Below, one piece after another: positions 1-64,000 of a DNA stretch of 64,000 nt. Location of the stretch: the NCBI GenBank assembly GCA_938001915.1, contig CALLBD010000049.1:62001-126000 (forward strand). Reading direction: 5' to 3'. This stretch comes from an uncultured Caulobacterales bacterium. GTDB taxonomy: Bacteria; Pseudomonadota; Alphaproteobacteria; Caulobacterales; Maricaulaceae. Under the pieces are notes generated by a model. It ran no database searches and was not told the origin of the DNA. It was given only the letters and a program-made list of their open reading frames with translations. Numbering within the stretch: position 1 is the stretch's first letter; the number at the start of each line of letters is the position of its first letter. The position numbers and the translations under genes are program-made.

Positions 1-393
1 TGTTTTCCCGTGCGTTCCGCCGACGGCGACGGTCCATTTGAGACGCATCAACTCCGCGAGCATTTCCGCGCGGCGCACGACAGGAATAGAGCGCGCCCGC
101 GCTTCCATCAGCTCAGGGTTATCCGCCTTAATCGCTGAAGACATCACAATTGCGCCCGCGCCGACAACTTGTTCGGCCCTTTGGCCAATGAAAATCTCAG
201 CGCCCAAACGTTTCAATCGCGCCGTATTTGTACTCTCCCGCGCGTCGGAGCCTTGAACCTGATAGCCCAAATTCAACATGACTTCGGCAATACCAGACAT
301 ACCGATACCTCCAATGCCAACGAAGTGAATTGGACCCAGATCAAAGGGGACCTTCGTCGCGAGAGCATTTTGCTTGAGATTAGTTTGGGGCAT
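1..393 (-). CDS. murC: UDP-N-acetylmuramate--L-alanine ligase MurC (N-terminal part, cut by window edge)
   Basis: Cytoplasmic ATP-dependent ligase that adds L-alanine to UDP-MurNAc, the first amino-acid step of peptidoglycan stem-peptide synthesis. The 131 codons present show the Rossmann-like motif [12 protein letters not shown] at residues 23-34 and end exactly in the Mur-ligase P-loop GTHGKT at residues 126-131; the rest of the gene lies left of position 1. The ATG is 7 bases downstream of the murG stop, so it is the last visible gene of the dcw operon. In related genomes murB, ddl and ftsQAZ usually follow, which cannot be seen here. The identification is very secure. Confidence 0.96.
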
Positions 394-400
394 ATTGGCC

Positions 401-1480
401 TTAGGTAAGCGTTGCGATGACCAACTGTGCGAGATCACGAGCCGCGTTCGGACGCCCGAGGGAACGGGCAGAAGCGGCGGCGGAAGAGAGCCAGTTCGAA
501 TCATTTAATCTATCCTGCAAGATATTAGCGACAGATTCAGGCGTAAACTCAGATTCGGGCAGAATATCGGCAGCTCCGTGACTTTCCAGTGACCGCGCGT
601 TGATGGTTTGATGATCATCCATAGCAATCGCGAGCGGGATAAGAAGCGAGGGTTTACCCATGAGAGCAATTTCAGACACAGACGACGCCCCCGCCCTTGC
701 TATAATATAATGCGCTTTTGCAAGGTGAGCCTCAATGTCGGAAAAGAACGTTTCACAAATCGCGCCGACGCCCAATTCCGCATAAACCGCCCGCGCTGTT
801 TCGACTTCGCTTTCGGTTGTTTGCTGAACAACTCTTATACGGCTTCTCAGCTCAGAGGGTAATAAAGCCATAACCTTGGGGAGTGTTTGCGACAAAATCC
901 GTGCGCCCAAACTCCCGCCAACACAGAGAAGATTGATAACATCTGTCGGCGGGTCATAGCGCTCAGGGACAGCATCCGTAATCTGCGCGCGCATAGGATT
1001 GCCTAAGAAGTGAATATTAGCTTTCGAACTAACTTTTTCTAATCTCTCAAAACCCGAAACAACATGATTGGCTTTCGCAGCAAAGACCCGGTTGACGCGG
1101 CCTAAGACAGCATTTTGTTCATGCAGGATAGTGGGGAGTCCTAAGGATTGCGCAGCGCGCATGGCGGGAAATGCGGGATATCCCCCAAAACCGACAACAA
1201 TGTCTGGTTGCCAATTACGAATGAAGGCTTTGGCTTGGCGTATGCCTTTAGCGAGTTTGAATATGCCCTTTATAGCCTGGAAAGGCTTACGCGGAGAAAT
1301 AGACGCCGCCTGCACTTCGATAATTTTATCTGCTGGAATACGGCCACTATGTTTCTGTCCGCGCGCATCCGTCATCAGCGCGACCTTCCAGCCTTTAGCT
1401 TTTAGATTTTCAGCTAAGGACTGCGCCGGGAACATATGGCCGCCCGTACCACCAGCCGCGAGAAGAATTCTACGTGTCAC
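401..1480 (-). CDS. murG: Undecaprenyldiphospho-muramoylpentapeptide beta-N-acetylglucosaminyltransferase MurG
   Basis: Transfers GlcNAc from UDP-GlcNAc to lipid I on the inner face of the cytoplasmic membrane, giving lipid II. The 359 residues match the normal family length. The N-terminal glycosyltransferase loop GGTGGH lies at residues 10-15, and the C-terminal nucleotide-sugar region [19 protein letters not shown] lies near residues 265-285. The start is a GTG preceded by GAGGG. It lies 21 bases after the end of ftsW and is followed 7 bases later by murC, so it is co-transcribed in the dcw operon. Confidence 0.97.
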
Positions 1481-1501
1481 TGTACCCTCGGGGCCAAAAC
1501 T

Positions 1502-2650
1502 CTACTTGCCATATTCATAGGCCCCAGGACGCCGCCGCGTGAAGGCGAGGATTAGACCTGCGGTAAAACACATCGCCAGCATGGACGACCCGCCATTGGA
1601 AATAAACGGCAGCGTCATGCCTTTACTGGGCGCCATATTTAAATTCACGAAAAGATTTATGATGGCCTGCATCCCAACCAATGTGGCCAACCCTGCCGTC
1701 GCGAGTTGGCAGAAATAATCATTTAGCCGCAACGCATTGCGGAACGTCTGCACCACGAACCCCGCGATTAGAAAAATAAGAATGGTTGATATAAGAAAGC
1801 CAAACTCTTCAACCGTTACAGCAAAAATAAAATCCGTATTCCCATCGGGCAAAGAGTATTTCACGCGTCCCTCACCAGGACCTTGACCAAAGAACCCACC
1901 GGAGGATATCGCCTCCAAGGCCTTATCGGTCTGATAGCTATCAGAGGTATTTGGGGAGATAAAAGCCGATACGCGGGCGCGAACATGCGGCAAAGTCAAA
2001 TAAGCAGCAACAACACCCACCATCGAAATTCCGAGCATAATCAAGAGCCACCCTAGCGAGAGCCCTGCGAAGAAAAACACACCAGCAAACCCAAGAGTCA
2101 GGAGAAAAGACTGTCCAAAGTCTGGTTGAGAAATGAGGAGCGCAATAAGCGCAATATAGGCTGCGAAAACTATAGCCACAGAGGGCACGTTGGGATCTCT
2201 ATGACGAATGGAAAACATCCACGCCGCGAAGACAATGAAGGCAGGCTTGGCGAATTCCGAGGGCTGCAAGCCTAGAGGCCCAATTCGAACCCAGCGCGTC
2301 GCGCCTTTGACCTCATATCCTACGATGGGAAGGGCTAACATGATAAAAAATGACCCAATCAACGTCAGCACAGCAATTCGGCGCGCGTTCACCGCGTCAA
2401 ACAAGGAAACCCAAAACATCCCCACAACACCGATGACGACGAATGCCATGTGCTTATAGAGAAAGAAGAAAGCGTTATCATAACCCAAACGCTCTGCCGC
2501 AGCAGGGCTGGACGCCATGGATAAAATAAGGCCCGCGCCAAGCAAGCATACCAGGAAAGACATCGTCGCATGATCAACACTTCGCCACCACTCCCCCACG
2601 ATGTTACGGCGAGAGCGAGACGTTATTAATTGGGGTAGGACGTTGATCAT
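1502..2650 (-). CDS. ftsW: Septal SEDS peptidoglycan polymerase FtsW
   Basis: Integral membrane SEDS-family glycosyltransferase that polymerises lipid II at the division septum together with FtsI. The 382-residue product is strongly hydrophobic with about ten membrane segments. It has typical SEDS stretches: GATRWVRIGPLGLQPSEFAK in the first half, and PFISNGGSSMLAMCFTAGLI near the C-terminus. Its ATG overlaps the murD stop (ATGA), indicating translational coupling. Position between murD and murG separates FtsW from the elongation paralogue RodA. Confidence 0.96.
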   Translation of the reverse strand: MINVLPQLITSRSRRNIVGEWWRSVDHATMSFLVCLLGAGLILSMASSPAAAERLGYDNAFFFLYKHMAFVVIGVVGMFWVSLFDAVNARRIAVLTLIGSFFIMLALPIVGYEVKGATRWVRIGPLGLQPSEFAKPAFIVFAAWMFSIRHRDPNVPSVAIVFAAYIALIALLISQPDFGQSFLLTLGFAGVFFFAGLSLGWLLIMLGISMVGVVAAYLTLPHVRARVSAFISPNTSDSYQTDKALEAISSGGFFGQGPGEGRVKYSLPDGNTDFIFAVTVEEFGFLISTILIFLIAGFVVQTFRNALRLNDYFCQLATAGLATLVGMQAIINLFVNLNMAPSKGMTLPFISNGGSSMLAMCFTAGLILAFTRRRPGAYEYGK

Positions 2651-4092
2651 GCCGCTTCCCCATCTTGTTCGGCGTTAGATTTAATCGGCTTATCAATCCC
2701 CATTAGATTTTGTGCTTGGGCACGAAAAGCTTCGCCTCGCATTTCAAAGTTCTTAAATTGATCAAAGCTTGCGCAGGCTGGCGAAAGCAAAACAATGGGA
2801 TTTTTCACACCAGACTGCAGCGCGTCGCGCGTCGCACAGAGCAAAGCCATCTTAAGCGTTTTCTTTATTTCATATTGGACACCCGCAGAGTCCAAGGTTG
2901 CAGCAAAATCATCCGCTGCCTCACCGATCAAATAGGCAGACCTCACGCGGTCAAACAAATCAGATAGCGGTTCAATCCCGCCCTCTTTTGCGACACCGCC
3001 GGCGATCCAAAAAACATTCTTATAACTCGAAAGCGCTTGCCGCGCGGCGTCGGCGTTGGTGGCTTTACTATCATTAACAAAGCGAATATTCCGAAGCGTT
3101 CCAATTGTCTCCATCCGGTGCGCCAGACCTGGGAATGACAAAATCGCCTCCCCAATTTCTTTCGAATCGAGACCCAGACTTGATACAGCCGCGAAGGCCG
3201 CCGCCGCATTTTGATAATTATGTTGTCCCTCAAGCGCGACAGCCTGACTCAAATCGCAAACCTCTAACGACTTTTTCGACATATTTGAAAAGAGTTTACC
3301 ACCAAGCGCGCTCACCCCGTGCCCGACAGCTCGGCGGGCACTAATGGGGATTATGCTCCGGCCATTGTGTACTTTTAGCTGGGAGCAGAGAGATTTCCCA
3401 TAGGCGTCATCGACACCGACAATCACAGCGTCCTCATGGGTCTGATTGGCGAATACCGCCTGCTTTGCTAAACCATAGTCCTCCAATGTACCATGTCGGT
3501 CCAAATGATCGGGCGACAGATTCAAAAAAATGGCGGCATTGGCGCGGAGCGATTTTGTCCGCTCAAGCTGATAGCTTGACAGCTCAATCACATAATAAGT
3601 GCCGCGATGCATGCGGTCTAAGTCAAGAACCCCTCGCCCAATGTTTCCGCCAATTTGTGCGTCTTTTCCACAGCTCTTTAAAATATGTCCAATCAAAGTT
3701 GTCGTAGTCGATTTTCCATTTGTTCCGGTAATCGCAATAATCTTTGGTCGGTCCTTTTCAGGCTTTGCCGCCACTTCGCGCGCGAGAATTTCAATGTCGC
3801 AGATAATGGGGACGCCTTCGGCCTTGGCGCGCTTTGCTGACCAATGCGGCTTTGGGAGTTTGTGCGGCACACCTGGCGACAACACGAATTCATCTACCTT
3901 CGACCAGTCTGCCCGCATAAGGTTTTCGATGGGAACACCTTGTTTTTCCGCAGAAATTCTAGTGTCTTTATCGTCGTCCCACGCCCAAACCGTGGCCCCG
4001 CCTGCCACAAGCGACAACGCTGCGGACACACCTGTGCGCCCAAGTCCGAAGACGGCAACCGTGCGGCCGCGAAATGTATCTGCATTAATCAA
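2647..4092 (-). CDS. murD: UDP-N-acetylmuramoyl-L-alanine--D-glutamate ligase MurD
   Basis: Cytoplasmic ATP-dependent ligase adding D-glutamate to UDP-MurNAc-L-Ala. The N-terminal nucleotide-binding fold [13 protein letters not shown] (about residues 13-25), the P-loop GTNGKST at 123-129 and the C-terminal Mur-ligase part with [15 protein letters not shown] are visible; 481 residues is normal. The start is a TTG overlapping the mraY stop by four bases (TTGA), a coupled start inside the operon. Its own stop overlaps the ftsW start. Confidence 0.96.
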
Positions 4093-5183
4093 CGGAGCTT
4101 CAACGTAGAAAGTCCGACGAGCGCAAGTATGATTGCAATAATCCAGAAACGAATAACAATCGTCGGTTCTTGCCAGCCCTTCTTTTCAAAATGATGATGG
4201 ATGGGGGCCATTCGGAATACGCGTTTTCCAGTCAACTTAAATGAGGCGACTTGCACGATGACGGACACGGCCTCTAAGACAAACAACCCGCCGATAATCG
4301 CCAAAACGATCTCATGTTTAATGGCAACAGCCGTCACGCCCAAAGCTCCGCCGAGCGCTAAAGACCCTGTGTCGCCCATGAAGACCATCGCAGGCGGCGC
4401 ATTGAACCAGAGAAACCCTAGCGACGCGCCGATGATTGCACCCAAGAAAATTGTAACCTCTGCACTGCCCGGAACGTGAGGCACCCCAAGATAATTTGAG
4501 AAAATTGCGTTGCCCACCAGATAGGCAATAAAGGCCAAACTCATACAGGCAATCATGACAGGCACAATCGCAAGACCATCTAGCCCATCCGTGAGGTTTA
4601 CCGCATTCGCGGTGCCAACAATGACAAAACAACCAAATGGAATGAAGAAAATGCCCAAGTTGATGGTAAAGTTCTTGAGTAATGGAATGGCGAGACCCGT
4701 CGCAAATTCACCCTCTTGCGGAAATGCTGTTGTGAGAATCCAAACAGCAATCGCGGCAATTAAAATTTCGCAGAGCAATCGAATTTTGCCTGAAAATCCC
4801 TTATGAGACTGCCGAGAGACTTTGAGATAATCATCATAAAAGCCAATCGCGCCAAACCCTACGGTCACAAAGAAAATTGTCCATAAAAATGGATTGCTCA
4901 AATCCGCCCAGAGCAAAGTTGAAATAACGACCGCCAATAAAATCATCAGCCCGCCCATGGTCGGCGTGCCCGCTTTTTGAACGATATGACTCTCTGGACC
5001 ATCCTCGCGAATAGGCTGGCCTTTTCCTTGGCGTGACCTCAACGCATTGATCATTTTCTCACCAAAAATAAAAAAGATTATGAGAGACGTCATCAACGCT
5101 CCGCCTACGCGGAAAGTGATATAATTGAAGAGATTGAAGAGCTGAAACTCCTCTCCCAACGGCCCTAGCCATTCGTAGAGCAT
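4089..5183 (-). CDS. mraY: Phospho-N-acetylmuramoyl-pentapeptide-transferase MraY
   Basis: Polytopic membrane enzyme that transfers phospho-MurNAc-pentapeptide to undecaprenyl phosphate, forming lipid I. The family signatures are clear in the 364-residue product: DDYLK at residues 117-121, [10 protein letters not shown] in the middle, and [12 protein letters not shown] near the C-terminus. Its start codon directly abuts the murF stop (no spacer) and its stop overlaps the murD start, typical of tight coupling in this operon. Confidence 0.97.
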
Positions 5184-6542
5184 TTAACCTTCCCCCTTAA
5201 GCTGCGCGACCAACTTACCAACACCCGACGCATTGGACCCTTTGATCAACACAATATCTCCATCAAGGAGTTCGCCTTTCAGTTTGGTTAACAAAGTCTG
5301 CGGTTTTGAAGACCAACCCGCACGCATCGGCTGAGGCAGCGCCCCCATCAACATGCGCATACATTCGCCCGCCATGAATACACGTTCAAACCCGGCCGCA
5401 ACAAGCGGTTCAGCGAGCGAGCGGTGCATCTCTAATTCATCTGCACCCAGCTCATACATATCGCCCAACAGCGCGAGCTTTCGGCCAGAGCGCAAAGCGG
5501 CGGCGGAGAATGCCGCGCGCATGGAAGCGGGATTTGCGTTGTAACTTTCATCAATCAATGTGATCGTTTTACCCTCAATCGTCAGGGCATGCGTATCACC
5601 TCGTCCAGGTGCGAGGGTCGTTTTTCGAAGCGCCATCGCGCAGCGCCGAAGCGGCAGTTCCACTGCTACAGCAACGGCCATACAAGCGGCGGCATTCATA
5701 AACCAATGCTCGCCCGGGACCATCAACGTCACATCAAATTGCTGCCGCGCGATACGCAGCCGAACATTCCCGCCATTCGCATGAGAGTTTTTACTCACAA
5801 TGGCGACATCATCCTCATCCGAGTGACCGAAGGTTAGCACGCGCAATTGCGCCGCAACCGCCTTCTCGCGAATGCGCGGTGTATGCTCATTGTCTCCGTT
5901 TAAAATTATTATCGCGCCAGGTGCCATCCCATCTATGATTTCAGCTTTCGCATCAGCGATCGCTTCTACCGAGTCAAAATGCGCGAGATGCGCCCCGACA
6001 ACATTATTTATGACGGCGATTTGAGGTTTGGCGAGCGTGGACAAGCCTGACATTTCCCCTGCATGGTTCATCCCCATCTCTAAGACAGCATATGCGGTCT
6101 CATTCGGGATGGTTGCCAAGGTGATGGGCAAGCCTAGATGATTATTGAATGATTTTAATGACTTATGCGTCGTTCCGAAAGCGGACAACATAACCGCTAA
6201 GGCTTCTTTGACCGAGGTCTTACCAACGCTACCCGTCACGCCAATCCGAAGCGCCTTGCGATTATCTCTCGCGTAAACACCCAAAGCCTCTAACGCTTTA
6301 GTACTATCAGCTACAATAACAGCGGGTGTTCCCTCTGGAGCCGTCTCACACAAAACTCCGGCCGCACCTGCCTCAATCGCTGCAGGGATATAATCATGCC
6401 CATCGCGCGTGTCTTTTAGCGCGACGAATAACTCACCCGCTTTCAGGCTCCGCGTATCAATTGACAGACCCGTTATTTCAAATTCTTTGGTGGACTTGCC
6501 GCCCGTGGCTTTCGCTATCTCTTCTGAACTCCAAAGCGTCAT
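5184..6542 (-). CDS. murF: UDP-N-acetylmuramoyl-tripeptide--D-alanyl-D-alanine ligase MurF
   Basis: Cytoplasmic ligase that adds the D-Ala-D-Ala dipeptide and so completes the UDP-MurNAc pentapeptide. The Mur-ligase P-loop TGSVGKTS is at residues 103-110, followed by the substrate region SFNNHLGLPITLATI and, later, LIDESYNANPASMRA, which is characteristic of MurF. Length is 452 residues. The ATG overlaps the murE stop by four bases. Confidence 0.96.
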   Translation of the reverse strand: MTLWSSEEIAKATGGKSTKEFEITGLSIDTRSLKAGELFVALKDTRDGHDYIPAAIEAGAAGVLCETAPEGTPAVIVADSTKALEALGVYARDNRKALRIGVTGSVGKTSVKEALAVMLSAFGTTHKSLKSFNNHLGLPITLATIPNETAYAVLEMGMNHAGEMSGLSTLAKPQIAVINNVVGAHLAHFDSVEAIADAKAEIIDGMAPGAIIILNGDNEHTPRIREKAVAAQLRVLTFGHSDEDDVAIVSKNSHANGGNVRLRIARQQFDVTLMVPGEHWFMNAAACMAVAVAVELPLRRCAMALRKTTLAPGRGDTHALTIEGKTITLIDESYNANPASMRAAFSAAALRSGRKLALLGDMYELGADELEMHRSLAEPLVAAGFERVFMAGECMRMLMGALPQPMRAGWSSKPQTLLTKLKGELLDGDIVLIKGSNASGVGKLVAQLKGEG

Positions 6543-7957
6543 GACAGGTACTCTCGCGCAACTTCAACATCTGAAAAAGGTATGGTTTCTTTGCCCACTA
6601 TTTGGCCTTGTTCGTGACCTTTACCCGCAATCACCAAACAATCTTTCGGTGCCAAGCGGCGGATACCTTCCGCGATAGCTTGTGCCCGATCCCCAATCTC
6701 CGTAGCCTTGGGACAGCCCTGCAAGACGGCTTTGCGAATAAGCGCGGCGTCTTCGGTTCTTGGATTGTCATCTGTGACAATAACCTGGTCCGCGAGTTTT
6801 GCTGCAACACAACCCATCTTTGCACGCTTATCGGGATCACGGTCCCCGCCGCAGCCGAAGGCGATAATTATCTCGCCCTCCGTATGCGGCCGAACGGACC
6901 TAAGTAATTTATCCAGACCGTCTTCGGTATGGGCGAAATCAACATAAACGGGCGCGCCGTCTTTGCATCCGGCTAGTTCCAAACGCCCAGCTACGCCTTT
7001 AAGATGTCGTAGCGCCTCAATCGCCTGACTTTCTTCAACACCTGTTTTCAGCGCCAAACCTAGCGCCGCAACAGCATTCAGTGCCTGAAACTCACCCGCT
7101 AGAGGCAAGTCAACTTTATGCCGCGCACCATGCACAACCAAGTTCAAATGCTGCCCAGCTGCATGAGGCATGACTTCGTCTATGCGGATATCTTTTCCCG
7201 TCCAACCTACTTGTAAGACATCCTGACCTAAACCTTCGCAGACCTCAACGAGATGCGCGCCAAATTTGTCATTCGTATTGATAACGACCGGCGCACCTCG
7301 CGGTGTTAAATCGATAAACAAGCGCGCCTTTGCGGAAAAATAGTCCTGAAGACTAGGATGGTAGTCGAAATGATCTTGCGTCAGATTAGAAAATCCAGAG
7401 GCCGATACTTTCACCGCATCCATCCGATATTGCTTTAGCCCGTGCGAGCTTGCCTCCATGGCCACATGTGTAACCCCCTCGGCCGCCAGCTTTGATAATG
7501 TCTGATGCAGTGCCAAAGCATCTGGCGTTGTATGGGTCATCGGCTTACATCCCGCCGAGGACGTGACACCCAGCGTCCCAAAACAAGCCGAGTTAAATCC
7601 AGCATAAGCCCAGATTTGGCGTAGAAAATCGACGGTTGATGACTTCCCATTTGTACCCGTCATAGCGACAAGTGTCGCAGGCTGCCCTGGATAAAGCTTT
7701 GCAGCCGTCTGCGCGTAAACCAAGCGCGGTTTTGGAACTGATATGACCGGGACACTGGCCTTCACGCCCTCAACTGACAAAATAGCCACTGCGCCATTTG
7801 CAATAGCTTGCGGTATAAAATCCCGGCCATCCATTGCCGTCCCGGGCAGCGCCGCAAATACCATACCAGGCTTTATTTGGCGGCTATCCGCACTCAACCC
7901 AATAACGACTGCATCATTGTCCAGCTCAAATAGGCTCCGAAGTGTGTGATGCATCAT
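6539..7957 (-). CDS. murE: UDP-N-acetylmuramoyl-L-alanyl-D-glutamate--2,6-diaminopimelate ligase MurE
   Basis: Adds the third stem-peptide residue. The P-loop GTNGKSS is at residues 101-107. The C-terminal DNPR at 397-400 is the signature of meso-diaminopimelate-adding enzymes rather than lysine-adding ones, so the organism should have classical DAP-type Gram-negative peptidoglycan. Length of 472 residues is normal. The ATG overlaps the ftsI stop (ATGA); coupled dcw gene. Confidence 0.96.
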   Translation of the reverse strand: MMHHTLRSLFELDNDAVVIGLSADSRQIKPGMVFAALPGTAMDGRDFIPQAIANGAVAILSVEGVKASVPVISVPKPRLVYAQTAAKLYPGQPATLVAMTGTNGKSSTVDFLRQIWAYAGFNSACFGTLGVTSSAGCKPMTHTTPDALALHQTLSKLAAEGVTHVAMEASSHGLKQYRMDAVKVSASGFSNLTQDHFDYHPSLQDYFSAKARLFIDLTPRGAPVVINTNDKFGAHLVEVCEGLGQDVLQVGWTGKDIRIDEVMPHAAGQHLNLVVHGARHKVDLPLAGEFQALNAVAALGLALKTGVEESQAIEALRHLKGVAGRLELAGCKDGAPVYVDFAHTEDGLDKLLRSVRPHTEGEIIIAFGCGGDRDPDKRAKMGCVAAKLADQVIVTDDNPRTEDAALIRKAVLQGCPKATEIGDRAQAIAEGIRRLAPKDCLVIAGKGHEQGQIVGKETIPFSDVEVAREYLS

Positions 7958-9624
7958 GGCGTCACCACTATCTCGGCGCGAGCCAACTGAGAGCCATCAC
8001 GCGCACCCGGCAGAATTGGACCAATTCGGCGAATGACCTTCCCCGCTACAGGCGCCGCATTCCAGCCGGCTGTCGCATAGCCATGCGTTCCCTCAATCGC
8101 CTTTGGCTCGTCAAGTGTAACAATCATCGCATAACGCGGCGCAGAATGAGGAAAAGCCGCCACAAAACTCGTGACCAGACGTTGCTGGTCATAACCACCC
8201 TCTTTTGACGGCTTCTCTGCCGTACCCGTTTTACCCATAACGCCATATCCCGGAACATTAGCCTTTCGACCCGTCCCGTCTGTTACAACAAAGCGCATCA
8301 TATCTTTCATGTCTCGTGACACCTCTGACCGAAAAACACGCCGCTCGACAGCTGGCGACGCAATCGAGCGCTTCCGCACCGTGGGCGTGACATACACGCC
8401 ATCATTCAACATACCAGCAATAGCCGCAGTCAGAGCAAGGGGTGTAACAGACAAACCATGACCATAAGACACGGTTACGGTTGCCATCTCACCCCACCGC
8501 TTCTGCACCTGAGGCTTCGCGCTCTCAGCCAACTCATAATCCACGCGAGACAAGAGGCCCAAATTTCGAAGATGAGCTTGCTGACTATCAGCGCCGATGC
8601 GCTGAGCAATCATAGCCGTCCCTCGGTTAGAACTTTCAGCCAAAACCCCTGTGATATTCAGCGGTACTTTTGACGGATGATCATCGCGAATGAATTTATT
8701 GCGGACTTTATAAGGTTTCTGCACTTCAAATAATTCGGATTTATCTACCACGCCGTCCTCCAATGCCATTGCCATAGTGAGCGGTTTAAAAACACTCCCT
8801 AGGTCATAGGTGGACATTGCGGCATGATTAAAGAGAGTTTCAGGCAATGTTGTGTCCGGATTATTAGGATTAAAGTTCGGAACCGACACCATCGCAATAA
8901 TCTCGCCCGTATGGATATCCATGACAACACCACTTGCGTCCAACGCATCGAACTTCTGACGCGCCTGCGCCAACTCATCCGCTAAGGCGAATTGGACTCG
9001 CAAATCCAAAGACAGGGCAACGGAGGGCGCATCATCAGCGGTTAAATCGGAATTAAACGCCCGCTCCGCACCAGCGACACCAACCATGTCCACATTTGTA
9101 AACCCAACCATATGAGACGCCAAGTTCTCTCTCGGATACACCCGCTTAGGCTCTTTCCGGAACGCCAGACCTGGAAGCCCCAATCCAAAAACAGCCTGCC
9201 GCGCCTTTGGCGTCAATCCCCGCTCCAACCAGACAAAACTACGGTCCATTTCGAGTTTTTGCCGCAGTTTCTCGCGATTTAGATGCGGACGGAGCCTGAC
9301 TAACGCCTCCGCAGTCTCGCGTGGATTCCAAACTCGGCGCGGCTCTGCGTATAATGAATAGGTCTCTAAGGTTGTTGCTAGCAGCTCCCCATTGCGGTCG
9401 GTAAGATCTGCGCGCTGTATTTTGAGGACTTGGGGTAGATTTTGCCGGTGCTCATGTGGTGAGAAGAGCGAGATTTCAGCCAGCCTCACAACCGCAATCA
9501 ACAACATGAAAACAAAGGCCACGACGCCAATACGGATACGAATTCGTCCCTCCGTGACCGTCTGATACTCTTCATCTTCCAGCGTTAAAGTCTGCTGGTT
9601 TTGGAAAGTTTGAAAATCACTCAT
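7954..9624 (-). CDS. ftsI: Septal peptidoglycan transpeptidase FtsI (PBP3)
   Basis: Class B penicillin-binding protein that crosslinks septal peptidoglycan with FtsW. There is a single N-terminal membrane segment (about residues 31-53), a PBP dimer domain, then the transpeptidase with SVFK at 277-280, SSN at 331-333 and KTG at 465-467. I chose the ATG at 9624 (556 residues) over an in-frame start 69 bases upstream because a GGGGAAGG Shine-Dalgarno sits just before it and the longer form would run deep into ftsL. It overlaps the end of ftsL by 8 bases and the start of murE by 4. Confidence 0.95.
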   Translation of the reverse strand: MSDFQTFQNQQTLTLEDEEYQTVTEGRIRIRIGVVAFVFMLLIAVVRLAEISLFSPHEHRQNLPQVLKIQRADLTDRNGELLATTLETYSLYAEPRRVWNPRETAEALVRLRPHLNREKLRQKLEMDRSFVWLERGLTPKARQAVFGLGLPGLAFRKEPKRVYPRENLASHMVGFTNVDMVGVAGAERAFNSDLTADDAPSVALSLDLRVQFALADELAQARQKFDALDASGVVMDIHTGEIIAMVSVPNFNPNNPDTTLPETLFNHAAMSTYDLGSVFKPLTMAMALEDGVVDKSELFEVQKPYKVRNKFIRDDHPSKVPLNITGVLAESSNRGTAMIAQRIGADSQQAHLRNLGLLSRVDYELAESAKPQVQKRWGEMATVTVSYGHGLSVTPLALTAAIAGMLNDGVYVTPTVRKRSIASPAVERRVFRSEVSRDMKDMMRFVVTDGTGRKANVPGYGVMGKTGTAEKPSKEGGYDQQRLVTSFVAAFPHSAPRYAMIVTLDEPKAIEGTHGYATAGWNAAPVAGKVIRRIGPILPGARDGSQLARAEIVVTP

Positions 9625-9955
9625 CGCCTTCCCCCTCAACCAATGGGAATAGCGCCTCGATATCGCGAATATTTCGCTCTTGTGACGGCGCAATTGGACT
9701 CATCGCCAAGTGAGAGTCGCTCAATTCAGACAAGCGAGCCGGGTTTTTCAAATACGCCAATTCAGCGCGGAGCACACGAACGGATGCTTCTTCCGTCGCA
9801 ATTGCACGTGACAAATTTCGCACATCCCGCTTCGCAGATTGCGCATGGGTTTTCACAAAATAAAGCGTTACGGTCAGCACAACACCTATCAAAAACAAGA
9901 AGAACCAGGACATACGGCGCGACGCCCGCGACGACACAGAATAGGACATACTCAC
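9617..9955 (-). CDS. ftsL: Cell division protein FtsL
   Basis: Small bitopic division protein of 112 residues with one membrane segment (about residues 18-36, WFFLFLIGVVLTVTLYFV) followed by a short coiled-coil-like periplasmic part. Sequence similarity to known FtsL is weak, as is usual for this family; the call rests on size, topology and position between rsmH and ftsI. A GTG at 9955 overlaps the rsmH stop; an ATG two codons later is an equally possible start. It should recruit and activate FtsWI with FtsB and FtsQ. Confidence 0.85.
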   Translation of the reverse strand: MSMSYSVSSRASRRMSWFFLFLIGVVLTVTLYFVKTHAQSAKRDVRNLSRAIATEEASVRVLRAELAYLKNPARLSELSDSHLAMSPIAPSQERNIRDIEALFPLVEGEGDE

Positions 9956-10935
9956 AGTCTCGCCTCCAGCTCTGTCAATGAAATCACATTGGGCAACAAC
10001 CTATCATCCGGATCGAATGGCGCCGCCTCTGTTCGCACCGCCACACGAAGTTTTGCCGATCGAGATCTCGCATTCTCCGAAACTTCTGTCTTCGAAGGCT
10101 TCGTCACACTACGCTGCGGTAGCATAAAGCTTGCGGCCGGCCCGTCATGCTTCACCTCGGGCGCATAACGTGAGCCGCCGCTCACCTCGCCCGCGCGCCG
10201 GCGGAAAAAACTCTTAACGATTCGATCCTCTAACGAATGAAAAGTCACAACAACGAAACGACCCTCTGGCTGCAATATCCGTTCAGCGGCACACAGCCCC
10301 TTATAAAGCTCTCCTAGCTCATCATTCACGAAAATCCGCAAGGCTTGAAATACTCGCGTCGCAGGATGTGTTTTCCCGCGCCGCCCCAAGGCCTTTTCCA
10401 AAATATCTGCTAGATCAGCCGTCGTCACGATATCACCCTGCTCCCGCGCCGAAACGATACAATTCGCAACATGCCGCGCCCGCTTTTCCTCGCCATAAAC
10501 CTGAAAAACTCGCGTTAATTCACTCACCGACAAATTGAGAACAGCATCACGCGCCGTAGGCCCGCCGCCTTGCGCCATACGCATGTCTAGGGGACCGTCG
10601 CGCATGAAAGAAAATCCGCGCGCCGCTTGATCTAGCTGCATTGAAGATACACCAATATCAAGAACAACAGCGTCAACCGACTCGATACCCACTTCACCCA
10701 TTTTCGAAAATGGGGTTTGAATAAACTGAAAACGCTTACCCCATTCAGAGATCAACTCATTCGCGCGCGGCAAAACATTTGGATCGCGATCCAGCCCAAT
10801 AACCGAGCAAGGCGCGGATCTTAAAATAGCCTCGCTATATCCACCATTCCCAAACGTGCCATCCACACAAGCTTGACCGGCCCGCATATCGAGCCCGCGC
10901 AAAACCTCTGGCAACATAACAGGATAATGCATCAT
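9952..10935 (-). CDS. rsmH: 16S rRNA (cytosine1402-N4)-methyltransferase RsmH
   Basis: S-adenosylmethionine-dependent methyltransferase modifying C1402 of 16S rRNA in the ribosomal P site. It has the family N-terminus HYPVMLPEVL, the SAM-binding loop DGTFGNGGYSEAIL at about residues 26-39, and the motif VVTFHSLEDRIVKSFFRRR in the last third. The 327-residue length is typical. The ATG overlaps the mraZ stop (ATGA), so it is coupled to mraZ as the second gene of the dcw operon. Confidence 0.97.
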   Translation of the reverse strand: MMHYPVMLPEVLRGLDMRAGQACVDGTFGNGGYSEAILRSAPCSVIGLDRDPNVLPRANELISEWGKRFQFIQTPFSKMGEVGIESVDAVVLDIGVSSMQLDQAARGFSFMRDGPLDMRMAQGGGPTARDAVLNLSVSELTRVFQVYGEEKRARHVANCIVSAREQGDIVTTADLADILEKALGRRGKTHPATRVFQALRIFVNDELGELYKGLCAAERILQPEGRFVVVTFHSLEDRIVKSFFRRRAGEVSGGSRYAPEVKHDGPAASFMLPQRSVTKPSKTEVSENARSRSAKLRVAVRTEAAPFDPDDRLLPNVISLTELEARL

Positions 10936-11372
10936 GCCGGCTTCATCCGGTGACGGTTAGCCCGCGCCTTTTCGCGCAAAGACGTGCGGCGCGCCTCATG
11001 AGAGACTTCATCCCAAATTTCAAACTTTCGCCCGCGCCCGACAAAAGTCACCTTTCCAGACAGAGCCGCATGCTCCCGAAAATGAGCCGGCAGAACAATG
11101 CGTCCCGTTGAATCAAAGCTCAGTCTCTCGCTTTCACCAAAAATCGTGAGCTCCAACGCCTCTCGTCCTTCATCATAAGGATCCAGACGCTCTAACATCT
11201 CTTGGTAGTGCGCCAAAACAGACACATCGCCGCCCTCAAGATAGGCGCCGTCCAAACTCGGCCATAGCACTACGCCCTCAAACCCGGAGTCAGAGCAATG
11301 CGAACGAAAACTAGCAGGCACGGACAAACGCCCCTTCGCATCGAGATTGTTCGTTATACTGGACAGAAACAC
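10932..11372 (-). CDS. mraZ: Transcriptional regulator MraZ
   Basis: AbrB-fold DNA-binding protein and first gene of the dcw operon. The product has two tandem MraZ half domains, with SSITNNLDAKGRLSVPASFR at the N-terminus and LSFDSTGRIVLPAHFREHA in the second half; 146 residues is normal. The start is a GTG. In E. coli MraZ represses its own operon through 10-bp-spaced TGGG repeats, and such an array lies 50 bases upstream here, so autoregulation is likely. It also overlaps rsmH by 4 bases. Confidence 0.97.
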   Translation of the reverse strand: MFLSSITNNLDAKGRLSVPASFRSHCSDSGFEGVVLWPSLDGAYLEGGDVSVLAHYQEMLERLDPYDEGREALELTIFGESERLSFDSTGRIVLPAHFREHAALSGKVTFVGRGRKFEIWDEVSHEARRTSLREKARANRHRMKPA

Positions 11373-11421
11373 GTTTCAGACCACCCATCACCACCGCAAA
11401 GCCCTGCGCTTGCGTTGAATA

Positions 11422-11455
11422 TGGGATATTATGGGATATTATGGGAAACAATGGC
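11422..11455. promoter_or_regulatory. MraZ operator: four TGGG-type boxes at 10-bp spacing
   Basis: TGGG occurs at 11422, 11432 and 11442 and TGGC at 11452 on the plus strand, giving a helical-turn period of exactly ten bases. The first two units are the identical 10-mer TGGGATATTA. This matches the known MraZ-binding pattern (TGGGN repeats with 5-base spacers). The array ends 50 bases before the mraZ GTG, a position where a bound MraZ oligomer would occlude the dcw promoter. Regulation itself is inferred. Confidence 0.85.
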
Positions 11456-11544
11456 ATTTTGAACGAATTATTAACCTTAAATTGCCCCACGCACAGGCTG
11501 TGAATATAGTGGATAAGTACAAGTTTAATATAGAATTCAAGCAG

Positions 11545-11561
11545 TTAAGGTGTGGTTAACC
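11545..11561 (+). promoter_or_regulatory. CtrA-binding site upstream of the dcw operon
   Basis: TTAA (11545-11548), seven bases, then TTAACC (11556-11561) is a full match to the alphaproteobacterial CtrA consensus TTAA-N7-TTAAC. It lies about 170 bases upstream of the mraZ start in the only sizeable non-coding gap before the operon, and about 90 bases from the MraZ boxes. A second partial motif (TTAACCTTAA) is near 11471-11480. Function is inferred from the consensus and location. Confidence 0.65.
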
Positions 11562-11620
11562 ATAAGAAAAAGCGCAGGTATTTCTACCCACGCTAAAAAC
11601 GCTCAATGGTGCAATCCGAA

Positions 11621-12070
11621 TTAGTCGATTGTGTAACCTGGAACGGCTTCATCTTCTTGATGCCCTGGATGATACATATCCATAAATATCAGTCCGTCCT
11701 GACGCTGCCCCCCGCAGCTTAGCGCATAGCCATCAATGATGGAACCATAAGGCCCGGCACCAAAGCTTCCCGCACGATTAAATTGAAGGCGAGACCCATC
11801 TGAGCACTTTAACCGAGATAGATACGCCCTCTGACCTTGAGGTGCATGGGCGCGAACAGGGTTGTTTTCTGTTCCCAACGCGAATTTCTGAGCCTTAGTT
11901 GCCGCAACATCAACATCTGCGGCACTCATCCGGCCACCCAACAATAGGGCGGCAAAGGAGTCACTGGAGGTACTGGCCTGTCTTGTAGGTTCAATCGTGT
12001 CCGTCGTGGAACAGCCTGAGACGATAGTAACGGACATAACACCTATAACAATCTTAGAAATTGTATTCAT
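11621..12070 (-). CDS. Small lipoprotein of unknown function
   Basis: About 149 residues with a lipoprotein signal: a hydrophobic stretch followed by the lipobox VSGC near residues 17-20. The mature part is Ser/Thr-rich at first and then holds a compact region with two cysteines (LKCSDGSRL and LSCGGQ) and a conserved-looking GYALSCGG segment. I chose the ATG at 12070 because GGAGG lies 7 bases before it; a GTG four codons upstream would place that Shine-Dalgarno inside the gene. It sits alone between rnpB and mraZ, same strand. I do not recognise the family. Confidence 0.75.
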   Translation of the reverse strand: MNTISKIVIGVMSVTIVSGCSTTDTIEPTRQASTSSDSFAALLLGGRMSAADVDVAATKAQKFALGTENNPVRAHAPQGQRAYLSRLKCSDGSRLQFNRAGSFGAGPYGSIIDGYALSCGGQRQDGLIFMDMYHPGHQEDEAVPGYTID

Positions 12071-12127
12071 AACTACCTCCACCTCACAGGTTAAAGGCAG
12101 ATTTAAATTTTGTCAAAAAGGAAGATA

Positions 12128-12507
12128 TGTCAGGGAGCCTATAAGCCGGGTTCTGTTCCCATAAATGGGTGACGATCATTCATCTAGGATGCGCCTTGCG
12201 GCACACCTCATGCAACCAACCCGGACAGCCATGGCGCGACGCACAATACTGTCCCTATTTGGTTTTGCTCCGGATGGGGTTTACCTTGCAGCCTCTGTTG
12301 CCAGACGCCCGGTGCGCTCTTACCGCACCCTTTCAGCTTTTCTCTTATGATTTGCGAGCAAATCACTTAAGTAGTTTCCTCTCTGTGGCACTATCCCTCA
12401 ATTCACATTGGCCGGGCGTTACCCGGCATCCTGTACGCGCTGGAGCCCGGACTTTCCTCGAGCCATGCAAATACATGCACGCTTCGCGACCGTCCAGCTC
12501 CCTGACA
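12128..12507 (-). ncRNA. rnpB: RNase P RNA (bacterial type A)
   Basis: Catalytic RNA of RNase P, which matures tRNA 5' ends. Read on the minus strand, the 5' end contains GGGAGCTGGACGGTCGC and the 3' end ACAGAACCCGGCTTATAGGC, both highly conserved type-A elements. The terminal helix P1 is visible as TGTCAGGGAG at the 5' end pairing with CTCCCTGACA at the 3' end, which fixes the ends to within a few bases. About 380 nt is a normal length. An open frame on the plus strand inside it is a shadow. Confidence 0.95.
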
Positions 12508-12513
12508 GGGCGG

Positions 12514-12542
12514 TAAGTGTTTGGAGTTTTGCGCAATGTCAA
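12514..12542 (-). promoter_or_regulatory. Probable sigma-70-type promoter of rnpB
   Basis: On the minus strand TTGACA (12542-12537) is followed after 17 bases by CACTTA (12519-12514), placing the start point about 7 bases on, right at the RNase P RNA 5' end. The -35 is perfect and the -10 poor. It lies within the short gap between rnpB and the divergent amidohydrolase gene. Confidence 0.6.
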
Positions 12543-12556
12543 GCTAGGAAGGGCCT

Positions 12557-14260
12557 ATGAAACATCTCGTCATCCTTTCGATTAGCCTCCTTCTTGCCGC
12601 CTGCTCAGCCTCCGCGCCCGCACCAGACGCAACAAAGATTTACCCCGCAAAGACCGTCATCACGGTCGACCCTACGAATGCGGATAGTGAAGCCGTAGCC
12701 ATATTAGACGGAAAGATTGTGGGGATAGGCAACCTAAAAGCTCTCCAATCAGAATTCCCTAAAGCCGGAATTGACAGCCGATATGAAAATGCCGTGATAA
12801 TTCCCGGATTGATCGACCCGCATGTTCACATGACACTAGGCGCAATGATGTACGGCCTAGATTGGGTGCCGCCTTGGGATATGCCCCATCCAGACGGACT
12901 TGTCGAAGGCACGAATACCAAATCCGATCTGCTCAGCCGAATACAATATTTCAATTCGCAGAAAACGGATGAAAGCCCGCTTATTCTCTATGGCTATCAC
13001 AATCTTGTTCAGGGCGACATCGATAAGACGGATCTAGATAAGATCGCCTATCGTCGACCTATAATTATTTGGCATTATTCGGGTCATGACTTTTACATGA
13101 ACTCCCCTGCGCTAGACCTTTTTGGTATAACACCTGAACTGCATGAAAAATATGAAGGCGTTGCATTAAATTCTCAGGGGCAACTCACAGGCCGTATTTA
13201 TGAAGATGCCGTCGCGCCACTACTGCCAAAACTCGCGCCTTATCTTTTAAACCCGGCGCATATTGAAAAAGGTTTTAAGGGTTTCGAGACACTGCTGACA
13301 CAAGGCGGGGTCACGACCGTCGCAGAAATGGGCTATGGTATTTTTGGCCGCGAGTTTGAGAATGGCGTCATTAACACCCATTACAGCGAGAGCGACCCTT
13401 ATTCCCTCTACCTTGTCCCAGAACATCGGGCCTTTGCACAAGAATTTGGCGATGAAAGTGCCGCAAAAATTGTTGAACTTGCCAAAAATGACCCCCGCAT
13501 TTTGCCTCAAGTCAAACTCTTCACGGACGCCGCCTTTTATTCGCAAACCATGAAACTCGCCGCCCCCGGATATCTTGCCGGTCAATCCCAAGGCACAGAC
13601 GGGCTCTGGGTGACAGAGCCAGAGCAACTCCCCGACCTCATGGCTAAATATTGGGAGCGCGGACTTGATATTCACATCCACTCTAATGGGGATGCCGCGC
13701 AAGACTCGACCCTAAGCGCTTTCGCAAAACAAGACGCAGGCCAACCCGGACAAAGGCTCATCATCGAGCATGCGGGGCTTATTACGCCCGACCAGATGAA
13801 GGCCGCCGCCGACTTAGACATTGGCATCTCCGCTGCCTCCCATTATGTAAATTTCATGGGCGCAGATTACCGGCCCGTCATCGCAGAGAAAACTGATTAC
13901 ATAACGCCCCTCGCGTCCGCCTTTAACGCGGGCCTGCATGTCACCGTGCATTCCGATGCACCGCTTGCACCGCCAATGCCTCTGCTGGCAGCAGGGCGCC
14001 ATATGACACGGGCTACAAGAGGCGGGTCTATTTCGACGCCCAGCGAGCGTCTGAATGCCGAACAAGCTCTGCGAGCCGTGACATTAGATGCCGCGTGGTC
14101 CTTAGGCCTCGAGGATGAAATCGGGTCCATTGAAATTGGGAAACGCGCTAATTTTACAATATTGTCCCTTAACCCGATGGAAATACCCGGCGAGAGCTGG
14201 GGCGCAATTCCCATACAAGGCGTCATGGTGGATGGTGTTGTATATGGCCAACCTAACTAA
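12557..14260 (+). CDS. Amidohydrolase-family lipoprotein (YtcJ-like, amidohydrolase 3)
   Basis: Predicted metal-dependent hydrolase exported as a lipoprotein: the lipobox LAAC is at about residues 13-16. The metal-site motifs of the superfamily are present: PGLIDPHVHM (first HxH pair), DIHIHSNGDAAQDS, a catalytic-type TVHSDAPLAPP, and the C-terminal SIEIGKRANFTILSLNP, in which the amidohydrolase returns to its small beta domain. The 567-residue length fits amidohydrolase 3. The natural substrate is unknown. A GGAAGGG ribosome site precedes the ATG. It is divergent from rnpB and is followed by a transporter and a second amidohydrolase. Confidence 0.85.
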   Translation: MKHLVILSISLLLAACSASAPAPDATKIYPAKTVITVDPTNADSEAVAILDGKIVGIGNLKALQSEFPKAGIDSRYENAVIIPGLIDPHVHMTLGAMMYGLDWVPPWDMPHPDGLVEGTNTKSDLLSRIQYFNSQKTDESPLILYGYHNLVQGDIDKTDLDKIAYRRPIIIWHYSGHDFYMNSPALDLFGITPELHEKYEGVALNSQGQLTGRIYEDAVAPLLPKLAPYLLNPAHIEKGFKGFETLLTQGGVTTVAEMGYGIFGREFENGVINTHYSESDPYSLYLVPEHRAFAQEFGDESAAKIVELAKNDPRILPQVKLFTDAAFYSQTMKLAAPGYLAGQSQGTDGLWVTEPEQLPDLMAKYWERGLDIHIHSNGDAAQDSTLSAFAKQDAGQPGQRLIIEHAGLITPDQMKAAADLDIGISAASHYVNFMGADYRPVIAEKTDYITPLASAFNAGLHVTVHSDAPLAPPMPLLAAGRHMTRATRGGSISTPSERLNAEQALRAVTLDAAWSLGLEDEIGSIEIGKRANFTILSLNPMEIPGESWGAIPIQGVMVDGVVYGQPN

Positions 14261-14357
14261 ATAACACTTGCCATTGCAGTATCCGCCCGACAGAAAAACC
14301 TATGCCCCCCATGCCACAAAATCATAAGGCAAAGGCGTTTGACCTTGCGCACCCCAC

Positions 14358-15275
14358 ATGATTGACACCGACGCACTCGATAATTTTCAACTCGATATGG
14401 GGACGTCTTCCGAGATCGGAATGGCGATTGTCTTGGCGGTCATGATGTTTGCCGTCGCTCTGGGATTGCGTCCTGCCAGTTTTTCTTTTTTCAAAACCCA
14501 GCCAAAGCTTTATTTTACGGGCATAGCCGCTCAAATCATTGGTTTGCCGCTTCTCACTTTGCTCATGTGTTTTGTGATTAACCCGCACCCCAGCGTTGCG
14601 CTTGGCATGATTTTGATTGCCTGCTGCCCTGGTGGAAACACCTCCAACCTCATCGCACTATTCGCGCGAGCGAATACAGCCCTTTCGGTGAGCCTCACGG
14701 CGACATCATCTGTTTTCGCCGCTTTTATCACACCTTTTTCAATATTGTTTTGGAGTAGCCTTTACCCGCCAACCCGCGCATTACTGACCGAAATCAATAT
14801 CGATAAATCTGCCTTTCTCATTCAAACGGTCATCATTCTTGCGTTGCCGCTTTTGCTTGGCATGCTCTTTCGGCATTTCGCCCCGCGCGTTGCGGCGCGG
14901 ATTCAAACGCCTTTAGCTGTCTTATCTGGCGTTGCACTACTCGCGATTATTTTAATTGCGAGCATTCGTCTCTTTCCCGTCTTTATGGCCCTGGGAATTG
15001 GACTTTATCTGATTGTGATACCCCATAATCTATTGGCTTTTGGGCTTGGCAACTTGGCCGCCAGGGCCATTAAAGCAGATAGCACAAGCCGCCGCGCCCT
15101 TACAATTGAGGTGGGTATTCAGAATTCTGGTCTCGGCATCGTTATCCTGCTAACACAGCTCGGCGGCGTTGGGGGTGCCGGCGCCGTTGCTGGCTTATGG
15201 GGTGTATGGCACCTCATCGGAGGATGCGGTTTGGCGATGATGTGGAGACGTAAAGATGCACGACTTAATTCTTAA
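14358..15275 (+). CDS. Bile acid:sodium symporter (BASS) family transporter
   Basis: Integral membrane protein of 305 residues with nine or ten hydrophobic segments. BASS-family features include NPHPSVALGMILIACCPGGN (the conserved CPGG turn) and, near the C-terminus, TIEVGIQNSGLGIVILL, the sodium/substrate crossover motif ExGxQNxxL. Members import bile acids, pantoate, pyruvate or other organic anions with sodium; the substrate here is unknown. The C-terminus overlaps the start of the D-aminoacylase gene by 20 bases, suggesting a transport-plus-hydrolysis pair. Confidence 0.85.
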   Translation: MIDTDALDNFQLDMGTSSEIGMAIVLAVMMFAVALGLRPASFSFFKTQPKLYFTGIAAQIIGLPLLTLLMCFVINPHPSVALGMILIACCPGGNTSNLIALFARANTALSVSLTATSSVFAAFITPFSILFWSSLYPPTRALLTEINIDKSAFLIQTVIILALPLLLGMLFRHFAPRVAARIQTPLAVLSGVALLAIILIASIRLFPVFMALGIGLYLIVIPHNLLAFGLGNLAARAIKADSTSRRALTIEVGIQNSGLGIVILLTQLGGVGGAGAVAGLWGVWHLIGGCGLAMMWRRKDARLNS

Positions 15276-17031
15276 AAACGGCACCGTTTTTGACGGCACC
15301 GGCGCCGAAGGACAGTTGCTGGACATCGCTATCAAAAACGGCGTCATCGCCGCCACTGGAACGGACCTCGGCCCAGCAAAAAATACGCTAGACGCTAGCG
15401 GGCACATTATCACCCCCGGCTTCATAGATTTACACACCCATTATGATGGCCAAGTCAGCTGGGATGAGAAGTTGGAGCCCAGCGTCAATCACGGCGTCAC
15501 AACTGCGGTCATGGGAAATTGCGGCGTGGGATTTGCGCCCTGCCGCGCAGAAGACCGCGACAAGCTCATACGCCTTATGGAGGGCGTGGAGGACATCCCC
15601 GGTACCGCCCTTCACGAAGGACTTGATTGGCAATGGGAGAGCTTTCCAGAGTATTTAGACGCGCTGGAAGCAAAACCTCGGACAATTGATATTGCTGCCA
15701 TGATCCCCCATGACCCGCTACGTGTTTTCGCAATGGGCGACCGCGCGGTCTTTAATCAACCCGCAAATCAGGCCGATATTGCCCGGATGGAAACATTGGT
15801 TCGCGAGGCTATGGACGCGGGCGCAATTGGCCTCTCAACGGGGCGGAGTGATTTTCACAAATCGAGCGATGGCGATTGGACACCCGCCTCTGAAGCTGGA
15901 AAGGATGAGCTCGAAGGATTAGCCCGCGCCGTCGCCGCCTCCGGGCATGGCGTCTTACAAGCCGTGAATGATTTCGATATGGTTCGTCCTGGCGAGACTT
16001 TCGATACCGAATTTGACCTCATGGAAGCTTTCTTTCGCGCAGGCGAAGGCCGCCCCGGATCGATGAGTTTAATGGAGCGCGACTTCGCGCCAGATGATTG
16101 GAAAAACATTATCCGTCGTACGGAAGAATTAAACGCAAATGGTCTGGACATTTCCTTCCAAGTCGCGCCGCGCGCTATAGGGGCCATCAATGGACTAAAT
16201 TGTACTTTCCATCCGATCATGGCCTTTCCGAGTTACCTGTCGATTGCCTCACTCCCCTTATCGGAACGCGTTGAAAAGCTCTCCGACCCAAAGTTTAAAG
16301 CCCAACTTCTGTCCGAAACGCCTATCCAATTATCGGGCGATGACAGTCCCGTTCCGCCGCTCGTGGATATGATGATTGCAACCTTCTCTAAACTCGCGGA
16401 GAAAATATTTCCGATGAATATGCATGAAGGCTCTGTCGATTACGAACCCTCCTCGGAAAGCTCAATCGCGGGGCTTGCGCGGGTCGCTGGCGTGAGCGTT
16501 TGGGAAATGGCCTATGATCTTTTGCTGGAAGATGACGGCCACGCCCTATTCTATTTCCCCGTCTATAACTACACCCATATGAATTACGATAATGTGCTGA
16601 CGATGATGCGGCACCCCAAGGCTCTGCCTGGGCTTTCGGATGGCGGCGCGCATGTTGGAACAATTTGTGACGCGAGTTTCCCAACTTACCTGCTCGCACA
16701 TTGGACCCGCGATAGGCTGGCGCGCGGTAAAGCGGGCATCACCCTGCCCCGCGCCGTGCAAATGCTGACGGCTGATGGAGCCGATTATCTTGGATTAACC
16801 GACCGCGGACGCATTGCTGTGGGCCAGAAAGCGGATTTGAACGTTATCGATTATGAAGCCCTTAGCCTCGGCGTTCCCGTCATGGTCAAAGATTTACCCG
16901 CAGGCGGTCAACGGTTGTTGCAGCCTGTCACGGGCTATAAGGCTGTTATTGTATCTGGCGAGGCTGTTGTCATGGACGACACAGTTACGGCCGCCAGACC
17001 CGGAAAACTTGTCCGAAGCTGCGCCGCCTAA
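15256..17031 (+). CDS. N-acyl-D-amino-acid deacylase / D-aminoacylase-family amidohydrolase
   Basis: Cytoplasmic zinc-type amidohydrolase of 591 residues with no signal peptide. The family signature [19 protein letters not shown] is at about residues 56-74, followed by [17 protein letters not shown], which supplies the bridging Cys of D-aminoacylases, and later [20 protein letters not shown]. The likely reaction is hydrolysis of N-acyl-D-amino acids or related amides. Translation probably couples to the overlapping upstream transporter gene, whose substrate may be its substrate. It ends in a 4-base convergent overlap with the next gene. Confidence 0.85.
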
Positions 17032-17426
17032 TCTTTAGGGTCTAATCGGTCTTTAAAATCCAATACACGGTCAATCATTCGTTCAGGGAGTGGATCTTTT
17101 CGGAATTCAAGAGGCGCGGCCCAACACAACACTATAAGAATTGAAAAATGAGTGACCACAAACCCAATTATACCGAAGTTGCTATTTTCATTTTTAGACA
17201 AGTGAAAAAGAGCGGAAAGACCAATTGAAAAACCTAAAACTAACGAAAGGATATTTACCATTTTTGCAAAGGCAAACCCATTAACAATATGGTCACTTAG
17301 GCTCAGAGTTTTTGTATGGGTATGTGACCAAACTGCTCCATTAATTACAATAATGGCGAAGAGCCCTATTGCAGTTCCTGCCCCAACCAGAGCATATTTT
17401 TTCCAGTTAGTTGGATCAGGCTCCAC
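17028..17426 (-). CDS. Small membrane protein of unknown function
   Basis: Product of 132 residues with three predicted membrane segments (about residues 11-30, 52-75 and 84-101) and a charged C-terminal tail. The stretch is visibly more A+T-rich than its neighbours and its reading frame looks recently acquired or little constrained. It overlaps the 3' end of the amidase gene by 11 bases and the convergent D-aminoacylase gene by 4. I recognise no family. Confidence 0.65.
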   Translation of the reverse strand: MEPDPTNWKKYALVGAGTAIGLFAIIVINGAVWSHTHTKTLSLSDHIVNGFAFAKMVNILSLVLGFSIGLSALFHLSKNENSNFGIIGFVVTHFSILIVLCWAAPLEFRKDPLPERMIDRVLDFKDRLDPKD

Positions 17427-18144
17427 GGTAGACCTGACTTAACCTTTTCAAAATCTCCATCACCTGCATATCGACAACGCCGTCTATTTTCTCAGGGCGA
17501 TAGCGGCGTTGAACCGCGCGGATGATGGCCTGCGTTGGCTCATCCAAACACCCTGACACACTCGCGCCATAACCCAAATCCGCGAGACCTCTCTGCAGGA
17601 TGGCTATGCCGCGATCTCTATCATTTGGTTCAAACACAATGCGCATGTCATCGGGCAAGTCTCCCGGCCAGATACCAATACCCGCCGCGGCTAGACCTTC
17701 CCACGGAAAATGCTCTCCGGGGTCCTCTTTTCGTTCTGGTGCAATATCCGAATGCCCCACGACATTACGAGCCGAAATAGTATGCCGCTCAACAATCTCT
17801 TTGGCGAGTTTTATCACGGATAGGATTTGCACATCGGGATAAGGCGGTAAGCCACCATCGGCCAGTGGCACATTATGGCCGCCATTGACTATCTCAATTC
17901 CGATGCTCGCAGAATTTACGTCGGTAATACCATTCCAACTGCCGCGACCCGCATGCCAAGCGCGTTTAGTTTCATCAACCAGGTTTTCTACCTTGCCGTC
18001 TTCATGGACCAACCAATGCGCGCTGATTTCTGCCCCAGGGTCGCAAAGCCGCTCGCGCGCCGCTTCGCCGCTTTCCATCCCCGTGTAATGCAGAACCAGC
18101 ATCGTAATAGGGAGCTTACGCTCATTATAATTCGGGCTCGTCAT
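17416..18144 (-). CDS. N-acetylmuramoyl-L-alanine amidase (AmpD/AmiD-like) with peptidoglycan-binding domain
   Basis: Zinc amidase_2 domain followed by a C-terminal peptidoglycan-binding_1 domain, 242 residues. Zinc ligands are visible in VLHYTGM near residue 18 and GHSDIAPERKEDPGEHFPW near residues 140-160; HAGRGSWNG is also typical. The last 70 residues (AILQRGLADLGYGASVSG and on) form the peptidoglycan-binding repeat. No signal peptide is visible, so it may act on recycled muropeptides in the cytoplasm, like AmpD, rather than on the wall. It overlaps the next upstream gene by 4 bases. Confidence 0.88.
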   Translation of the reverse strand: MTSPNYNERKLPITMLVLHYTGMESGEAARERLCDPGAEISAHWLVHEDGKVENLVDETKRAWHAGRGSWNGITDVNSASIGIEIVNGGHNVPLADGGLPPYPDVQILSVIKLAKEIVERHTISARNVVGHSDIAPERKEDPGEHFPWEGLAAAGIGIWPGDLPDDMRIVFEPNDRDRGIAILQRGLADLGYGASVSGCLDEPTQAIIRAVQRRYRPEKIDGVVDMQVMEILKRLSQVYRGA

Positions 18145-18578
18145 TTGGTCTCTCGCGGGTATTTTTCATCCATTTGCCGCACGCCTTCCACCATGATTTC
18201 CCGAAGAACATCTTCATCCACATCGCTCAACCGTTTTATATAAAGGCAAGCCTTGCCAATTTTATGCTTTCCAAGACGGGATAAGGCTTCCGAAAAATCT
18301 TGGTAGCCCGGCATGATATAGATGGAAATATTTTGCGCCCGACTTGCAAACCCAAGGCGTAACGCATCCCCTTCTCGGCCACTCTCATATTTATAGTGAT
18401 ACTCTCCAAACCCCACGATGCCAGAGGATAGCTTAGGGCCCCAAATTTTTGGCATCTCGCCGACAATCTCCAACATCATATCTGCCAATCGGCGACAATC
18501 CGCTTGCCTATTGGGGTCCGAAATTTGATCTAAATAGGCTGCAACGCTCAAACCGCTGGGCACTGTCTTATTTGGCAT
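18141..18578 (-). CDS. DUF1801 (YdhG/YjhX-like) domain protein
   Basis: Soluble protein of 145 residues. The order ADCRRLADMMLEIVGEMPKIW, then GIVGFGEYHYKYESGREGD, then FASRAQNISIYIMPGY and LGKHKIGKACLYIKRLSDVD matches DUF1801 proteins, a family with frataxin-like or iron-chaperone-like structural annotations but no firm biochemical role. Its stop overlaps the start of the amidase gene (ATGA), and it lies 12 bases after the DMT transporter gene, so the genes probably share a transcript. Confidence 0.8.
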   Translation of the reverse strand: MPNKTVPSGLSVAAYLDQISDPNRQADCRRLADMMLEIVGEMPKIWGPKLSSGIVGFGEYHYKYESGREGDALRLGFASRAQNISIYIMPGYQDFSEALSRLGKHKIGKACLYIKRLSDVDEDVLREIMVEGVRQMDEKYPRETK

Positions 18579-18590
18579 TTCGTCGTTCCC

Positions 18591-19466
18591 CTAATCTTGG
18601 CGTCTAAATGCGGTCGGCTCTCGCTGAGCAATAAACCATACACAGGGCAAGATTATGACTGCACCAATAATATACCGCCTATAGATAATTTCATCCAATA
18701 GCAGAATGCCCAACATCGTTGCAAAAACAGTCACCAAAATCGTTAGCGGCACCACACGATTGACGGGATATTTTTGAAGGAGACGGAAATATTGTCCATG
18801 CGCGATGACCGAAACCGCTATCGCGGCGTACCCTGCCGCCAAAAGCAGTGGTCCCTTATCGACTCGCCAAATTTCGACATGACCGCTCTCAAACAAAATA
18901 GAGGCTACGGAACTGAGAATAAGAACAAGCACGGCCGTCCACGCCACATAAACACGCCAATCCACATTGGGAATGCGGCGTATCACGACCGTACCAATCG
19001 CCAGAGAAATATAGGCCCCCAAAATGAATATTAAACCGGGATCGAAGCCCAATGCGCCAGGCTCATAGATCATGATAATTACGCCAACTAATGCCCCAAT
19101 AATAGCAAGGCTTCGGCGCCATCCGATATGTTCTTTTAGCCAAACCACAGAGAGTAGTGTAGAAATGGGGATAAGTGCTTGGGACAGGATTGACGCCCCA
19201 GACGCCGAGGCGGTTTGTAAGCCTGTATATAGGAACGCCAAATGTATTGGCCCGACACAAAGCGCCACAAAAAGAAGCTTCAAAAAATGCTCTGGGAAGG
19301 GCCGGAACAGAAAATATCCCATCAAGAGCAAAACCATGCCAGCGCGTGTGGCTGCCAACATAAAGGGCGGCACACTACTGCCGCCCAGAGCCCAAGCCGC
19401 CATAACAAAGTTACCACCCCAAAAGGCGCAGCACAAAATCATGATCCAAAAGTCTAGAACCCGCAT
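18591..19466 (-). CDS. EamA/DMT-superfamily permease (putative metabolite exporter)
   Basis: Ten-helix membrane protein of 291 residues made of two EamA repeats. The N-terminus (CAFWGGNFVMAAWALGGSSV) and QTASASGASILSQALIPIST are typical of drug/metabolite transporters of the RhaT/YdcZ/PecM group. These usually export amino acids or other small metabolites; the substrate cannot be told from the sequence. It heads a probable operon with the DUF1801 and amidase genes. Confidence 0.87.
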   Translation of the reverse strand: MRVLDFWIMILCCAFWGGNFVMAAWALGGSSVPPFMLAATRAGMVLLLMGYFLFRPFPEHFLKLLFVALCVGPIHLAFLYTGLQTASASGASILSQALIPISTLLSVVWLKEHIGWRRSLAIIGALVGVIIMIYEPGALGFDPGLIFILGAYISLAIGTVVIRRIPNVDWRVYVAWTAVLVLILSSVASILFESGHVEIWRVDKGPLLLAAGYAAIAVSVIAHGQYFRLLQKYPVNRVVPLTILVTVFATMLGILLLDEIIYRRYIIGAVIILPCVWFIAQREPTAFRRQD

Positions 19467-19504
19467 GACGCAGGCTTAACAGGCGAAGACGCGATTAAAA
19501 GCGA

Positions 19505-19870
19505 TTAGTCGTCAACCGTCCAACCATCTGGCGTTCGATGGGCGTCAAAAACAGGCCCTCGCCCAGCATCCTTTGCTGGCGAGTTTGGCGTGCCCATTTG
19601 CGCTTCCATGTCTTTTTTCATCTGCTCTAACTGCGCCCCCATCATGGCCTTGGGACCGAAAGGCTTTCCAGAAATTTTAGCTTTCGCCCAAAAAAAGGCA
19701 AAGACGAGGAAACCAATGACGGCAATCCCCGCAACGGCGAATAATGCAAAGGCCGCGGAGAATACGAGTATAAACACCCCCCCAATCGCGGCCATGGCGA
19801 GAAACGTAGTCCGCGCAATAGAGGAGAGCAGGCCTGCGCGACGGCCCTGGATGTGATATGTCTGTGTCAT
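19505..19870 (-). CDS. Small membrane protein of unknown function
   Basis: Product of 121 residues with one long or two short hydrophobic segments (about residues 21-62), then a Met/Lys-rich tail (GAQLEQMKKDMEAQMG) and a C-terminal proline-poor segment ending in VDD. It looks like a membrane-anchored small protein. It lies alone in the same direction as its neighbours, with 38 bases to the DMT gene. I recognise no family. Confidence 0.65.
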   Translation of the reverse strand: MTQTYHIQGRRAGLLSSIARTTFLAMAAIGGVFILVFSAAFALFAVAGIAVIGFLVFAFFWAKAKISGKPFGPKAMMGAQLEQMKKDMEAQMGTPNSPAKDAGRGPVFDAHRTPDGWTVDD

Positions 19871-19932
19871 GGCCTATATGTCGTAGCATTCCATGGGTTC
19901 GTCAAGTCCGACTTTGTGTCGATTTCGAAAGG

Positions 19933-20628
19933 TCACGAAATTCTAGGGCGGCGGGCTTTGCGTTCCTCTAAAATTTGCGCGTAGGCACGATTAATAATCG
20001 CCATTTTATGCGTCGCGAGCCCAACCATTTCTTTGGGCAGGCCGCGCGCCATAAGGCGATCAGGGTGATTCTCAGCCGCCGCCCTCCGATAAGCCGTCTT
20101 TAAATGCGCGTCAGAAATATCGGGATCAACGCCCAAGATGAGATAGGGATCATCCGCATCCTGCCCTAAATGGGAGTTCCGGATCCGGCGAAATTCTCGA
20201 TCTGAAAACCCGAAAACCATCGCGACAGTTTCGAGATATTCCGCCTCTTCTGCGGTCACAATACCATCCGCAAGCGCGATGTGAAACAAGCCATCTAGGA
20301 CATCTTCTAATAGTCCAGGCTGCGCACGAAAGGCTTTTGCGACGATGCGAGCGTAGCGCTGGTACCCTAATGTTGTTTGTCGCGCGAGGTCGAAGAAACG
20401 CGCTATAGTTGCCTCTGTTTGCGCGTCCGTGCGAAACACTTGGCGAAAGGCGAGAATTTCCTCATCACGTACCTGACCGTCAGCCTTAGCCATTTTGGCC
20501 CCGAGCGCAACGAGAGCGGCGACCAATTTGGCCTCATCGACATGAGCCGCCCGCCCATTTCCATCATCGGCGACTGGCGGGCCAAATAATCGGGCCGCTG
20601 CAAGAGAGATATGTGTCCAAAGTGACAT
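19933..20628 (-). CDS. TerB-like/DnaJ-domain protein (DjlA-like)
   Basis: Product of 231 residues with an N-terminal hydrophobic or amphipathic start, a central TerB-like helical domain (about residues 30-145, including AKMAKADGQVRDEEILAFRQ) and a C-terminal J domain. The J domain carries the HPD motif in AAAENHPDRLMARGL. This is the layout of the DnaK co-chaperone DjlA, though here no clear membrane anchor is seen. It would stimulate DnaK ATPase on specific clients. Confidence 0.85.
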   Translation of the reverse strand: MSLWTHISLAAARLFGPPVADDGNGRAAHVDEAKLVAALVALGAKMAKADGQVRDEEILAFRQVFRTDAQTEATIARFFDLARQTTLGYQRYARIVAKAFRAQPGLLEDVLDGLFHIALADGIVTAEEAEYLETVAMVFGFSDREFRRIRNSHLGQDADDPYLILGVDPDISDAHLKTAYRRAAAENHPDRLMARGLPKEMVGLATHKMAIINRAYAQILEERKARRPRIS

Positions 20629-20672
20629 TGCGGGGGAGCGCCTATCCCGACTCGTGCCCCGTTGTCACCCGC

Positions 20673-21308
20673 CTAATCAGAAACGGCTGCACGAAGATAA
20701 AGAGAACCTGTGTAGGCCGACAGGAATGCTGCGATCCATATCAAAATTAATCCAAGTTGTTTCGACATCTGCGTGATTTGCGGAACCACATTGTCAAATG
20801 GCAGAACCGCCAAACCCATGACCCAGACAACTAGCGCAGCAATGCCTGCCATCTCAAATCCTGTTTTCCACTTTGCCAATTTGGTCGGCGGCATAACTTT
20901 ACCCGTCAGCGCCGCATGTTCTCGCGCGCCCGACACCAGAATGTCGCGAAATATAATCGTGACGGCAGGCACCAGGAATATCCAACTCCCTCGCGCGACA
21001 ATACACAGTGCAATCAAACATCCCGCGACCAATAGCTTATCGGCAATCGGATCAATCATACGCCCAAAACCAGAAACGACTTTCCACTTTCTGGCCAAAT
21101 AACCATCTAGCCAATCGGTAGCTGTAGCTAAGACAAATAAACCGCCAACAATTGGAATGCTCGCAAGCAAACTTTCGCGCTGCAGGCCCAGCGCCAGAAT
21201 ACCCGCCATTAGAATTGGCACAGTCAAAATCCGCCCAATCGTCAGCGCATTAGGCAACCACCATAGCCTAGGCCGCTCACCCATCGCTGAAACATTTGTA
21301 TCGCTCAT
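20673..21308 (-). CDS. pgsA: CDP-diacylglycerol--glycerol-3-phosphate 3-phosphatidyltransferase
   Basis: Membrane enzyme making phosphatidylglycerol phosphate, precursor of phosphatidylglycerol and cardiolipin. The CDP-alcohol phosphatidyltransferase motif D-x2-DG-x2-AR-x8-G-x3-D-x3-D is complete (D65, D68, G69, A72, R73, G82, D86, D90). There are about five membrane segments in 211 residues, and LPNALTIGRILTVPILM at the N-terminus is typical of PgsA. It directly follows a degenerate paralogue and uvrC; a uvrC-pgsA neighbourhood is common in Proteobacteria. Confidence 0.93.
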   Translation of the reverse strand: MSDTNVSAMGERPRLWWLPNALTIGRILTVPILMAGILALGLQRESLLASIPIVGGLFVLATATDWLDGYLARKWKVVSGFGRMIDPIADKLLVAGCLIALCIVARGSWIFLVPAVTIIFRDILVSGAREHAALTGKVMPPTKLAKWKTGFEMAGIAALVVWVMGLAVLPFDNVVPQITQMSKQLGLILIWIAAFLSAYTGSLYLRAAVSD

Positions 21309-22007
21309 CTAAGGCTCATTTGCGGCTGAAAAATCTGTGCGGAAAAGATCAATTGCCGTCACGACAGAAATAATGGCGGCAATCCACAACAAAATTTGAC
21401 CAACTATCCATATTGTGGGTGAGGCCGTTGCAAAGACACTTGCCACTTCCTCTGTTGCTGTGAGTTTTCGGTCAATCCAGGCCTGAACCCAAGGCGACGC
21501 AAGAAGCAAACAGGTTGCGAACATGGAAAGTCCAGATTTCAAATTCGATAGGAATGAGTCAGGGAGAATATAGCGCGATAACTCATAACCTTTGAACAGC
21601 CCGACAACTATTTCTCGGCCAATCAAAACAGCGGCTGGCACGAAGAAAAGCCACGACATGACCCCAGCGCGCTGGATAACGAATGTCAGGGCCGCCAGTG
21701 TTCCTATCACAAGGATTGTGTCTGCGATATCATCCAAAAACCCAAAACGGCGATGCACAGATCTCTCATTCCCGCCAAAAAAATCATCAAAAATATCGGT
21801 CAGTGCGCCGATGGCAAACAGCCCAGACGCCAATATTGTAAGACCGATGTCAATTCCGCCCGACTCGAAGGGTTGCCACCCTTTCCAAATCAGGAAGGCA
21901 ACAAGCGGCATCATCAAAATACGGAGCCATGTGAGCGCATCTGCAAACGCGCCGCCTACCCCTTTGACACTCTCAATCGTATCGTCAGTCTTCATGGAAG
22001 TAGTCAT
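21309..22007 (-). CDS. CDP-alcohol phosphatidyltransferase paralogue with degenerate active-site motif
   Basis: Product of 232 residues with the membrane layout of the family. The signature is altered: the four metal-binding aspartates are kept (D71, D74, D92, D96), but the Gly is replaced by D75, the Ala-Arg pair by G78-G79 and the later Gly by F88. The loss of the Arg suggests changed substrate or loss of activity. It begins inside the 3' end of uvrC (23-base overlap) and stops right against the pgsA start, so it is co-expressed with a normal pgsA. Confidence 0.8.
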
Positions 22008-23859
22008 AAATACTCTGCGCCAGCTTTTGGCTGACCCCCTCTACAGATGCCAAATCTTCGACCGTGGCCCCTTTTACGGCTTTGGCCGAACCAAAATGGC
22101 CCAATAAGGCTTTCTTGCGCCCTGGACCGATGCCGTCAATCCCATCTAGTGGATTTGCTATCATTGTTTTTTTGCGCCGCGCGCGATGCGTCCCAATCGC
22201 AAACCTATGCGCTTCGTCCCGTAAGCGCTGTAAATAATATAGTGCGGGCGTCTTCATGGGCAGAGTAAACATAGCGCGGCCATTCATGTGAAAGGTTTCG
22301 CGCCCTGCATTACGGTCAGGCCCTTTCGCGATAGCCACCAATGTAATCCGGCCCAAAACATTCAACCCCTCGAGCGTTTCAGTTACCGCCGAAAGCTGTC
22401 CCTTCCCGCCATCAATGATAACAAGATCAGGCCATTCTAGCGTCGGATCTTTTGAAAGCCGTGCAAATCTTCGCCGCAACACTTCCCGCATCATACCAAA
22501 ATCATCTCCGGGCGTTACCGAATCGTCTTTAATTTTAAAGGTGCGGTAATCGCGTTTTTGGAACCCCTCGGGACCAGCGACAATAAAGGCCCCGACCGCA
22601 TTTGTGCCTTGAATATGGCTATTATCATAGACCTCGATACGCCGCGGCATTTCCTCCATCCCAAAGAGCTCTTGCACCTCTTTCAGAAGTTTTTCCTGCG
22701 CCCCTGTTTCCGCTAGCTTACGCCCCAGCGCCTCTTGTGCATTTCGAATGGCCTGCCCAACAATCTTCTTTTTTTCGCCGCGCTTTGGCACCACCATCTC
22801 AACTTTAGACGCCGCGCGTTCAGAAAGGGCCTCTCTCAGCAGGTCATATGACTCAACGTCATGGGATAAGAGTATCTGCTTTGGAATGGGCTTATTCATG
22901 TAAAACTGCGCGATGAAGGCGCCCAAAACTTGGGACGTTGGATCCTCCGCCGAATGCCGCGGGAAATATGAATTTGTGCCCCAGTTCTGTCCTGCGCGGA
23001 AAAAGAAGACTTGAATGCAGCTTTGCCCGCCGACCGTATAAAGCCCGAAAACATCTGCATTGGTGAATGTTTTGGGGTTCACATTATGTGCGCCAGATTT
23101 CGTCAAAACTTGTGCAATGGCCTGCAGCCGATCTCGGAGTTCAGCCGCCTTTTCAAACTCCAAGGCTTTTGACGCCGCCTCCATTTGCGCTTGCAGCTTC
23201 CGCCGCAAATCATCTGACTTACCTTTTAGAAAACTCTCAGACTCATCAATTAGCTCTTGATAGGCTTCGAGAGAAATCTCTCCCGTACAAGGCGCAGAAC
23301 AGCGCTTAATTTGATATTGCAGACAGGGCCGCGTCCGCGAGTCATAGATACTGTCAGAACAATTCCGCAAGCGGAAGGCGCGCTGTAATGTGTCCAAAGT
23401 TCGGTTCACCGCCCCTGCACTAGCGAAGGGACCGTAATATTCGCCTTTAATCTTCCGCGAGCCGCGATGTTTGGTGACCTGCGCCGCAGGATGATCTTTC
23501 CTGACCAAAATATAGGGAAAGCTCTTATCGTCACGCAGCAGGATATTATAGCGTGGCTTAAGACGTTTAATCAGCGAGGCTTCGAGGATTAGAGCTTCCG
23601 TCTCACTTTCTGTCGTGACAAATTCCATCGCAGTTGTGGCGCGTATCATGCGCCGCAAACGCGTCGTGTGGCGCTCATATGACGTGTAAGCGCTGACGCG
23701 CTTTTTTAAGTTTTTCGCCTTCCCCACGTAAAGCACTGAACCATATTCATCGAACATCCGATACACGCCCGGTTGATTGGGCAAGCGTTTCACATAATCC
23801 GCGATGAGCTTTGGGCCATATTTTGGCTTGGGTTCAGCAGATTTCGATTCAGAGGACAC
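21985..23859 (-). CDS. uvrC: UvrABC system protein C (excinuclease subunit)
   Basis: Dual-incision nuclease of nucleotide excision repair, 624 residues. Domains in order: GIY-YIG nuclease ([20 protein letters not shown], about residues 29-48), UVR domain binding UvrB ([17 protein letters not shown], about residue 240), a UvrC RNaseH-like endonuclease ([19 protein letters not shown], about residues 410-430) and C-terminal helix-hairpin-helix motifs ([19 protein letters not shown]). It is preceded by a DUF2237 gene with a 9-base gap and followed by the two phosphatidyltransferases. Confidence 0.96.
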
Positions 23860-23868
23860 GCCTCATGT

Positions 23869-24255
23869 CTAATCAGTGTTAGGCTCAACAGCAAATGCTT
23901 GAAACGTTTCTAGCGGAACTCTTTCGAGGGCAATTTGATGGGTCGCCTCTAAAACAACCCGCGGCGCGCACCCCGCGGCATGGGCCTCTCGCCAACGGTC
24001 GAGGCAAAGACACCACCTGTCCCCTGGCTTTAAACCCGGAAAGCCATATTCTACCCGTGGCGTCGATAAATCATTGCCTCTCGTCATGGAGAACACGAGA
24101 AACTCCTCAGTCATAACCGCGCAAACGATATGCCGCCCTTTATCAGCGGCATCTGTCTCACAGCACCCATCACGCCTCCAACCCGTCATAGGGTCGCTTG
24201 AACAGCCTTCCAAAATTGTCCCGAGGACATTCATAGAACCAAACCGAGACCGCAT
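23869..24255 (-). CDS. DUF2237 family protein
   Basis: Small Cys-rich soluble protein, 128 residues, matching the DUF2237 pattern: NVLGTILEGCSSDPMTGW, RDGCCETDAADKGRHIVC, MTEEFLVFSMTRGNDLSTP, FPGLKPGDRWCLCLDRW and GCAPRVVLEATH. The family has no firm function; the conserved cysteines suggest metal or redox chemistry. An ATG at 24234 (before NVLG) is an equally likely start. It is followed directly by uvrC and probably shares its promoter. Confidence 0.85.
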   Translation of the reverse strand: MRSRFGSMNVLGTILEGCSSDPMTGWRRDGCCETDAADKGRHIVCAVMTEEFLVFSMTRGNDLSTPRVEYGFPGLKPGDRWCLCLDRWREAHAAGCAPRVVLEATHQIALERVPLETFQAFAVEPNTD

Positions 24256-24385
24256 AATTTTTCACCAACCGTAATTTCACAATTTAAATTGCAAAGACCC
24301 TGTTTAGGCACATGCTCAAACGCAATTTTAAATAGTGCTGTCAAAAAACTTCTACACTTGAGTGCAATTGGCGTGCCGAGCTTTG

Positions 24386-24404
24386 AATTAAGTTCAACTT
24401 AATT
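24386..24404. promoter_or_regulatory. Perfect 19-bp palindrome resembling a CtrA half-pair
   Basis: AATTAAGTTCAACTTAATT reads the same on both strands except for its central base. It contains TTAA-N7-TTAA, which fits the CtrA spacing but lacks the final C. It lies in the 187-base gap upstream of the DUF2237-uvrC unit and after the end of the next gene, so it may be an operator or a hairpin. No promoter could be fixed with confidence. Confidence 0.45.
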
Positions 24405-24442
24405 TGCGAAATGAGCAATCTAAAGACTCAGTTTACAGCGAC

Positions 24443-25153
24443 CTATAGTTTCACGCCAAAAAGTCTTTTCGCGGCACGAAGTGGGATTTTTTGATACTCG
24501 GCATATTTCTTGGCGGCTTCTAGTCGGGAGGCTTGAGAAGTTTGATTTTTAAGCCATGCAAGAAGAATACCTTCCAATACATAGGCCTCTGGCGCCATTA
24601 ACCCCCGCGTCATAACATATGACTCAATGCCGATTGCCCGGTGATGGGGCTCGAAATAAGGCGCGCTATTACAGGCAATGACGATACCCTTACGCTGTCT
24701 TTCGAGGTTCCTGCGCTGAGCTGCCTTCGTCACAGGCAGATTGGCTACGAATAGGTCCATCAAGGCATTATGCCCTATGAATCCAACCAGCTCATTTTCT
24801 GAGTCGCTTTCCCTGAGCTCGCTCAAATAGGCCTTAACCGAATTTTTCTGAGCCGCACCGTCCCAAGCTTCAAATGAAATTTCACTGTCGGGGAAAGCCA
24901 CGTGTGTGAGCGCAAAGGCATCTAAGATATCACCAGCTTGGATATCTTTTTGCCTTACAGTCCAGCTCTCCATGCGCTTGAAATACGTTTTGGCTCCATA
25001 GAGCGCGCCCCAATAAAGGTTGTTTTTAGCATCCTGCCCATTACCCAAACTGGCTTTGATCGGAACAATGCCTTGGTTGGCGTTATCCGCCAGCGAAACA
25101 ATAATTCGCGCCTTTTTCCGCGTTTGCGCGGATGCAAGGGACGGCGTTATCAA
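24443..25153 (-). CDS. Probable exported protein of unknown function (start codon uncertain)
   Basis: Unrecognised protein of at least 236 residues. The only standard start is a TTG at 25153, which leaves a truncated signal peptide. Reading on upstream in frame adds FSRRVVLGGLAAL before ITPSLASA, a near-ideal Tat-like or Sec signal ending in an A-x-A cleavage site, but the only candidate initiator there is a rare ATA at 25192-25190. The mature protein has the conserved-looking segments IVSLADNANQGIVPIKASLG and NNLYWGALYGAKTYFKR, then VIACNSAPYF. It follows folB by 11-50 bases depending on the start. Confidence 0.7.
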   Translation of the reverse strand: MITPSLASAQTRKKARIIVSLADNANQGIVPIKASLGNGQDAKNNLYWGALYGAKTYFKRMESWTVRQKDIQAGDILDAFALTHVAFPDSEISFEAWDGAAQKNSVKAYLSELRESDSENELVGFIGHNALMDLFVANLPVTKAAQRRNLERQRKGIVIACNSAPYFEPHHRAIGIESYVMTRGLMAPEAYVLEGILLAWLKNQTSQASRLEAAKKYAEYQKIPLRAAKRLFGVKL

Positions 25154-25203
25154 AGCCGCCAGCCCCCCTAGTACAACGCGCCGCGAAAATATGTATGAAC
25201 TAT

Positions 25204-25614
25204 CTACCGCGATTTGACGACCTCCACGCCGGCTGTATCGGCTTTTAGCAGAGCTTGAGGTTTTTCAATGCGAACGGCAACACTCTGCACGCGTTTATCG
25301 GCCGCCAGCGCCCAATCTGCTATCCTTTCCGCCAAAGTTTCGACGAGTTGAACATGGGCTTGCAGGGCCAATTCTTCGCATTTCTCTGCAACCAAACCAT
25401 AATCCAACGTCTCATGAAGGCGGTCCTCCTTGGGAAGTTTCATATCCGCCATATCTAATTCTACATCGATAATTATGGGTTGCGTGGCTTCATATTCATG
25501 CGGATGCACACCAATGCTTGCCTGTATCATCAGACCTTTGACAAAAATTCGGGTCGAAACAGGCAGAGATTTTCTCGAGCGGAATCGGCTCAACATTGTT
25601 TTTCTATCGCTCAT
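25204..25614 (-). CDS. folB: Dihydroneopterin aldolase FolB
   Basis: Folate-pathway enzyme converting dihydroneopterin to hydroxymethyldihydropterin. The family motif GLMIQASIGVHPHEY lies near residues 27-41, the catalytic region ETLDYGLVAEKCEELA follows, and LVETLAERIADWAL is typical; 136 residues. It abuts the SDR gene, and downstream is a pterin-like cluster context. It is the second step after GTP cyclohydrolase in folate synthesis. Confidence 0.92.
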   Translation of the reverse strand: MSDRKTMLSRFRSRKSLPVSTRIFVKGLMIQASIGVHPHEYEATQPIIIDVELDMADMKLPKEDRLHETLDYGLVAEKCEELALQAHVQLVETLAERIADWALAADKRVQSVAVRIEKPQALLKADTAGVEVVKSR

Positions 25615-26355
25615 TTACGCACCCCCAAAGGCAATGTCGGGCGTTTGCCAGAGCAAGTGCTGACCACCATCTATAGCTATCATTTGGCCTGTGACGGCTC
25701 TCGCTGACAACAAATAGCGAACCCCTTGTAGAATTGTGTCGGGCGGACTGCCTTCACCCAGCAGGGTCGCTTTGGCCTCTGCCGAAAACTCACCTGCGGC
25801 CTGATTTATGTTCTCCAGAACAGGTCCTGGCCCAATTCCATTTACGCGAACGGACGGCGCGAAGCTCTGCGCCATAGTTTTAGTCGCCCAGTATAGCGCA
25901 GCTTTTGCCAAGCTATAGGTGAAATATTGCGGATTAGGTTTAAGCACGCGGTGGTCTATCAGATTAATGATACATCCGCCCGCCTCAGCTTGAGCAGCAA
26001 AATCCGCAGATAATCGCAATGGCGCGTCAAGGTTCACGCTGCGGTGATACTCCAGAGTTGACATTGAAAAATTTTGCGCCGTATCCGGTTTAAATGTCGA
26101 GGCATTATTGATGAGCGCCGACAGCGGGCGGCCGCATCTCTCAATGAGCGAATTGACATCGGCAGGTACGGATAAATTGGCTTTGACGAGCGAGGCCGAA
26201 CCACCCCCTTGAATTATTTCTTCCCTCAGCGTCTGTGCTTTAACCGCACTCCGATTAGCGTGAATACAAATATGCCACCCATCTTGCGCGAGGCCCTTTG
26301 CGATATAGGCGCCAACCCGCGCACCTGCGCCTGTTATCAAAACCGCTTTACGCAC
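25615..26355 (-). CDS. Short-chain dehydrogenase/reductase, probably pteridine or dihydromonapterin reductase-like
   Basis: SDR of 246 residues. The cofactor motif GAGARVGAYIAKGL is near the N-terminus, NNAS comes later, and the catalytic Tyr-Lys pair is in YFTYSLAKAALYW. I start it at the GTG at 26355, which gives a normal SDR N-terminus and an 8-base overlap with the preceding gene, rather than 17 codons upstream. Position between folB and a PTPS-like gene suggests a FolM/pteridine-reductase role in pterin metabolism, but substrate specificity is inferred. Confidence 0.8.
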   Translation of the reverse strand: MRKAVLITGAGARVGAYIAKGLAQDGWHICIHANRSAVKAQTLREEIIQGGGSASLVKANLSVPADVNSLIERCGRPLSALINNASTFKPDTAQNFSMSTLEYHRSVNLDAPLRLSADFAAQAEAGGCIINLIDHRVLKPNPQYFTYSLAKAALYWATKTMAQSFAPSVRVNGIGPGPVLENINQAAGEFSAEAKATLLGEGSPPDTILQGVRYLLSARAVTGQMIAIDGGQHLLWQTPDIAFGGA

Positions 26356-26710
26356 GAACCCGCGCGCGCTCTCCACAGCTCGGACGCCCCACCTCAACGC
26401 AAGCAAGACCGGGGAGCTTTGGGGCTAAGCGTACAAAAATCCAAGCTGCTATTCGCTCCAATGCGGGCTGCTCCAAGCCTTCGACTTCATTAAGAAGCGC
26501 GTGATCCAAGGGATCAACAACGTCTTTGACGATTTGCTCAATTTTCCACAGGTCCCGAACCCAGCCCTTATCCTCTTGAGCGTCGCCAATAATCGTGACG
26601 GTGCCTGCAAAGCTATGTCCATGGACTTTCTTAAAAACGTCATTGGCATCAACGTGGCCAAAATAATGCGCCGCCTCGAATTGGAAATCTTTCTCGATCT
26701 CAAAGCGCAT
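26348..26710 (-). CDS. 6-pyruvoyltetrahydropterin synthase/QueD-family protein lacking the usual catalytic Cys
   Basis: PTPS-fold protein of 120 residues. Metal-binding histidines are visible at H15 (FEAAHYF) and in HGHSF (H30, H32). In QueD the catalytic Cys lies four residues before the first His of HGH; here that position is F26. The central TVTIIG and DLWKIEQIVKDVVDPLDHALLN are typical of the family. The product could have altered chemistry, another nucleophile, or a different substrate. It lies directly upstream of the SDR and folB genes, supporting a role in pterin rather than queuosine metabolism. Confidence 0.8.
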   Translation of the reverse strand: MRFEIEKDFQFEAAHYFGHVDANDVFKKVHGHSFAGTVTIIGDAQEDKGWVRDLWKIEQIVKDVVDPLDHALLNEVEGLEQPALERIAAWIFVRLAPKLPGLACVEVGRPSCGERARVRA

Positions 26711-26714
26711 GAAT

Positions 26715-27695
26715 TTAACGGCTCAAGGCAGGTGAGATGAAAATAACGACCAAAAGGTAGGCAATATAAGCGAGGGTAAAGATAGCGCCTGTCTTGCGGC
26801 CAATCGGCTGTCTGCGCAGCACATAAAGCAATAAAACTAAGCTCGACAAGAGCATAACCCAAAAGTCAAAACGCATGAGGCTCTTATCAATCATGATAGG
26901 GCCAGCGAGTGCAGACGCACCCATAACCGCAAAAACATTGAACACATTCGACCCTAGGACATTTCCGATCGCGACTTCAGGATGCCCCCGATAAGTGGCA
27001 ACAACGACGGTTGCGATTTCTGGCAGGGACGTTCCCACCGCGACAATAGTCAAACCAATTATCGTCGCCGATACGCCAAAACCCGCCGCAATGAATACCG
27101 CATTATCGACAATCAAATTGCCGCCAAGCACCAAGCCCGCGACGCCCAGCACAACATAAACCAAAGATTTTATTGTATTTGTGGGCAAGCCATCTCGGCC
27201 TTCATCAATCTCGGTCATTTCCTCTAAAATCGGATCGTCCGCTCCCGCCTTGGCGAGGCGAAACATGAAGAAGAGATAGGCTATGATTCCGCCAAACAGG
27301 ATAGCGCCTTGCCAGCGTAAAAGCGGCGAGTGAATCAAAGTGAGGAAAACGAATAAAACCGCGGCGCAAAATGCGATTAAACTATTTCGGCCAACGCCTG
27401 ACATATTAGTCGGAATCGCGAGAATTAGCGCAGGTAACCCCAACGCAAGCAGCACATTCGCAATATTAGAGCCAACCACATTACCTGCGGCCAAATCCCC
27501 CTGCCCGATGAGCGCCGCCTGAACACCCACAACCATTTCAGGCGCTGATGTCCCGAAGGCAACGATTGTCAAACCCACGATAAGAGCCGGCACGCCCCAG
27601 TGCCGCGCGAGTGCCGCCGCGCCGCGCACCATGATGTCGCCAGCTATGACCAAGACGACCAAGCCAACTATGAGTAACACTGATGCTGTAAACAT
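26715..27695 (-). CDS. Calcium/sodium antiporter (CaCA family, YrbG-like)
   Basis: Membrane exchanger of 326 residues with two inverted repeats. The alpha-repeat motifs are present: GTSAPEMVVGVQAALIGQGD and NVVGSNIANVLLALGLPAL in the first half, GTSLPEIATVVVATYRGHPE and GNVLGSNVFNVFAVMG in the second. It should exchange Ca2+ against Na+ or H+ at the inner membrane. It ends 4 bases before the PTPS-like gene and follows a small membrane ORF, which may be co-transcribed. Confidence 0.92.
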   Translation of the reverse strand: MFTASVLLIVGLVVLVIAGDIMVRGAAALARHWGVPALIVGLTIVAFGTSAPEMVVGVQAALIGQGDLAAGNVVGSNIANVLLALGLPALILAIPTNMSGVGRNSLIAFCAAVLFVFLTLIHSPLLRWQGAILFGGIIAYLFFMFRLAKAGADDPILEEMTEIDEGRDGLPTNTIKSLVYVVLGVAGLVLGGNLIVDNAVFIAAGFGVSATIIGLTIVAVGTSLPEIATVVVATYRGHPEVAIGNVLGSNVFNVFAVMGASALAGPIMIDKSLMRFDFWVMLLSSLVLLLYVLRRQPIGRKTGAIFTLAYIAYLLVVIFISPALSR

Positions 27696-27719
27696 GAGGG
27701 CTAGGCCTTAATGTACGTG

Positions 27720-27845
27720 CTAATCGAAGCGCTTAAATTCTAGCAGGTTCAACCCACCAAAAACGACCGTAATGAGGAAAAATGCGAAGAGAGCCGGGTC
27801 TACATGCAAACCAAAAATTGAAATGCCAGCTTGTGCGAGTGTCAT
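27720..27845 (-). CDS. Small single-span membrane protein (41 residues)
   Basis: A short frame coding MTLAQAGISIFGLHVD followed by the hydrophobic stretch PALFAFFLITVVFGGLNLLE and the basic end FKRFD. It lies 24 bases upstream of the Ca/Na antiporter, on the same strand. Upstream in frame there is a strong GGAGG placed 8 bases before an ATT codon, which would add eight residues; the ATG at 27845 has only a weak AAGGGC. No family is recognised. The call rests on membrane topology, operon position and ribosome-site context. Confidence 0.5.
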   Translation of the reverse strand: MTLAQAGISIFGLHVDPALFAFFLITVVFGGLNLLEFKRFD

Positions 27846-28025
27846 GACGTTAAGCCCTTGAACAAAAATAAATTTCGCCTCCTATAACCACACAGCTCCA
27901 AAAGGCCAAGGGAATTGGCAGGTCTTGCCCCCAAGAAATCTGTAATTTTCATTGGTTTCAATAGAAACAAAGTGACAAATACACCTGTGCGCAGATTTCG
28001 CGTCACCCATCAAAAAGGACAGAAC

Positions 28026-28481
28026 ATGTTTGGTATGATTCCATTCGTAAAAGCCGCAGGCAAAGCGGTCGGTAGTATCTTCAAGGGCAAAGGCGCAGAA
28101 GAGACGCTGAAAAAAGAGGTCGAAGGCTATGGTCTGGACACGGACGGCGTTGAAATCAACGTAGATGACGACGGCATTGTCACCGTTGCAGGCGAAGCCG
28201 CGTCTCAGGAAATGAAGGAAAAAATCATCCTCGCCGTCGGTAATGTCGAAGGCGTCGGCGGCGTCAAAGATGAAGCCAGTTCCCGCCAAGGTGGCCGCGA
28301 GTCACAATTCCACACTGTTGTGTCGGGCGACACACTATCTGGCATTTCTAAAAAATATTACGGGACGTGGAAGCTCTACCCTGAAATCTTTGAAGCCAAT
28401 AAGCCTATGCTCTCTGACCCTGATAAAATTTATCCAGGGCAAGTCTTGCGTATCCCTGCGATCAATACAGCCTCCGCATAA
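28026..28481 (+). CDS. BON-LysM domain protein (YgaU/Kbp-like)
   Basis: Product of 151 residues. The N-terminal half is a BON domain (GLDTDGVEINVDDDGIVTVA and EGVGGVKDEAS), the C-terminal half a LysM domain (HTVVSGDTLSGISKKYYG, PDKIYPGQVLRIP). This matches YgaU/Kbp, which binds K+ in E. coli. There is no signal peptide, so it is probably cytoplasmic. The ATG at 28026 has AAGGAC about 8 bases upstream; an in-frame start further up is not supported. It stands alone; downstream lies a hairpin-rich gap. Confidence 0.88.
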   Translation: MFGMIPFVKAAGKAVGSIFKGKGAEETLKKEVEGYGLDTDGVEINVDDDGIVTVAGEAASQEMKEKIILAVGNVEGVGGVKDEASSRQGGRESQFHTVVSGDTLSGISKKYYGTWKLYPEIFEANKPMLSDPDKIYPGQVLRIPAINTASA

Positions 28482-28821
28482 GGTAAGACAGACGCCGGGC
28501 TGTCGGGACAAGAGAGAGAGAAAATCCTGACAGCCACGGCTCTGCTACGCACACCGTGGGCCTTTGCCAACCGCCTCATCCGTGCCAGGATAGAGCGGCT
28601 GCTGCGGCCATTTTTCGACAGGGAGAGCGTCGAGAAAACACGTCACGGAAGGGACGCGCGCAAGATGAGGGATAGGCGAGCGCGGTTGAACCAAAGCTGA
28701 ATAATTTCAAGGTATTGATGACAAAGCGTTCATCTTAAAGCCCAATTCTTACCCTTATTCCGTCATGATTCTTTGCAACTGTTTGGTTTCCTTCACAGCT
28801 CAAACAGTCTAACGCGCGCTC
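28482..28821 (+). other. Non-coding gap with hairpins after the LysM gene
   Basis: A 340-base gap. An 11-bp near-perfect hairpin (28498-28508 with 28525-28535, loop rich in GA repeats) lies 17 bases after the LysM stop, and a second stem CCACGG/CCGTGG (28534-28539 with 28554-28559) overlaps it. There is no U run, so it is not a classical terminator. A gene-like frame in the LysM phase (28482 to 28700, with TPWAFANRLIRARIERLLRP) has no ATG, GTG or TTG. No gene is assigned. Confidence 0.5.
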
Positions 28822-29979
28822 ATGTCTAAACTCATCAATCAACCCAGCTATTCTACGCGGCCCACCTTGCGTGTCGATCTCCCGCAGATTCGCGCGAATT
28901 ATGAATCCCTGAAATCCCGTGTTGGCGCGGCGAAGATTGGCGCCAGTGTGAAAGCCAATGCCTACGGTCTCGGCGCGGTCCCCGTGGCCAAAGCGCTTTA
29001 CGGCGCGGGCTGCCGGATTTTCTTCGTCGCGACAGCGGGCGAAGGCAAAATGCTGCGCGACGGCGTGGGCCCCAATTCCGCCATCTATGTTCTCAACGGC
29101 CCTGCCCCGCGCGACAAAGGCGTGTTGCTCGGCGCAAAGCTGAAGCCCGTCATCAACTCGCTCGAACAGGCGCGCTATTGGGCCAGCATTGCCCGCAGCG
29201 TCAATGAGCCCCCCTATACGGCCATTCACATCGACACTGGCATGAACCGCCTCGGCCTGAGCTTTGAAGACACCGTAGAACTCGGCCGCGATAAATCGCT
29301 GTGGAAGGCGCTCAACCCCGAATGGGTCATGAGCCACCTCGCCTGCGCCTCGGACGCTAAGAACCCCATGAATAAGACGCAGCTACAACGCTTCCGCAAA
29401 GCCGCCGCGCAGCTGCCCCTCACGCCGCTGTCGCTCGCGAATACGGCGGGCATATATCTCGGCAAGCCTTATCACTTCCAAATGGTCCGCCCTGGCATTG
29501 GCCTTTACGGCGGCGTGGCAACCCATAAGCCGGGCCAAGAAGTCACAAAACCCGTAGCGACCCTCCTCGCGCCAATCCTCCAAATCCGCTATATTAAAGC
29601 GGGCGAGCCCATCGGCTATAATGGCACCTATATCGCCCCGCGAGATATGCGCGTGGCCGTGGTCGGCGCAGGTTATGCGGACGGCGTCCCCGTCAATCAA
29701 AGCAATAGCGGCACCGCTATCCTGCATGATGAGGAAGTCAAAATCATTGGCCGCGTCAGCATGGACCTGACCATGATTGATGCAACAGACGCGAAACTCT
29801 CGGTCGAAGTCGGCGGCGTGGTTGTCTTTCGCGGGAAACATCTGGAAACAGAAGCCAATCAATCGGGCACCATTAATTATGAACTCCTCACCCGCCTCGG
29901 CCAACGCTGCCGCCGCGATTATTGGAAACCCAAAAGCAAAGACCTCGACGCGCCGAAAAAGGAGTTTCGGAAGCGTTAG
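28822..29979 (+). CDS. alr: Alanine racemase
   Basis: PLP enzyme interconverting L- and D-alanine, supplying D-Ala for MurF substrate. The PLP lysine is in SVKANAYGLGAVP near residue 35, and the second catalytic Tyr region appears as GRVSMDLTMIDATDA in the C-terminal half. At 385 residues, it is of usual length. Codon use is more G+C-rich than in its flanks. It lies alone, between two hairpin-rich gaps. Confidence 0.95.
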   Translation: MSKLINQPSYSTRPTLRVDLPQIRANYESLKSRVGAAKIGASVKANAYGLGAVPVAKALYGAGCRIFFVATAGEGKMLRDGVGPNSAIYVLNGPAPRDKGVLLGAKLKPVINSLEQARYWASIARSVNEPPYTAIHIDTGMNRLGLSFEDTVELGRDKSLWKALNPEWVMSHLACASDAKNPMNKTQLQRFRKAAAQLPLTPLSLANTAGIYLGKPYHFQMVRPGIGLYGGVATHKPGQEVTKPVATLLAPILQIRYIKAGEPIGYNGTYIAPRDMRVAVVGAGYADGVPVNQSNSGTAILHDEEVKIIGRVSMDLTMIDATDAKLSVEVGGVVVFRGKHLETEANQSGTINYELLTRLGQRCRRDYWKPKSKDLDAPKKEFRKR

Positions 29980-30465
29980 GGTGAGATTTGGGCAAGGGTC
30001 ATCGCTCACAGCCCTGGTTGAAACTATGGTTTCAACATGCGGGTCTGCCGATATTGACCTTGGGAAGTTAGGACTGCCCGCAGATGTGTCTCCCCGATGG
30101 AATACCAAGGGGTAGAAGAAGTTTTGTTTTACGCGAAGACTCGTGCATTTCGCTAACGCGAATTGCACCACCTGCGGCGATGGTTTTTGAAGAAGCGGCC
30201 CGTCTGTCCTACCAGTTGAGGCAACTCTGGCCTCAGGCATCGGCTCTCACTCCTAAAGCCCCGGCACCTCTTTAACTCTCACATCAAAACGCTCAGACCC
30301 ATCGTCCCTTGGTCCAGAAGGTGAGCTCCTACCTGTCCCATGACCAAAAGAACGCGTTTAGTGTGACATAGCTTTTGAAAGCGTGGATTATATTTTTTGA
30401 AAGCGCGGTTTTGTGGGGATATTGGCGGAAGAAAAACGGGATTAAGTTCGCCTACATCTACACCC
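29980..30465. other. Hairpin-rich non-coding gap after alr
   Basis: No credible gene in about 490 bases. It holds a perfect hairpin GTTGAAAC-TATG-GTTTCAAC (around 30018-30037), a second hairpin GTGCATTTCGC-TAAC with one mismatch (around 30144-30170), and a near-direct repeat TTTGAAAGCGYGG twice between about 30370 and 30410. A 285-residue antisense frame that covers part of it also runs over alr and is a shadow. The minus strand has a tRNA-like D-arm fragment, but no tRNA can be folded. Confidence 0.45.
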
Positions 30466-30584
30466 CCGTCATCCTCGGGTCGTTGTTTGCAGGCAAACAA
30501 CATAACCCGAGGATCCATTTTTCAGTCGGCGCATAGACCCTTGGGTTTGTTGTTTGATTCCAAACAATGACCCGAGTGTGACGG
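30466..30584. repeat. REP/BIME-like palindromic element
   Basis: Two adjacent imperfect palindromes. The first runs from ATCCTCGGGT (30471-30480) to ACCCGAGGAT (30505-30514) with inner arms GTTGTTTGC/GCAAACAAC; the second spans about 30540-30576 (CTTGGGT to CCCGAG with inner TTGTTTG/CAAACAA). Outer GTC-ATCCTCGGGT and CCCGAGTGTGAC also pair. CCTCGGG/CCCGAGG cores of this kind are frequent dispersed intergenic repeats in Alphaproteobacteria; copy number in this genome cannot be seen here. Confidence 0.7.
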
Positions 30585-30710
30585 TAAAAGAATATCCCAC
30601 TCCCCTAGCACCCTTACACACCTCAAAATACACTACCCCTAAAACCCGAACCATGTCATTCTGCTGCCAACTCATAGATTTTCGGCGATATCTGCCAAGC
30701 GAGAGAGATT

Positions 30711-31169
30711 ATGGACAGGAAAGACCGGCAAATCATACGCGCGCTGCAAGAAAATGGCCGTATGACCAATCAGGAGCTTGCGGATAAGGTGGGGCTATCT
30801 CCCTCGCCCTGCCTGCGTCGCTTACGCGCGCTGGAAAAATCGGGCGTTATCCGGGGCTATAGCGTCGAGGTGGACCGCGAGGCTTATGGCCTTCCCGTCA
30901 CGGTCTTTGTCCGCGTTAAACTCGACAAACACACCGAAGACACAGTGAGTAATTTTGAAGCCAAAGTTCGGAAGATTGAGAATATCGTGGAGTGCCATGT
31001 CATGACGGGACAATCCGATTACTTGCTGAAAGTTGTGATTGCAGATCTCGCGAGTTACGAAATTTTCGTGCGCAAAAATCTTCACCCCATTGGCGGCATT
31101 GCCTCTATCGACACCAGCTTTGCCTATGGTGAAGTGAAAAAGACCGCGGTGTTACCGAAGGTCGGGTAA
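30711..31169 (+). CDS. Lrp/AsnC-family transcriptional regulator
   Basis: Product of 152 residues with an N-terminal helix-turn-helix (DRQIIRALQENGRMTNQELA, LSPSPCLRRLRALEKSG) and a C-terminal RAM ligand-binding domain (VIRGYSVEVDREAYGL, ECHVMTGQSDYLLKVVI). Family members respond to amino acids and often control amino-acid metabolism or transport. The target is not evident; the convergent penicillin-acylase-like gene ends 6 bases away. Confidence 0.9.
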   Translation: MDRKDRQIIRALQENGRMTNQELADKVGLSPSPCLRRLRALEKSGVIRGYSVEVDREAYGLPVTVFVRVKLDKHTEDTVSNFEAKVRKIENIVECHVMTGQSDYLLKVVIADLASYEIFVRKNLHPIGGIASIDTSFAYGEVKKTAVLPKVG

Positions 31170-31175
31170 GCAGAC

Positions 31176-33341
31176 TCATCTCTCCCCCGGCGCATAATCC
31201 GCTGTGACCTCTCCCGCGAGAACCGCATCTAGGGTCATCGCAACCCGCTTATAGCCACCGTTCGAAAATAGCTCGACCTGATCGCTATAATGCGGCGAGG
31301 TTTCATCGAGGGTGGCGCTGCCGTAATTATGGATGCTGTCGACTATGCCGCTGCCGTCCTCGGCCCAATCTGCGACGATGATATGGGTATCACCCGCAAA
31401 GGCATTAAGGACACCCTCTTTGCCCACGCCGTCGCGGTCCGCGTATATCGCGCGCAGCACATCGGGCGCGCCGTCGAGCGGGACGCTGACATCGCCGCGA
31501 ATGAGGCGGTTCACCTGTCCCCATTCGGGGTCCATGCGGCCAAATTCTGCGCGAAGTTCTGCGGCGGTTTCTGCCAGAGCTGCCATCGCATCGTCGCGCT
31601 CTCGCTCCATATATTCATAGCCCAGCACGCGCGTGCCCGTGATGACCGCCAGCGCAGCCCCGCGACTGTCCCGCTTTGTGTCGCCATCCCAATTACGCAA
31701 AATCTCTTGCGCGGCCTGGACGGTCTCATCCTCTGACGGCGTGGTGACGAGCTCCACGACAAGCCCCATCAAATCGCTCTCAGGCGCATATTTCGTATCG
31801 GCACGGTAGCGAAGTAACTCGTCTCGGCTGATGGCCTCATCAGGGCTTAACAGCGCAAGCGCGCGTCGCGAGCGGTTGGTGATACGATCTTCAAGGCCAA
31901 AGGTTTCAGAGAAATCCGCACGTTTATTATTACAGGCTGCGTCGGTAATATTGAACGGCGTAGCATTGGCTGAGAAAACCCAGCCGCAAGGTGGATTCCA
32001 AATTTGCGGTAAATCACTGAGCGGACGAAAATCTTGCCAAATTAAATCCGAGCGGTCCCCTGGCAAAATCTCTTGCCATTTCGGGCCTTCAATGCGGCGC
32101 GGCATGCGAGCATTATACACCGCGCCGATATTGCCGTCTTTATCGCCATAGACGATATTAAACGACAGCACGCCTTGGCTTTCCAGCGCCGCGCGCCATT
32201 CATCCATTGTCGTGGCTTTATTCATCGCGAGCCATTGGTCTAGCGCGCCTAAACCGCCTGACTGTAATGTGCCTAACCCTGCGAAACGAATGGCGTAATG
32301 TCCCGTGGGCGTCGAGAGTACGGGGCCATGCTCGGACCACAACATATCGCGGGTGATAGGCAGGGAGAACGGCCCCCATAATTTTACTCGAAACTTTGCC
32401 TTCGAGCGCTCAAAGTCGACCCATTCTCCATCGAGCTTGTAGCTCTGCGGGTCGTCAATATCGTCTACCTCCAACGCATATATATCGATTAAATCGGGGC
32501 GATTGACCGTGTGGGTCCAGCCGAGGTTTGGGGTCACGCCTTGCGCCATAATCGGCACGCCCGGGAAGGTTCCGCCCAGCGTATTCATCCCCTCGTCGCT
32601 GACAAGATGCGCTTCATACCACGCATAAGGTCCTGTCATGGGTTGATGTGCGTTCGCGATGAGGCGCGTATGCCCATCTGAACTGCGCGAGGGGGCGACT
32701 GCAAAGGCGTTAGACCCGCGTACAGCGTCGGGAATATCCAGCGCCGATGTCTGGCCCCACGGCGAAACATTGGGGCGGTCTTCAGCGGTGAACAACTCTT
32801 CTAAATATCCATCCAAACGGTAGAAAAACGGCGTCGCCCAGGCAAAGCCCGCGAGAATATCTTGCTCTGTGACAGGCAGGATGTTGGGGAGGACGTCATC
32901 TGGATTATTCACGGCATAGAGGTTCAGCGCCGCCGCATAGGCGCGCGCGATGGCTTTTGCGTCTGAACTGACTTGCGTGTCATAATTTTCCATGACGCTC
33001 TGCTCGACCTTGAACAAATCATAGAGATAATCCTGCGGGGCAACGGCCTTGCCTTTATATTCCGTGCTGCGGCCGCGCGCGGCGATAAGCGTGTCCTGAA
33101 TGGTGGCCCAATCATCCTCGGCATGGGCATAGCCAAAGCCGAATGAGACATCCGCGTCGCGCTTACCGAAAATATGCGGGACGCCATAGGCGTCGCGGAT
33201 AATGCGGGCGTCATAAGCCTGTGCTGCCTGCCGCGCCAAATCATTATCGTAATGCGGCGCGCTGGGCGTTCGCAGATAAATAGCCGCCCCTATCACGCCA
33301 ATTGTCACGAGCGCCGCCGCGCCTAAAAGCCATTTTTTCAT
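31176..33341 (-). CDS. Penicillin acylase-family Ntn hydrolase (possible acyl-homoserine-lactone acylase)
   Basis: Exported N-terminal nucleophile hydrolase of 721 residues. An N-terminal hydrophobic segment (residues 5-22) is a signal peptide or anchor, followed by the alpha chain, and the conserved cleavage site RGSNAFAV in which Ser210 would become the nucleophile. NAHQPMTGPYAWYEAHL and WTHTVNRPDLID are typical beta-chain motifs. Substrates of the family include penicillins, acyl-homoserine lactones and aliphatic amides; which applies is unknown. It is convergent with the Lrp gene. Confidence 0.88.
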   Translation of the reverse strand: MKKWLLGAAALVTIGVIGAAIYLRTPSAPHYDNDLARQAAQAYDARIIRDAYGVPHIFGKRDADVSFGFGYAHAEDDWATIQDTLIAARGRSTEYKGKAVAPQDYLYDLFKVEQSVMENYDTQVSSDAKAIARAYAAALNLYAVNNPDDVLPNILPVTEQDILAGFAWATPFFYRLDGYLEELFTAEDRPNVSPWGQTSALDIPDAVRGSNAFAVAPSRSSDGHTRLIANAHQPMTGPYAWYEAHLVSDEGMNTLGGTFPGVPIMAQGVTPNLGWTHTVNRPDLIDIYALEVDDIDDPQSYKLDGEWVDFERSKAKFRVKLWGPFSLPITRDMLWSEHGPVLSTPTGHYAIRFAGLGTLQSGGLGALDQWLAMNKATTMDEWRAALESQGVLSFNIVYGDKDGNIGAVYNARMPRRIEGPKWQEILPGDRSDLIWQDFRPLSDLPQIWNPPCGWVFSANATPFNITDAACNNKRADFSETFGLEDRITNRSRRALALLSPDEAISRDELLRYRADTKYAPESDLMGLVVELVTTPSEDETVQAAQEILRNWDGDTKRDSRGAALAVITGTRVLGYEYMERERDDAMAALAETAAELRAEFGRMDPEWGQVNRLIRGDVSVPLDGAPDVLRAIYADRDGVGKEGVLNAFAGDTHIIVADWAEDGSGIVDSIHNYGSATLDETSPHYSDQVELFSNGGYKRVAMTLDAVLAGEVTADYAPGER

Positions 33342-33394
33342 GGCAGCAGCTTCACGCTCACGCCCACAGAAATCAAGGGACGTTTTTGAATAGG

Positions 33395-33925
33395 CTAGGC
33401 GCGGGGACGTTTGCGAGAAAGGGTGCCCTTAAATCCTGTGAAATAGCCGAGGATAGAAAAGAGAAAGCCAAGGAACAGGCTAGAGGATTTGGCTTTGGGG
33501 TGGACGGTATTGAGGATAGCCGATTGCGCGGGGTTTTTTGGGTTCACGAAAATGGGATATTGCCCGCCATCTTGTTGCGTCCTGAGAAGATCCGTGACGA
33601 CTTTATCTGTCTCATCTGCATGGGGGCTCGCTTTGTCATGCAAACGATATCGCATGCCCTTGAACGCCCGCCCTTCCCAGTCGAAACTATAGATCACATC
33701 AATCGTATATGATTTACCGCCTTTGTCATTCACATGCGTGTTTATCGCGGCGCGCTCAACCTGCGCGAGATGCGGTACCCAATTTTTAAGGGCGCGCTCA
33801 TCCCAGGTGATTTTCAAGACATGCGCGAAAGCCCCAAGCCCGATTAAGATCATTAGGGCGCCAATCAATGTCCCGGCCTTTTTAGACTTGAGGAGCTTTA
33901 AACTTTGCCGAGGACTAAATCGCAT
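33395..33925 (-). CDS. DUF3592-type membrane protein
   Basis: Product of 176 residues with one N-terminal membrane segment (about residues 18-37) and another near the C-terminus (FLGFLFSILGYFTGFKG). The region between carries YSFDWEGRAFKGMRYR and YPIFVNPKNPAQSAI, which fits DUF3592 proteins. Function unknown. It lies between the acylase gene and a divergent DUF533 gene. Confidence 0.7.
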   Translation of the reverse strand: MRFSPRQSLKLLKSKKAGTLIGALMILIGLGAFAHVLKITWDERALKNWVPHLAQVERAAINTHVNDKGGKSYTIDVIYSFDWEGRAFKGMRYRLHDKASPHADETDKVVTDLLRTQQDGGQYPIFVNPKNPAQSAILNTVHPKAKSSSLFLGFLFSILGYFTGFKGTLSRKRPRA

Positions 33926-34074
33926 GCCCCTGCTATTCCTTACAGAGAAAAATCAATCAAGTGGTGGGCTGTTTTCCGTACAGCTCAGCTTCAGCTTGGC
34001 GGGCTTAAAAATTAGAAGCATTTGAATGCGTGCCTCTCTCTCGCTATGAGAGATTAAACTTAAAGGAGTTCCTC

Positions 34075-34812
34075 ATGTCACAAGACGTCGCCGCCACAGC
34101 CCAAGCTCTCTTGGATCAAATCCTCGGAGCAGGACAAGACCTTGTAAAGAAAGCCAAAAATACCGACACAAGCGAGCTCACAGAGAAAGGCGCGGAACTC
34201 ACGGCCAAGGGCAAAGAGCTATTTAAACAGGGCGAAGATGCGCTCGCCGAGAAGCTCGGCATGGGCGATGACGCCGAATCGCGCAAAAAATTACGTATCG
34301 GAACCGCCGCCGCAGCGGGCGCGCTCGCCCTGCTTCTTAGAAATCGCTCCAACCGCAAGCTTGCAGCGCTCGGCGGATTGGGCGGCCTTGGCTATATCGC
34401 TTATAAGGCCCAACAAGCGGGTAAGCTGCCAAAATCCATGGATGAGGTGATGGGCCTCATCAATGGGCAAGCGCAACCAAACCGCGGCGAGGCCTTGCTT
34501 GTCGCTATGGTATCGGCCGCCAAAGCGGATGGCGATATTTCACCCGATGAAATGGCGATGCTAGACGCGCTGGACGGCGTAGCCTCCGAGGATGTCCAAG
34601 CTGTCCTCGCGGATGAGGCGGACCCCAAAGCCGTAGCAGCCTATGCGAAAAACACACAAATGGCGCTAGAAATTTACGGCGTGTCTTGCCGAATCGCCAA
34701 TGGGCTAAACCCGCGCGAAAGAAATTATCTCGACCGATTGGCGATGGAGCTTCGTCTTGACCCCGATGCCGCCGCCCAGGTCGAAACCGAGGTACGGACG
34801 GGTAGTGTTTAA
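34075..34812 (+). CDS. DUF533/YebE-like TerB-type protein
   Basis: Product of 245 residues. An Ala/Lys-rich amphipathic N-terminal third is followed by a short hydrophobic stretch (AAAAGALALLLRNR) and a C-terminal tellurite-resistance-like helical domain (VAMVSAAKADGDISPDEMAM, YGVSCRIANGLNPRERNYLDRLAM) that defines DUF533. The ATG at 34075 has GGAG 6 bases before it; a longer frame start 45 bases upstream lacks one. Its stop overlaps the next gene by 8 bases. No role is known for the family. Confidence 0.8.
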   Translation: MSQDVAATAQALLDQILGAGQDLVKKAKNTDTSELTEKGAELTAKGKELFKQGEDALAEKLGMGDDAESRKKLRIGTAAAAGALALLLRNRSNRKLAALGGLGGLGYIAYKAQQAGKLPKSMDEVMGLINGQAQPNRGEALLVAMVSAAKADGDISPDEMAMLDALDGVASEDVQAVLADEADPKAVAAYAKNTQMALEIYGVSCRIANGLNPRERNYLDRLAMELRLDPDAAAQVETEVRTGSV

Positions 34813-35201
34813 CACGCTGCGTAAAGCACTATTGATGGCTGCCGTCCTCACGGGGGCGGCATGTACCGCGCCGAGTACGCCTTCCCAGCAACATCAAAAT
34901 CAGCCGCACCTACCCTCGCCCGGCTTCCCCCTAAGCGAATCCCCTACAAACGCCCGGTTTTGCGGTGTGCGGCAAGTAGGCGGCGGCGCAGATATTTGCG
35001 AGGCAGGCGAGTTCTGCCGCCGCACAATTGGCGATTCATGCGGCGCAGCAGATGCCGCCCGGCATATGCTCACCCATCCCAGACATTTGCACAGAGCAAT
35101 ATGATCCCGTCTGCGGCTGTGGTGGACGCACCTATAGCAATGAATGCGTCGCCAATTCTAATGGCGTCAGCGCCTCCTATGCGGGTAAATGTAAATCATA
35201 A
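34805..35201 (+). pseudogene. Kazal-type protease-inhibitor lipoprotein, frameshifted
   Basis: The 5' part, from a GTG at 34805 overlapping the DUF533 stop, encodes a lipoprotein signal with lipobox TGAAC and then a Cys-rich stretch RFCGVRQVGGGADICEAG and IGDSCGAADA. A single extra C in the run near 35058-35060 then breaks the frame. The next frame carries PGICSPIPDICTEQYDPVCG and GGRTYSNECVANSNGVSASY, a textbook Kazal domain ending GKCKS and TAA at 35201. Removing one C joins both parts. Either a recent frameshift, a sequencing error, or rarely a recoding site. Confidence 0.8.
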
Positions 35202-35265
35202 GCTCGCATATCCGCTCAACGTAAATTCACGTTTCCCTTCTGCCCAAACATGCTAAACACCCTGC

Positions 35266-36453
35266 ATGTTCCATCACTTCTTCTCAGAACTCCGCCGCGC
35301 CCGTGTTCCTGTTTCTATTCGGGAATATCTAACGCTACTGGAAGGCGTTGAGAAGGATGTCCCCAATGAGAGCCTAGACGGATTTTACTATCTCTCGCGC
35401 ACAGCCCTGGTAAAAGATGAGCGGGACCTCGATAAATTCGACCAAGTGTTCAGCCATGTTTTCCGCGGTGTTGATTATCTCGGCGATATTTTCGGGACAG
35501 AGGACGCCAATATCCCCGCAGACTGGCTCAAGAAAATGGCGGAGCTTCACCTCTCTCCCGAAGAAATGGCAGAGATTGAAGCCTTGGGTGATTTCGACAA
35601 AATCATGGAAGCCCTGAAAGAGCGCCTAGAAAATCAAGACAAGCGCCACGAGGGCGGAAATAAAAATATCGGCACGGCCGGCAAATCGCCCTTTGGGGCC
35701 TATGGCTATAATCCCGAAGGCGTGCGCATTGGCCAAAAAGAAGGCCGTCACGGCAGAGCCGTCAAGGTATGGGACAAGCGCGTTTTCAAAAACCTCGATG
35801 GCGATAAGGAAATCGGCACGCGTAATATCAAAGTCGCCTTGCGCAGATTGCGTAAATTCGCGCGTGATGGTGCCGCCGATGAGCTTGACCTTGCGGGCAC
35901 AATTAAAGGCACGGCGAAACAAGGCTGGCTTGATATTAAAATGCGCCCCGAGCGCCGAAATGCCGTTAAAGTCATGGCCTTTTTTGACATTGGCGGATCA
36001 ATGGATGGCCATATTAAACAGGTCGAAGAATTATTCTCCGCCGCCCGCACGGAATTTAAACGGCTCGAATATTTTTATTTTCATAATTGCCTCTATGAGC
36101 AGGTATGGAAAGATAATATCCGCCGCATGACCGAAATTACGCCCACATGGGATGTGTTCCATAAATTCGGCAGCGACCACCGCGTAGTCATGGTCGGTGA
36201 TGCCGCAATGAGCCCCTATGAAATCGCTATGCGCGGGGGCTCTGTTGAGCATTGGAACGAAGAACCCGGTGCTGTTTGGCTCAAACGCCTCGTCGAAATT
36301 TACCCTCATCTCGTTTGGATTAACCCGACAGAAGAAAAATACTGGGCCTATTCACAATCTACAAAAATGATACAGGAAATCATCGGCGAGGACCGCATGT
36401 TTCCGATGACTTTGACGGGATTGGAATCCGCCATGAAGGAATTAGCGCGGTAA
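35266..36453 (+). CDS. CoxE-like VWA-domain protein
   Basis: Cytoplasmic protein of 395 residues. The N-terminal FFSELRRARVPVSIREYLTL and YLSRTALVKDERDLDKFDQV are the hallmark of the CoxE/VWA group that partners MoxR AAA ATPases. The C-terminal VWA-like domain carries MAFFDIGGSMDGHIKQ (a degenerate metal-site motif, with DIGGS for DxSxS) and VMVGDAAMSPYEI. MoxR partners usually sit next door; none is present here. Role: probable assembly chaperone for a metalloenzyme, inferred. Confidence 0.85.
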   Translation: MFHHFFSELRRARVPVSIREYLTLLEGVEKDVPNESLDGFYYLSRTALVKDERDLDKFDQVFSHVFRGVDYLGDIFGTEDANIPADWLKKMAELHLSPEEMAEIEALGDFDKIMEALKERLENQDKRHEGGNKNIGTAGKSPFGAYGYNPEGVRIGQKEGRHGRAVKVWDKRVFKNLDGDKEIGTRNIKVALRRLRKFARDGAADELDLAGTIKGTAKQGWLDIKMRPERRNAVKVMAFFDIGGSMDGHIKQVEELFSAARTEFKRLEYFYFHNCLYEQVWKDNIRRMTEITPTWDVFHKFGSDHRVVMVGDAAMSPYEIAMRGGSVEHWNEEPGAVWLKRLVEIYPHLVWINPTEEKYWAYSQSTKMIQEIIGEDRMFPMTLTGLESAMKELAR

Positions 36454-36496
36454 ACTGGCGCCACATCAATTAAATAGATAAACACTGGAGAGTTTC

Positions 36497-37042
36497 ATGA
36501 AATATACGCTTTTTGCGGCCGCGGCCGCCCTAACGCTGACGGCTTGCGCGGCCAAAACACCTGAGGTCGAAGGAGGTGAACCTGTGTCCGCCAAAGCTAA
36601 TGGGACATGGCTCGCCAAAAATGCAAAGGCAGAGGGCGTCGTGACCACTGAATCGGGTCTGCAATATAAAGTCATCCAAGACGGCTTAGAAAACGGCGCG
36701 GTTGCGGCACCCGGGCAAGGCATTGCGGCGCATTATCACGGTGTTTTCACTGACGGGAAAGTTTTCGATAGTTCATATAATCGTGGCCAGCCGCTTGTTG
36801 GACCATCAAACGGCTTCATTGCCGGTTGGAACGAAGCCCTCGGAGAGATGAAAGTTTGCGAAGCGCGCACCCTCTACATTGGGCCAGATTTAGGCTATGG
36901 CGATGCGGATAGAGGTCCAATTCCTGGCGGATCAACCCTAGTGTTTAATATGCAAGTTTTGGCCGTGCAGCCCGATCCAGACTCAGACGCAATATTTAAT
37001 TGTCCGGATGAAAAAATTCTTGCTGGTCCTGAAGCTTACTAG
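36497..37042 (+). CDS. FKBP-type peptidyl-prolyl cis-trans isomerase lipoprotein
   Basis: Lipoprotein of 181 residues with lipobox LTAC near residues 14-17. The FKBP domain follows: ESGLQYKVIQDG, then the active-site strand VFTDGKVFDSSYNRGQPL and FIAGWNEALGEMK, and YIGPDLGYGDADRGPIPGGS. It should catalyse proline isomerisation in the periplasm. GAGAG precedes the ATG. A rho-independent terminator is 27 bases downstream of the stop. Confidence 0.92.
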   Translation: MKYTLFAAAAALTLTACAAKTPEVEGGEPVSAKANGTWLAKNAKAEGVVTTESGLQYKVIQDGLENGAVAAPGQGIAAHYHGVFTDGKVFDSSYNRGQPLVGPSNGFIAGWNEALGEMKVCEARTLYIGPDLGYGDADRGPIPGGSTLVFNMQVLAVQPDPDSDAIFNCPDEKILAGPEAY

Positions 37043-37068
37043 CGAATAGCTTTCAGGACATACGCATA

Positions 37069-37101
37069 AAAAAAGCCGCCCATCATTGGGGCGGCTTTTC
37101 G
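37069..37101. terminator. Bidirectional rho-independent terminator
   Basis: AAAAAGCCGCCC, a six-base loop and GGGCGGCTTTT form a strong GC hairpin flanked by A and T runs on both sides. It sits between the 3' ends of the FKBP gene (plus) and the convergent TadG gene (minus) and can stop transcription in both directions. Confidence 0.93.
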
Positions 37102-37120
37102 GTTTTATAAATAACCTATC

Positions 37121-38365
37121 TTATGAATTAATTCTAAGGACTGATAATGTACTTCCGATCTCAGCGAAAGCAGTAGACAAAGCTGCGGCAGATTGCGCAT
37201 TGAAAAATTTCGTTCTATCCGTCGCGCACTCAGCCAATAAATTTAGCGTCGGCGTATCATTCACACCATAGGCAATTGTATAGACTTCGATATCATCAGA
37301 CTTCACATCTCTACAAAGGCTTGCTGTCTTTGAGTTCGCACCACGTACATTCCGGCCTTCATGTGTCAGCCCGTCCTTGGCGCGCGTATTTCGGCCATCC
37401 GTCATGATAATCATGACTTTTTTGTGCTCTGATGCTGTCGCTGGCGCCGCGGCAACACGCGTTGGCAATTCGCCTTCCAATGTTCTCCAGCCCCAAACAA
37501 TCCCAGATGGAATATAAGTCCAACCGCGCGCCTCGAAATTATTCACGGATCTACGGACACTTCTAAGGTTCTTTGTCAAAGGTAGGATTTCAGACGCACA
37601 GTCTACGTTTGAGAGAGCTGGGATTTGTCCACCCGCTTCGCGTGGCGACTCATCACGACCATTTAACCGAGATCCAACGCAGCCGTTCCAATTTGCTTCG
37701 TCAGCGCCGTTTAGATCTAACCAACCTGCACGACTATTCATTTGCCCAACATTCATATACTGAGAAAACGGAACCACAGATAGACGAATATTGTCATTAT
37801 CCGCGTTTTCTAGCGTATCGATTAGATTATTTGCTGCAGTTTGAAGACCCTGAAGTTTAGTTTGACTGCCTCGCCGACCTCTGCCTGAAATAGGATTTCC
37901 CATCGACCCTGTAGAGTCCAAAACAAGCGCAACATCCAAAGATAACTCAGCGAAAGACGCGGTAGATGTCACCCCAACATCGAGATTTCCAATGTTGAAA
38001 ATTTGAGCAAATCCAGCGTCAATATTGTTCTTTGCAACGACCGTTACATCGTCGCCATTGCGTACAATGTCTTCAATTTCGATGCGAACACCCGTCTGTC
38101 CTGGGTATGTTGCATCATATAAAGCTTGGGCAGCCGCTTCGAGCTTGGCCGGCGTATTCAAAGATTTATCCTTCGCCGCAAGCAACGCTATCGCATCTGT
38201 TGTGTCTTGCAAGCGTTGTTTAGCTGACATTCCGCGTGAAAGGTCAACCGCAACAGCAAGAAAACCAATCAAAAGGGCGGCGGAAATTGCAAACATCACG
38301 CCGACATTGCCGCCTGTATCAGTGTTGTATCTAGTTGTGGTATGATTAAAGGTCCGTTTCATCAT
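37121..38365 (-). CDS. TadE/TadG-like pilus assembly protein with VWA domain
   Basis: About 414 residues. The N-terminus carries the TadG-type signal and membrane segment DTGGNVGVMFAISAALLIGF, then AVAVDLSRGMSAKQRLQDTT typical of TadE/TadG. A VWA domain with a complete metal-site motif follows (VALVLDSTGSMG; TDGRN), and the gene ends in NSSALSTAFAEIG-like sequence. ATGs at 38365 and 38362 both follow a GGAG; I chose the first. No other tad genes are in the window. A CtrA box lies about 125 bases upstream. Confidence 0.85.
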   Translation of the reverse strand: MMKRTFNHTTTRYNTDTGGNVGVMFAISAALLIGFLAVAVDLSRGMSAKQRLQDTTDAIALLAAKDKSLNTPAKLEAAAQALYDATYPGQTGVRIEIEDIVRNGDDVTVVAKNNIDAGFAQIFNIGNLDVGVTSTASFAELSLDVALVLDSTGSMGNPISGRGRRGSQTKLQGLQTAANNLIDTLENADNDNIRLSVVPFSQYMNVGQMNSRAGWLDLNGADEANWNGCVGSRLNGRDESPREAGGQIPALSNVDCASEILPLTKNLRSVRRSVNNFEARGWTYIPSGIVWGWRTLEGELPTRVAAAPATASEHKKVMIIMTDGRNTRAKDGLTHEGRNVRGANSKTASLCRDVKSDDIEVYTIAYGVNDTPTLNLLAECATDRTKFFNAQSAAALSTAFAEIGSTLSVLRINS

Positions 38366-38437
38366 CCATCTCCAAAATTTGCCGCTGTGTTCAAATTGAG
38401 ACAGTGCGGCGTTAGTATGGATGGGGTGTTGCACTCA

Positions 38438-38471
38438 TCCTGCCAGAGATGGGACCTGTCCTATGGCAGGA
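38438..38471. promoter_or_regulatory. Inverted repeat upstream of the TadG gene
   Basis: TCCTGCCA (38438-38445) and TGGCAGGA (38464-38471) form a perfect 8-bp inverted repeat with 18 bases between. It lies between the CtrA box and the TadG start and may be an operator or a leader hairpin. Its role is unknown. Confidence 0.4.
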
Positions 38472-38489
38472 CAAAAAGGGATGATTTAT

Positions 38490-38506
38490 GGTTAATCCCC
38501 CCTTAA
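38490..38506 (-). promoter_or_regulatory. CtrA-binding site upstream of the TadG gene
   Basis: Read on the minus strand, the same strand as the TadG gene, TTAA-GGGGGGA-TTAACC is a perfect match to the CtrA consensus, about 125 bases before the start codon. CtrA controls pilus and other polar genes in Caulobacter. The site is also upstream of nothing else on that side except the convergent 3' end of the M16 peptidase gene. Confidence 0.65.
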
Positions 38507-38590
38507 TTCCTTACAAGACACTAAAATAAATATCTTACAATCAGCTACCTGGCCTATTGAATCGGACATATGCGTGGCAAACAGCGCAAA

Positions 38591-41446
38591 CTATTTCTCA
38601 GGTAAAATCTGGATTTCAATAGACAGGCTATCAACGAAAACCTGTTTCGCAATTGGTTTCAGGTCTTCATATGTCATATTCTGATAAGCCTCATCCCGCG
38701 TGCGAAACCGTGCTACCGGCTCTGGATCAGTTTGCGCGCGGCTGAGCACGCTCATCCACAGCCCGTTACTCTCCAAGCTGGTTTCCAAATTCTCTAAGGT
38801 AGGCTTTATTGCGCGCTCAAAGAGGTCCGCATCAAAATTCCCGGATTGGAATTCTGCCGCCACCTCCCTGATTTTATCGGCCATTTCGTCAATACGGTCC
38901 GGGCTAACCTCTAGCTGCGCGCCAATATATCCGTAATTTGGATAGATACGAGAGCCCGCGCGGGAGACACTCGGCGAATAGGTCGCGCCCTCATCTTCTC
39001 TTAAAACCTCTACCAACCGCAGTTCAAACAGACTGGAGAGCATTTGCGTTTCTCTTGAGAGTTTGACGTCGGACGCATCTGGCGCAGGCCAATAAAGCGA
39101 AAGACGTGCCGTTTCCACATCACCCGCATGTGTGAGAACTATGGGCTTCGACGTACCGCTTGGGAACTTAATGTCAGTCAAATCCGCCTCGGGGCGATAA
39201 GGCGTGGCAGGACGCTCTGGCAATGCGCCAAAAGTCGCACCAACAGCTTCAATGAGTTTGTCTTCGTCAATATCCCCCACGGCCGTAATCTCTATCGCGC
39301 CATTTTGGACATTTTCATCCATCCAAGATTTGATCAGATCAAAATCCACATCCAAAAGGTCCGCCTCCGCGGCAATCCCCCAGCGCGTATCACCAGAACG
39401 CAGAATTCGCGCAATATCGCGGCGGGCGACACCGCCCGGCGTGCTATCAAGTGTTGGGTACCACGATTTGATATATTTATCATATTGCGCTTGCGCCTCG
39501 GGGCGATAGCCAGGGTCAGTCGCATAGGCCGCCATCAGTTTTAGCTGTAGGGCCAAGTCGTCTGGCGTAGTAGATCCTGAAAGCGTGGTAGCTGTGGCGC
39601 CGAGGCCGCGCCTCACCCCGACGGATTTCCCCGCCATTATCGTCGCAATATCATCAACCTTATGTTTCCCAAGCCCAGAGAGCGCCAGCATATTAGACGT
39701 ATAGGTCTCAAATCCCGGTGCGGTCTTGGTGGGCGCCGACAATATACCTGCGCCGACCCGCGCCGATAGGCGAATGACATTGTCTTCAAAGTCGGTTTTT
39801 TTCATATTCAATCGGACGTTATTTTCGAACTGAATCAATGTGGCGTCTAAATCTTCCAATCGGGTTCGGCTCGCGACCTTTCCCGTGGGACCGAAGTCAG
39901 TATAGCCAAATGTCAGAGCGGCCTCATCTGCGCGGGCCTCGACAGCCGTAGCACGCGACGCTGCATAGGCCGCCTCCAGTTTCGCTTCGCCGTCTTCTAG
40001 CGCGAGTGAATTTTGCATATAAAGCTGCGGGGCATCCTCGAGCCCTTCCCAGCCCGCGCGAAAGGCTTCGGTGACGGCCTCTAGGGTTATGTCAGGCTTA
40101 TTCTCCAAGAACCTATCAAGCGAGGTCTGAGGTGTGGTCAAAACGGATTCGCCCCCAAACGCGCCCATAATTTGACGAGCTAAACTTGGCGTTCGACGTG
40201 TTGGAGAGGTCTGCACGCTCACTTTCAATGAATTTTCAATATTGGCGAGCTGCTCATCGAGCTCGGCTTGCGTAAACCCATAAGCCAAGGCTTGCCGCAA
40301 GGCCTGTTCGCCTTGTGCAATGGCTTCAGCCCAATTTTCAGGTTGCGAATTCACCGTGAGCGAGGAGACTTCGGCTACATCGAAAAAGTTACTACGGCCC
40401 ACACCTGCCGTGATAAAGGCAGATTCTTCCAGCCGGGCCATTTTGCCCAAGCGGCGGTTTAAAATACGATTGCCGAGACTTTCTATCAGCGCCGCTTTGC
40501 GATTCGCACGAGAATCTATCTCCTCCTCATAAGGCTGCATAACGGCGACACTGACGGAGGTTTGTATTTCTGGATCGCTGTAAACCCGCGCACGCGGGGT
40601 AGTTATTGCCTCTCCATCAACCTCAACCTTAGTGCCTGCGGAAATTCCGTCTGGATTTGTCCAATCTCCAAAATACTCTTCAATTTTCTGAATAGCGAAC
40701 GCAGGGTCCATGTCCCCTACAAGGGTGATGAAAGTCTTTTCGGGCCGGTAATAGCGTTTGTAAAAATCACGAAATTGCTCTGGCGTTACACTATCGATGG
40801 TCTCTTCCGTTCCGATAGGCAAACGGTCAGGCAAAATTGTATGGCCGGCATAAAAATCTAACTGATCTAGGAAGGCTTTAAACCCAGGATTAGACCGCGC
40901 GCGCCGCTCAGCCTGAATCACGCCGCGCTCTTTATCAATGGCCTGTGGGTCCAGCGTCAGACGCTCCGCTGTCTCGCGCATGATCCCGAGAGTCTCATCG
41001 AGCATTTCCTCGGAGACATCTGGCAACTCCAACTGATAGGTCGTTTCCTCAAACCCTGTCGAGGCATTAGTATCTGCCCCAAAAGCCAACCCAAAGCGCT
41101 CCAAACGCTTGGTCATTTCGCCTTCAGGGATGTTTTCGGAGCCGTTAAAGGCCATATGCTCTAGAAAATGCGCAATCCCGCGTGTCGCCTCTGTTTCATT
41201 GATTGAGCCTGTATCAATTCGCATCAAAAGCGTAGCGGTTTTCGTCGGCGTGTCATTCTCTCTGACAGCATAGCGCAGCCCATTGGACAGCTCCCCATAA
41301 GTGATTGCTTCATCAACCGGTAAATCAGACGCCATATGCGCGAACGGAACATCCCCAGGCGAGGGCGTCTTTGAGGACTGAGCCTCGCAACCTGCCATAA
41401 AAACCATAGCAATTACAGACACTTGGGACAAAAAAGAAAAACGCAT
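38591..41446 (-). CDS. M16-family zinc peptidase lipoprotein (insulinase/PqqL-like)
   Basis: Full-length pitrilysin-type peptidase of 951 residues with a lipoprotein signal (lipobox MAGC near residues 17-20). The inverted zinc motif HFLEH is present in GIAHFLEHMAFNGSENIPEG, and a downstream Glu lies in the expected helix. The second, catalytically inactive M16 half follows, as is normal for these clamshell enzymes. I start at 41446, where AGGATAGTT precedes the ATG, rather than 64 codons upstream. It should degrade peptides in the periplasm or at the outer membrane. Confidence 0.92.
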   Translation of the reverse strand: MRFSFLSQVSVIAMVFMAGCEAQSSKTPSPGDVPFAHMASDLPVDEAITYGELSNGLRYAVRENDTPTKTATLLMRIDTGSINETEATRGIAHFLEHMAFNGSENIPEGEMTKRLERFGLAFGADTNASTGFEETTYQLELPDVSEEMLDETLGIMRETAERLTLDPQAIDKERGVIQAERRARSNPGFKAFLDQLDFYAGHTILPDRLPIGTEETIDSVTPEQFRDFYKRYYRPEKTFITLVGDMDPAFAIQKIEEYFGDWTNPDGISAGTKVEVDGEAITTPRARVYSDPEIQTSVSVAVMQPYEEEIDSRANRKAALIESLGNRILNRRLGKMARLEESAFITAGVGRSNFFDVAEVSSLTVNSQPENWAEAIAQGEQALRQALAYGFTQAELDEQLANIENSLKVSVQTSPTRRTPSLARQIMGAFGGESVLTTPQTSLDRFLENKPDITLEAVTEAFRAGWEGLEDAPQLYMQNSLALEDGEAKLEAAYAASRATAVEARADEAALTFGYTDFGPTGKVASRTRLEDLDATLIQFENNVRLNMKKTDFEDNVIRLSARVGAGILSAPTKTAPGFETYTSNMLALSGLGKHKVDDIATIMAGKSVGVRRGLGATATTLSGSTTPDDLALQLKLMAAYATDPGYRPEAQAQYDKYIKSWYPTLDSTPGGVARRDIARILRSGDTRWGIAAEADLLDVDFDLIKSWMDENVQNGAIEITAVGDIDEDKLIEAVGATFGALPERPATPYRPEADLTDIKFPSGTSKPIVLTHAGDVETARLSLYWPAPDASDVKLSRETQMLSSLFELRLVEVLREDEGATYSPSVSRAGSRIYPNYGYIGAQLEVSPDRIDEMADKIREVAAEFQSGNFDADLFERAIKPTLENLETSLESNGLWMSVLSRAQTDPEPVARFRTRDEAYQNMTYEDLKPIAKQVFVDSLSIEIQILPEK

Positions 41447-41627
41447 AACTATCCTAGCGTGAAACAATAACCAACCTTTGTGTACCAGTCTGTGACGTGC
41501 GTCGCCCAAGAGTGCAAGTCCCGTTTTCAACCCGCTCGACGACCTCTTATTAACCCTAGATTCAAAAAAGAAACGGGACTGAAAATCGTAACTTGCAACA
41601 GCTGTTTTAGCGTATATGAGGCCCGTC

Positions 41628-42275
41628 ATGTCCACCACGCAAACAGAGCCCGAAATTTACGTTTTCGACTTTGACGGTACAATTACGACAAAAGATACCT
41701 TTGCCCTGTATCTGCGCTACTACGCCGGTACAGCCGCCTGGTTACTCAAGATTTTCCGCCTTCTGCCCACCTTCATTGCCTATAAATTAGGCAGAATTGA
41801 TCGCCATGCCGTCAAAAAAGCCGTCATTCGCCGGTTTTTCGCGGGCGAACAGGCCGCTGACGTCGAGGCGCGGGCAGAGCAATTCGCCAGAGACATCATT
41901 CCCAATCTGATTCGCCCGGCTGGCCGCGCCCGTCTCGGCGCCCTTTTAGCGGATCCAGACTGCGGACCCGAGTCATTATATATATGCAGCGCGTCGATTG
42001 GTCCTTACCTGCGCAGCTGGGCAAGTTCATGTGGTATTCACCTTAATAACGTCATGGCGACTGAGTTAGCTGTCGATGACGGCAGAATCACGGGAGAGCT
42101 ACAGGGATATAATGTGTGGGGAGAAAACAAACTCCGCCGTATTATGGACCAATTTTCGCCACATTCTGTCAAAATATTGGAAGCTTATGGGGATACGAGA
42201 GGAGATAGGGAGATATTACACGCCGCTGAGGCGTCTTTCTTCAAACCTTTTCGCGTAACACCAATTAACAATTGA
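41628..42275 (+). CDS. HAD-IB family hydrolase (SerB/CicA-like phosphatase)
   Basis: Product of 215 residues. HAD motif I is YVFDFDGTITTKDTF (the Asp pair in DFDGT), motif II is around YICSAS, and motif III is AYGDTRGDREIL. This matches the HAD-IB group that includes phosphoserine phosphatase and CicA. GAGG precedes the ATG at 41628 by 6 bases; an ATG 12 bases upstream lacks one. It is divergent from the M16 gene and ends 80 bases before the giant repeat gene. The substrate is unknown. Confidence 0.85.
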   Translation: MSTTQTEPEIYVFDFDGTITTKDTFALYLRYYAGTAAWLLKIFRLLPTFIAYKLGRIDRHAVKKAVIRRFFAGEQAADVEARAEQFARDIIPNLIRPAGRARLGALLADPDCGPESLYICSASIGPYLRSWASSCGIHLNNVMATELAVDDGRITGELQGYNVWGENKLRRIMDQFSPHSVKILEAYGDTRGDREILHAAEASFFKPFRVTPINN

Positions 42276-42292
42276 AATACCTTTCTCAATCT

Positions 42293-42308
42293 TTAAGAGG
42301 AAGTTAAC
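42293..42308 (+). promoter_or_regulatory. CtrA-binding site upstream of the giant repeat gene
   Basis: TTAA (42293-42296), GAGGAAG, then TTAAC (42304-42308) is a perfect TTAA-N7-TTAAC consensus on the coding strand. It is 48 bases before the first ATG of the giant gene (42356) and about 93 before the alternative one, and follows the HAD gene by 17 bases. It suggests cell-cycle control of the giant protein. Confidence 0.65.
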
Positions 42309-42355
42309 GCCTTCCGTCCGTTTTCGCGGATGATGGGCTTTTTGGAGGTATTCGC

Positions 42356-45300
42356 ATGTCGCGGATAGCTATAACTGGAGACTTTGGGGGTTTTCTTAAA
42401 ATGAAACGCACTCTTTTATTGGCCGCTTCGGCCGCGGTATTAGCCGCACCAACAATCGCTCAGGAGCTACCACCTGGTAATCCGCTCCCAGGCGAATGTT
42501 TTGCACGGGTCATTGTCCCTGCACAGTATCAGACTTCGACTGAGACCGTAATCCTGCGCCAGGCCGGTGAAGAGATCAAAAAGATCCCTGCCCAACTTGA
42601 AACAGTTACAGAGCGCGTTCTTGTTCAAGAAGAAAGCTATGAGCTCTTTGTTGCCGGCGCTGGCGGTGGCTCTGTTGTCCCGGGTCGCGGTCGCGTCACG
42701 GTCACAATCAATGGAACTCCCTACACCATCGATTCCTCCAGAACTGTCACCAATGCCTCGGGCGCGAGAATTGGTACTGTTGATGCATCAGGCAACATCG
42801 TCGCTTCAAACGGAAGCGTCCTTGCAGCCAATGCTGTTAACCCCCTTACACTCATTGGCACAGGGTCCTCACGGACACGCCTCGTTGTTGGCGGAACAAC
42901 TTACTCAGTTGCTTCTGATGGCCGCGTATTTAATGCCTCCGGTTCAAGTGTTGGATCTCTAGACGGCGCGGGTAACATTGTTGCTTCTGGCGGCCGTGTT
43001 ATTTCGCGCTCTGCAGTTAATGCCTATTCAGGCGGCGGCGCGACATCTGGCTCAGCATCTTTCCGTACAGTCACTGAAACGGTCGTTGTCCAAGAAGCCT
43101 CAACAGAGCTTGTTGCCATCCCACCAGTATATGAAACTGTCACTGAGACAGTCACTGTTCAGCCTGAGTCTGTTGAGTACACAACAATCCCAGCTGTTTA
43201 TGAGAATTACACTGAAACAGTCGTTGTTCAGGAAGCCTCTACAGAACTCGTAACCATCCCGCCTGTTTTCGAAACAGTGCAGGAAACTGTTATCGCGCAA
43301 GAAGCGTCAACTGAGCTCGTCACAATCCCAGCGACATACGAAACTGTCTCTGAGACGGTCGTTGTTCAGCCTGCCTCTGTTGAGTACACAGTTGTTCCAG
43401 CTCAATATGAAACAGTCTCTGAGACTGTTGTTGTTCAAGATGCCTCTACTGAGCTCGTTACAATCCCTGCAACATTCGAAACTGTTACTGAGACAGTTGT
43501 TGTGCAGGAAGCGTCTACAGAACTCGTAACTGTACCGCCTGTATTTGAAACCGTTCAGGAAACTGTTGTTGCGCAAGAAGCGTCTACAGAGCTTGTAACA
43601 ATCCCGGCGACATTCGAAACTGTTACTGAGACCGTCGTTGTTCAGCCAGCGTCTGTCGAATATGTCACTGTTCCAGCGACATTTGAAACAGTCAACGAGA
43701 CAATTGTCGTTCAAGAAGCGTCAACAGAGCTCGTCACTATCCCAGCAACGTTCGAAACTGTCACTGAGACAGTTGTTGTTCAGGAAGCGTCCACAGAACT
43801 CGTAACCGTCCCGCCTGTTTTCGAAACAGTCACAGAAACGATCGTTGCAAAAGCGGCAAGCACAGAGCTTGTTTCTATCCCAGCGACATTCGAAACTGTA
43901 AATGAAACAGTCGTCGTTCAGCCAGCCAGCGTCGAATATGTCGTTGTTCCTGCTGAGTTCGAAACATATAATGAAACAATCGTTGTTCAGGAAGCCAGCT
44001 CAGAGCTCGTCTCTATCCCGGCCACGTTCGAAACTGTTACCGAAACAGTTGTCGTTCAGCCTGCCACAACACAATATCAGGTTATCCCACCTGTGTATGA
44101 CACAGTCAGCGAAACAATCGTTGTTCAAGAAGCCAGCACAGAGCTTGTTTCTATCCCAGCGACATTTGAAACTGTTGCTGAAACAGTTGTCGTTCAGCCT
44201 GCGTCTGTTGAATATGTAACTGTGCCGCCTGTTTATGAAACAGTGTCCGAAACAGTTGTTGTTCAAGAAGCGTCATCAGAGCTCGTCTCTATTCCAGCCA
44301 CGTTCGAAACTGTAACTGAAACAGTTGTCGTTCAGCCTGCTGGCGTAGAATATGTCTCCGTTCCAGCTGAGTTTGAAACTTATAATGAGACAATCGTTGT
44401 TCAGGAAGCTTCATCAGAGCTCGTCTCTATCCCGGCTACTTTCGAAACTGTCACTGAGACAGTTGTCGTGCAGCCAGCCACAACAGAATATGTCTCCGTT
44501 CCAGCGACTTACGAAACTGTGTCTGAGACAATCGTTGTTCAAGAAGCGTCAACAGAATTGGTTACAATTCCTGCGACATTCGAAACTGTGACTGAAACAG
44601 TTGTCGTCCAGCCTGCTGGCGTTGAATATGTTACGGTTCCAGCGACATTCGAAACAGTCTCCGAGCCAGTTGTTGTTCAAGAAGCGTCAACAGAATTGGT
44701 TACAATTCCTGCGACATTCGAAACTGTTACTGAGACAGTCGTCGTTCAGCCTGCCTCTGTCGAATATGTTGCTGTCCCAGCTGTGTATGAGACAATTCAA
44801 GAGCCAATCGTTGTGCAAGAAGCATCTACTGAGCTTGTAAATGTCCCTGCGACATTCGAAACTGTCACTGAGACAGTTGTCGTGCAGCCAGCCACAACAG
44901 AATATGCGGCCGTTCCTGCTAAGTATGAAACTTACACTGAAACAATCGTTGTTCAGGAAGCTTCTACCGAGCTCGTCTCCATTCCAGCGACTTTCGAAAC
45001 AGTGACTGAAACAGTCGTCGTTCAGCCTGCTGGTGTAGAATATGTCACTGTTCCAGCGACATTCGAGACCGTCTCTGAGCCAATCGTCGTTCAAGAAGCG
45101 TCAACAGAATTGGTCACAATTCCAGCGACATTCGAAACTGTCACTGAGACAGTCGTCGTTCAGCCAGCAGGTGTTGAATATGTGTCTGTTCCAGCCACAT
45201 TCGAAACCGTTGCAGAAACAATCGTTGTGCAAGAGGCCTCTACTGAGCTTGTCACTGTCCCGCCTGTTTTCGAAACAGTCACAGAAACAGTTGTCGTTCA

Positions 45301-48300
45301 GCCAGCCTCTGTCACTTACGAAACAGTTCCGGCGACATTTGAAACAGTGTCTGAGACTATCGTTGTTCAAGAAGCGTCAACAGAATTGGTTACAATTCCT
45401 GCGACCTTCGAAACTGTGTCTGAAACAGTTGTCGTTCAGCCAGCATCTGTCACATATCAAGCTGTTCCAGCCGTATATGAGACAGTATCTGAAACTGTTG
45501 TGGTTCAAGAAGCCTCTACAGAGCTCGTCACAATTCCGGCGACCTTCAGAGACGTAACTGAAACTGTTGTTGTTCAAGAAGCCAGCACAGAGCTTGTTTC
45601 TATCCCAGCAACTTACGAAACCGTCTCTGAGACAGTTGTTGTCCAGGAAGCCACAACAGAGCTTGTTTCTGTTCCAGCAACTTTCGAAACTGTGTCTGAA
45701 ACAGTTGTCGTTCAGCCTGAAACAGTTGAATATGTGTCTGTCCCAGCGACATATGAGACTTACAACGAGACAATCGTTGTTCAGGAAGCCTCGACAGAGC
45801 TTGTCTCTATTCCAGCGACTTATGAAACAGTCTCTGAAACAGTTGTTGTTCAAGAAGCCTCAACAGAGCTTGTTGCTATCCCAGCAACATTCGAAACTGT
45901 ATCGCAAACAGTTGTCGTCAAAGAAGCGTCTACAGAATTAGTTACAATTCCAGCGACATTCAAAAACGTCAGCGAAACTGTTGTGGTTCAGCCAGCGTCT
46001 GTGACATATGAAACTGTCCCAGCGACATTTGAGACATATGAAGAAACAATCGTTGTTCAGGAAGCCTCTACAGAGATTATCGCAGTCCCTGCGACATATA
46101 AGACTGTAAGCGAGACTGTTGTTGTTCAAGAAGCGTCGACAGAGCTTGTCGCTATCCCGGCAACATATGAAACTGTCACAGAGACAGTTGTTGTTCAGCC
46201 TGAAACGGTTGAATATGTCGCGGTCCCTGCGCAATTCGCGACGGAAAGCCAGACATATGTCCAGCAAGAAGCGGCGAATACGCTGACAATCATTCCTGCT
46301 CAGTACGAAACTGTCACAGAGACAATCGTCACACAGGAAGCGTCAACACGTATCGAAGTTGTTCCTGCAACATATAAAACTGTCACAGAGACAATCGTTG
46401 TCACGCCAGAGCGTACTGACATCACTGTCATTCCTGCGAAATATGAAACACGCTCAGAGCGCGTTCTTATTGAGCCAGCTCGTGAAGAGTGGAAGCCAGG
46501 TTCACAAGCGATCAACTCTGGTGTCTTCCAGTCAGGTCGTGTGAACACAGCAACACGTGGTCAGTTCACAGTCTTTAACGGCGTCTCTAACCAGGTTGTT
46601 GAATCAACTGAGACTATCGTGAACCAGACAGGTGAAATCCTCTGCCGCGTTCTGATCCCAGCTAAGTATAAGACAATCACGAAGCAGGTTGTGGTAACAC
46701 CAGCCCGCACAACTGAGCGGACTATCCCGGCTGTAACAAGAACTATCACGAAGCGCGTCGTAGACCGCGAAGCGACAACACGTGAAGTCGCCGTGCCTGC
46801 GCAAACAAGTACTGTTTCACGCCGCATCGTTAAGACCCCTGCCCGCGTCGTCGACTCAGGCGGCTCTTTCAGCGGAACCGGAACACGCATCAACGGTTTC
46901 GTTGACGCCAACCGCGATGGCCGTGACGATCGTGACGGACTTTCAGCAAGCGCAGCCGCAAGCGCGGACCGTGCAGCTGGCGGATCACGTCTCGTCGGCG
47001 GAAAAGCTGGCTCAACTGGTGGTCAATACGGCCAGAAGCTTGGGTCTGTCTCAACGCGCGTTGTCTCTAAGGCTGCCGAAGTTGTTGAGCGCCGCGTACC
47101 AGCTGTCACTAAGACACTGTCACGCCGCGTCGTTAAGACACCAGCTCGTACGCAAGAGCGGACAATCCCAGCCGTCACAAACACTGTGACACGCCGCGTT
47201 GTTGACCGCCCTGCGACAACACAAGAGCGTACAATCCCGGCTGTTACGAAGACTGAAACACGTCGCCGTATCAAAACTCCGGCACGTACGGTTGAGCGCA
47301 CAATCCCGGCTGTAACCAAGCAGGTTACCCGCCGTGTTGTTGACCGTCCTGCGTCTACACAGGAACGCACAATTCCTGCTGTGACTAAGGTTGAAACGCG
47401 CCGCGTCGTTAAGACACCGGCTCGTACACAGGAACGCACGATCCCAGCCGTCACAAACACTGTGACACGCCGCGTCGTGAAGACACCTGCAACAACCCGT
47501 GAGCGCACAATCCCGGCTGTTACGAAGACTGAAACACGTCGTCGTATCAAAACACCGGCTGCAACAGCTGAGCGCCGCGTCCCTGCGGTCACGAAGCAAG
47601 TAAGCCGCCGCGTCGTAAAGACACCGGCCTCTACTGTTGAGCGTTCAATCCCAGCTGTCACAAAGACACGTACACGCCGCGTCGTTAAGACACCGGCGCG
47701 TACATCAGAGCGGACAATCCCAGCCGTCACGAAACAAGTGACACGCCGCGTTGTTGACCGTCCTGCGTCTACGCAAGAGCGGACAATCCCAGCGATCACA
47801 AAGCAGGAAACTCGCCGTGTTGTTAAAACACCAGCAGCGACTGTTGAGCGCACTGTCCCAGCTGTGACGAAGCAGGTCTCTCGCCGCGTCGTTAAAACTC
47901 CGGCCCGTACGCAAGAGCGTACAATCCCGGCAGTGACAAAGCAGGAAACGCGCCGCGTCGTTAAGACACCAGCAGCAACGGTTGAGCGGACTATCCCTGC
48001 CGTTACGAAGCAGGTTTCTCGCCGCGTCGTTAAGACTCCGGCCCGCACACAAGAGCGGACTATCCCGGCTGTCACGAAGCAGGAAACACGCCGCCGCGTC
48101 GCAACGCCAGCCGCAACCGTCGAACGTACAGTTCCAGCGGTTACGAAGCAGGTCTCTCGCCGTGTCGTGAAAACGCCAGCGTCTACTGTTGAGCGCACGA
48201 TCCCAGCTGTAACAAAGCTAGAATCGCGTCGCGTCATCAAGACACCAGCGTCTACGATTGAGCGGACAATCCCAGCAGTCACGAAACAAGTGTCTCGCCG

Positions 48301-50827
48301 GGTTGTTAAGACACCAGCGTCTGTCCGTGAGCGGACTGTTCCAGCGGTCACAAAACTCGAGACACGCCGCGTCGTTAAGACACCAGCGGCAACTGTTGAG
48401 CGCGCTGTTCCAGCCGTCACAAAGCAGGTCTCTCGCCGGGTTGTTAAGACACCAGCGTCTGTCCGTGAGCGCAGCATCCCAGCTGTCACGAAGCAGGAAA
48501 CGCGCCGCGTCGTTAAGACACCGGCAGCAACTGCAGAGCGCACAGTTCCAGCTGTAACGAAGCAAGTCTCCCGTCGTGTCGTGAAAACGCCAGCCTCCAC
48601 GCAACAGCGTGCCGTGCCAGCCGTCACGAAGACAGAGACGCGTCGCCGCATCAAGACACCAGCACGGACTATCGAGCGGGCTACGCCAGCTGTAACGAAG
48701 ACTGTGTCACGTCGTGTTGTGAAAACGCCAGCGTCTGTTCGTGAGCGGGCTGTACCAGCTATCACGAAGCAGGAAACGCGCCGTGTTGTTAAGACACCCG
48801 CGTCTACTGTGGAGCGGACAATCCCAGCGGTCACCAAACAGGTCACTCGCCGTGTTGTTAAGACACCAGCGCGTACATCTGAGCGGACGATCCCAGCGGT
48901 CACGAAGCAGGAAACTCGCCGGATAGTGAAAACTCCAGCTCAAACTGTTGAGCGCACAGTCCCAGCTGTGACGAAGCAAGTCTCCCGTCGTGTCGTGAAA
49001 ACGCCGGCCTCCACGCAACAGCGTGCCGTGCCAGCGGTCACGAAGACAGAGACGCGTCGCCGCATCAAGACACCAGCGCGTACAGTCGAGCGGACTATCC
49101 CAGCTGTAACGAAGCAAGTGGCTCGCCGCGTCGTGAAGACACCAGCCTCAGTTACAGAACGGAACGTTCCAGCGGTCACACAAGCGGTCACACGCCGTGT
49201 GGTCAGAACGCCGGCCTCTGTTGTTGAGCGCGCTGTCCCAGCCGTCACGAAGCAGGAAACGCGTCGTGTCGTGAAGACACCAGCTCGTACAACTGAGCGG
49301 ACAATCCCGGCTGTCACGAAAACAGAAACGCGCCGTGTCGTTAAGACACCAGCGTCAACTGTTGAGCGGACAATCCCAGCCGTGACGAAGCAAGTCTCTC
49401 GCCGCGTCGTGAAAACTCCAGCTCAGGTCTCTGAGCGGACTATCCCAGCCGTGACGAAGCAAGTTGCCCGCCGTGTTATGCGTACACCTGCCACAACGCA
49501 GGAACGCACAATCCCAGCGGTCACGAAGACTGTCTCACGTCAGGTCGTGAAAACACCGGCCCGTACTACGGAGCGGACTATCCCGGCTAGAACGTCAACT
49601 GTTGATCGCCGTGTCGTTAAGACACCAGCGCGCACAGTTGAGCGGACTGTCCCAGCTGTGACGAAGACTGTGTCTCGCCGCGTTGTGAAAACTCCGGCTC
49701 AGGTTTCTGAGCGGACTATCCCAGCCGTGACGAAGCAAGTCGCTCGCCGTGTGATGCGTACACCTGCCACGACGCAGGAACGTACAATCCCAGCGGTCAC
49801 GAAGCAGGAAACACGCCGCCGCGTGAAGACACCGGCTTCGACGCAAGAGCGTCGTATCCCGGCTGTTACGAAGCAGGTCTCACGCCGCGTCGTGAAGACC
49901 CCAGCTCGTACAACAGAGCGGACTATCCCGGCTGTTACCAAGCAAGTCACACGTCGTGTGGTTGATGGTGCACCGCGGATCGAACGTCGTGTCATTCCAG
50001 CGCGTTACGATACTGTTCAAGTCCAGCGTGTCGTAAGACCTGCTACGACTGAAAGAGTTGTTATCCCGGCACAGACTGGCACAATCGAGCGTCGGACACA
50101 GATCAGCCCTGAAAAGGCAGAGTGGCGTCAGGTTCTTTGTGAAGCCAATGCGAATCCAACAGTTATCCGTTCTATCCAGAGCGCTCTTAAGCGTGAAGGT
50201 TACTACACGGGCGCGATTGACGGACGCCTTGGTCAGCAGACTTATGCTTCTGTTGAGGCCTATCAAAAAGCCCTTGGCCTCTCTACAGGCGGCCTAACGC
50301 TTACAACTGTTGACCGCTTGGGTGTTGATTGGCGCTCAATGGTCTCTGGTCACCAGCTCGGTACTGGCGGTTTCACAACTGGCGGAACGACAACGGGAGC
50401 AACCGGCGGCTTTACGACTGGCACGACTATCACGTCAGGCGGAAGCACAGGCTCAGCCTCTGGCTACACCATCGGGTCTAACGGTGCTGTAACTGACGCT
50501 CGCGGCGTTGTTATCGGTACGCTGAACGCAAATGGCGATGTTGTGAACAGCTCAGGTCAAATTGTCCTACGCGGTCTGTCATCGGCAGGCGGTGCAGGTG
50601 GACTGAGCGGTGCAGCGGGTGGATTGAACAATCGTTCAACGATTGGCTCAGTCGGCGGCGGTAGCCTGACCAATGGCGCCTCTGGCGGCGTGTCCGCAGG
50701 TGGCTTCACAGTCCGCGGTGACGGATCTGTTGTGAACAGCTCTGGTGCCGTCATCGGCAGCGTAAATGCAAACGGTGAAATCGTTTCAAACGGTGTTGTT
50801 ATTGGCCGGGTGCGCCCAGCTAACTAG
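42356..50827 (+). CDS. Giant exported protein with acidic and basic 23-residue repeat arrays and peptidoglycan-binding domain
   Basis: A single frame of 2823 codons, roughly 300 kDa. From the N-terminus: signal peptide (hydrophobic core LLLAASAAVLAAPTIA); Cys48 in GECFARVIVPAQY; two copies of a 34-residue glycine-rich motif (from 42722 and 42902); 49 acidic 23-residue repeats (43061-46441); an EEWKPG cap and hinge with Cys1430 (ILCRVLIPAKY) and a DANRDGRDD loop (near 46903); 42 basic repeats (47051-49948); a peptidoglycan-binding_1 domain (about 50138-50335) with Cys2595; and two more 34-residue motifs (from 50465 and 50705). Start 42356 has GGAGG 7 bases before it; a shorter start at 42401 gives a more compact signal. 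I recall shorter proteobacterial proteins of this IPA-Y-KTVTK kind with the same binding domain; this is a huge version. Sec export and wall attachment are inferred. Confidence 0.93.
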   Translation: MSRIAITGDFGGFLKMKRTLLLAASAAVLAAPTIAQELPPGNPLPGECFARVIVPAQYQTSTETVILRQAGEEIKKIPAQLETVTERVLVQEESYELFVAGAGGGSVVPGRGRVTVTINGTPYTIDSSRTVTNASGARIGTVDASGNIVASNGSVLAANAVNPLTLIGTGSSRTRLVVGGTTYSVASDGRVFNASGSSVGSLDGAGNIVASGGRVISRSAVNAYSGGGATSGSASFRTVTETVVVQEASTELVAIPPVYETVTETVTVQPESVEYTTIPAVYENYTETVVVQEASTELVTIPPVFETVQETVIAQEASTELVTIPATYETVSETVVVQPASVEYTVVPAQYETVSETVVVQDASTELVTIPATFETVTETVVVQEASTELVTVPPVFETVQETVVAQEASTELVTIPATFETVTETVVVQPASVEYVTVPATFETVNETIVVQEASTELVTIPATFETVTETVVVQEASTELVTVPPVFETVTETIVAKAASTELVSIPATFETVNETVVVQPASVEYVVVPAEFETYNETIVVQEASSELVSIPATFETVTETVVVQPATTQYQVIPPVYDTVSETIVVQEASTELVSIPATFETVAETVVVQPASVEYVTVPPVYETVSETVVVQEASSELVSIPATFETVTETVVVQPAGVEYVSVPAEFETYNETIVVQEASSELVSIPATFETVTETVVVQPATTEYVSVPATYETVSETIVVQEASTELVTIPATFETVTETVVVQPAGVEYVTVPATFETVSEPVVVQEASTELVTIPATFETVTETVVVQPASVEYVAVPAVYETIQEPIVVQEASTELVNVPATFETVTETVVVQPATTEYAAVPAKYETYTETIVVQEASTELVSIPATFETVTETVVVQPAGVEYVTVPATFETVSEPIVVQEASTELVTIPATFETVTETVVVQPAGVEYVSVPATFETVAETIVVQEASTELVTVPPVFETVTETVVVQPASVTYETVPATFETVSETIVVQEASTELVTIPATFETVSETVVVQPASVTYQAVPAVYETVSETVVVQEASTELVTIPATFRDVTETVVVQEASTELVSIPATYETVSETVVVQEATTELVSVPATFETVSETVVVQPETVEYVSVPATYETYNETIVVQEASTELVSIPATYETVSETVVVQEASTELVAIPATFETVSQTVVVKEASTELVTIPATFKNVSETVVVQPASVTYETVPATFETYEETIVVQEASTEIIAVPATYKTVSETVVVQEASTELVAIPATYETVTETVVVQPETVEYVAVPAQFATESQTYVQQEAANTLTIIPAQYETVTETIVTQEASTRIEVVPATYKTVTETIVVTPERTDITVIPAKYETRSERVLIEPAREEWKPGSQAINSGVFQSGRVNTATRGQFTVFNGVSNQVVESTETIVNQTGEILCRVLIPAKYKTITKQVVVTPARTTERTIPAVTRTITKRVVDREATTREVAVPAQTSTVSRRIVKTPARVVDSGGSFSGTGTRINGFVDANRDGRDDRDGLSASAAASADRAAGGSRLVGGKAGSTGGQYGQKLGSVSTRVVSKAAEVVERRVPAVTKTLSRRVVKTPARTQERTIPAVTNTVTRRVVDRPATTQERTIPAVTKTETRRRIKTPARTVERTIPAVTKQVTRRVVDRPASTQERTIPAVTKVETRRVVKTPARTQERTIPAVTNTVTRRVVKTPATTRERTIPAVTKTETRRRIKTPAATAERRVPAVTKQVSRRVVKTPASTVERSIPAVTKTRTRRVVKTPARTSERTIPAVTKQVTRRVVDRPASTQERTIPAITKQETRRVVKTPAATVERTVPAVTKQVSRRVVKTPARTQERTIPAVTKQETRRVVKTPAATVERTIPAVTKQVSRRVVKTPARTQERTIPAVTKQETRRRVATPAATVERTVPAVTKQVSRRVVKTPASTVERTIPAVTKLESRRVIKTPASTIERTIPAVTKQVSRRVVKTPASVRERTVPAVTKLETRRVVKTPAATVERAVPAVTKQVSRRVVKTPASVRERSIPAVTKQETRRVVKTPAATAERTVPAVTKQVSRRVVKTPASTQQRAVPAVTKTETRRRIKTPARTIERATPAVTKTVSRRVVKTPASVRERAVPAITKQETRRVVKTPASTVERTIPAVTKQVTRRVVKTPARTSERTIPAVTKQETRRIVKTPAQTVERTVPAVTKQVSRRVVKTPASTQQRAVPAVTKTETRRRIKTPARTVERTIPAVTKQVARRVVKTPASVTERNVPAVTQAVTRRVVRTPASVVERAVPAVTKQETRRVVKTPARTTERTIPAVTKTETRRVVKTPASTVERTIPAVTKQVSRRVVKTPAQVSERTIPAVTKQVARRVMRTPATTQERTIPAVTKTVSRQVVKTPARTTERTIPARTSTVDRRVVKTPARTVERTVPAVTKTVSRRVVKTPAQVSERTIPAVTKQVARRVMRTPATTQERTIPAVTKQETRRRVKTPASTQERRIPAVTKQVSRRVVKTPARTTERTIPAVTKQVTRRVVDGAPRIERRVIPARYDTVQVQRVVRPATTERVVIPAQTGTIERRTQISPEKAEWRQVLCEANANPTVIRSIQSALKREGYYTGAIDGRLGQQTYASVEAYQKALGLSTGGLTLTTVDRLGVDWRSMVSGHQLGTGGFTTGGTTTGATGGFTTGTTITSGGSTGSASGYTIGSNGAVTDARGVVIGTLNANGDVVNSSGQIVLRGLSSAGGAGGLSGAAGGLNNRSTIGSVGGGSLTNGASGGVSAGGFTVRGDGSVVNSSGAVIGSVNANGEIVSNGVVIGRVRPAN
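42722..42823 (+). repeat. 34-residue glycine-rich motif, N-terminal copy 1
   Basis: Codes a segment starting YTID and including NASGARIGTVDASGNIVASN. It shares the pattern Y/F-T/S-I/V, V9, N/D11, G14, I/V17, G18, S/T19, D/N21, G24, I/V26, V27 with three other copies in the same protein. Confidence 0.8.
42902..43003 (+). repeat. 34-residue glycine-rich motif, N-terminal copy 2
   Basis: Codes a segment starting YSVASDGRVFNASG and including GSLDGAGNIVASGG, in phase with copy 1 after a 26-residue spacer. It ends about 57 bases before the first acidic repeat. Confidence 0.8.
43061..46441 (+). repeat. Acidic array: 49 units of exactly 69 bp (23 residues)
   Basis: Unit starts can be placed every 69 bp from 43061 to 46373 without one insertion or deletion. 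Two unit types occur, ETVVVQEASTELVTIPAT and ETVVVQPASVEYVTVPAT, and they alternate strictly from unit 13 to unit 36, making a 46-residue super-repeat. Units have three or four Glu and almost no Lys or Arg. Synonymous codons vary freely between units although the peptide is conserved. The final three units are more diverged and lead into an EEWKPG cap. Confidence 0.95.
47051..49948 (+). repeat. Basic array: 42 units of exactly 69 bp (23 residues)
   Basis: Unit starts fall every 69 bp from 47051 without indel. A typical unit is RRVVKTPASTQERTIPAVTK, in which V-V, A-S-T and T-I-P-A align with the acidic unit, while the other positions are Arg or Lys. Units ending in V and in E alternate over most of the array (units 10-30). 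A handful of units carry VVDRPA instead of VVKTPA. Following units change to RVIPARYDTV and then the binding domain. Confidence 0.95.
50465..50566 (+). repeat. 34-residue glycine-rich motif, C-terminal copy 1
   Basis: Codes YTIGSNGAVTDARG and GVVIGTLNANGDVVNSSG, aligned residue for residue with the N-terminal copies. It follows a Gly/Thr-rich linker after the peptidoglycan-binding domain. Confidence 0.8.
50705..50803 (+). repeat. Glycine-rich motif, C-terminal copy 2 (33 residues)
   Basis: Codes FTVRGDGSVVNSSG and VIGSVNANGEIVSNG, one residue shorter than the others, and ends 24 bases before the stop codon. Two copies at each end of the protein bracket the repeat arrays. Confidence 0.8.
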
Positions 50828-50843
50828 GACAGCGTCCAAAACT

Positions 50844-50862
50844 CCAGCGCCTCACGCGCTGG
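50844..50862 (+). other. Small hairpin in the 3' untranslated region of the giant gene
   Basis: CCAGCGC-CTCAC-GCGCTGG is a perfect 7-bp stem 17 bases after the stop codon. It precedes the terminator and may stabilise the mRNA end or act with it. Confidence 0.5.
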
Positions 50863-50880
50863 ACAAAGTTTAAATCGCCT

Positions 50881-50909
50881 CGCCAGTGTTTTCACTGGCG
50901 GGGCTTTTT
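50881..50909 (+). terminator. Rho-independent terminator of the giant gene
   Basis: CGCCAGTG-TTTT-CACTGGCG is a perfect 8-bp stem directly followed by GGGGCTTTTTG, so the hairpin plus U-run is complete. It separates the giant gene from the rplU promoter. Confidence 0.9.
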
Positions 50910-50982
50910 GGTGCAAATATATGCACTTGTATGGAGGGACCAAAACGCCCCGCTCTCTCTGCCAATCCCTTATTCAAGCGGA

Positions 50983-51010
50983 TTGACAGGTCAGCTCAAG
51001 GGCTTATAAG
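50983..51010 (+). promoter_or_regulatory. Promoter of rplU-rpmA
   Basis: TTGACA at 50983-50988 and TATAAG at 51005-51010, 16 bases apart, give a strong housekeeping promoter with start near 51017. The leader to the rplU ATG is about 88 bases. Confidence 0.75.
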
Positions 51011-51104
51011 GGCGTCGAATTGGCCGCCGCGGGATTCGCCCAGCGCGGCTTTTATCTATTTAGAAGACAGGGCGCGTGCCCTGCTCAGTGTCAAGGACAA
51101 GACC

Positions 51105-51416
51105 ATGTTCGCAGTCATTCAGACCGGTGGTAAGCAATATAAAGTCGCCAAAGACGACATTATCATCATAGAAAAACTCGACGGCGAAGCCGGCGGAAAA
51201 GTCACATTTGATAATGTGCTAATGCACGGCGCAGCAGGCGACGTAAAAGTCGGCGCGCCGCTCGTCAAAGGCGCCTCTGTAACAGGCGAAGTTCTTGAGC
51301 AGCGCAAAGGCGACAAAGTTATCGTCTTCAAAAAGAAGCGCCGTCAAAACTATCGCCGTAAGCAAGGCCACCGTCAGCTAGAGACAGTCGTCCGCATTAC
51401 AGGCATCAAGGGCTAA
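51105..51416 (+). CDS. rplU: 50S ribosomal protein L21
   Basis: Protein of 103 residues: [18 protein letters not shown] at the start and [16 protein letters not shown] near the end are L21 signatures. The long frame start at 50886 is rejected because it would run through the promoter and give a 73-residue extension. It is followed by rpmA 64 bases on and forms the usual rplU-rpmA pair. Confidence 0.97.
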
Positions 51417-51480
51417 AGCCGAAACCCCTCTCGGGACCAAATTTGGGGCTTACCCCTCTTTCGAATTTTAGGAGTTCATC

Positions 51481-51747
51481 ATGGCACATAAAAAAGCTGG
51501 TGGTTCATCAAACAACGGCCGCGACAGTGCAGGCCGTCGCCTTGGCGTAAAGAAATCTGGCGGCCAATCGGTCATTCCAGGCAACATCATCATTCGTCAA
51601 CGCGGGACAAAATATTACCCGGGCGCTAATGTCGGCATGGGCAAAGACCACACACTCTTCGCGCTCACGAAAGGCCGCGTGTCTTTTGCAACGAAACGCA
51701 ACGCGCGAACATATGTCTCAGTCGAGCTCCCAGAAGCCGCTGAATAG
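51481..51747 (+). CDS. rpmA: 50S ribosomal protein L27
   Basis: Protein of 88 residues: [34 protein letters not shown] and [20 protein letters not shown] are textbook L27. GGAG precedes the ATG. It follows rplU; a terminator lies about 54 bases after its stop. Confidence 0.98.
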
Positions 51748-51800
51748 AGACCTGATTTTCTCGGGTCACCGCCACAAGGCGACCCGTTTACAAAACAGCA

Positions 51801-51832
51801 GGGAAATCGGGTCCGCTCGGTTTCCCTTTTTT
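51801..51832 (+). terminator. Rho-independent terminator after rpmA
   Basis: GGGAAA and TTTCCC flank a 14-base loop with inner pairing, followed by a run of Ts. A further hairpin, CGGGTC to GACCCG around 51762-51786, precedes it. Together they end the rplU-rpmA transcript. Confidence 0.85.
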
Positions 51833-51880
51833 AATGGCTAGACTAAAGCCGCCCCCTGCTGACAATTTGGGAGAGTTGTC

Positions 51881-52426
51881 ATGCGCAAGATTATTGAAAC
51901 AGAACGGCTCATTCTTCGCCCGTTTGAAACCTCAGATCTGACGGCGCTCACGCGCTATGCGGGTGAGTATGACGTAGCAAAAGCCACTGCCCAGCTCCCT
52001 CACCCCTACACCGAAGCAGAGGCGCAAGCCTGGCTAGACTATAATCAGCACTCCTCTGGCGGACCAACGGAATCACATATCTACGCGATTGCCACACGAG
52101 AAAATTCCCTAATTGGCTGCATTAGCTTAACGGCGAAAGGTGATGGCAGTCAGGCCGATTGGGAACTCGGCTATTGGTTAGGGCAACCACATTGGCGCAA
52201 AGGCTATATGCGCGAAGCCAGCGAAGCTTTGTTAGACGACGCGAAACAACACCTCGCCCCAACGCAGCTCTGCGCCTGTGTCTTCACAGACAACCCCAGA
52301 AGCGCTGATTTACTACGACATTTAGGTTTCACATCATGCGGTCAAAGCACAGAATTTTCCCTCGCGCGCGGACATGAGGTCGACGCACAAGTGCTCACCT
52401 TATCACTGGAGGCGCATCATGCGTGA
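51881..52426 (+). CDS. GNAT-family N-acetyltransferase (RimJ/RimL type)
   Basis: Protein of 181 residues: ETERLILRPFETSDLTAL at the start, GYWLGQPHWRKGYMREASEA (acetyl-CoA region) and CVFTDNPRSADLLRHLGFTS near the end are typical of RimJ/RimL acetyltransferases. Target unknown. Its stop overlaps the next gene; three such genes lie in a row. Confidence 0.87.
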   Translation: MRKIIETERLILRPFETSDLTALTRYAGEYDVAKATAQLPHPYTEAEAQAWLDYNQHSSGGPTESHIYAIATRENSLIGCISLTAKGDGSQADWELGYWLGQPHWRKGYMREASEALLDDAKQHLAPTQLCACVFTDNPRSADLLRHLGFTSCGQSTEFSLARGHEVDAQVLTLSLEAHHA

Positions 52427-52955
52427 TATACTCCAGACAGAGCGGCTCGTCCTGCGGCAGTTAGAGCTGCGAGATGCCAAGGCCTTTTCGGAATATGGCA
52501 CAGACATTGATGTCGCGCGCATGACAGGCAGCTTCCCCCATCCCTTTCCGCTCTTAGCGGCGGAGTTCAAAGTCATGGATTTGCTCGCGCAGAAACGGCG
52601 CGGCCTCGCCCAGCCCTATGCCATTACGCTAAAGGATGGGGCCGATGATATGATTGGCGTGGTCGATTTATTCAAACGCGGCACAGATACCCTCTGGGAA
52701 ATCGGCTATTGGGTTGGCCGTCCCTTTTGGGGCCAAGGCTTCATGACCGAAGCCTGTGCCGCCATTTTGGCTGAAGCCAATGAAAGCCTCGGCGCGGATG
52801 ACCGGTTGGCGGGCGTCTTCATAGACAACCCTGCGAGCGCTCGCGTTTTGGAAAAATTAGGGTTCGAGAGATCGGGAACGCCCGAGTTTTATTTTTCAAT
52901 GGCAAGGTTAAAAAAGGCCGCATCCCAAAACTTCGTTTTGAGAGCCAGCCCATGA
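52419..52955 (+). CDS. GNAT-family N-acetyltransferase (RimJ/RimL type)
   Basis: Protein of 178 residues: DILQTERLVLRQLELRDAKA at the start, GYWVGRPFWGQGFMTEAC and FIDNPASARVLEKLGFERSG later. I start at the ATG at 52419, which has GGAGG before it, not the longer upstream frame. It overlaps the first GNAT gene by 8 bases, and its stop overlaps the third by 4. It seems to derive by duplication from the first. Confidence 0.87.
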   Translation: MRDILQTERLVLRQLELRDAKAFSEYGTDIDVARMTGSFPHPFPLLAAEFKVMDLLAQKRRGLAQPYAITLKDGADDMIGVVDLFKRGTDTLWEIGYWVGRPFWGQGFMTEACAAILAEANESLGADDRLAGVFIDNPASARVLEKLGFERSGTPEFYFSMARLKKAASQNFVLRASP

Positions 52956-53392
52956 TTAGGTTATATTCGGAGCGCCCCACCCCCGTGGACTATCTCGCTC
53001 TAATCGCGGAAACGGGTTGGCCCATGCCAAGCGCCGAACAGGCAAAAACCGCTCTCTCAGCCAGCCTTTGTGCGGTTATAGCCAGAGATGAAAAGCAGCA
53101 GACTATCGGCATGGTCCGCGCCATTGGAGACGGCGTTATGAAGGTCTATATTCAAGACGTTGTTGTCTCCCGCCCCTATCGCGGCAAAGGCTTAGGGCAG
53201 CGCCTGATGCGAACAATACTCGCTAACCTAGGATCCACATGCCCCACAGACTGCATGATTGGTCTTTTCGCGGCCGAGGGGCGGACGGACTTTTATGCGG
53301 AGCTCGGCTTTATTACGCGGCCCAGCGCAGGGTTTGGGCCCGGCATGCATGGAACGCTCTCAACGCTAGCCAAACGCGGAAACGCCGCGTAA
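52952..53392 (+). CDS. GNAT-family N-acetyltransferase
   Basis: Protein of 146 residues of a different GNAT branch: GMVRAIGDGVMKVYIQDVVV and RPYRGKGLGQRLMRTILANL (the acetyl-CoA motif RGxGxG) followed by LFAAEGRTDFYAELGF. Target unknown. Translationally coupled to the second GNAT gene, 9 bases before obgE. Confidence 0.87.
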   Translation: MIRLYSERPTPVDYLALIAETGWPMPSAEQAKTALSASLCAVIARDEKQQTIGMVRAIGDGVMKVYIQDVVVSRPYRGKGLGQRLMRTILANLGSTCPTDCMIGLFAAEGRTDFYAELGFITRPSAGFGPGMHGTLSTLAKRGNAA

Positions 53393-53401
53393 GGACGGCC
53401 C

Positions 53402-54484
53402 ATGAAATTTCTCGACCAAGCAAAAATCTACGTGAAGTCTGGTTCAGGCGGCGGCGGGAGTATCTCTTTCCGGCGAGAGAAATATATTGCTTTTGGCGGA
53501 CCCAATGGCGGGGACGGCGGGCGCGGCGGTCATGTTTATCTAGAAGCAAGCCGAAGTCTCAACACCCTGATTGATTATCGCTATAAACAACATTTCAAAG
53601 CGAAAACGGGCATGCACGGCATGGGCCGAGATCGTCATGGCGCGGCGGCAGATGACATTATCCTTAAAGTCCCGGTTGGCACACAAGTCATAGATGCGGA
53701 AACCGACGAAGTTCTGGCAGATATGACAGAAGACGGCGAACGCGTTCTCATGGCCAAAGGCGGCAATGGCGGCTGGGGTAATGCCCGCTTTAAAAGCGCA
53801 ACCAACCAAGCTCCGCGTCAAGCCAATCCCGGCGAAGAAGGTGAAGAGAAATGGGTCTGGCTACGCTTAAAACTTATCGCGGATGCCGGGCTCATAGGGT
53901 TACCCAATGCGGGCAAATCTACCTTCCTCGCGACGGTAAGCGCCGCAAAACCGAAAACGGCTGATTACCCCTTTACGACGCTGCATCCCCATCTCGGCGT
54001 AGTGAGCATGGGCGCGGCGGAACGCTTCGTCATCGCCGACCTACCTGGCCTCATCGAAGGCGCGGCGGAAGGCGCAGGACTAGGGCATCGGTTCTTGGGG
54101 CATGCGGAACGCTGCGCAGCAATTCTGCATCTCGTAGCGGGCACATCAGAAGACCCCGTTGCGGATTACATCGCCATCCGCAAGGAGCTTGAAGACTATG
54201 ATGAGAGCTTCGAAACAAAGCCAGAAGTCGTCGCCATTTCAAAATGCGACGCTTTGAGCCCGGAACGGATTGCCGAGCTTCAGGATGAAATGGAAGCGGC
54301 CTGTGGACATCGCCCCTTCCCCATTAGTTCCGTGGCGCAGCAGGGCCTCAAGCCTGTGCTCGCAGCGCTTTATCAACATGTCGAGCTGCGGCGCGCGGGC
54401 GAAGAGGCCGAGCGTGAAGAGAAGTTCCGCCAAGCGCAAATCGCGGCGGGCGAAATCGAAGATGTCAAAGGCTGGTCGCCCTAA
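53402..54484 (+). CDS. obgE: GTPase Obg/CgtA
   Basis: Essential ribosome-associated GTPase of 360 residues. The N-terminal glycine-rich Obg fold carries [19 protein letters not shown] and [19 protein letters not shown]; the G domain carries GLPNAGKST (G1), [16 protein letters not shown] (G3) and SKCD (G4). In Caulobacter CgtA links ribosome assembly and cell cycle. It starts the obgE-proB-proA-nadD-rsfS-rlmH run. Confidence 0.97.
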
Positions 54485-54487
54485 CCC

Positions 54488-55591
54488 ATGTTTGCCGACG
54501 TCCAAACACTCGTCATCAAAATTGGCTCGGCCATCTTGGTCGACGGCCAAACACAGGCTTTGCGCAAAGACTGGCTGGACGCGCTTGCCTCCGATTTAGC
54601 GGCTCTGAAAGACAAGCGTATTATCCTTGTAAGTTCGGGCGCGATTGCGCTCGGCCGACAGCGCCTAAACCTCGTGGGCGCATCGCTCTCCTTGTCGGAA
54701 AAACAAGCCTGCGCGGCTGCGGGTCAGTCTAGCCTCACGCGGGCCTATGATGACGCGCTAGGGCATCACGGCATCACGACCGCACAGGCCCTGCTAACGT
54801 TGCATGATACCGAACATCGCCGCCGCTGGCTCAATGCGCGTTCGACGCTCGACACATTACTGGGCCTCGGCGCAATCCCCATCATCAATGAAAATGACAC
54901 GGTCGCGACCGATGAAATCCGATATGGCGATAATGACCGTTTAGCCGCGCGGACCGCGCAAATGGTCGGCGCAGATATGTTGATACTCCTTTCTGATATT
55001 GACGGGCTTTATACGGCGGACCCGCGCTCTGACAGTACGGCGCGGCATATACCCCTCATCGAAGCGTTATCTGATGATATCATGGCGATGGGCGGCGCGC
55101 CCAATGCAGCAGCGGGCGTCGGCAGCGGCGGCATGGCAACAAAACTTGCGGCGGCGAAAATAGCCACACAGGCGGGATGCGATATGATAATTTGCGACGG
55201 GCGCTCTATTGGCGCGCTAGCGTCCCTAAAGAACGGCGCGAAACACTCTCGTTTTAAAGCCCAAAGTAATCCCCGCAAAGCGCGCGCGCAGTGGATTGGC
55301 GGCACCTTAAAGCCGAGCGGTATGCTGCATATTGACCTAGGCGCGATGAAAGCTTTGAAAAAAGGCAGCAGTCTCCTCCCCGCAGGCGTTACAAGGGTTT
55401 CTGGCGAATTTGAAAAGGGCGACGCCGTCTCTGTTATTGCGAATGACATAGAAATTGCGCGCGGCCTTGTGGCCTATGACCTTCAGGAAGCCGACCGTAT
55501 TAAAGGTCTAAAATCAGCTGAAATCTCCACAGAGCTCGGCTATGAACATGGCGCGGCAATAATCCACCGCGATAATTTGGTAATGCTTTAG
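54488..55591 (+). CDS. proB: Glutamate 5-kinase
   Basis: First enzyme of proline synthesis, making gamma-glutamyl phosphate. The amino-acid kinase domain carries VIKIGSAILVDGQ and LVSSGAIALGRQRL near the start and NENDTVATDEIRYGDNDRLAA later; a C-terminal PUA domain begins near residue 275 (GGTLKPSGMLHIDLGA). Length of 367 residues is normal. It starts 3 bases after obgE and lies 1 base before proA. Confidence 0.96.
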   Translation: MFADVQTLVIKIGSAILVDGQTQALRKDWLDALASDLAALKDKRIILVSSGAIALGRQRLNLVGASLSLSEKQACAAAGQSSLTRAYDDALGHHGITTAQALLTLHDTEHRRRWLNARSTLDTLLGLGAIPIINENDTVATDEIRYGDNDRLAARTAQMVGADMLILLSDIDGLYTADPRSDSTARHIPLIEALSDDIMAMGGAPNAAAGVGSGGMATKLAAAKIATQAGCDMIICDGRSIGALASLKNGAKHSRFKAQSNPRKARAQWIGGTLKPSGMLHIDLGAMKALKKGSSLLPAGVTRVSGEFEKGDAVSVIANDIEIARGLVAYDLQEADRIKGLKSAEISTELGYEHGAAIIHRDNLVML

Positions 55592-55592
55592 A

Positions 55593-56849
55593 ATGTCCCT
55601 AGATTTAGAAATGGCCGAACTCGGCCGCGCCGCACAAAACGCTGGCGCGCAATTACGCCTCGCGGATGAAGACACGCGCAATTCAGCTTTGCAGGCTATG
55701 GCGAAACAGGTGCGCCTCGCGGCCGAGAGCATCCTTTCCGCCAATGCAGCCGATATGGAAGCGGCGGCTGAAAAAGGTCTTTCTGCGCCATTGCTTGATA
55801 GATTGAAATTAGATGCGGACCGTATCGAAGGCATCGCGCAAGGCCTCGAAGCCATCGCCGCTCTGCCAGACCCAATTGGCGCGGTTGAGACGGAGTGGAC
55901 ACAGCCAAATGGTTTACATTTTTCCAAGGTCCGCGTGCCCCTTGGCGTGATCGGAATGATTTATGAAAGCCGCCCCAATGTCACCGCAGATGCGGGCGGA
56001 CTCTGTGTGAAATCTGGAAATGCCTGCGTATTACGCGGCGGGTCAGAGAGCCTGCGCTCAAACCACGCGCTTCATACCGCCCTGCAAGCCGGATTACGCG
56101 GGGCAGGCCTGCCAGAGACCGCAATAAATCTAGTTCCGACAACTGACCGTGCCGCCGTTGGGCATATGCTCGATGGACTGAATGCTACGATTGACCTCAT
56201 TATTCCGCGCGGCGGCAAGAGCCTTGTTTCCCGCGTGCAAAAGGACGCCCGCGTCCCCGTCCTCGCCCATGAAGACGGCTTAAACCACAGCTATGTCCAT
56301 AAGAGCGCCGATATTTCTCTCGCCGTAAAAGTCATTGAGAATGCGAAGCTGCGCCGCACTAGCGTTTGCGGGTCTACGGAAACCGTCCTTGTCGACAAAG
56401 ATATTACTGCCGATTTTCTGCCTGCCCTAGAAACCGCTATCGGAAGCAAATGCGAGCTCCGCGCAGACACGCAAGCGGCCGTCCACCTAACTTCTGCCGT
56501 CGCTGCTACTCCAGAAGATTTCGATACAGAACATCTCGCGCCGATTTTGAACGTCGCCGTGGTCGAAAATATCGAAGCGGCTCTGTCTCATATCGACCGT
56601 TATGGCAGCGGTCATACGGATGCTATTCTCGCGCAAGACAACGCCGCCGCAAAAATCTTCCTAGACCGTGTCGATAGCGCGATTGTCCTGCACAACGCCT
56701 CCACACAATATGCGGATGGCGGCGAATTTGGATTTGGCGCGGAAATCGGCATCGCCACAGGCCGTATCCATGCGCGCGGACCCGTCGGCGCGCAGCACCT
56801 GACAAGCTATAAATATCAAGTGCGCGGCACGGGTCAGGTTCGGCCTTGA
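55593..56849 (+). CDS. proA: Gamma-glutamyl phosphate reductase
   Basis: Second enzyme of proline synthesis, NADPH-dependent, 418 residues. GVIGMIYESRPNVTADAGGL, KSGNACVLRGGSESLRSN and the catalytic Cys region RRTSVCGSTETVLVDKD are present, as is GGEFGFGAEIGIATGRIHAR near the end. Forms a pair with proB; its stop overlaps the nadD start. Confidence 0.97.
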   Translation: MSLDLEMAELGRAAQNAGAQLRLADEDTRNSALQAMAKQVRLAAESILSANAADMEAAAEKGLSAPLLDRLKLDADRIEGIAQGLEAIAALPDPIGAVETEWTQPNGLHFSKVRVPLGVIGMIYESRPNVTADAGGLCVKSGNACVLRGGSESLRSNHALHTALQAGLRGAGLPETAINLVPTTDRAAVGHMLDGLNATIDLIIPRGGKSLVSRVQKDARVPVLAHEDGLNHSYVHKSADISLAVKVIENAKLRRTSVCGSTETVLVDKDITADFLPALETAIGSKCELRADTQAAVHLTSAVAATPEDFDTEHLAPILNVAVVENIEAALSHIDRYGSGHTDAILAQDNAAAKIFLDRVDSAIVLHNASTQYADGGEFGFGAEIGIATGRIHARGPVGAQHLTSYKYQVRGTGQVRP

Positions 56850-57403
56850 GGTCGATTGGTCTCTTCGGCGGGTCTTTCAACCCCGCGCATGGCGGGCATC
56901 TACATGTCGCGCGGGCAGGATTGCGCCAACTCCAGCTTGATGAAATCTGGTGGCTCGTAAGCCCGCAAAACCCGCTCAAGCCCGAACAACCAAGCTGGGA
57001 GAGCCGGGCCGAGACCGTTCGAAATTTACGTCTACCGTCAAATATGCGGGTTTCAGATGTCGAGCTTCGCTATGAGACACAATATACAATCGACCTGCTC
57101 ACAGCCCTCAAAACAAGCCAACGCGATAAACGTTTTGTCTTCATGATGGGCGCGGATAATCTTTTGCAGCTTCCCAAATGGCGGGACTGGCAGGGCATTA
57201 TGGAGAGCGTTCCTATAGCCGTCATTGCCCGTCCCGGCTCGCCCATTCGCGCCCGCCTCGGACAGGCCGCGCGCCAATATCGCCATGCCCGAATTGGCGA
57301 AGACCAAGCCCATACGCTCAAAGACAAAGCTGGTCCCGCTTGGACCTATCTGACTCTGCCCCTAGACAAACGTAGCTCATCCGCTATTCGCGCGTCCCGA
57401 TAG
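56846..57403 (+). CDS. nadD: Nicotinate-nucleotide adenylyltransferase NadD
   Basis: NAD biosynthesis enzyme, 185 residues. GLFGGSFNPAHGGHLHVA is the nucleotidyltransferase signature with the GxFDP-like strand and HxGH motif; FMMGADNLLQLPKWRDW is typical of NadD. The TTG start overlaps the proA stop (TTGA). Followed by rsfS, a common arrangement. Confidence 0.95.
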   Translation: MRSIGLFGGSFNPAHGGHLHVARAGLRQLQLDEIWWLVSPQNPLKPEQPSWESRAETVRNLRLPSNMRVSDVELRYETQYTIDLLTALKTSQRDKRFVFMMGADNLLQLPKWRDWQGIMESVPIAVIARPGSPIRARLGQAARQYRHARIGEDQAHTLKDKAGPAWTYLTLPLDKRSSSAIRASR

Positions 57404-57440
57404 CGAGTAGCCTAATTGAATTACATATGGTAGCGCTCGG

Positions 57441-57899
57441 ATGAATGAACATGCTATGGAGAGCCCTCTGACCGCCGGACATCAAGAAACCCCCGCTGAA
57501 GTAACAATTTTGGATGGACCCGATTCGAAAGAGCTCTCGGACTTCATCCAAGAAATACTAGATGAGAACTCGGCTCAAGACGTTATTGAGATCGATATTC
57601 GCGGGAAATCCTCCATCGCAGATTATCTCCTCGTGGCCTCCGGACGCTCGAACCGTCATGTCAGCGCGCTGGCGGATTATGTGCAGCGTGGCCTCAAAGA
57701 GCGCGGCTTCAAAGAGCTTGTTGTCGAGGGCCAAGAAGCGTCTGACTGGGTGCTGATTGATGCGGGCGATGTTATCCTCCATGTCTTCCGCCCCGAAGTC
57801 CGCGTCTTCTATAATCTTGAAAAGATTTGGTCTGTTCCGCTTCCGAAAGGTTTGGACGGCGTAAAAGAACAAGCGCCCGAAGATACGCTCGAGTCGTGA
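57441..57899 (+). CDS. rsfS: Ribosomal silencing factor RsfS
   Basis: Protein of 152 residues that binds L14 and blocks subunit joining in stationary phase. The core DLRGKSSIADYLLVASGRSN-like region (DIRGKSSIADYLLVASG), VEGQEASDWVLIDAGDVI and HVFRPEVRVFYNLEKIW are diagnostic. It lies after nadD, and its last codons overlap the GTG of rlmH. A start further into the frame is possible. Confidence 0.94.
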   Translation: MNEHAMESPLTAGHQETPAEVTILDGPDSKELSDFIQEILDENSAQDVIEIDIRGKSSIADYLLVASGRSNRHVSALADYVQRGLKERGFKELVVEGQEASDWVLIDAGDVILHVFRPEVRVFYNLEKIWSVPLPKGLDGVKEQAPEDTLES

Positions 57900-58378
57900 A
57901 ACTTATCCTCAGGGCTGGCGGCGTATTGCGCAGCGGACCCGAGAAAACCCTTGTTGATGATTATTTGACCCGCGCCCAAGGTTTAGCGCGCGGCACTGGA
58001 TTCCGGTCCGTCGAGGAACACGGTGTTGAGCTGAAGGGTCAATATGACCGTGCCGCAGAAACAGCCAAACTGCTCTCTGTGGTGGATCCGTCAGATGAGC
58101 TCATCATTCTGGATGAGCGCGGCAAAAGCCCCACTTCCAGGGACATTGCCAAACATTTCGCGCGCCTGCGGGATGACGGCGTGCCCGCTAGCTATATGGT
58201 CATTGGCGGCGCAGATGGGTTTGAACCCTCTGTCATAAAAGAGCTGCGTCCCGGCCGCGTCACAAAATGGAGTTTTGGCGCACAAACTTGGCCCCACAAA
58301 ATGGTGCGCGTTATGGCCGCCGAACAAATTTATCGCGCGCTCTCTATCCTCGCAAAAACACCCTATCATCGGGATTAA
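57896..58378 (+). CDS. rlmH: 23S rRNA pseudouridine1915-N3-methyltransferase RlmH
   Basis: SPOUT methyltransferase of 160 residues. IILDERGKSPTSRDIAKHFA, VIGGADGFEPSVI and KWSFGAQTWPHKMVRVMAAE are the RlmH motifs. The GTG start at 57896 overlaps the rsfS stop (GTGA); the longer frame start upstream would run through rsfS. Ends with the normal EQIYRAxSILxxxPYHR-type C-terminus. Confidence 0.96.
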   Translation: MKLILRAGGVLRSGPEKTLVDDYLTRAQGLARGTGFRSVEEHGVELKGQYDRAAETAKLLSVVDPSDELIILDERGKSPTSRDIAKHFARLRDDGVPASYMVIGGADGFEPSVIKELRPGRVTKWSFGAQTWPHKMVRVMAAEQIYRALSILAKTPYHRD

Positions 58379-58421
58379 AGCCTGCAATTAGACGGTATGA
58401 TTAACGAGCGGTAAAGACGTT

Positions 58422-59600
58422 ATGCGCCATATTCCTACCATGCGTATCGCCCTCGCCACATTTGCAGCCATCGCTTGCTTGACGGCCTTTTCGCCCGTCC
58501 TGGGTCAAACCTCGGGTGACGTTGAGGCCCTGACACAGAAAGAACAAGCTGCGCGGAAAAAAACCAAAGCCTTGGAAAGCGAACGTAATAAAGTTCTTAA
58601 GGATGTGTCTGCCCTCAAAAAGACGCTCGCGAAGACGGCCCGGCAGGTTCAAAATATTGAGTCGGACCTTACCAAGCTAGAATTAGAGACAGCGAGCTTA
58701 ACGGCTCGGGCTGCGGATCTTTCAGCGCGAATTGAAGCGGATCGGGGACAATCACGAGAGCTCATTGCCGCCCTTCAAAGATTAGAAGCCTCTCCGCCGC
58801 CGACATTGGCATTAACGCCAAAAAATGCGAAACGCGCCGCTGATGCTGGGCTTCTCATTGCAAACTTATCGCAGCAGTTAAGAGCACGGGCGGAGATCCT
58901 TTCCGCAAATTTAAAAGACTTAGAGCTTATCCAAGCAGAGCTTAACCATAAGTCAGACAATTTGTCTGCGCGGCGGGCGCAACTCAAATCTGAAGTCAAA
59001 GCTGTCAACTCTGGCCTATCAGCGAAATCGAAATTAGAGGCGAAGCTAGCCGATGAGAAAAAAGCCGCTGCTGCGGAGGCCACTCGCCTAGCTGCAGAGT
59101 CAAAAACCTTGCGAGAGCTGATCGCGAAATTGGAAAGCGAGGCCGCGAAGATCGTGCCTCGAAAAAAACCAGGATCCAAAGCTGTAAAGAAGTTAGTTTT
59201 GCCAAAAGGGACTAAACGGTTTGCGCAAGCCAAGGGCGGGATGTTACAGCCCGTTTCTGGTAGGTTACTCAAACGCTTTGGTCGGGGTGAAAAAGGCCTA
59301 ACCTATTCAGGAAGGTCAGCGGCTCAGGTTGTCGCGCCTTATGCGGGCCGTGTCGAATTTTCTGGTCCATTCAAAAATTACGAGAATTTGATTATTCTGA
59401 ACGTTGGGGACGGATATTTCGTGCTGCTAACAGGGCTAAACGAACTTTCTGTCGGTGCGGGAGATACAGTCCGCCGGGGTGAGCCAATCGGGACGCTCCC
59501 GAGTCGAAAGAATACCGAAATCTACATTGAACTGCGCAAAAATGGCTCACCTGTTGATCCAAAGCCGTGGCTAGCCCCTTCAACCGTTAAATCCGGGTAA
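58422..59600 (+). CDS. EnvC-like murein hydrolase activator (degenerate LytM)
   Basis: Exported protein of 392 residues. A signal peptide (IALATFAAIACLTAFSPVLG) is followed by two long coiled-coil regions (about residues 35-120 and 150-245) rich in Lys, Glu and Ala, and a C-terminal LytM-like domain. In that domain the zinc-ligand His positions of active LytM enzymes are lost (for example GDGYFVLLTGL in place of the HxH strand), so it should activate a peptidoglycan amidase rather than cut. Directly followed by two S41 proteases, an arrangement known in Proteobacteria. Confidence 0.9.
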   Translation: MRHIPTMRIALATFAAIACLTAFSPVLGQTSGDVEALTQKEQAARKKTKALESERNKVLKDVSALKKTLAKTARQVQNIESDLTKLELETASLTARAADLSARIEADRGQSRELIAALQRLEASPPPTLALTPKNAKRAADAGLLIANLSQQLRARAEILSANLKDLELIQAELNHKSDNLSARRAQLKSEVKAVNSGLSAKSKLEAKLADEKKAAAAEATRLAAESKTLRELIAKLESEAAKIVPRKKPGSKAVKKLVLPKGTKRFAQAKGGMLQPVSGRLLKRFGRGEKGLTYSGRSAAQVVAPYAGRVEFSGPFKNYENLIILNVGDGYFVLLTGLNELSVGAGDTVRRGEPIGTLPSRKNTEIYIELRKNGSPVDPKPWLAPSTVKSG

Positions 59601-59682
59601 GTTCACTTATTAATCGCAGTGATTTGACTGGCAAAGCGCGCAAGGCATGGCTAAGTCTAAAGTCTAGTATTGGAGATCATTC

Positions 59683-61011
59683 GTGAAACTTGTCCTGCCT
59701 GCCCTCGGAAGCGTCGCCGCCATCGCTCTCTTCGCTTTTTCAACGACGCATCAAGCCGCCGTTGCCGTAGAGCGTCCAGCCTATGACGAAACATTTGAGC
59801 AATTAGAACTTTTCGCAGATGTTCTCGCACGTGTCCGTAGCCAATATGTGGTCGAAGTCGATGATAGCGAGCTCATCGAAGATGCTATGAATGGCATGTT
59901 GCAAGCCTTGGACCCACACTCCTCTTACATCAGTCCCGAGTCCTTCAAGGACCTTCGGGCGAATAATAAGGGCGAATATGGCGGGCTTGGCATGGAAGTC
60001 ACCATGGAAGATGGATTTGTAAAAGTCATCGCGCCGATTGACGACACGCCCGCGAAACGCGCTGGCGTAAAGGCTGGTGACTTCATTACGGAAATCGAAG
60101 GCAAATCTCTTCTTGGCTCAACCCTCGCTGAGGCCGTCGAGCAAATGCGCGGCAAACCGGGTGAGCCTATCAACATCACCATTGTTCGCGAGGGCGAAGA
60201 CCCGCTCTATCTTGATATCACCCGAGAGGTCATCAAACGCCAAACCGTAAAATTCGAATTAAAAGACGGCTATGGTTATGCCCGTATTGCCCAATTCAAT
60301 GAGAAAGCAGCAGATGGTTTGCGCAATGCCATTAGTAAGCTGCAGGTCGAAAATGGCGGACGTTTGCCTGGGATGATTTTAGACTTACGCGGCAATCCTG
60401 GCGGACTGCTCACCCAATCTGTTGAAGTCTCCTCTGTCTTTTTAGATGGCGGAGAAGTCGTCTCCACACGCGGTCGCCGCGCGGATGACGTGAATGTTTA
60501 TAATGCGGAAAAAGGTCAAATGGCCAAAAATGTCCCGCTCATCGTTTTAGTAGACGGGGCATCCGCCTCAGCCTCTGAAATTGTGGCCGGCGCCATTCAG
60601 GACAAAGGCAGAGGCTTAGTCATGGGTATGACGACCTTTGGTAAAGGCTCTGTGCAAGATGTTATCCCTCTCAGGGGCGGACGTGACGGCGCATTGAAGA
60701 TTACGACGCAGCGTTATTACACACCGAATGGACGTAGCATTCAGGCCAGCGGCATCACACCTGATATTTTTATTTCGGCTATTCCTGATGACGGCGAAGA
60801 CAAAAAGCGCTTCTCTGAAGCCAGCTTGCCAAATGCAATCGCCAATGAAGATGAAGACTCTGAGGGCGATGAAGACGTCGTCGTCGAAGAGGTCAAAATC
60901 GACTATCCACCAGAGGGCTATGAGATCTCTGACGACTATCAATTGCAACAGGCTATCGCGCTTTTAAAGTCAGGTGACTACGCAGGGAAATTGGCTGAGG
61001 CTAAAGGCTAA
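59683..61011 (+). CDS. S41-family carboxy-terminal processing protease (CtpA-like), copy 1
   Basis: Exported protease of 442 residues: signal region with VAAIALFAFS, a PDZ domain (about residues 95-180, GEYGGLGMEVTMEDGFVKV), then the catalytic domain. Ser296 in DGASASASEIVAG, Lys321 in TFGKGSVQ and Gln325 form the Ser-Lys site. The GTG start has GGAGA before it. Separated by 3 bases from copy 2. Confidence 0.93.
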   Translation: MKLVLPALGSVAAIALFAFSTTHQAAVAVERPAYDETFEQLELFADVLARVRSQYVVEVDDSELIEDAMNGMLQALDPHSSYISPESFKDLRANNKGEYGGLGMEVTMEDGFVKVIAPIDDTPAKRAGVKAGDFITEIEGKSLLGSTLAEAVEQMRGKPGEPINITIVREGEDPLYLDITREVIKRQTVKFELKDGYGYARIAQFNEKAADGLRNAISKLQVENGGRLPGMILDLRGNPGGLLTQSVEVSSVFLDGGEVVSTRGRRADDVNVYNAEKGQMAKNVPLIVLVDGASASASEIVAGAIQDKGRGLVMGMTTFGKGSVQDVIPLRGGRDGALKITTQRYYTPNGRSIQASGITPDIFISAIPDDGEDKKRFSEASLPNAIANEDEDSEGDEDVVVEEVKIDYPPEGYEISDDYQLQQAIALLKSGDYAGKLAEAKG

Positions 61012-61014
61012 TCC

Positions 61015-62322
61015 ATGCGCCGATCACTCTGGAATATGACTAAGCTGGGCGTTTTGGCGCTCGCGGTGACTCTGCCGCCCTCTGCTATTGCCGTCGATAA
61101 AGACCCTGACGCCATCTACAGTCAGTTCGATATCTTCGCGGATGTCTTGGCGATCGTTCAAAATGAATATGTTGAGGAAGTGGATACATCCTCTTTAATT
61201 GAGAATGCACTTAACGGCGCGCTTCACGCGCTAGACCCGCACTCGACCTATGTTCCGCCTGTCACCTTCACAGAACAACGTGAAGCCGTCCGCCGAGAAT
61301 ATGGCGGGTTGGGCATTGAAATCCAATCAGAAGGCGGGCTGGTCAAAGTCAATTACGCCATTGAAGACGGCCCCGCCTATGAAGCGGGCATCCGTAGCGG
61401 CGACTTAATTACGGCCGTAGACGGAACCGACATTCGCGGTAAATCCCTCGATGAAGCCGTAAGCGGCATGCGGGGTCTCAAAGGTGAACCTGTCACGGTA
61501 ACGGTTCTCTCCCCCGGCAAGGCCTCTCGCGATATTGTGGTTGTCCGCGATACGGTCCGCGGACGCGCCATTCGGCACCGTGTAGAAAACGGTGTGGGCT
61601 ACGTACAAATTGAAACGTTCAATAATGATAAAGTCACAATTGATACGCAGCGGGCGCTAGCTGACCTAGATAAACAGCTCGGCAAGCTGGATAAGTTAAT
61701 CATTGACCTGCGCGGGAATCGCGGCGGGTTATTGACCGAATCTGTCAGCCTTTCGGGATTATTCCTTGACGGCGGTGAAGTCCTTTCTGCGCGTGGTCGC
61801 GATGCCAGCGACAATGAGCGATATAACGCCGAGGCTGGTGAGCTTTACCCCGATGCTAAAATTGTAATTTTAATGAGTCCCGGATCGGCCTCCGCCGCTG
61901 AAATTGTTGCGGGTGCCTTGCAGGACCGTGGGCGGGCCGTGGTTATTGGCCGCCGAAGCTTTGGTAAAGGCTCCGTTCAATCCGTTATCCCGCTTGGTCT
62001 TGAAGAAGGCGCTCTCCGCCTCACCACCCAGCGCTATTACACGCCGTCAGGTCAGTCGATTCAAGGCCGAGGTATCCATCCCGACCTCTTTGTATCCATT
62101 CTTGAAGACACGGGTGAGATACGAAAGCGTTTTCGTGAAGACTCACTTCGGAACTTCCTCATAAACCCAGATGAGACAGATTATGAAGAGCGGTATGAAG
62201 ACATTCTCTATCCGCCTGAGACCTTCCCTAAAGATGAAGATTTTCAACTTCACAAAGCTGTCGAAGTCTTGAAAACCTCTCAATATGACCGGCTTATCGC
62301 GGCGCAGGAAGAGAGATACTAA
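61015..62322 (+). CDS. S41-family carboxy-terminal processing protease, copy 2
   Basis: Second tandem S41 protease of 435 residues, similar in layout to copy 1 but clearly diverged. A signal peptide is followed by the PDZ domain (REYGGLGIEIQSEGGLVKV) and catalytic domain with Ser293 (PGSASAAEIVAG), Lys318 (SFGKGSVQ) and Gln322, so the active site is intact. The two copies probably divide substrates, for example processing of hydrolase activators. Co-transcribed with the EnvC-like gene and copy 1. Confidence 0.92.
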   Translation: MRRSLWNMTKLGVLALAVTLPPSAIAVDKDPDAIYSQFDIFADVLAIVQNEYVEEVDTSSLIENALNGALHALDPHSTYVPPVTFTEQREAVRREYGGLGIEIQSEGGLVKVNYAIEDGPAYEAGIRSGDLITAVDGTDIRGKSLDEAVSGMRGLKGEPVTVTVLSPGKASRDIVVVRDTVRGRAIRHRVENGVGYVQIETFNNDKVTIDTQRALADLDKQLGKLDKLIIDLRGNRGGLLTESVSLSGLFLDGGEVLSARGRDASDNERYNAEAGELYPDAKIVILMSPGSASAAEIVAGALQDRGRAVVIGRRSFGKGSVQSVIPLGLEEGALRLTTQRYYTPSGQSIQGRGIHPDLFVSILEDTGEIRKRFREDSLRNFLINPDETDYEERYEDILYPPETFPKDEDFQLHKAVEVLKTSQYDRLIAAQEERY

Positions 62323-62373
62323 GAGGCCCGCTTAAGCATTTGTCCCTGGGCGCAAACGCTCTTACAGAGTGCT

Positions 62374-63519
62374 ATGCCTAACGCTCATCCGAATCGCCGA
62401 ACTGCAGTCCCGCTGCCATCAAAGAGCAAACATGTTCTATTGGCCGCCTGTGCGGTAATGCTTGGCTACGCTTTGCCAATCGCGGCAGTCGGCGTTTTTG
62501 GCGACTCCGCAGATGCCAGCGCCGAAGGGTCTATCGCGCTCGCGCCCCCGCCGAAAGTCGAAGTTTTGGCGCCATTAAATGATGAAACATTAGCGACTCC
62601 CGATCTCTTAGCTGGGGATGTACCCGAAGGCGCTAATCCAACCGAAATCACCCCGCCGCCTGCGGAAACATCCCTGCCAGACAGGTCCAATTCAGACGCG
62701 AAGCGAATAGATATCACGCCGCAAGCTCGCGCCCTGCCCAAAGCACCAATCAGCGGTCTAACCCGCCAGAGCCCCTTTGGTCTTATTCCCTCAAAAGCTG
62801 CTGGAAACGCATTGGCCGCCTACCGCCGGCCCTTTAATCTCCAGTCAGGAAAAAAGCCTGTCTCCTTAATCATCGGCGGGTTGGGCATAAATAGGGCGCT
62901 GACACAGCAAGCCATTACCTCCCTTCCCGCTGACGTGACGCTTTCCTTTGCCGCCCATAGTATTGGCCTTCAAGAGTGGGTGGATACGGCGCGGTTGGAT
63001 GGTCATGAAGTGCTCATCGAAATCCCGCTCGAATCGGCTAATTTCGACCCGACAGAACCTGGAGCGGACCGAGCGCTTCGCGTATCGCTGCCGCCGGCGG
63101 AAAATAATAGGCGGCTGGAGTGGATGTTGTCCCGCGCGCAGGGCTATGCAGGTCTCATCAATTTCAATGGCGACTTGTTTTTGACCCGTTCGGATTTAGC
63201 AGCCCCGCTCATGGATCGCCTGTCGCAAACTGGACTAGGGTTCCTAACAGATGGCGCTTTCGAAGCGCCTTCGCTTCCTGCTTTAGCGCGCGCTGTTCGG
63301 CAGCCCTTTAAAGCGGGAGACGGGCTTATAGACCCCGACCCTATTTCCCGCGTTATCTCTGCGCGCCTATCTGGTCTTGGACAGACAGCTCAATCAGGCG
63401 CGCACCCGGTGGGTGTCGGTTTTGTCTATCCCGCGACCCTATCTGAAGTGCAAAACTGGATTGCGACACTGGAGGAGCAGAACCTGCAATTAGCGCCCGC
63501 AACGGCCGCGCTGAAATAA
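62374..63519 (+). CDS. Divergent polysaccharide deacetylase-family protein with altered Asp pair
   Basis: Exported or anchored protein of 381 residues: an N-terminal hydrophobic segment (about residues 21-42), a proline-rich linker to about residue 160, then a domain like divergent polysaccharide deacetylase. The conserved I-x-D-D-L/M-G strand is changed to LIIGGLG at 165-171, so the two aspartates that hold the metal are Gly. Later SLPADVTLSFAAHSI, HEVLIEIPLE and LGFLTDGAFEAPSL match the family. Probably catalytically altered or inactive. Lies between the S41 genes and rppH. Confidence 0.8.
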   Translation: MPNAHPNRRTAVPLPSKSKHVLLAACAVMLGYALPIAAVGVFGDSADASAEGSIALAPPPKVEVLAPLNDETLATPDLLAGDVPEGANPTEITPPPAETSLPDRSNSDAKRIDITPQARALPKAPISGLTRQSPFGLIPSKAAGNALAAYRRPFNLQSGKKPVSLIIGGLGINRALTQQAITSLPADVTLSFAAHSIGLQEWVDTARLDGHEVLIEIPLESANFDPTEPGADRALRVSLPPAENNRRLEWMLSRAQGYAGLINFNGDLFLTRSDLAAPLMDRLSQTGLGFLTDGAFEAPSLPALARAVRQPFKAGDGLIDPDPISRVISARLSGLGQTAQSGAHPVGVGFVYPATLSEVQNWIATLEEQNLQLAPATAALK

Positions 63520-63522
63520 GTC

Positions 63523-64000
63523 ATGAAACGTAAAAAATCAGATTACCGCCGCAATGTTGGGGTGGCGATATTTAATGCACAAGGGCAAATCTGGCTGGGG
63601 AAACGCTTCGGCGAAGACGGCCCGCACGTGTGGCAATGCCCACAAGGCGGCATAGATAAAGGCGAGAAACCCAAAGCCGCCGCACGCCGCGAATTATTCG
63701 AAGAAACGGGCCTTCGTGCAAAGGAGATGGAATATCTCGGCAAAGTCAAAGGCTGGCTCTATTATGACTTCCCGCCAGAAATTTTGGCAAAAAAAAAGAA
63801 GCGCTTCATAAATAAAGGGCAACGCCAAAAATGGTATGCCTTCCGCTATTTTGGGGACGGCTCGGATGTCAATTTGACGGCGCATGGGCCTCAGGAGTTT
63901 TCCGAATGGCGATGGGCGGAGCTAAACTCAATCGCGGATACCATCGTGCCCTTTAAGCGGGCTGTTTATGAACAGTTGATTGTTGAATTTGCAGACTTCG
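63523..64000 (+). CDS. rppH: RNA pyrophosphohydrolase RppH (cut by window edge)
   Basis: Nudix hydrolase removing pyrophosphate from mRNA 5' ends and starting decay. RRNVGVAIFNAQGQIWLGKR at the N-terminus and the Nudix box GGIDKGEKPKAAARRELFEE are clear, and QKWYAFRYFGDGSDVNL is typical. The window ends in the C-terminal part; about 159 codons are seen, with no stop. It starts 3 bases after the deacetylase stop. Confidence 0.95.
   Translation, partial: MKRKKSDYRRNVGVAIFNAQGQIWLGKRFGEDGPHVWQCPQGGIDKGEKPKAAARRELFEETGLRAKEMEYLGKVKGWLYYDFPPEILAKKKKRFINKGQRQKWYAFRYFGDGSDVNLTAHGPQEFSEWRWAELNSIADTIVPFKRAVYEQLIVEFADF

Follow-up and report, generated by a model that had tools for sequence, protein, structure and literature searches.

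A dcw operon leader from an uncultured Caulobacterales bacterium combines an MraZ box array with a conserved CtrA box

A single leader, that of mraZ, bears on how bacteria link the production of cell-wall precursors and division proteins to the replication cycle; it lies in a 64,000-nucleotide stretch of DNA (the window) from an uncultured Caulobacterales bacterium with an analysed genome of 2.6 Mb in 120 contigs. A sequence-only reading of the window had placed four MraZ boxes in 10-bp phase about 90 bases from a perfect CtrA box in this leader and proposed that the dcw operon receives a dual MraZ and CtrA input at its head. Phylogenetic footprinting, spacing-specific enrichment and a set of plausible CtrA targets elsewhere in the genome support this proposal in part. 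The comparison also brings out features on which that reading was silent: an overlap between the array and a predicted promoter, a reversed array orientation, a DnaA-type box and a weaker promoter-adjacent CtrA-like site of related genera.

The mraZ leader and its reversed MraZ box array

The leader spans positions 11373 to 11620 (248 bp) between mraZ and the next upstream ORF, which ends at 11621 (Table 1). Read along the mraZ sense strand it holds, in order, a CtrA box, a DnaA-box-like site, a proximal CtrA-like site, an imperfect MraZ box and three CCCA repeats. The perfect CtrA box lies 172 bp from the mraZ start codon and 89 bp past the last box of the array on the side away from mraZ, in agreement with the spacing and single leader first proposed. 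Both MraZ motifs, which we take to be of the DxxGR type, are legible in the translated ORF, and a single contig scan identified Litorimonas cladophorae, whose mraZ leader lies in locus L104, as the nearest named relative (MraZ identity 75%), followed by uncultured Caulobacterales. The leader has no Rfam match, and no GANTC that would point to CcrM or GcrA input occurs within the window's 250-bp mraZ leader. In relatives rnpB is the immediate upstream neighbor of mraZ and shares its strand (RF00010 in loci L113, L115 and L108).

Table 1. Annotated and predicted features around the mraZ leader (window positions unless stated; + and - are the strands of the window)
Feature	Position	Strand	Remarks
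mraZ	10932..11372	-	first gene of operon; GTG start at 11372; PF02381, 70.1 bits, above cut-off
rsmH/mraW	9952..10935	-	PF01795
ftsL-like ORF	9617-9955	-	after rsmH; no Pfam match, named from position
ftsI, then mur genes	downstream of ftsL-like ORF	-	ftsI PF00905; mur genes from translations
MraZ box 3	11422..11425	-	CCCA on sense strand, TGGG on +
Predicted -10 of P2	11423..11428	-	TATCCC, within array; predicted start near 11416
MraZ box 2	11432..11435	-	CCCA on sense strand, TGGG on +
MraZ box 1	11442..11445	-	CCCA on sense strand, TGGG on +
Predicted -35 of P2	11446..11451	-	TTGTTT; 17-bp spacing to 11423-11428
Imperfect fourth MraZ box	11452..11455	-	GCCA on sense strand (GCCATTG), TGGC on +; adjoins predicted -35
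Promoter-proximal CtrA-like site	11460..11474	-	TTAA-N7-TTCA, TTAATAATTCGTTCA; one mismatch
DnaA-box-like site	11508..11516	-	TTATCCACT, 8 of 9; TTATCCACA in several relatives
Possible -10 of upstream promoter P1	11527..11532	-	TATATT; 12 nt past CtrA box
Perfect CtrA box	11545..11559	.	TTAA-N7-TTAA; TTAAGGTGTGGTTAA on +, TTAACCACACCTTAA on mraZ sense strand; conserved
Intrinsic terminator of upstream ORF	11571-11594	-	in far end of leader, just ahead of CtrA box
Lipoprotein-like ORF	11621-12082	-	between rnpB and mraZ, same strand as mraZ
rnpB	12126-12505	-	RF00010; same strand as mraZ
ftsZ CtrA box (L136)	G000:C49:56931-56945		contig positions

Three of the four boxes first described are exact TGGG copies, and the fourth is TGGC; relatives usually carry GGCATTG, GGCGTTG or CCCATTG at its position. 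The locus has the layout of MraZ autoregulation, in that the first gene encodes MraZ and is immediately preceded by three TGGG repeats in 10-bp phase, and three TGGG in this phase recur at only one further place in the window genome. MraZ is reported to repress its own operon both in Escherichia coli, at the mra/dcw promoter (Eraso et al. 2014, via PMC8475190), and in Burkholderia cenocepacia (PMC7761207). The window shares with both an mraZ gene at the head of dcw that is immediately preceded by TGGG/GTG direct repeats in 10-bp phase. The repeats just before mraZ of E. coli MG1655 read TGGG on the sense strand, whereas in the window TGGG lies on the antisense strand, an orientation opposite to that of E. 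coli that is shared by nearly all alphaproteobacterial leaders examined. Comparison of 98 leaders from the order (58 of 60 genomes plus 40 further family members, hand-picked from 95 mraZ-bearing family genomes) revealed at least two CCCA in 10-bp phase on the sense strand in 96; in 7 of these, two or three TGGG copies also form a run at another place within 330 bp. Among 28 leaders of other alphaproteobacterial families, CCCA repeats are found in 26 and TGGG repeats in none.

A sigma-70 core promoter, P2, is predicted within the array. The spacer before the last box ends in TAT or TAA in 89 of the 98 order leaders, compared with 5 of 98 for the first spacer; the last-spacer TAT counts, like the TTG counts, are partly circular because the array anchor rewards CATTG and TAT. 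Of the 26 arrays found in other families of the class, 11 have an adjoining TTGAC, and several arrays of the class read, by eye, as TTGAC(G/T)-N17-TATCCC. Outside the Rhodobacteraceae, Caulobacter included, the mraZ start is reported to lie typically at most 70 nt upstream (PMC5089854), distances that agree loosely with a promoter in the array. The E. coli layout, with repeats on the sense strand and downstream of the -10, was not found in the window, where the orientation is reversed and the predicted -35 and -10 fall in or against the array; a site downstream of the -10 is reported for B. cenocepacia as well. Where an array spans the -35 and -10, autorepression predicts that transcription begins shortly after it, so a transcription start downstream of both elements, once offered as grounds for discarding dual regulation, would refute it poorly.

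CtrA-type sites and their conservation

Close to predicted P2 the leader carries the one-mismatch CtrA-like site. Among the 80 leaders that could be anchored, 16, from four genera (g1, g11, g12 and g19), have a YTAA-N7-NTAA element exactly at position -28 relative to box 1, 18 of the 98 leaders having been left out for an anchor score under 16. In related genera this TAA-N8-TAA element could quite possibly be an UP element or part of a second core promoter, whose -10 might read TATRCT, and not a CtrA site, although we lean against that view. The element does overlap a conserved, -10-like TATRCTTAAT block in g11, g12, g18 and g19, but its second half-site stands at the exact CtrA spacing, with N6 controls giving 8 scattered matches and N8 none, and Caulobacter CtrA is reported to bind both CTAA-N7-TTAA and TTAA-N7-CTAA (PMC11264516). 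The clade with the distal box may have strengthened an older, weaker CtrA input, the alternative again being that the proximal element is part of a promoter.

Eleven of the 18 genus members have the distal perfect box, as do three f5 genomes, and in all of these it lies 119-133 bp from the last MraZ box in sense-strand order while its distance to the start codon varies. It is missing from 7 of the 18 genus members and from all 57 other family members (G018 has a perfect box in the proximal position), and no perfect CtrA box occurs in the six Caulobacteraceae (f3) leaders. CtrA input at mraZ is not universal within the family. A strict CtrA-plus-array pattern, which misses degenerate arrays, matched 7 of 398 genomes in the order search, 6 of them in the genus; the f5 genome G624, which has a perfect CtrA box in its leader, matched this pattern. 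Mean pairwise identity across 10 closely aligning members of the 11 box-bearing genus members (G001 left out) is 0.94 at the CtrA box, a value that applies to carriers, 0.88 from the -35 through the array, 0.81 at the DnaA box and 0.62 at the proximal site, compared with 0.39 upstream of the CtrA box, 0.39 at -117 to -109 and 0.42 at -49 to -1. In these aligned leaders, the predicted MraZ array, CtrA box and DnaA-type box have been kept at fixed places while the surrounding DNA drifted.

The 7-bp spacing distinguishes these words from their controls. Perfect N7 words occur in 15 of the 98 order leaders, with spacings 0-6 and 8-14 giving 0-8, and inclusion of the two variants bound in Caulobacter raises the count to 29 of 98 leaders in 8 lineages, compared with 1-7 for other spacings (3 to 11). 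The whole window genome has 43 perfect words in 2.6 Mb, or about 0.4% per 250-bp leader, against 24 for N10 and 21 for N4 as frame-matched spacings; N8, which is under less frame constraint, gives 37. The recurrence of the box within the genus and of phased CCCA repeats across the order is stronger evidence than such genome-wide counts. For the class, 28 new loci were read out of 90 matching genomes; enrichment of spacing 7 is not clear at this level, with 4 of 29 leaders compared with 0-3 for other spacings. The exact CtrA-plus-array pattern matched 6 of 385 genomes class-wide, of which only G461 remains beyond the window genome. The examined locus of G179 lacks mraZ, and in f13 (G168, G399 and G479) the word falls inside rnpB in locus L108 (Rfam), the other two sequences being near-identical.

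The genome encodes CtrA itself (NF045991, 423.7 bits against a curated cut-off of 350), and 34 of the 43 CtrA words lie outside ORFs of at least 100 aa. A scan of 30 proteins beside CtrA boxes returned matches that include FtsZ, DUF1153 (presumably the SciP family), TadE, CpaB/RcpC, a T2SSE ATPase, a bifunctional PBP, M23 and SleB-type hydrolases, EAL and mechanosensitive channels, together with unrelated neighbors such as GDP-mannose dehydratase, Fic and cupin proteins. Judged by these predicted products, the box neighborhood looks like CtrA regulons elsewhere. At ftsZ, a member of this dcw cluster that lies 5 kb ahead of the window, a perfect CtrA box precedes the predicted ORF by 32 bp. Elsewhere, one box lies between divergent genes for the DUF1153 protein and an MnmA-like tRNA methyltransferase (L135), and a gene for a SleB-like cell-wall hydrolase has three perfect words and one N8 word clustered around its start (L125, G000:C21:2571-2759). 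A further perfect word inside the ftsI ORF (9042-9056) is probably due to chance.

Could MraZ alone matter at this leader, with TTAA-N7-TTAA retained, for instance, as an AT-rich promoter-upstream element, as a binding site for a different regulator or as part of the rnpB transcript's end? The position of rnpB directly upstream in relatives speaks for this reading, as do rnpB 3′-end words in about 35 of the 98 order leaders, the f13 word inside rnpB itself, which we grade as a coincidence, and the genus members that lack the distal box. We nonetheless regard it as unlikely, since the box of the genus members is 15 bp long, lies outside rnpB and retains 94% identity, the 7-bp spacing is favored both in leaders and genome-wide against frame-matched controls, and the other boxes of the genome precede typical CtrA targets. 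Still less probable, and rejected here, is that CtrA drives a separate short leader RNA and not the operon. The distance from the CtrA box to the start codon and the conserved block after the box would suit such an RNA, and Rhodobacter sphaeroides is reported to make one, UpsM, from its long dcw leader (PMC5089854). Unlike that leader, the window has no terminator-like site between the CtrA box and mraZ, the two such sites found being the terminator of the upstream ORF and one inside mraZ (11316-11333), and the leader lacks an Rfam match. Chance co-occurrence, by which 43 boxes in the genome would put one in about 1 leader in 250, is hardly credible and was rejected given the same position in 11 of 18 genus members, the identity of 94% against about 40% in the flanks and the N7-specific enrichment in leaders.

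A DnaA-box-like site and a candidate upstream promoter

Between the two CtrA-type sites lies a DnaA-box-like word whose perfect form, TTATCCACA, occurs in 16 of the 98 order leaders across 7 lineages; among 1679 letter permutations of this word, only pieces of the MraZ array reach 16. A total of 25 of the 98 leaders, those of 11 of the 18 genus members among them, contain the broader Caulobacter DnaA consensus [TC][TCG][AG]TCCACA (quoted in PMC2877005), compared with a mean of 2.0 and a maximum of 12 of 98 leaders for controls with permuted columns. Some one-mismatch matches coincide with the CtrA box itself and were not counted as DnaA boxes. In genus members the DnaA box is placed 71-73 bp from box 1. 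The window copy is mismatched at its last base, so DnaA input in the window genome is uncertain. In relatives of the Litorimonas clade a conserved TTCACA-N3-TGTGRA dyad (about 11490-11504, - strand), for which we know of no binder, separates the DnaA box from the proximal CtrA-like site.

Conservation extends slightly past the CtrA box into TGAA and a CTAT-like word, and this block hints at an upstream promoter, P1, which would start near 11520. Most CtrA-activated promoters are reported to have a site that overlaps the -35 of a start (PMC11264516). A search for a fixed-distance -10 behind the genome's CtrA words gave no peak and no common distance across 39 directed boxes, so P1 stays a weak candidate.

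A proposed model and its relation to known systems

We consider it probable, from sequence comparison, that MraZ autorepresses a promoter inside its own array and that CtrA, perhaps with DnaA, gives an upstream cell-cycle input. P2 would serve as the main promoter, and MraZ bound to its boxes would block RNA polymerase and so set a ceiling on its own operon. Phosphorylated CtrA would occupy the weaker proximal site and the perfect box, which precedes the predicted P2 start by about 135 bp, and would add timing by activation or repression, either through P1 beside the perfect box or by acting on P2 from upstream. With less confidence, we suggest that DnaA may also read the leader in the clade, and less well in the window genome given its one mismatch. 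In Caulobacter, loss of CckA is reported to raise mraZ (PMC12421884), a rise that would suit repression or an indirect effect.

More tentatively, and at slightly less than even chances in our estimation, DnaA, CtrA and MraZ may read one 150-bp leader in Caulobacterales as a three-input cell-cycle switch, in which the alphaproteobacterial array has been turned round onto the core promoter relative to E. coli and CtrA input has been retained while moving between a weak proximal and a strong distal site within the family. In this marine bacterium the leader carries conserved predicted sites for MraZ, the putative repressor of the operon that it heads, and for a cell-cycle master regulator, with a third regulator probable, and division may be timed there. 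Its layout is a new arrangement of known parts. If the reversed array is indeed embedded in a promoter, MraZ repression would be independent of array direction and of a site after the -10. MraZ is near-universal, its loss is reported to give no obvious phenotype in E. coli (PMC8475190), and Litorimonas is a cultured genus in which a leader with MraZ and CtrA sites, perhaps with a DnaA site, is testable.

A literature search that covered few subscription papers returned no account of joint MraZ and CtrA sites or of a reversed array. Among the matches listed, there was nothing on CtrA with Litorimonas, no CtrA-MraZ study within those for CtrA and dcw, and no description of the present combination of sites within those for CtrA with mraZ, a DnaA box with mraZ, or MraZ with direct repeats. 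A close parallel is Sinorhizobium meliloti, an alphaproteobacterium of a different order with a predicted CtrA motif upstream of mraZ (PMC3616915, PMC4414408); in the accessible text of these sources the motif appears only in lists, with neither an MraZ array nor a DnaA box described. Hyphomonas neptunium CtrA is reported to control ftsAKQZ and ftsB directly, with mreB also under its control, and ftsZ, ftsQA and mipZ are cited as Caulobacter CtrA division targets (PMC7200025). The window shares with H. neptunium the regulator, the TTAA-N7-TTAAC motif and the gene cluster, including an ftsZ box in the window genome, whereas the available part of that report does not have mraZ among its named targets and stresses that CtrA targets vary by species (PMC7200025). 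As in R. sphaeroides, where NtrX binds upstream of mraZ (PMC7240162) and UpsM arises from the leader (PMC5089854), additional dcw control appears to reside in the mraZ leader. Caulobacter is also reported to have a CtrA motif in 25 of 77 promoters with a DnaA motif (PMC4287350), and the window leader resembles these promoters in holding both predicted motifs in one region, to which it adds an MraZ array and a position at the head of dcw.
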